The notes below the pieces were generated by a model, which did not search any database, was not told the DNA's origin, and was given only the letters and a program-made list of their open reading frames with translations. Both the position numbers and the translations under genes were made by a program. This document shows, one piece after another, positions 1-17,506 of a DNA stretch of 17,506 nucleotides. Numbering within the stretch: the first letter of the stretch is position 1; the number at the start of each line of letters is the position of its first letter. Source of the DNA: Sulfurihydrogenibium yellowstonense SS-5 (lineage in GTDB: Bacteria; Aquificota; Aquificia; Aquificales; Hydrogenothermaceae); the NCBI RefSeq assembly GCF_000173615.1, contig NZ_ABZS01000005.1, forward strand, positions 1-17,506, given 5' to 3'.

Positions 1-311
1 GTTGACCTTGCCGGTTTATGCTCAGTAAAGTATTGACCGTATACTTCATTAACTTTTGCAAAATCGTTTAAATCTTTTAAATAGATCGTTGTTTTTATTA
101 CATGATTAAAGTTTAATCCTGCTTCTTCAAGAATTGCTTTTATATTTTCCATAATGACTTTTGTTTGTTCTGCAGCATCTTTGCCTGCAAGTTCATTTGT
201 TTTTGGGTCTATTGCAATTTGTCCTGATAAAAATATTAAATTTTCATACTTAACAGCTTGAGAATATGGACCTATTGGCTTTGGTGCATTTTCTGTGTAT
301 ATTACTTGCAT
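1..311 (-). CDS. ridA: RidA family reactive enamine/imine deaminase, 3' end cut by window
   Basis: RidA (YjgF/YER057c/UK114) proteins hydrolyse the reactive enamine/imine intermediates made by PLP enzymes such as threonine dehydratase, in the cytoplasm as trimers. The first 103 codons are visible, of about 125-130 expected. Family landmarks are the start [20 protein letters not shown], then [10 protein letters not shown] (about residues 27-36), [13 protein letters not shown] and the KPARS stretch, whose Arg102 corresponds to the catalytic arginine (Arg105 in E. coli). The ATG at 311-309 lies one base after the hisA stop codon, and the AAGGAG inside the hisA end serves as its ribosome binding site, so the two are co-transcribed and probably translationally coupled. 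Identification is firm; the C-terminus lies outside the window. Confidence 0.93.
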
Positions 312-312
312 C

Positions 313-1032
313 TTAAATCTCCTTGAGATTTATTTTTCCTTCATATATAGCTTTACCAACGACTACACCAAAAATTCCAAACTCTTTTTTTTCATAAAGC
401 TTTATTACATCTTCTAAACTGCCAACGCCACCTGATGCAATTACCGGATGTTTTAGATTTTTTGCAAGTTCAACTGTTGCTTCAACGTTTGCTCCTATCA
501 TTACTCCATCTCTGCTTACATCTGTAAATAAAAATCCAAATATATCTAAATCATCATATTTTTTAGCAAATTCTAATGGTGAAACTTCTGTTTTTTCTGT
601 CCAGCCTTTAATGGCAACCTTTCCGTCTTTTGCATCTATTCCAACAATTACTTTATTTGGAAAACTTTCAACTATTTTATAAAACTCCTCCGGATTTTGA
701 TAAGCTAAGCTACCAATTACAACTCTTTCAACGCCTAAATCTAAAACAGCTTTAACAGCTTCAAAACTTCTAAGTCCACCGCCAAACTCTATTGGAATAT
801 TAATAGACCTAACTATGCTTTCTAAAATTTTTATATTTTTTGACAGTCCTTCTAATGCACCGTCTAAATCTACAACGTGAATATGTTTAGCTCCTGCATC
901 TTCAAAATATTTTGCCATATCAGCGGGATTTTCATTATAAACTTTCACTTTATCAAACTCACCTTTATAAAGCCTTACAACTTTTCCATCCTTTATATCA
1001 ATAGCCGGAATAATAAATTCTTTTAATGTCAT
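313..1032 (-). CDS. hisA: ProFAR isomerase HisA (histidine biosynthesis)
   Basis: HisA catalyses the Amadori rearrangement of ProFAR to PRFAR, the fourth step of histidine biosynthesis, in a cytoplasmic TIM barrel. The protein has 239 residues, normal for the family. Asp12 in PAIDIKDGK and Asp133 in GIDAKDGK match the two catalytic aspartates. The phosphate-binding loops FGGGLRS (83-89) and ASGGVGS (199-205), and FTDVSRDG (169-176), are all present. I chose ATG 1032 because the AAGGAG at about 1039-1044 sits 6 nt before it; a TTG at 1035, one codon earlier, is too close to that site. HisF, which shares this fold, is less likely because the HisA-type segments [14 protein letters not shown] and RSF are present. 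No other his genes are in view, so the pathway genes appear dispersed, as is common in Aquificales. Confidence 0.96.
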
Positions 1033-1141
1033 CAAATACTCCTTATTACTAGATATGTTAAAATTTTATCATAGTTATAAAAGGCAAGGAAAAGTGCTTT
1101 AAAATTTTTACTAAGTCTAAAAATTGATTAACTTTCCAATC

Positions 1142-1171
1142 TGTCATTTTGAAGATGGCGATGAATCTTCG
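1142..1171 (+). repeat. Diverged core hairpin unit, + orientation
   Basis: A diverged copy of the short palindromic repeat found throughout this window's intergenic DNA. It begins TGTCATTTTGAAG and ends GATGAATCTTC, matching GTCATTCTGAG...GAAGAATCTC elsewhere. It is the repeat member nearest the hisA 5' end; the hisA promoter should lie between it and 1040, but I could not pick out a convincing -35/-10 pair. Confidence 0.6.
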
Positions 1172-1189
1172 CCTTTATGCCCCTATTTT

Positions 1190-1281
1190 GTCATTCTGAG
1201 CGAAGCGAAGAATCTCGTGTTTTTGTTTTCAAATCAAAAAATCAAAACATGAGATCCTTTAGACTAAAGCCTTAGGGATGG
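1190..1281. repeat. Paired palindromic repeat module A (+ unit, spacer, - unit)
   Basis: The + unit at 1190-1216 has outer stem ATTCT (1193-1197) with AGAAT (1209-1213), tandem GA/GA mismatches at 1198-1199 and 1207-1208, and the mini-hairpin GCGAAGC at 1200-1206. An A/T-rich spacer follows, then a - unit from GAGATCC (1251) to about 1281. The two units and the spacer edges (TCGTGTTTTTG and CAAAACATGA) are inverted copies, so the whole module can fold into one long hairpin. It is homologous over its full length to module B (1452-1547). The layout resembles a BIME, a pair of inverted REP units; that assignment is inference. Confidence 0.8.
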
Positions 1282-1350
1282 CGGAGAAAGTGAAGAGTAT
1301 CGGCAATTCACGAATTACCATTACACATTATCATGTTAGCAGCTCTTTTA

Positions 1351-1384
1351 TTCATAATTCTAAATCCATAGGAAGAATCGCATA
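1351..1384 (+). repeat. Decayed core hairpin unit, + orientation
   Basis: TTCATAATTCTAAATCC followed by ATAGGAAGAATCGCAT fits the core unit with substitutions. The outer stem ATTCT/AGAAT is intact, and an inner TCC/GGA stem encloses ATA. The surrounding DNA (1282-1350 and 1385-1412) shows no gene or other recognisable structure. This is a weaker match than the neighbouring units. Confidence 0.45.
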
Positions 1385-1412
1385 CATAAGAATGTTTGCA
1401 AAAATCCACACA

Positions 1413-1439
1413 GTCATTCTGCAGCCGGTGAAGAATCTT
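1413..1439 (+). repeat. Core hairpin unit, + orientation, single
   Basis: A single + unit starting GTCATTCTGCAGCC and ending GAAGAATCTT. Its interior (CAGCCGGTG) matches the interior found in the + half of the composite element at 11106-11132, so it may be the remnant of a composite element. It lies 12 nt before module B. Confidence 0.75.
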
Positions 1440-1451
1440 GACCTCAAAGAC

Positions 1452-1547
1452 GTCATTCTGAGCGAAGCGAAGAATCTCATGTTTTTTTCTTTTCAAGTCA
1501 AAAAATCAAAAAAAGATCCTGCGGACTAAAGTAGTCGGGATGACACG
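1452..1547. repeat. Paired palindromic repeat module B (+ unit, spacer, - unit)
   Basis: A second copy of the module at 1190-1281. The + unit (1452-1478) is identical to that of module A over its 27 bases. The - unit (1514-1545) has outer stem ATCC/GGAT (1516-1519 with 1538-1541) and an inner stem GACTA/TAGTC (1524-1528 with 1532-1536) around a 3-nt loop. This inner stem differs in sequence from every other copy but stays paired. The spacer again carries CAAGTCAAAAAATC. Confidence 0.8.
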
Positions 1548-1557
1548 GAAATACAAA

Positions 1558-1631
1558 TTTACAAAAATTTTGGAACATCCTTAATCCTCAAGATGACACG
1601 AAAAAGTAAGCTTTACAAGAATTTTGGAATA
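1558..1631. repeat. 20-bp direct repeat pair enclosing a decayed - unit
   Basis: TTTACAAAAATTTTGGAACA at 1558-1577 recurs at 1612-1631 with 18 of 20 positions identical. The 34 bp between them contain a decayed - orientation unit, CTTAATCCTCAAGATGACAC (about 1580-1599). The arrangement looks like a short element inserted with duplication of its target; divergence of the two copies suggests it is old. Chance similarity in A/T-rich DNA is possible but unlikely at this length because of the shared TTTTGGAA. Confidence 0.55.
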
Positions 1632-1663
1632 CTCTCACATTCTCTTAAAACTTACAATTTATG

Positions 1664-1669
1664 TATAAT
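1664..1669 (+). promoter_or_regulatory. Candidate -10 box for rgy
   Basis: A perfect TATAAT preceded by TG, in the segment ATGTATAATT, lies 49 nt upstream of the rgy ATG and is the best sigma-70 type -10 between the repeats and the gene. No good -35 is visible at the right distance (TCTCTT lies at 17 bp spacing). Suggestive only, because the region is A/T rich. Confidence 0.4.
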
Positions 1670-1718
1670 TTATTACTCAAAACAAAAATTTTAATCAGAT
1701 AAAAAGAGGTGGAGCTTA

Positions 1719-4700
1719 ATGATAGCAAGCATTTTTAAAAACCTCTGTCCTAACTGCAGCGGAGATATTACGTCGGAAAGATTATACAAAGGCTTTCCTT
1801 GTGACAAATGTTTACCACAAGAGCCAAAAGAAGATGTTTGCGATGTTTTAGACAAAGGAAAGTTTAAAAAATTATGTGATATTGATGATGAAGTTAACAA
1901 TTGGCAAAACTTTTTTAGAAAGCTCATAGGTTCTCATCCATGGAGCTTACAGATAACTTGGGCTAAAAGATTTTTCTTAAATCGTTCTTTTGCACTTTTA
2001 GCACCTACCGGCATAGGTAAAACTTCTTTTGGTCTATCGATTGCATCGTATATAGCACAAAAAGATAAAAAATCTTACGTAATTCTTCCAACAAAACTGT
2101 TAGTCAATCAAACTGTAAAAAAACTTACTCAAATATTCAAGCTAAAAGAAGACCAAATTCTATTTTTTGGCGAAGAAAACAAAAAAGAAAAAGAAGCCAA
2201 ATTAGAAAGATTTAAAGATGGAGATTTTTCTGTACTGATTACAACTTCTATGTTTTTATACAAAAATCATGACAAGATTCCAAAAGATTTTTCTCTCGTG
2301 TTTGTTGATGACGTAGACTCCTTCTTAAAAACCGCAAAAAACATAGACAAAGCACTTTATTTACTTGGCTTTGATGAAAAGGATATAAACCTTGCGTTAG
2401 AAGTTATCAAACTAAAAGCAAAGCAGAATAAGACAGATGAAGATTGGAACAAAATAAACCAGCTTACAGAAAAGCTTAGAAAGATAGAAGCAAAAAGAAA
2501 AGGTGTGCTGATAGTTTCATCTGCAACTTCAAACCCAAAGTCAAACAGAATAAAGCTTTTTAGAGAACTTCTTGGCTTTGAGGTAGGAACTCCAACATTT
2601 TACTTGAGAAACATTATAGATTCTTATGATGATATAGAAAATCACGAATTATCAGAGCTTATAAAAAAACTTGGGAAAGGTGGGCTTGTATTTATACCTT
2701 CTGACAAAAAGAAAGAATATACTGAAGAAGTTAAAGAATATTTAACAAAAAAAGGAGTTACGGCTGCTACCTACGAAGAAATTGACGACGAAATCTTAAA
2801 GAAATACGAAAATGGAAAGATAGATGTTTTGATTGGTATATCTTCTTACAGAAACCCATTGGCAAGAGGCATAGACCTTCCTCATGTAATCAGATATGCA
2901 ATTTTTTATGGCGTTCCAAAGATTGTACTATCATTAAAATTTGAATCAAACCTAAGCCATCTACTTTGGGCACTTAGTTCTATAAGAGCATACATTTTGA
3001 AAAAATTTCCACAGTATGCAGTCCAAATTGATAAATGGATAACTCAATTAAAAAAATATCAGTATCTAACAGAAGAATTTTTACAAAACAATCCAAATCT
3101 AAAAGAAAAAGTAGATAATCTAAGATTGGAAGTAGGACAGTTTTTAAACTCAGAAGAGATAATAAATCTTTTAAAGGAATCTAACGAAGTTACCCTTAGA
3201 AAAGATGAAGATGGATATAAGCTCGTCGTATCTGATGTAACAGGATACTTGCAAGCAAGCGGAAGAACTTCCAGAATGTACAGCGGTGGAATCACAAAAG
3301 GATTATCAGTAATTTTGATAGACGATAAAAAAGCCTTTAATCATCTGCAAAAAAGAGTCAGATGGTTTAGCGATGATATTGAATTTGTAGATTTTAAGTC
3401 AATCGATTTAGACAAAATTCTTAAAGAGATAGACTTAGACAGAGAAAAGGTAAGGAAGATACTAAAAGGTGAGATTAAGTTTGAGAAAGTAGAAAGCATC
3501 TTAAAGCCAGTTTTAATAGTAGTAGAATCTCCAAACAAAGCAAGAACCATAGCAAACTTCTTTGGAAAAGCTATAAGAAGAAGAGTAAACGACCATGAAA
3601 TCTTAGAGACATCAGTAGATGATAGATACTTAATGATTACTGCATCCTTCGGTCATATTCTTGACCTTAATAAAGAGCTTGGATATCATGGAGTTTTTGT
3701 AAAAGACCATATTGAACCAGTTTATGAATCAATTGAAGGAAAGGAAGAAATCATAGAAAGCATCAGGTCTGTAAGCTTTGAGAGTTTAGAAGTATACGTT
3801 GCAACAGACCCGGACACAGAAGGCGAAAAGATAGGATGGGATGTTGAACTACTTTTAAAACCTTACGTTAAAAATATTCAAAGAATGGAATTTCATGAAG
3901 TAACAAAAAAAGCAATCATTAACGCAATTAAGAACCCGAGAGATTTTGATGAAAATTTAGTAAAAGCCCAAATAGTTAGAAGAGTGGCAGACAGATGGGT
4001 TGGGTTTGAATACTCTCAGCTACTGCAAAAAGCTTTTGGTAAAAATTGGCTTTCGGCAGGTAGAGTTCAGACACCTGTGCTTGGATGGATTATAGAAAGA
4101 GAAAAAGAAAGAAAGCAAAAAATTTACAGAATAACAATCACACTCGGGCAAAACAGTAGAAAACTTGAATTGGACATAGACTATCAAAACAAGCAAGATG
4201 CAGAAAATATCTTTAATAATCTAAATAACATTGAAATTATTGTAAAGGAAATTAAAGAAGAAGAGAAAAATCCTCTTCCACCATACAGAACAGACACAAT
4301 GCTAAAAGATGCAAGCGATAGATACAGATTTTCGCTCCCAAAAACAATGGAATTAGCACAAGACCTATTTGAGCTTGGATATATTACATACCATAGAACA
4401 GATTCAACAAGAGTTTCTGATGTTGGTATAGCTTTAGCAAGAGAGTATATAGAGGAAGCATTTGGAAAGGATTATTTCCAGGCGAGAGTTTGGGGAGAAG
4501 GTGGAGCTCATGAATGTATAAGACCAACAAGAGCAATGGAAACAGAAGAGCTAAAATCCATGATTTTAAGCGGTCAGTACGAAGGCTTAACCTTTGACCA
4601 TATAAAGCTTTATGACCTTATCTTTAAACGTTTCATAGCTTCTCAAATGAGAGCTGTTAAGTTTAAAGCGAAAGATGTAATCATAAAAGGCTTTGGATTC

Positions 4701-5153
4701 GAATTAGAAAAAGTTTTACATACAGATATTATTCAAGATGGATGGAATAAAATATTACCAGCCGAACTTCATCCAGATTTAGAAGGAATAATTGATATAA
4801 GCAATAATAAACAGTTTAAAATCGTACCAAAAGCATTCCCATTTACCCATGGAGAACTTGTATTTAGAATGAAAGAAAGAGGCATCGGAAGACCTTCCAC
4901 GTATGCAACAATCATTGCTAAACTTCTTGAAAGAAAATATGTAATAGAAAAGAAAGGGTTACTGTTTCCAACTTCTATGGGTATAAAAGTTTATCAGTAT
5001 TTAAACAGCTTAGAGCATGTAAGAGAGTTTTTATCAGAGGAGTTTACAAGAAAATTAGAAGAGCTTATGGATAAGGTAGAAGTTGGCGAAAAAGATTACG
5101 AAGCTATACTTTTCGAATTGTTTGAAAAAATTAAATTAAGACATGATAGCTGA
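1719..5153 (+). CDS. rgy: Reverse gyrase (helicase-topoisomerase IA fusion)
   Basis: Reverse gyrase introduces positive supercoils into DNA using ATP and is the hallmark enzyme of hyperthermophiles and many thermophiles. The 1144-residue chain has an N-terminal zinc finger (Cys10, 13, 28, 31), a Walker A APTGIGKT (95-102), the DDVD Walker B characteristic of reverse gyrase (197-200), an insert at about 400-500 in the latch position, and helicase motif VI QASGRTSR (512-519). The topoisomerase half has the TOPRIM glutamate E603 in VVESPNKA, acidic D697, D699 and E701 in DPDTEGEK, and the catalytic Tyr891 in ITYHRTDS. The second zinc finger found inside the topoisomerase half of many homologues is absent: only one cysteine follows the TOPRIM start. 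The ATG has AGGTGGAG at 1706-1713. It is a monocistronic gene between two repeat-filled gaps. Confidence 0.98.
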   Translation: MIASIFKNLCPNCSGDITSERLYKGFPCDKCLPQEPKEDVCDVLDKGKFKKLCDIDDEVNNWQNFFRKLIGSHPWSLQITWAKRFFLNRSFALLAPTGIGKTSFGLSIASYIAQKDKKSYVILPTKLLVNQTVKKLTQIFKLKEDQILFFGEENKKEKEAKLERFKDGDFSVLITTSMFLYKNHDKIPKDFSLVFVDDVDSFLKTAKNIDKALYLLGFDEKDINLALEVIKLKAKQNKTDEDWNKINQLTEKLRKIEAKRKGVLIVSSATSNPKSNRIKLFRELLGFEVGTPTFYLRNIIDSYDDIENHELSELIKKLGKGGLVFIPSDKKKEYTEEVKEYLTKKGVTAATYEEIDDEILKKYENGKIDVLIGISSYRNPLARGIDLPHVIRYAIFYGVPKIVLSLKFESNLSHLLWALSSIRAYILKKFPQYAVQIDKWITQLKKYQYLTEEFLQNNPNLKEKVDNLRLEVGQFLNSEEIINLLKESNEVTLRKDEDGYKLVVSDVTGYLQASGRTSRMYSGGITKGLSVILIDDKKAFNHLQKRVRWFSDDIEFVDFKSIDLDKILKEIDLDREKVRKILKGEIKFEKVESILKPVLIVVESPNKARTIANFFGKAIRRRVNDHEILETSVDDRYLMITASFGHILDLNKELGYHGVFVKDHIEPVYESIEGKEEIIESIRSVSFESLEVYVATDPDTEGEKIGWDVELLLKPYVKNIQRMEFHEVTKKAIINAIKNPRDFDENLVKAQIVRRVADRWVGFEYSQLLQKAFGKNWLSAGRVQTPVLGWIIEREKERKQKIYRITITLGQNSRKLELDIDYQNKQDAENIFNNLNNIEIIVKEIKEEEKNPLPPYRTDTMLKDASDRYRFSLPKTMELAQDLFELGYITYHRTDSTRVSDVGIALAREYIEEAFGKDYFQARVWGEGGAHECIRPTRAMETEELKSMILSGQYEGLTFDHIKLYDLIFKRFIASQMRAVKFKAKDVIIKGFGFELEKVLHTDIIQDGWNKILPAELHPDLEGIIDISNNKQFKIVPKAFPFTHGELVFRMKERGIGRPSTYATIIAKLLERKYVIEKKGLLFPTSMGIKVYQYLNSLEHVREFLSEEFTRKLEELMDKVEVGEKDYEAILFELFEKIKLRHDS

Positions 5154-5165
5154 GATGTTTATTTT

Positions 5166-5239
5166 AGAATTCTTTACTCGACTGCAAAACGACGATAATG
5201 TTTTCTTGTTTATCATCCAGCAGCAAAGTGATGGGTCTT
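5166..5239. repeat. Decayed pair of core units (- then +)
   Basis: AGAATTCTTTACTCGACTGC (5166-5185) and the following AAAACGACG, read on the - strand, align with the + unit type CGTCATTCTGCAGCCGGCG with several changes. TCATCCAGCAGC...GTGATGGGTCTT (5213-5239) aligns with the + unit at 1413-1439. The order - then + is that of the composite elements, so this may be an older, eroded copy just upstream of the intact one. The rest of the gap up to 5276 shows nothing recognisable. Confidence 0.45.
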
Positions 5240-5276
5240 ATACAAATAGTGTAAAATATAGATTATAGTTTTTGCA

Positions 5277-5418
5277 TACCTTGGGGTGAGAAATTAGCAG
5301 TTTTTATAAAATTTAAAAATAAGATCCTTCGGCCTTACGGCCTCAGGATGACAAGAATAATCTAATTTCGTCATTCTGAAGCCGGCTAAGAATCTCATAC
5401 TTTTTTGAATTTCTCATC
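5277..5418. repeat. Composite inverted-repeat element, copy 1 (MITE-like)
   Basis: The ends are GGTGAGAAATT (5285-5295) and AATTTCTCATC (5408-5418), inverted copies with one mismatch. Inside is the left-arm segment TTAGCAGTTTTTATAAAATT, shared with the other three copies. A - core unit follows with stem ATCCT/AGGAT (5324-5328, 5345-5349) and inner GGCC/GGCC around TTAC. After a short spacer comes a + core unit (5370-5396). It fills the rgy-fliG gap and ends 49 nt before the fliG start codon. An 8-bp AAAATATA lies on both sides (5253-5260 and 5441-5448), but this is too short and A/T rich to count as a target duplication. Confidence 0.8.
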
Positions 5419-5467
5419 GAAATACATTTGATAAGTCATAAAAATATAACTTTAATGGAGGCTTAAA

Positions 5468-6490
5468 TTGGCTGAGGAAAAAAGTAAATTAAAAGGATTA
5501 GAAAAAGCAGCCATATTATTGTCTATATTACCAGAAGAAAAGAATGTGAAAATTTTTAAACATCTTAAACAAACAGAACTTGAGAAGATTATCAAAGCAT
5601 TACTCACATTAGAAGAGCCGACAAAAGAAAATATTAAAGCAGTTATTCAAGAAGCATATAAAAATTTATCAGAGGCAGCACCTTTAAAACTTCTTCCGGA
5701 TAATATAAAAAAGATACTAGAAAAAGCGTTGCCTCCGGAAAAAGTTAAAGAACTGTTTGAAGGCTTGGTAATGGCTGAAGAAGGGAAAGCAGTTTTCCAG
5801 GAAATTGAGAAGCTTCCTGCAAAGGTAGTAGCAAACCTAATTAAAAATGAACATCCTCAAGTTATTGCTTTAATATTAACACAGCTAAAACCACAAAAGG
5901 CAGCAGAAATAATCCAATATTTACCAAGAAGGCAGGGCATTTCTAACATCCAAGAAGAAGTTATAAAAAGAATTGCATCCTTAGAAAAAGTTTCATCTAA
6001 CATGATTAAAACCGTTGCTGATTCTTTAGAAGAGGAACTATATACAATAGGAGCTGGAAAAGAAGAAATGTTGAGCGGAATTGATGTTTCAGCAGAAATA
6101 GTAAACAACTTACCAAAAGATTTAGCTCAAGAAATACTTGATGAAATAAGAAAAGAAGCACCTTCTCTTGCAGACAGTATAGAAGAGCGTATGTTCAAAT
6201 TTGAGGATATTATTAAACTTGATAATAGAGCTATTATGGAAATTCTCAAAGCTGTTGATAAAAATGACCTACTTATTGCTCTTAAAGGTGCTCCACAAGA
6301 AATTATTGATAAATTTACTGCTAATATGTCAAAAAGAGCTGCTCAAATGTTTTTGGAAGATATGGAAGTGCTTGGTCCTGTTAAAAAATCTGATGTTGAA
6401 AATGCAAGGAAAAAGATTATACAGGCTATTAAAAATCTCATACAATCTGGCGTTATTGAATATGGAGCAGGTGGTGAAGAAATGTTATAA
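5468..6490 (+). CDS. fliG: Flagellar motor switch protein FliG
   Basis: FliG forms the upper ring of the flagellar C-ring on the cytoplasmic face of the MS ring and meets the stator to generate torque. The 340 residues match the usual 330-345. The middle-domain EHPQ motif that binds FliM is at 128-131 in EHPQVIALIL, the linker-helix/C-terminal motif MFKFEDI is at 242-248, and the charged torque helix region follows (DNRAIMEILKAVDKNDLL; NMSKRAAQMFLEDME). The start is TTG 5468, supported by GGAGG at 5457-5461 and by agreement with family N-termini; no in-frame ATG lies nearby. First gene of the block fliG-fliM-fliN-flgF-flgG; fliF is not beside it as it is in many bacteria. Confidence 0.97.
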   Translation: MAEEKSKLKGLEKAAILLSILPEEKNVKIFKHLKQTELEKIIKALLTLEEPTKENIKAVIQEAYKNLSEAAPLKLLPDNIKKILEKALPPEKVKELFEGLVMAEEGKAVFQEIEKLPAKVVANLIKNEHPQVIALILTQLKPQKAAEIIQYLPRRQGISNIQEEVIKRIASLEKVSSNMIKTVADSLEEELYTIGAGKEEMLSGIDVSAEIVNNLPKDLAQEILDEIRKEAPSLADSIEERMFKFEDIIKLDNRAIMEILKAVDKNDLLIALKGAPQEIIDKFTANMSKRAAQMFLEDMEVLGPVKKSDVENARKKIIQAIKNLIQSGVIEYGAGGEEML

Positions 6491-6518
6491 TTAGGTTAGG
6501 TCAAAAGAGGTGGCAAGG

Positions 6519-7487
6519 ATGTCTGACTTTTTATCTCAGGATGAGATAGATGCATTAATAGGTGGAGGTAAATCTTCTCTAGCTGCAGAAGAAAAAATAA
6601 AAGAAAAGCCATTTGATTTTAGTAGACTTGAGAAGATTCAAAAAGGCGGATTTCAAGGGTTAGAAGTTTTATTTGAAAAGTGGGTGAAAATCTTTAGAGA
6701 AGAAATTAGGGCTGAATTTCCTGTGGTAAACATGGTCTCCAAAGGTAAAATAGCAACAATGAGATTTGGAGACTTTATTGGAAAAATTCCGCTGCCGGCG
6801 TCGTATACAATTTTTAATATGAAGCCTTTGAAAGACCCATCACTTTTGATCATAGACTCTCGCGTTGTTTTTAACTTAGTAAGTGCTTTGTTTGGTGGAG
6901 GAGCAAGACCTTTTAAGATTGAAGGAAGAGAATTTACAAAGCTTGAAATCAGAATAATTGAAAAATTAGTAGACATTGTTTTGGGAAGTTTTGAAAAGAT
7001 ATGGAAAGATATATATCCAATTGAAATTGAAAGAAAGAGTATAGAGTTTAATCCAATTTTGGTAAGAATAGTATCTCATGCAGAAAAAGTTATTGTAGCA
7101 GAAATTATGATAGATATTGAGGGTTTAGAAGTTCCTTTAACATTTACATTCCCACAAATGCTGTTTTTACCCATCAAAGATATTCTTTTTACAGATACAT
7201 TTGGCTCTGAAGTATCACCTGAATGGAGAAAAGAACTTATTAAGAAGTTATTAAAAGTGAACCTTAACCTAACATTAGAATTAGATAAATTTAGTGTCTT
7301 AGTGGAAGAATTTTTAAACTATGAAGTTGGAACAGAAATAATACTAAACAAAAAACAATCTGAAGAATTGGACTTAAAAGTTGAAGATAAGGTTAAATTT
7401 AAAGCAAGCATAGGCAAATTAGACAAAAAATTCGCTGCAATGATAACAAAAATAATCAAGGAGAACGGTAATGGAGGAAATGGATAA
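6519..7487 (+). CDS. fliM: Flagellar motor switch protein FliM
   Basis: FliM is the middle C-ring subunit that receives phospho-CheY and passes the signal to FliG. The N-terminus MSDFLSQDEIDALIGGG is the conserved CheY-P binding segment. The CheC-like middle domain (about 40-220) contains SALFGGGARPFKIEGREFTKLE, and a C-terminal SpoA domain (about 240-318) binds FliN. I start at ATG 6519 because homologues begin directly at this motif and AGAGGTGG lies at 6506-6513; an in-frame GTG at 6510 would add only three residues. The product is 322 residues. It starts 28 nt after fliG, and its last 17 nt overlap fliN. Confidence 0.96.
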   Translation: MSDFLSQDEIDALIGGGKSSLAAEEKIKEKPFDFSRLEKIQKGGFQGLEVLFEKWVKIFREEIRAEFPVVNMVSKGKIATMRFGDFIGKIPLPASYTIFNMKPLKDPSLLIIDSRVVFNLVSALFGGGARPFKIEGREFTKLEIRIIEKLVDIVLGSFEKIWKDIYPIEIERKSIEFNPILVRIVSHAEKVIVAEIMIDIEGLEVPLTFTFPQMLFLPIKDILFTDTFGSEVSPEWRKELIKKLLKVNLNLTLELDKFSVLVEEFLNYEVGTEIILNKKQSEELDLKVEDKVKFKASIGKLDKKFAAMITKIIKENGNGGNG

Positions 7488-7992
7488 ACAAGAGAATAAA
7501 CCTGAAGACAACCAAGAAGATTTAGCAGCTGCTTGGTCTGAAATGTTAAATGAAAGTGAGAAAAAGGGAGGGTCGCAGGAAGATTTGGCAGCTCAGTGGT
7601 CTGAAATGTTGAATAAAGATAAAAATGAATCTGTTGACGCAGATATTCATCAAACGCTGTTAAAAAAATCAGAAAAAAAAGAAAGCTTTACAAAAGAAGA
7701 ATTTAGTCCAGAAATTTTAAATAAACTTGATATTCTTTTAGATATTCCTATTACAATTACAGTAGAAATAGGCTCAAAATCTATGCCTATAGAAGAGATT
7801 TTGAAACTTGCTCCAAGTTCTGTGATAGACTTAGACAGATATTTAAATGAACCTATAGATTTAAAAGTAAATGGTGTTCTTGTTGCAAAAGGGGAGCTTT
7901 ATCAGGTAGATGATAATTTTGCAATAAAGATAACTGAAATTTTGACGAAAGAAGAAAGGGTAAGACTTGTTTCAAGTCAAATAAGAGGTTAA
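7471..7992 (+). CDS. fliN: Flagellar motor switch protein FliN with duplicated N-terminal motif
   Basis: FliN forms the base of the C-ring and docks the export ATPase complex through FliH. The C-terminal SpoA domain covers about residues 84-168 (LDILLDIPITITVEIG ... LAPSSVIDLDR ... EPIDLKVNGVLVAKGE), typical of FliN. The N-terminal extension carries a tandem duplication: QEDLAAAWSEMLN (15-27) and QEDLAAQWSEMLN (36-48), 12 of 13 identical. A similar D-x-W/A-x-x-L segment near the FliN N-terminus of other bacteria is implicated in FliH contact; equating it with this repeat is inference. At 173 residues it is longer than the 137 of E. coli. ATG 7471 has AAGGAG at 7458-7463; a later ATG at 7480 is too close to its GGAGG. 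Confidence 0.94.
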   Translation: MEEMDKQENKPEDNQEDLAAAWSEMLNESEKKGGSQEDLAAQWSEMLNKDKNESVDADIHQTLLKKSEKKESFTKEEFSPEILNKLDILLDIPITITVEIGSKSMPIEEILKLAPSSVIDLDRYLNEPIDLKVNGVLVAKGELYQVDDNFAIKITEILTKEERVRLVSSQIRG

Positions 7993-7996
7993 AAAA

Positions 7997-8707
7997 ATGG
8001 CAATAAATTTTCAACCAATTTATATTCTTGCTTCAGGTGGAGAAAGAGCTACAGAACAGCTTGATACAACTACAAACAATATAGCCAACAGCAATACGCC
8101 CGGCTTTAAAAAACTTCTCCTTAGAGAAATGAGTCAAAAAATACCAGAAAATAAAGGAAAAGTTGGAGATCTACTTGTTTTTCCACGTTTTATGGATAGT
8201 CCGGTTTTAAACTTTCAAGGACCATTAATTAAAACAGAAAATAATTTAGACTTAGCGATTGTAGGAGATGGATTTTTTACAGTTGAAAGCGCTATAGGAA
8301 GATACTACACAAGAAATGGTCATTTTTCAATAAATCAGGAAGGCTATTTGGTAGATGTAAATGGTGCTTATGTTTTAGATGAGAATTTTAGAAGAATTCA
8401 AATTCAGGATAGCAAATTTCAAATAACGCCTAAAGGCGAGATTTATCAAAATGGACAGATTACAGGAAGAATAAGAGTAGTTAATTTGCAAAATTTACAA
8501 GCTGTAGGAAGCTCATACTATCAAGGACAAGAACAGCAAACAACCAACTTTGAAATAAAACAAGGGTACCTTGAAGGAGCAAACCTGAATGTTGTTAAAG
8601 AAATGGTTGAAATGATTAACAATCATAGAAGATTTGATATATACATGAATCTTGCAAAATCTCTTGATATGTTAGAGGGTAAAGTTAACGAGATTGGAAA
8701 AGCATAA
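7997..8707 (+). CDS. flgF: Flagellar basal-body rod protein FlgF
   Basis: FlgF is a proximal rod protein secreted through the flagellar export apparatus into the periplasm. The 236 residues show the rod/hook N-terminal signature TTTNNIANSNTPGFKK (25-40), the central NLDLAIVGDGFF...YYTRNGHF segment common to FlgE/F/G, and a C-terminal rod helix KEMVEMINNHRRFDIYMNL. It lies immediately before the clear flgG. The N-terminus differs from FlgG (MLRALWTSASGM), and it is shorter, which supports FlgF rather than a second FlgG. There is no Sec signal peptide, as expected. The start ATG follows AGAGG at 7984-7988, 4 nt after the fliN stop. Confidence 0.88.
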   Translation: MAINFQPIYILASGGERATEQLDTTTNNIANSNTPGFKKLLLREMSQKIPENKGKVGDLLVFPRFMDSPVLNFQGPLIKTENNLDLAIVGDGFFTVESAIGRYYTRNGHFSINQEGYLVDVNGAYVLDENFRRIQIQDSKFQITPKGEIYQNGQITGRIRVVNLQNLQAVGSSYYQGQEQQTTNFEIKQGYLEGANLNVVKEMVEMINNHRRFDIYMNLAKSLDMLEGKVNEIGKA

Positions 8708-8727
8708 AAAGTTAAGGAGGTACTAAA

Positions 8728-9528
8728 ATGTTAAGAGCATTATGGACATCAGCGTCAGGGATGGAAGCACAACAGACAAATTTAGATGTGATTTCTCACA
8801 ACATAGCTAACGTGAATACAGTTGGATTTAAAAGAAGTAGAGCTAATTTCGAAGATTTGATCTATCAAGATGTGAGAGACCCGGGTGTTTTAAGCTCAAC
8901 TCAGAATAGAGTTCCGGCAGGGATTCAGATAGGTTTAGGCGTGAAAGTGTCTGATGTTGCAAAAATGTTTTCTCAGGGAAGTTTGATGAAAACAGATAAT
9001 CCTTTGGATGTTGCGATACAAGGTGAAGGATTTTTCAAAATAGAAATGCCTGATGGAAGCGAAGCTTTTACAAGGGCTGGAAATTTCCAACTAGATAACG
9101 AAGGATATATAGTAAATCCAGAAGGATATAGATTAAGTCCAAACATACAAATTTCAGCTCCAGAAACAGTTTTAAACATTTCTATAAGTCCAAATGGAAA
9201 AGTTATCGTAGTTAGAAATAGCGGTGGACAACAGACAACGGAAGAAGTTGGAAATATAAAGCTTTACAAATTCATAAACCCGGCGGGACTTAAAGCAATA
9301 GGGGGAAATCTATTTAAGTATACAGAAGCTTCCGGACAACCTATAGAAGGAGACCCAAATACTGATGCTTTTGGAAAGCTTACACAAGGATTTTTAGAAA
9401 TGTCTAACGTAAACATAGTAGAAGAAATGGTAAATCTAATAGTAGCACAAAGAGCTTACGAAGTTAACTCGAAAGGTATTATTACGGCAGACGAAATGCT
9501 TAGGACCGTAAGTACATTGAAAAGTTAA
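8728..9528 (+). CDS. flgG: Flagellar distal rod protein FlgG
   Basis: FlgG forms the distal rod that crosses the P and L rings. At 266 residues it is close to the 260 of E. coli. The N-terminal MLRALWTSASGMEAQQTNLD and SHNIANVNTVGFKRSR, the NPLDVAIQGEGFF core, and the C-terminal NVNIVEEMVNLIVAQRAYE are classical FlgG. A perfect Shine-Dalgarno AAGGAGGT (8714-8721) lies 6 nt before the ATG, the strongest ribosome binding site in the window. Last gene of the fliG block; its stop codon falls inside the left member of a direct-repeat pair (9525-9539). Confidence 0.97.
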   Translation: MLRALWTSASGMEAQQTNLDVISHNIANVNTVGFKRSRANFEDLIYQDVRDPGVLSSTQNRVPAGIQIGLGVKVSDVAKMFSQGSLMKTDNPLDVAIQGEGFFKIEMPDGSEAFTRAGNFQLDNEGYIVNPEGYRLSPNIQISAPETVLNISISPNGKVIVVRNSGGQQTTEEVGNIKLYKFINPAGLKAIGGNLFKYTEASGQPIEGDPNTDAFGKLTQGFLEMSNVNIVEEMVNLIVAQRAYEVNSKGIITADEMLRTVSTLKS

Positions 9529-9742
9529 TAATTTTTAGATTAATGCTTTGGGTAAAAAATTAGCGGTTTTCATAGAATTTAAAAAGGAGATTCTTCGGAC
9601 TTACGTCCTCAGGATAACAGGAAAAGGTTGATTGCAAGCATCATAGAATTCGTCATTCTGCAGGTGGCGAAGAATCTCCTATTTTTATTGAATTTATTAC
9701 CTAATGAATAATTACTTTAATGAGAGATTGATAATTTTTAGA
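9525..9742. repeat. Flanking direct repeats around composite copy 2
   Basis: TTAATAATTTTTAGA (9525-9539) and TTGATAATTTTTAGA (9728-9742) match at 14 of 15 positions and enclose composite copy 2. The left copy overlaps the flgG stop codon. The pair does not abut the element ends (7 nt on the left, 23 nt on the right), so its reading as a target-site duplication is tentative. Confidence 0.45.
9547..9704. repeat. Composite inverted-repeat element, copy 2
   Basis: The ends are TTTGGGTAAAAAATT (9547-9561) and AATTTATTACCTAA (9691-9704). The - core unit has stem ATTCT/AGGAT (9590-9594, 9611-9615) with inner GGAC/GTCC (9597-9600, 9605-9608) around TTAC. The + core unit is at 9651-9679. The spacer is longer (about 30 bp) than in copies 1 and 3. 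It occupies the flgG-flgA gap. Confidence 0.78.
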
Positions 9743-9768
9743 AGATTGAATAAATTAAGGATAAAAAG

Positions 9769-10281
9769 ATGAGTGCAAAACTTTGGAACATAGTTTTATT
9801 GCTTGTTTTACTTACAATTTTTTATGTAAAAGCTGGCGAAAGGCTTGAAAAAGCTAAAAATATGGCTTTAGAGTATGCAAAGGAAAATTATAAAGATGTT
9901 GAGATAATAGACGTAGTTAAAATACCACAGAGTTATGAGGAAAAGTTAAGTAAAGATTTTAATAAAGTTGAATGTAAAAGCAAAGGAAAAAGCAGTATTT
10001 ATCTGTATTTAGATTGTACTTATTTGAAAGATGAAGAAATAGTTGCAACGATCCCTATTACGTTTAGAATATCAGCTACTACAAAATATAAAATTGTAAA
10101 AAATCAAAAAGTCGGCATAGTTTATTTGAATAAAAACATAAAAATACAAATGCTTGGCGTAGCTCTTGAAAACGGTAAAGAAGGGGATTACATTAAAGTT
10201 AAAAATATATCTACAGGTAAAGAATTGGTAGGAAAAGTTATCTCTAATGATACTGTTTTGATAGAAGCAAGCAGGGAGTAA
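9769..10281 (+). CDS. flgA: P-ring assembly chaperone FlgA (short form)
   Basis: FlgA is a periplasmic chaperone that assists FlgI assembly into the P-ring. A Sec signal peptide is visible at residues 1-22 (hydrophobic WNIVLLLVLLTIFYV, likely cleavage after VKA). The C-terminal SAF-type domain (about 105-168) contains the family pattern GKEGDYIKVKNISTGKELVG followed by KVISNDTVLI. At 170 residues it is shorter than the 219 of E. coli, the difference lying in the N-terminal half. Two cysteines (about residues 69 and 84) could form a disulfide. AAGGATA precedes the ATG. It sits 4 nt before flgH, and with FlgI further on this supports the call although overall similarity is low in this family. 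Confidence 0.85.
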   Translation: MSAKLWNIVLLLVLLTIFYVKAGERLEKAKNMALEYAKENYKDVEIIDVVKIPQSYEEKLSKDFNKVECKSKGKSSIYLYLDCTYLKDEEIVATIPITFRISATTKYKIVKNQKVGIVYLNKNIKIQMLGVALENGKEGDYIKVKNISTGKELVGKVISNDTVLIEASRE

Positions 10282-10285
10282 GAAA

Positions 10286-10960
10286 ATGAAAAGGTTATTA
10301 CTGTTATTCGGAGTAATAGGTTTTATCACAGTAGGATGTGCAAAAAAAACGTCAGAGTATGGAAAGCCATTTAACCCAAATCCACCCGAGATAGAGCAGG
10401 AAAAAGTTGTAAGAACACCCGGCTCTTTATACACAGGTACTTACAACAATTTATTTTCCGATTCTAAAGCTTTCACGGTTGGAGATATTATAACAATAAG
10501 AGTTGTTGAAAACATAGCCGGACAGACTGCTTCTAATACAAACACACAAGAGCAACAGAAGATGGATTTAAACGTTCCATCGCCAAAGCTAATGGGTAAA
10601 GATTTAATAAATAAAACTCCAATAGCCGGCATAACAGAGCAAAACTCAGACACCTATAAAGGGTCTGCATCTACAAACAGAAAATCAACTCTAATAGCAA
10701 CAATTTCTGCAAGGGTTACGAAAGTTTATCCAAACGGAAACTTATTTATAGTGGGGAAAAAGGTTGTTAAAGTTAACGATGATTACCAAACACTTGTAAT
10801 TTCAGGCATTGTAAAGCCTACTGATATAATGCAAGATAACTCTGTAGATTCTTCAAGAATTTCGGATATGTATGTAGAGTACAATGGGAGAAGTTATATG
10901 GCAGATAGCTCAAGACCGGGCTGGTTAGCACAATTCTTAAAAAGAATCTGGCCGTTTTAA
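10286..10960 (+). CDS. flgH: Flagellar L-ring lipoprotein FlgH
   Basis: FlgH forms the outer-membrane L-ring, so the organism has a Gram-negative envelope. A lipoprotein signal peptide is visible: MKRLLLLFGVIGFITVGC with the lipobox TVGC and lipidated Cys18. Family segments include SLYTGTYNNLFSDSKAFTVGDI (about 51-72), TIRVVENIAGQTAS, NGNLFIVGKKVVKVN, LVISGIVKPTDI and the terminal GWLAQFLKRIWPF. At 224 residues it matches the usual 220-235. The ATG follows GGGAG overlapping the flgA stop, so translation is likely coupled. Confidence 0.97.
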   Translation: MKRLLLLFGVIGFITVGCAKKTSEYGKPFNPNPPEIEQEKVVRTPGSLYTGTYNNLFSDSKAFTVGDIITIRVVENIAGQTASNTNTQEQQKMDLNVPSPKLMGKDLINKTPIAGITEQNSDTYKGSASTNRKSTLIATISARVTKVYPNGNLFIVGKKVVKVNDDYQTLVISGIVKPTDIMQDNSVDSSRISDMYVEYNGRSYMADSSRPGWLAQFLKRIWPF

Positions 10961-10987
10961 GATAATGCTTATAATTGGCAGTCACAC

Positions 10988-11188
10988 TAAAAATAATATA
11001 AAATAACCTTTATACCTTGGGTGATAAATCAGCGGTTTTTGTAAAATTTAAAAATGAGATCCTTTAGACTTACGGCCTCAGGATGACAAGGAACAATCTA
11101 ATTTCGTCATTCTGCAGCCGGCGAAGAAACTCAAGTTTTTGTTGAATTTCTCAACAGACGTATTAAAAATAATTTAAAATAACTTTAT
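10988..11188. repeat. Flanking direct repeats around composite copy 3
   Basis: 10988-11013 (TAAAAATAATATAAAATAAC then CTTTAT) and 11164-11188 (TAAAAATAATTTAAAATAAC then TTTAT) are identical except for one substitution and one missing base. They flank composite copy 3: the left copy abuts it and the right copy begins about 5 nt after its end. This is the longest and best-preserved of the flanking pairs. All sequence in it is A/T except one or two bases, so some similarity by chance is expected, but not over 25 aligned positions. Confidence 0.6.
11014..11158. repeat. Composite inverted-repeat element, copy 3
   Basis: The ends are ACCTTGGGTGATAAAT (11014-11029) and AATTTCTCAAC (11145-11155). 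The left arm again shows CAGCGGTTTTTGTAAAATTT. The - core unit is at 11056-11088 and the + core unit at 11106-11132, with a short spacer (ACAAGGAACAATCTAATTTC) nearly identical to that of copy 1, which suggests recent common origin. The inner stem of the - unit (AGAC/GGCC) is partly unpaired here. Confidence 0.8.
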
Positions 11189-11215
11189 GAAAATTGAATA
11201 AATGAAAGTTAAAGA

Positions 11216-11272
11216 GTTATCTTTCTAAAGCTGATGAAGAATCTCCTGCTTTTATTTAATTTTTACCTTACA
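11216..11272 (+). repeat. Right-half remnant of a composite element
   Basis: TTATCTTTCTAAAGCTGATG then AAGAATCTCCTGCTTTTATT and TAATTTTTACCTTA match the right half of the composite elements (degenerate + core, then the CTCCTxCTTTTA and AATTT...ACCT end). No left half precedes it. It ends 41 nt before the flgI start, within the region where the flgI promoter and leader must lie. Confidence 0.65.
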
Positions 11273-11312
11273 TAGCTTTTCACAAAAGATGATTATTAGG
11301 AGAATTAAAGGG

Positions 11313-12404
11313 ATGTGGAAAAAGGTCTTAATTGCAATAGTTCTTATAACAAGCCTTTCTTTTGCTACTGAAGTAAAAATCCGAGACGAAGTATACGTTG
11401 AAGGTTTTAGACCAAACTATCTTACCGGATATGGTATAGTCGTTGGTTTGAATGGAACTGGGGATGGGACTACAAGCAGATACACATTAATCAGTATAGC
11501 CAATATGTTAAGAAAGCTTGGAATTTACATAGACCCTACCCAAGTAAGAACAAAAAACGCTGCTGCTGTTATGGTTACTGCTAACCTACCACCATTTGCT
11601 AAGCCAGGGATGGCAATAGATGTCCAAGTAGCATCGATTGGTGATGCAAAAGATATTGCTAATGGTTTATTAATAAGAACGCCTCTTTATGGACCGGATG
11701 GGAAGATCTACGCCTTTGCACAAGGACCTGTATCAACCGGCGGTGGCTTTTTAGAATCAAATAAAGGTGGAAAGGTTCAAAAAGGATTTCCAACCGCAGG
11801 CATTATTCCAAACGGTGCAATCGTTGAAGAAGAGTTGCCATTTGACTTTAATTCTATGACAGAAGTGACCTTAAGTCTTAAAAATCCAAGTTTCTCAAAG
11901 GCTCAAGAAATTGCCAAAGTAATAAATCAAAAATATCCAGGATTAGCAGTTGTTCAAGACCCTACTTCAATAAAAGTTAGACTGCCGCAAACCAAAAATA
12001 AAACAGAATTTTTAGCAGAGATTTTAGACCTAAAAATAAAAACCGATAAAGACAATGTACCAACTATAGTATTTTACGAAAAAACAGGAACTGTAATAAT
12101 GAGTGGAGATGTAGTTATAGACACTCCTGTTTACGTATCGCATGGAAGTATTTATGTTACAGTAGAAAAAACGCCTGTAATCTCACAACCACCACCTTTA
12201 TCCGATGGCCAAACAGTAGTGACCCAAGGGGTAACTACTAAAGTTCAAGAAGAAAAAGGTAGAATTATATCCATAGAATCAGCAAAACTTTCTGATTTAG
12301 TAAAAGCATTGAATGATTTAGGAGTTTCTCCATACGATTTAATAGCAATACTGCAAGCCATAAAAGCCGCAGGTAAATTACACGCAGAAATAAAAGTAAT
12401 GTAA
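11313..12404 (+). CDS. flgI: Flagellar P-ring protein FlgI
   Basis: FlgI builds the periplasmic P-ring around the rod. The product is 363 residues from ATG 11313, matching the 365 of E. coli. A Sec signal peptide MWKKVLIAIVLITSLSFA is followed by TEVKIRDE. Conserved stretches include LTGYGIVVGLNGTGDGT, NAAAVMVTANLPPFAKPGMAIDVQVASIGDA, GPVSTGGG and the C-terminal LSDLVKALNDLGVSPYDLIAILQAIKAAGKLHAEI. I prefer 11313 to the upstream ATG 11289 because AGGAG (11298-11302) lies before it, the signal peptide is then canonical, and no ribosome binding site precedes 11289. First gene of the block flgI-flgJ-flhA-flhF-flhG. Confidence 0.96.
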   Translation: MWKKVLIAIVLITSLSFATEVKIRDEVYVEGFRPNYLTGYGIVVGLNGTGDGTTSRYTLISIANMLRKLGIYIDPTQVRTKNAAAVMVTANLPPFAKPGMAIDVQVASIGDAKDIANGLLIRTPLYGPDGKIYAFAQGPVSTGGGFLESNKGGKVQKGFPTAGIIPNGAIVEEELPFDFNSMTEVTLSLKNPSFSKAQEIAKVINQKYPGLAVVQDPTSIKVRLPQTKNKTEFLAEILDLKIKTDKDNVPTIVFYEKTGTVIMSGDVVIDTPVYVSHGSIYVTVEKTPVISQPPPLSDGQTVVTQGVTTKVQEEKGRIISIESAKLSDLVKALNDLGVSPYDLIAILQAIKAAGKLHAEIKVM

Positions 12405-12417
12405 GGGGGAGATAGAA

Positions 12418-12846
12418 ATGTTTAAAGACCTTCCACCGTTAGAAGATTTGATAAAAGAGCTAAAAGATATAAAAGATGTAGGTATAAAATCTCAAAAGCG
12501 CAACAATAACAGCTTTGATAAATCTCTGCAGACATATTTGAACCAACCAAAACAAGATGTAATAAAGCCTATAAAATCTTACTTTGACTTAAAATCTATA
12601 CAAGAATCAAAAACACCGGAGGAAGTTGCAAATACATTTCAAACAATCTTCTTTGAAATGATGCTTAAAGAGATGAAAAACGGCCTTTTTGAATTTTCAT
12701 CTTCAGATTTTGGAAATAAGATGTATATGGATATGTTTTTTATGCAGCTTGCTCAGGTAATGGCGGATTCTAACCAAATTGGACTTAAGGATTATATACT
12801 TAATGCTATTAACAATTACACTAAAAACTCAAAACCAGAAGGTTAA
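12418..12846 (+). CDS. flgJ: Rod-assembly protein FlgJ, N-terminal domain only
   Basis: Residues about 60-130 form the rod-binding domain: EEVANTFQTIFFEMMLKEMK, a GNKMYMDMFFMQLAQVMA segment and IGLKDYI. This domain of FlgJ acts as a scaffold/cap during rod growth. The 142-residue protein has no muramidase (glucosaminidase) domain, which in enteric FlgJ opens the peptidoglycan for the rod. Single-domain FlgJ is known from several other phyla, which use a separate lytic enzyme; none is encoded in this window. The start ATG follows GGGGGAGA, 13 nt after flgI, and the flhA start lies 2 nt after its stop. Confidence 0.88.
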   Translation: MFKDLPPLEDLIKELKDIKDVGIKSQKRNNNSFDKSLQTYLNQPKQDVIKPIKSYFDLKSIQESKTPEEVANTFQTIFFEMMLKEMKNGLFEFSSSDFGNKMYMDMFFMQLAQVMADSNQIGLKDYILNAINNYTKNSKPEG

Positions 12847-12848
12847 AA

Positions 12849-14930
12849 TTGGATAGAGTTTTACCTATTTTTGACAAAATAAACCAAAATTCAGATGCGA
12901 TAATTATCGTTTTTATACTTATAATTCTTGGTTCTTTAGTTTTACCAGTTCCACCGTTATTGCTTGATATACTTCTTACAATGAGCATTAGCTTTTCCAT
13001 GCTAATTTTAATGGCTACGGTTTATGTTGATAGTCCTTTAAAAATATCTTCTTTTCCTTCTTTACTTTTGCTTGCAACACTATTTAGATTATCTTTAAAC
13101 GTTGCATCAACAAGAAGAATTTTACTGCATGGACACGAAGGACCAGATGCAGCAGGGCACGTTATACAGTCTTTCGGGCAGTTTGTCGTTGGTGGTAGTT
13201 ATGTAGTTGGTATTATAGTGTTTTTAGTGCTTGTAATCATCAACTTTATTGTTATCACAAAAGGTACAGAAAGAATTTCAGAAGTGGCTGCAAGGTTTAC
13301 GCTCGATGCTATGCCGGGTAAACAGATGAGTATAGATGCAGACTTAAATAGCGGTCTTATAGATGAGAAAGAAGCTCAAAGAAGACGTCAAGAAATTCAA
13401 AGAGAAGCAGATTTTTATGGGGCGATGGATGGTGCAACTAAGTTTATTCGTGGCGATGCTATAGCTGCAATAATCATTACCTTTATAAATATGATTGGTG
13501 GAATCATAATTGGAATGGTTCAAAAAGGAATGGATTTCCAATCGGCATTACAAAACTTTACAATTTTAACAATAGGTGATGGATTGGTGTCCCAAATACC
13601 GGCTCTTATCACGTCAACAGCTGCAGGTTTAATGGTTACCCGTGCTGCTTCAGAAACAAACCTTGGTAAAGAAATATTTACACAGCTAACAAGTATTCCA
13701 AAAGCCTTATGGATGGCGTCAGGTGCTGTGTTTACCATGGGAATTGTTCCAGGTATGCCAACTTTACCATTTTTAATACTTTCGGCAATTCTTGGATTTT
13801 CAGGATACATAATGCATCTAACACTTAAAGAGAGAGAAAAAACAGAGAAAGAAGAAAAAGCTAAAGAAGTTATCAAACAGTTAGAAGAAGAGCAACCGGA
13901 GAGCTATATATCTCCACCGGAAGTTTTAACTTTTGAGATAGGATACAGATTAATCAAATTAGTTGATGAATCACAAGGCGGCGAGCTTATTAAAAGAATA
14001 AAAAATTTAAGAAAACAATTAAGTAAAGAGCTTGGACTGATAGTTCCACCTGTACATATAAAAGATAATTTAGAATTAAAGCCAAATGAATATAGAATTT
14101 TAATTAAAGGTGTAGAAGTAGCAAGGTACGAAGTAGACCCGGATAAATATCTTGCATTGGATACAGGTTCTATTAGAGAAAAAGTAGAAGGCGTTCCAAC
14201 AAAAGACCCGGCCTTTGGGTTAAATGCTTTATGGATAGACGAAGCTAACAAAGACAGGGCAAAGCTAAACGGATATACAGTTGTAGATGTACCTACCGTA
14301 ATAGTTACTCATTTATCAGAAATAATCAAAAGATACTCTTACGAAATACTTACAAGAATGCAAGTTAAAGAAATCATTGATAATATTGCAAAAAGTTATC
14401 CTATAATAAAGGATATTATTCCATCACAAGTTCCTTTAAACATACTTCATAAAGTTCTTCAAAATCTTTTAAAAGAAGGAATTCCTATTACAGATATCAT
14501 TACTATTGTAGAGGCATTAGCAGATAATATAAACAAAACACAAGACCCGGATATCTTAACTGAGTACGTTCGCGCAGCATTAAGCAGAATGATTACTTCG
14601 ATGTTTGCCAAAAACGGACAACTTACAGCATTAATACTTGGAAATAAAACTCAAGAGTATTTAATAAATTTACTTAAAGAGAACGATTGGCAGATGCCAC
14701 CATTAAATCCTGTTTTTGTTCAAAAGTTAATAACAGAAATATCCAAACATTTAGAAAACTTTATTATTCAGGGCGCAACCCCTGTATTATTAACATCTCC
14801 AAACGTAAGAAGATATATCAAGCAAATCATCGAAAACTATATACCTAACTTACAAGTTTTGTCTTATTCAGAGATTGATAGTAAAATAAAATTAAATATT
14901 ATTGGAGTTGTGGAAGTAGATGGAACCTAA
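12849..14930 (+). CDS. flhA: Flagellar type III export gate protein FlhA
   Basis: FlhA is the large inner-membrane subunit of the flagellar export gate; its cytoplasmic domain forms the nonameric ring that receives chaperone-substrate complexes. The 693 residues match the family. The N-terminal half (about 1-325) holds multiple hydrophobic segments, for example AIIIVFILIILGSLVLPV, YVVGIIVFLVLVIINFIVI and AAIIITFINMIGGIIIGMV. The FHIPEP signature runs from R149 (RFTLDAMPGKQMSIDADL). The C-terminal half is soluble. The start is TTG 12849; AGAAGG at the end of flgJ is its probable ribosome binding site. The last 11 nt overlap flhF, indicating coupled translation. Confidence 0.97.
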   Translation: MDRVLPIFDKINQNSDAIIIVFILIILGSLVLPVPPLLLDILLTMSISFSMLILMATVYVDSPLKISSFPSLLLLATLFRLSLNVASTRRILLHGHEGPDAAGHVIQSFGQFVVGGSYVVGIIVFLVLVIINFIVITKGTERISEVAARFTLDAMPGKQMSIDADLNSGLIDEKEAQRRRQEIQREADFYGAMDGATKFIRGDAIAAIIITFINMIGGIIIGMVQKGMDFQSALQNFTILTIGDGLVSQIPALITSTAAGLMVTRAASETNLGKEIFTQLTSIPKALWMASGAVFTMGIVPGMPTLPFLILSAILGFSGYIMHLTLKEREKTEKEEKAKEVIKQLEEEQPESYISPPEVLTFEIGYRLIKLVDESQGGELIKRIKNLRKQLSKELGLIVPPVHIKDNLELKPNEYRILIKGVEVARYEVDPDKYLALDTGSIREKVEGVPTKDPAFGLNALWIDEANKDRAKLNGYTVVDVPTVIVTHLSEIIKRYSYEILTRMQVKEIIDNIAKSYPIIKDIIPSQVPLNILHKVLQNLLKEGIPITDIITIVEALADNINKTQDPDILTEYVRAALSRMITSMFAKNGQLTALILGNKTQEYLINLLKENDWQMPPLNPVFVQKLITEISKHLENFIIQGATPVLLTSPNVRRYIKQIIENYIPNLQVLSYSEIDSKIKLNIIGVVEVDGT

Positions 14931-16119
14931 AATAAAAATCTTTGAAGGCTATGATTTAAACAAATTGATGCACCAAATAAAAGAAAATTTAGGCGAGGAG
15001 TTTAAAATTCTATATCAAAGTGAGATAAAAGAAAAAACAAAAATTCCATTTTTAAAGAAAACAAAATATATCCTCATAGTTGAACCAATAGAAAATAAAA
15101 TTTCTTTTGAGGATATCTTATCTGAAAATCTAAAAGAGGAGGATGAAAAAGAAGAAGTACAAGTTTACAACCCATTTAAGGCAGAAATTAGACAGGAAAT
15201 TGTTGAAAAAGCTGAACCTGTTATAAAAACTACAACTCATAATGATTTGAATCAAAAACTAAATATAAAAGAAGAGTATTACGATAATAATATAACATAC
15301 AGAGAAATCACAGAAGAGTTTACAGGAAAAGCTTTAGACTTGATTAATTTACTGATTCAAAAGGATGTCGAGCTGACGGTTGCTAAAGAAATTGTGAGAA
15401 ATGCTTGTGGCTTAGAAATGGGTTCAAATAAGTTAGATTTAAAACACTTTACATATAGAGAATCTCTTATAGAAGGTCTTGAAAAAAGCTTTATTTTTAA
15501 AGGAGATATCTTTAAAGATTCTGACAGAAGGAGAGTTGTAGCTTTTTTGGGACCAACCGGTGTTGGAAAGACAACAAATCTATTTAAAGTAGCTTCAAAG
15601 CTTATTTTAGAAGAGAACAGAAAGGTTGCTGTTGTATCGATAGATACATTTAAAGCAGGAGCAGGAGATCAAGCAAGAAGCTACTGCAACATACTTGGAA
15701 TACCTTTCCAGATCTTATCCGACCCTAAAAAGCTAAGAGAAACTGTGGATGATTTTGATTTTGTAGATGTTTTACTAATAGATACTATAGGAAGAAGCCA
15801 TTATGACCATTGGAAGCTCGGGGAAATAAAGGAAACTTTACGTTTGATTGATGAAATAGAGTACATGATGGTGGTAAGCTGCAACTGGAAAAATAAAGAG
15901 AGTTATAATTTAATTCAAAAATATAGAAAATTCTTTAACATCAATTATCTGTTTTTTACAAAAATTGATGAAACAGCTTATCCTGGTACGATATTAAATT
16001 TAGCATATAAAACTAAACTTCCGTTAACATATATAAGTACAGGTCAGAATGTTCCTGAAGATTTAAAAATTATTACTCCTGAAAGACTTGCTTCGTATCT
16101 GCTTATGGAGAATGAATGA
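14920..16119 (+). CDS. flhF: SRP-type GTPase FlhF, flagellar placement
   Basis: FlhF is a signal-recognition-particle family GTPase that marks the site of flagellar assembly and is needed for export-gate/MS-ring placement. The 399 residues comprise a basic, variable N-terminal B domain (1-130), a helical N domain (about 130-200) and the G domain: G1 GPTGVGKTT (211-219), G2 DTFKAGAGDQ (about 244-253), G3 DTIGR (288-292) and G4 TKID (347-350). G3 is usually DTAGR; isoleucine replaces alanine here. GAGDQ is diagnostic for FlhF against FtsY or Ffh, where GAxEQ/AAxxQL forms occur. The start overlaps the flhA end by 11 nt, and the stop overlaps flhG by 4 nt (ATGA). Confidence 0.95.
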   Translation: MEPKIKIFEGYDLNKLMHQIKENLGEEFKILYQSEIKEKTKIPFLKKTKYILIVEPIENKISFEDILSENLKEEDEKEEVQVYNPFKAEIRQEIVEKAEPVIKTTTHNDLNQKLNIKEEYYDNNITYREITEEFTGKALDLINLLIQKDVELTVAKEIVRNACGLEMGSNKLDLKHFTYRESLIEGLEKSFIFKGDIFKDSDRRRVVAFLGPTGVGKTTNLFKVASKLILEENRKVAVVSIDTFKAGAGDQARSYCNILGIPFQILSDPKKLRETVDDFDFVDVLLIDTIGRSHYDHWKLGEIKETLRLIDEIEYMMVVSCNWKNKESYNLIQKYRKFFNINYLFFTKIDETAYPGTILNLAYKTKLPLTYISTGQNVPEDLKIITPERLASYLLMENE

Positions 16120-16982
16120 TGGAGCAACAGTTAAAACAGTTAAAAGAGCTTGTTAATAAAGCAAATCCTGAAACTATACAAACGAAAAAAAATCCAAAAT
16201 TTTTATGTGTATCAAGCGGTAAAGGTGGAGTAGGAAAAACAAATTTTTCAATAAACTTAGCTTATATATTGGCGAACAATTTTGATAAAAAAGTTCTTCT
16301 GATAGATGCTGATATTGGACTTGGCAACATTCATGTCATATTAAACATTCCACTGATAAAATCTTTAAAAGAATTTTTTGAAGGTAAAGATATAGAAGAG
16401 AGTATACTAAAAGTTAAAAACTTTGATTTAATACCAGGGTTTTCCGGTATAGACAATATAAGCGATATAGAAAACATAGATTTAAATCATTTGATAAAGA
16501 GATTAGACGAAATATCCGGAGAATATGACTACATCATAATAGATACAGCTGCAGGGATTGGTAAAGAAGTAATAAATTTTATCCTTCCTTCAGACAAAAC
16601 ATATATCATAACAACACCTGAGCCTACAGCCCTTACCGATGCTTATAGTCTAATAAAATCTGTCTTTAAAATTTATGGCTATTCTAATTTTAAAATAGTA
16701 ATTAACATGTGTAGAAGTGAAGAAGAAGGGATAGAAACTTTTGAAAGACTTTCAAATTCTTGTAAAAGATTTCTAAATTTAGAATTAAATCTTGCAGGGA
16801 TATTGCCATTTTCTGAAAATCTTAAGAAGAGTGTTATATCAAGAACATTAATTTCTGAAAGTTATAAAACAGACTCCTTTACAAAAAATTTAATTGAAAT
16901 CGCAAAAAAAGAAACAGGAGAAGATATCAAAAGAGAAAATAAAGAAAGCTTCTTTAAAAAACTGTTTTCTTTTATTAAATAA
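16116..16982 (+). CDS. flhG: MinD-like ATPase FlhG (FleN/YlxH), flagellar number control
   Basis: FlhG limits flagellar number and stimulates the FlhF GTPase. The deviant Walker A KGGVGKT has signature Lys36 and Lys41; LLIDADIGLGN is the A-prime motif and IIIDTAAGIG the Walker B/switch II. The N-terminal helix MMEQQLKQLKELV resembles the DQAxxLR helix by which FlhG activates FlhF. The last residues, ESFFKKLFSFIK, form an amphipathic helix like the membrane-targeting sequence of MinD/FlhG. The 288 residues are normal. Two adjacent ATGs (16116, 16119) share GGAG at 16107-16110; either could be used. Adjacency to flhF rules out a cell-division MinD role with good confidence. Confidence 0.95.
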   Translation: MMEQQLKQLKELVNKANPETIQTKKNPKFLCVSSGKGGVGKTNFSINLAYILANNFDKKVLLIDADIGLGNIHVILNIPLIKSLKEFFEGKDIEESILKVKNFDLIPGFSGIDNISDIENIDLNHLIKRLDEISGEYDYIIIDTAAGIGKEVINFILPSDKTYIITTPEPTALTDAYSLIKSVFKIYGYSNFKIVINMCRSEEEGIETFERLSNSCKRFLNLELNLAGILPFSENLKKSVISRTLISESYKTDSFTKNLIEIAKKETGEDIKRENKESFFKKLFSFIK

Positions 16983-17003
16983 TTAAGTGAATAAGCAGGA
17001 AAG

Positions 17004-17176
17004 CCTTAGGGTGAGAAATTAGTGGTTTTTATAAAATTTAAAAATGAGATCCTTCGGGCTAAAGCCCTCAGGATGACAGTCAAAGGGTGAATGATAAACA
17101 TTAAAGGAAGAATAACCTTAGGTGTCATTCTGAGCGTTAGCGAAGAATCTCCTACTTTTACCAATTTCTCACCTGA
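17004..17176. repeat. Composite inverted-repeat element, copy 4 (best preserved)
   Basis: The terminal inverted repeats are TTAGGGTGAGAAATT (17006-17020) and AATTTCTCACCTGA (17163-17176). The - core unit (17046-17078) is a near-perfect hairpin: ATCCT/AGGAT (17049-17053, 17070-17074), TC/TC mismatch, GGGCT/AGCCC (17056-17060, 17063-17067). The + core unit (17124-17152) has ATTCT/AGAAT, GA/GA and the inner GCGTTAGC. The spacer is about 45 bp. It fills the flhG-fliA gap. Confidence 0.85.
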
Positions 17177-17184
17177 CATATAAA
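17157..17184 (+). promoter_or_regulatory. Candidate fliA promoter using the element's right end
   Basis: TTTACC (17157-17162, four of six matches to TTGACA) and TATAAA (17179-17184, five of six to TATAAT) are 16 bp apart, about 30 nt upstream of the fliA GTG. The -35 lies inside composite copy 4 and the -10 just outside it. Matches of this quality are common in A/T-rich DNA, so this is only a candidate. Confidence 0.3.
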
Positions 17185-17212
17185 TAAGTAAATAAGTAAG
17201 AAAGAGGCGGAT

Positions 17213-17506
17213 GTGAACTTAAGTAAAGAGCAAAAAAAGGAAATAGTTGAAGAACATATTGGCTTAGTTAAAAAAGTTGCTTCAAAAATATTTTATAGAT
17301 TGCCGGATTGTGAGATAGAATTTGATGATTTGGTGCAAACCGGCATTGTAGGACTATTAAAAGCTCTTGAAAATTACAATGAAGATAAAGGTAAATTTTC
17401 AACCTATGCATACATCAGAATTAGAGGAGAAATTCTTGATTTTCTAAGACAGCAAGATATTATGCCAAAAACGGAAAAAGATAAAATCACCATAGAGTAT
17501 GCAGAT
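17213..17506 (+). CDS. fliA: Flagellar sigma factor FliA (sigma-28), 3' end cut by window
   Basis: FliA directs RNA polymerase to late flagellar and chemotaxis promoters. The 98 visible residues cover sigma region 1.2/2: HIGLVKKVASKIFYRLP, EIEFDDLVQTGIVGLLKALENYN, then FSTYAYIRIRGEILDFLRQQD, the core-binding and -10 recognition region typical of the FliA/WhiG class (RLP...DDL, RIRGEILDxLR). The start is GTG 17213 behind GAGGCGG; the ATG at 17211 runs directly into a stop codon, and the GTG frame is open. Sigma-B/F-type factors share parts of this pattern, but the flagellar context favours FliA. The -35-binding region 4 lies beyond the window. Confidence 0.9.
   Translation, partial: MNLSKEQKKEIVEEHIGLVKKVASKIFYRLPDCEIEFDDLVQTGIVGLLKALENYNEDKGKFSTYAYIRIRGEILDFLRQQDIMPKTEKDKITIEYAD

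Follow-up and report, generated by a model that had tools for sequence, protein, structure and literature searches.

DDE transposases usually cut their target with a short stagger, the length of which hardly varies and is determined by the distance between two active sites. REPIN and BIME sequences are pairs of oppositely oriented palindromes that occur intergenically in many copies. Members of the IS982 family are 845-1282 bp long and contain one transposase gene of about 290 amino acids. Their inverted repeats begin with 5'-AC in 57 of 69 published members, the full end consensus is AC(N)6T(N)5TT and the direct repeats measure 2-10 bp, while a conserved K/R at six or seven positions past the catalytic E is reported to be missing (PMC7335449). 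Duplications of 8-514 bp, which differ in length among copies of one element, are reported for IS1549 and IS1634, and according to that report no mechanistic model for long variable duplications had been proposed by 2008 (PMC2266710). For the IS1202 group, duplications of 16-28 bp are given, and for its Acinetobacter members TGT...ACA ends (PMC10132070).

The element described here was found in the hot-spring bacterium Sulfurihydrogenibium yellowstonense SS-5, in a stretch of 17,506 nucleotides (the window). With bacterial MITEs such as Chunjie and MITEAba12 it shares a short length, inverted repeats, probable movement in trans and a mostly intergenic location, and Chunjie has likewise been found inside an operon; unlike these, it has long duplications and an internal pair of core palindromes. 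Among the titles listed for Sulfurihydrogenibium or Aquificales, which are weak evidence of absence, no report of the element was seen, and the papers listed for the core sequence are unrelated by title.

Units between the flagellar genes

An earlier note on this DNA proposed that four gaps between flagellar genes each hold one homologous unit. This is borne out by the alignment: the units are 146-177 bp long, have matching ends and align over their full length, with 84 of 177 columns invariant and an average column identity of 77%. The limits proposed previously lie near the refined ones, which are counted as AC...GT, and the proposed order of end, A/T-rich arm, minus core hairpin, spacer, plus core hairpin and end is present in all four units. 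The features, with target duplications taken from flank comparison, are as follows.

5278-5423, + strand: MITE copy 1, 146 bp, upstream of fliG, with a short spacer
9545-9706, + strand: MITE copy 2, between flgG and flgA, with diverged ends
9714-9750, + strand: degraded left arm of another copy in gap 2, recognised by eye and by comparison with G005, where a better-kept version is present
10986-11013, + strand: 28-bp target duplication on the left of copy 3, matching the right one at 22 positions, score 10
11014-11161, + strand: MITE copy 3, between flgH and flgI
11162-11189, + strand: right target duplication of copy 3
11217-11273, + strand: degraded right half, with core and end, of another copy in gap 3, recognised by eye and by comparison with G005; counterparts are present in G002 and G005
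16979-17002, + strand: 24-bp target duplication on the left of copy 4, matching the right one at 20 positions, score 12
17003-17179, + strand: MITE copy 4, between a MinD-like gene and fliA
17180-17203, + strand: right target duplication of copy 4

The duplication score of copy 3 falls under the threshold of 12; its left duplication overlaps repeat family D17. Flank comparison gave no convincing target duplication for copy 1 and no clear one for copy 2, which was also missed by the end-matching script. None of the four units contains an open reading frame of at least 60 amino acids.

Copy number and empty sites

The element proper runs from AC to GT and is bounded by 17-bp inverted repeats, of which the left (ACCTTGGGTGAGAAATT) and the right (ACGTCGGGTGAGAAATT) are identical at 15 of 17 consensus positions. 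A first look gave 40 matches of 124-175 bp, among 40 scored of 272 candidates, and in the examined parts of this genome (G000), with an assembly about 83% complete, some 42 units were found to have both ends. With at most three mismatches allowed, 60 matches to the 20-base left end were counted in the genome and none to its reversed-pattern control, which is far beyond chance. Confinement of the element to the flagellar gaps, as whose filling it had been described, thus does not hold, since dozens of other genome sites carry it. No DNA match was found among plasmids.

In the interior a palindromic core occurs twice, in opposite orientation; it has 135 matches in this genome. Cores are also seen outside units, for example at 1150-1620 of the window, and a 26-mer of the core is present on unrelated viral contigs. 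One locus, C119, has a transposase gene between its MITE ends and was therefore first read as a long autonomous copy. The gene belongs to the IS110 family and is located in the plus core hairpin, so that it represents an insertion into the MITE.

In three congeners (G003, G004 and G006) gaps 2-4 are closed: flgG and flgA adjoin, flgH and flgI are separated by just 5-15 bp, and the MinD-like gene and fliA touch or overlap. The flgG-flgA gap is filled in G002 and G005, and copy 1 has a counterpart in G002 and another in front of fliG in G005. At gap 1, the gene on the upstream side had no match in G004 and G006, and fliG none in G001 and G003. Two further insertions are absent from close relatives, in which the target is present once. 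At site L006, G002 is filled and G005 empty, so that the element may have been lost precisely from G005. The many genome sites and the orthologous sites without the element support the proposal of a non-autonomous mobile family; neither a restriction to the four gaps nor a lack of empty sites, which would have argued against mobility, was found.

The partner insertion sequence and its target duplications

The earlier note had suggested a search for a RAYT or DDE transposase with matching ends; the DDE transposase was found in relatives and the RAYT was not (see below). Related Aquificota carry an insertion sequence (IS) of 963-966 bp, which has ends of this kind and encodes a DDE transposase about 280 amino acids long. 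Full-length copies are present in G004, G006 and G043, and intact copies start with AC and finish with GT; the transposase measures 282-283 amino acids from the listed starts, within open frames of 288-297. This genome contains deleted IS remnants (C170 and C222), and an intact partner transposase was not found in its assembly. Mobilisation in trans is therefore deduced from the shared ends, and the partner transposase probably moved the MITE.

Judged from its sequence, the partner IS resembles IS982 and is regarded as a new IS982-like variant. Like the published IS982 members, it is about 1 kb long and has a single DDE transposase gene, 5'-AC ends and a T at position 9, as in AC(N)6T(N)5TT; its TT, at positions 16-17, is one place off. 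In NCBIfam (E ≤ 1) three partner transposases match the IS982 profile, and two also match IS5. The best NF033520 match has an E-value of 9e-13, but the scores (48.4 bits for L111, 27.9 for L115 and 34.8 for L128) are below the curated cut-off of 130, which sets the partner IS apart from IS982. It also differs from the IS982 description in that a K stands seven positions past the catalytic E: E243, catalytic by motif assignment, and K250 each reach 90% conservation or more among 40 aligned proteins. The search for solved structures by sequence yielded four nucleoside diphosphate kinase matches with E-values of 0.6-0.9, which were taken as chance.

A further difference from the IS982 description is the length of the duplications. 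Eighteen perfect IS duplications were observed, with lengths of 23-38 bp against the published 2-10 bp. Within a single genome, copies of one IS are 95-100% identical (20 of 21 compared), yet their perfect duplications range from 23 to 38 bp, which indicates a stagger that is long and not fixed. Both insertion joints fall at AT dinucleotides. At the threshold, 12 of 33 IS-type pairs have no duplication; three of these (L116, L164 and L163) have the matching repeat beside another copy, and a fourth (L161) is a wrong pairing. Flanking direct repeats of the MITE score at least 12 in 20 of 48 units, and in none of 2,256 mispairs, with the remaining 28 units below that score; insertion leaves direct repeats about 23-38 bp long. 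Targeting of promoters was considered, as a -10-like hexamer (at most one mismatch) occurs in 20 of 21 IS duplications. It is unsupported, because shuffled duplications contain the hexamer in 17.7 cases on average and 60 of 500 shuffles reach 20.

Long duplications that vary in length between copies are also the feature shared with IS1549 and IS1634. Those elements, however, belong to an IS4-related family and are 1.5-2 kb long, whereas the partner IS is about 1 kb, IS982-like and much narrower in its range of duplication lengths.

Alternative explanations

The four units are very likely MITE copies moved in trans by an IS982-like transposase of Aquificota, although the units and IS-type pairs that fall below the duplication threshold, window copies 1-3 among them, weigh against this. 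They could instead be a structured intergenic regulatory element, the RNA hairpins of which would influence the flagellar operon and which would be kept for its function at conserved sites. Unit 4, the one unit folded, has a predicted energy of -54.2 kcal/mol (z = -4.8 against 200 shuffles), and one pair at the tip of the left hairpin shows changes in both partners with pairing kept (A-T in 15, C-G in 10, G-C in 2 and something else in 3 of the 30 units, out of 48, with a readable fixed motif). The copies at gaps 2-4 are retained across G000, G002 and G005, and in 40 of the 42 units of this genome overlap with any open reading frame of at least 90 amino acids never exceeds 60 bp. A regulatory origin is nevertheless unlikely, given the gaps without element in G003, G004 and G006, the dozens of further genome locations, the lack of hits to Rfam (E ≤ 1) across the window, and target duplications with empty sites, which signify insertion. 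A regulatory role may have been acquired secondarily, after insertion.

The two oppositely oriented cores in each unit, together with the 135 core matches and the cores outside units, also recall a REPIN- or BIME-like palindrome pair moved by a RAYT (Y1 tyrosine transposase). Here, however, the pair lies within DDE transposon ends and is accompanied by target duplications. Single-strand Y1 transposition is not known to leave long target duplications or such terminal inverted repeats, and the 17-bp terminal repeats are common to the DDE element. Moreover, the genome, 83% complete, has no Y1_Tnp match at E ≤ 10, whereas the same search was positive in 10 of 14 control genomes, which makes this explanation highly improbable. 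Still less credible is a MITE of the IS1202 group. Its likeness lies in the long duplications (16-28 bp, PMC10132070), but the three partner transposases have no ISNCY match (NCBIfam, E ≤ 1), and the published group has another transposase family, a larger element and TGT...ACA-type ends in its Acinetobacter members, against AC...GT here. Of the 12 weak ISNCY/IS1202 matches in the genome (NF033594), those followed belong to an IS481-like element, the loci of which are without a MITE end (L031-L037) except for L038, which holds one.

Proposed mechanism and significance

With MITE copies moved by the IS982-like transposase as the preferred reading, the following course of events can be proposed. 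The transposase would recognise the inverted repeat ACCTTGGGTGAGAAATT and mobilise the MITE, which carries the same kind of ends as the partner IS, in trans. Each end would be joined to a different strand of the target, at an AT dinucleotide, and repair would then leave a duplication of 23-38 bp, the length of which varies per insertion. From its composition, the interior core pair may have been captured between two transposon ends.

More tentatively, and with slightly less than even confidence, we suggest that this IS982-like lineage joins its ends independently, each at AT, with a flexible spacing of two to four helical turns, and that it repeatedly captures palindromic repeats, by which hairpin families would be spread through genomes. 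If true, this would provide a handle on the origin of long variable duplications. Elements of about 1 kb with well-defined ends, numerous recent copies and a confidently modelled fold form a simple testable system, in which the origin of duplications of the IS1549/IS1634 type becomes open to experiment. The results also show that intergenic hairpins of this clade, easily mistaken for regulatory elements or small genes, reached their sites by insertion.

Units in the flagellar gaps

One homologous MITE unit is present in each of the four flagellar gaps, which confirms the earlier note, also in the order of parts given there (end, A/T-rich arm, minus core hairpin, variable spacer, plus core hairpin, end). 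With the ends defined as AC...GT, the limits of the units in the window are:

5278-5423, MITE copy 1
9545-9706, MITE copy 2
11014-11161, MITE copy 3
17003-17179, MITE copy 4

The genes beside the units match reverse gyrase, FliG, FliM, FlgG, FlgA, FlgH, FlgI, FlhF, a MinD-like ATPase and FliA, some of these names being at family level only because several scores lie below the NCBI curated cut-offs.

Copy number and distribution

A BLAST search with unit 4 against the assembly that contains the window (G000; 1.53 Mb, 228 contigs, 82.7% complete) gives at least 40 matches of 124–175 bp with 78–100% identity, plus 24 short ones (40 scored of 272 first-look candidates). The MITE left end has 60 hits there with up to three mismatches, compared with none for its reversed control. 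From 64 segments around hits (181 kb) and ten loci of the congeners G005 and G002, a unit-finding script returned 54 entries. Six of these repeated a unit already listed from the opposite strand; without them there are 48 unique units of 140–196 bp, 42 in G000 and six in G005; the script misses window copy 2 and some copies found by BLAST, and a few of the pairings it made between poor ends could be mistaken. Of the 61 genomes searched, 20 carry the end pattern, G000 among them, with high counts in G002 (115), G005 (65), G000 (60), G043 (23), G047 (14) and G051 (13); the same-genus genomes G006, G004, G001 and G003 have 10, 8, 1 and 1.

A probable partner insertion sequence

MITE-type ends also bound an IS982-like insertion sequence (the probable partner IS). 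Two deleted elements in G000 (C170 and C222) combine such ends with transposase pieces; since the assembly is incomplete, it may lack an intact transposase gene that the genome has. G004 contains four IS copies of 964 bp (AC...GT), G006 three of 963 bp, and G043 one of 965–966 bp at 21 of 22 fetched places; G005 retains an 839-bp copy that is missing the part around the second catalytic aspartate. Twenty of the 21 G043 copies are 95–100% identical to L115, itself included; in the remaining one, L165, a 1-bp length change spoils the ungapped identity count.

The N-terminal transposase piece has relatives in 14 of the 61 genomes, G000 counted. A protein search yielded 71 relatives from 420 candidates, those with a name at source being called hypothetical protein except one 485-aa entry; the closest, from Sulfurihydrogenibium azorense, is 99% identical. 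Among 36 loci in named genomes, 34 have names of Aquificota (e.g. Thermocrinis, Hydrogenobacter, Hydrogenobaculum, Persephonella, Aquificaceae), and the other two are a gammaproteobacterial MAG and a Candidatus Calescibacterium. G000 also contains a multi-copy IS481-like element with no relation to the MITE (L031, L032 and further copies; transposase of ∼380 aa), five other copies being 96–99.6% identical to L031 over 476–1205 bp.

Target duplications and joints

Direct repeats scoring at least 12 flank 20 of the 48 units, against 0 of 2,256 pairs taken from different units' flanks; many units are without a flanking duplication. A 24-bp direct repeat with 20 identical positions (score 12) flanks window copy 4; for copy 3 the repeat is 28 bp long, with 22 positions identical (score 10), and the flanks of copies 1 and 2 show no clear direct repeat.

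For the IS, 21 of 33 pairs score at least 12, against one of 1,056 mispairs. This mispair is a perfect 27-bp repeat common to the left flank of L164 and the right flank of L116, two G043 loci that each have no duplication of their own; L163 and L123, also of G043, have a common 28-bp repeat, inverted. Such sharing of target repeats by different copies suggests rearrangement in G043 through exchange between them. L161 was rejected as a wrong pairing, and eight further pairs also score below 12.

The 18 perfect IS duplications measure 23, 23, 23, 24, 24, 24, 25, 26, 27, 27, 27, 28, 28, 28, 32, 33, 34 and 38 bp, and lengths of 23 to 38 bp occur within G043 alone. At the left joint of the 21 copies with a duplication, the adjoining base is T in 19 and the preceding base A in 19; at the right joint, 16 copies have A as the first base and four have G, and 20 have T as the second. 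The simplest reading of these bases is that both IS ends join the target at AT dinucleotides and that the spacing of the joints is flexible.

Core palindromes

Every MITE unit contains two copies of the core palindrome in opposite orientation. The core pattern has 135 occurrences in G000, with 156 for G002 and 175 for G005; the 15 other genomes searched, among them the same-genus G001, G003, G004 and G006, have none. In 30 of the 48 units the fixed motif is readable, and one left-hairpin tip pair is Watson-Crick in 27 of these, with three different pairs. The exact core 26-mer occurs in 25 viral-contig stretches (L226-L250; 38–64% G+C), sometimes beside an inverted copy; the MITE end is not matched in 24 of them and is matched once, with one mismatch or none, in L228. 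Judged by these occurrences, the core 26-mer is a widely distributed palindrome.

A 177-bp MITE of G043 (L094, 1343-1519), flanked by a 31-bp duplication (27 identical), differs from the window units in its interior and has its own palindromes. Because the same kind of ends here enclose a different palindromic interior, the two cases suggest that palindromes have been captured between transposon ends.

In the window, positions 1150-1620 contain twice a plus core, an A/T-rich spacer and a minus core, the reverse of the MITE arrangement, and MITE ends are apparently absent; this is apparently a second composite built on the core. Two ORFs here, consisting mostly of repeat sequence (ILSEAKNL and similar), are probably not genes:

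1278-1529, + strand, ORF of mostly repeat sequence
1308-1496, - strand, ORF of mostly repeat sequence

IS110-family transposase genes lie within the MITE plus core hairpin at L023 (364-1811; C119 of G000), L022 (C221) and L018 (C211). The left junction is identical in all three (GTCAT, then insert) and the right junction could be read at one of them; C119 and C221 are perhaps a single locus. These junctions suggest that the core palindrome is the target of this IS110. Gap 3 of G005 (L133) contains a short palindromic repeat, GGGGCGATTCATGAATCGCCC, between two MITE right halves, which is absent in G000 and G002.

Age of the insertions

Outside the window, relatives give a comparison for two filled sites, L006 and L030. 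At the first the target is single in G005 and G002 is filled; at the second it is single in both genomes. Gaps 2, 3 and 4 of the window are unit-filled in G002 and G005. In G003, G004 and G006, with gene starts extrapolated from protein matches, the genes flanking gaps 2 and 4 overlap or touch and those flanking gap 3 are 5–15 bp apart. Since gaps 2-4 are filled in the former two genomes and closed in the latter three, the flagellar insertions are probably older than the split of G000, G002 and G005 and younger than their split from the other congeners; other insertions are probably younger.
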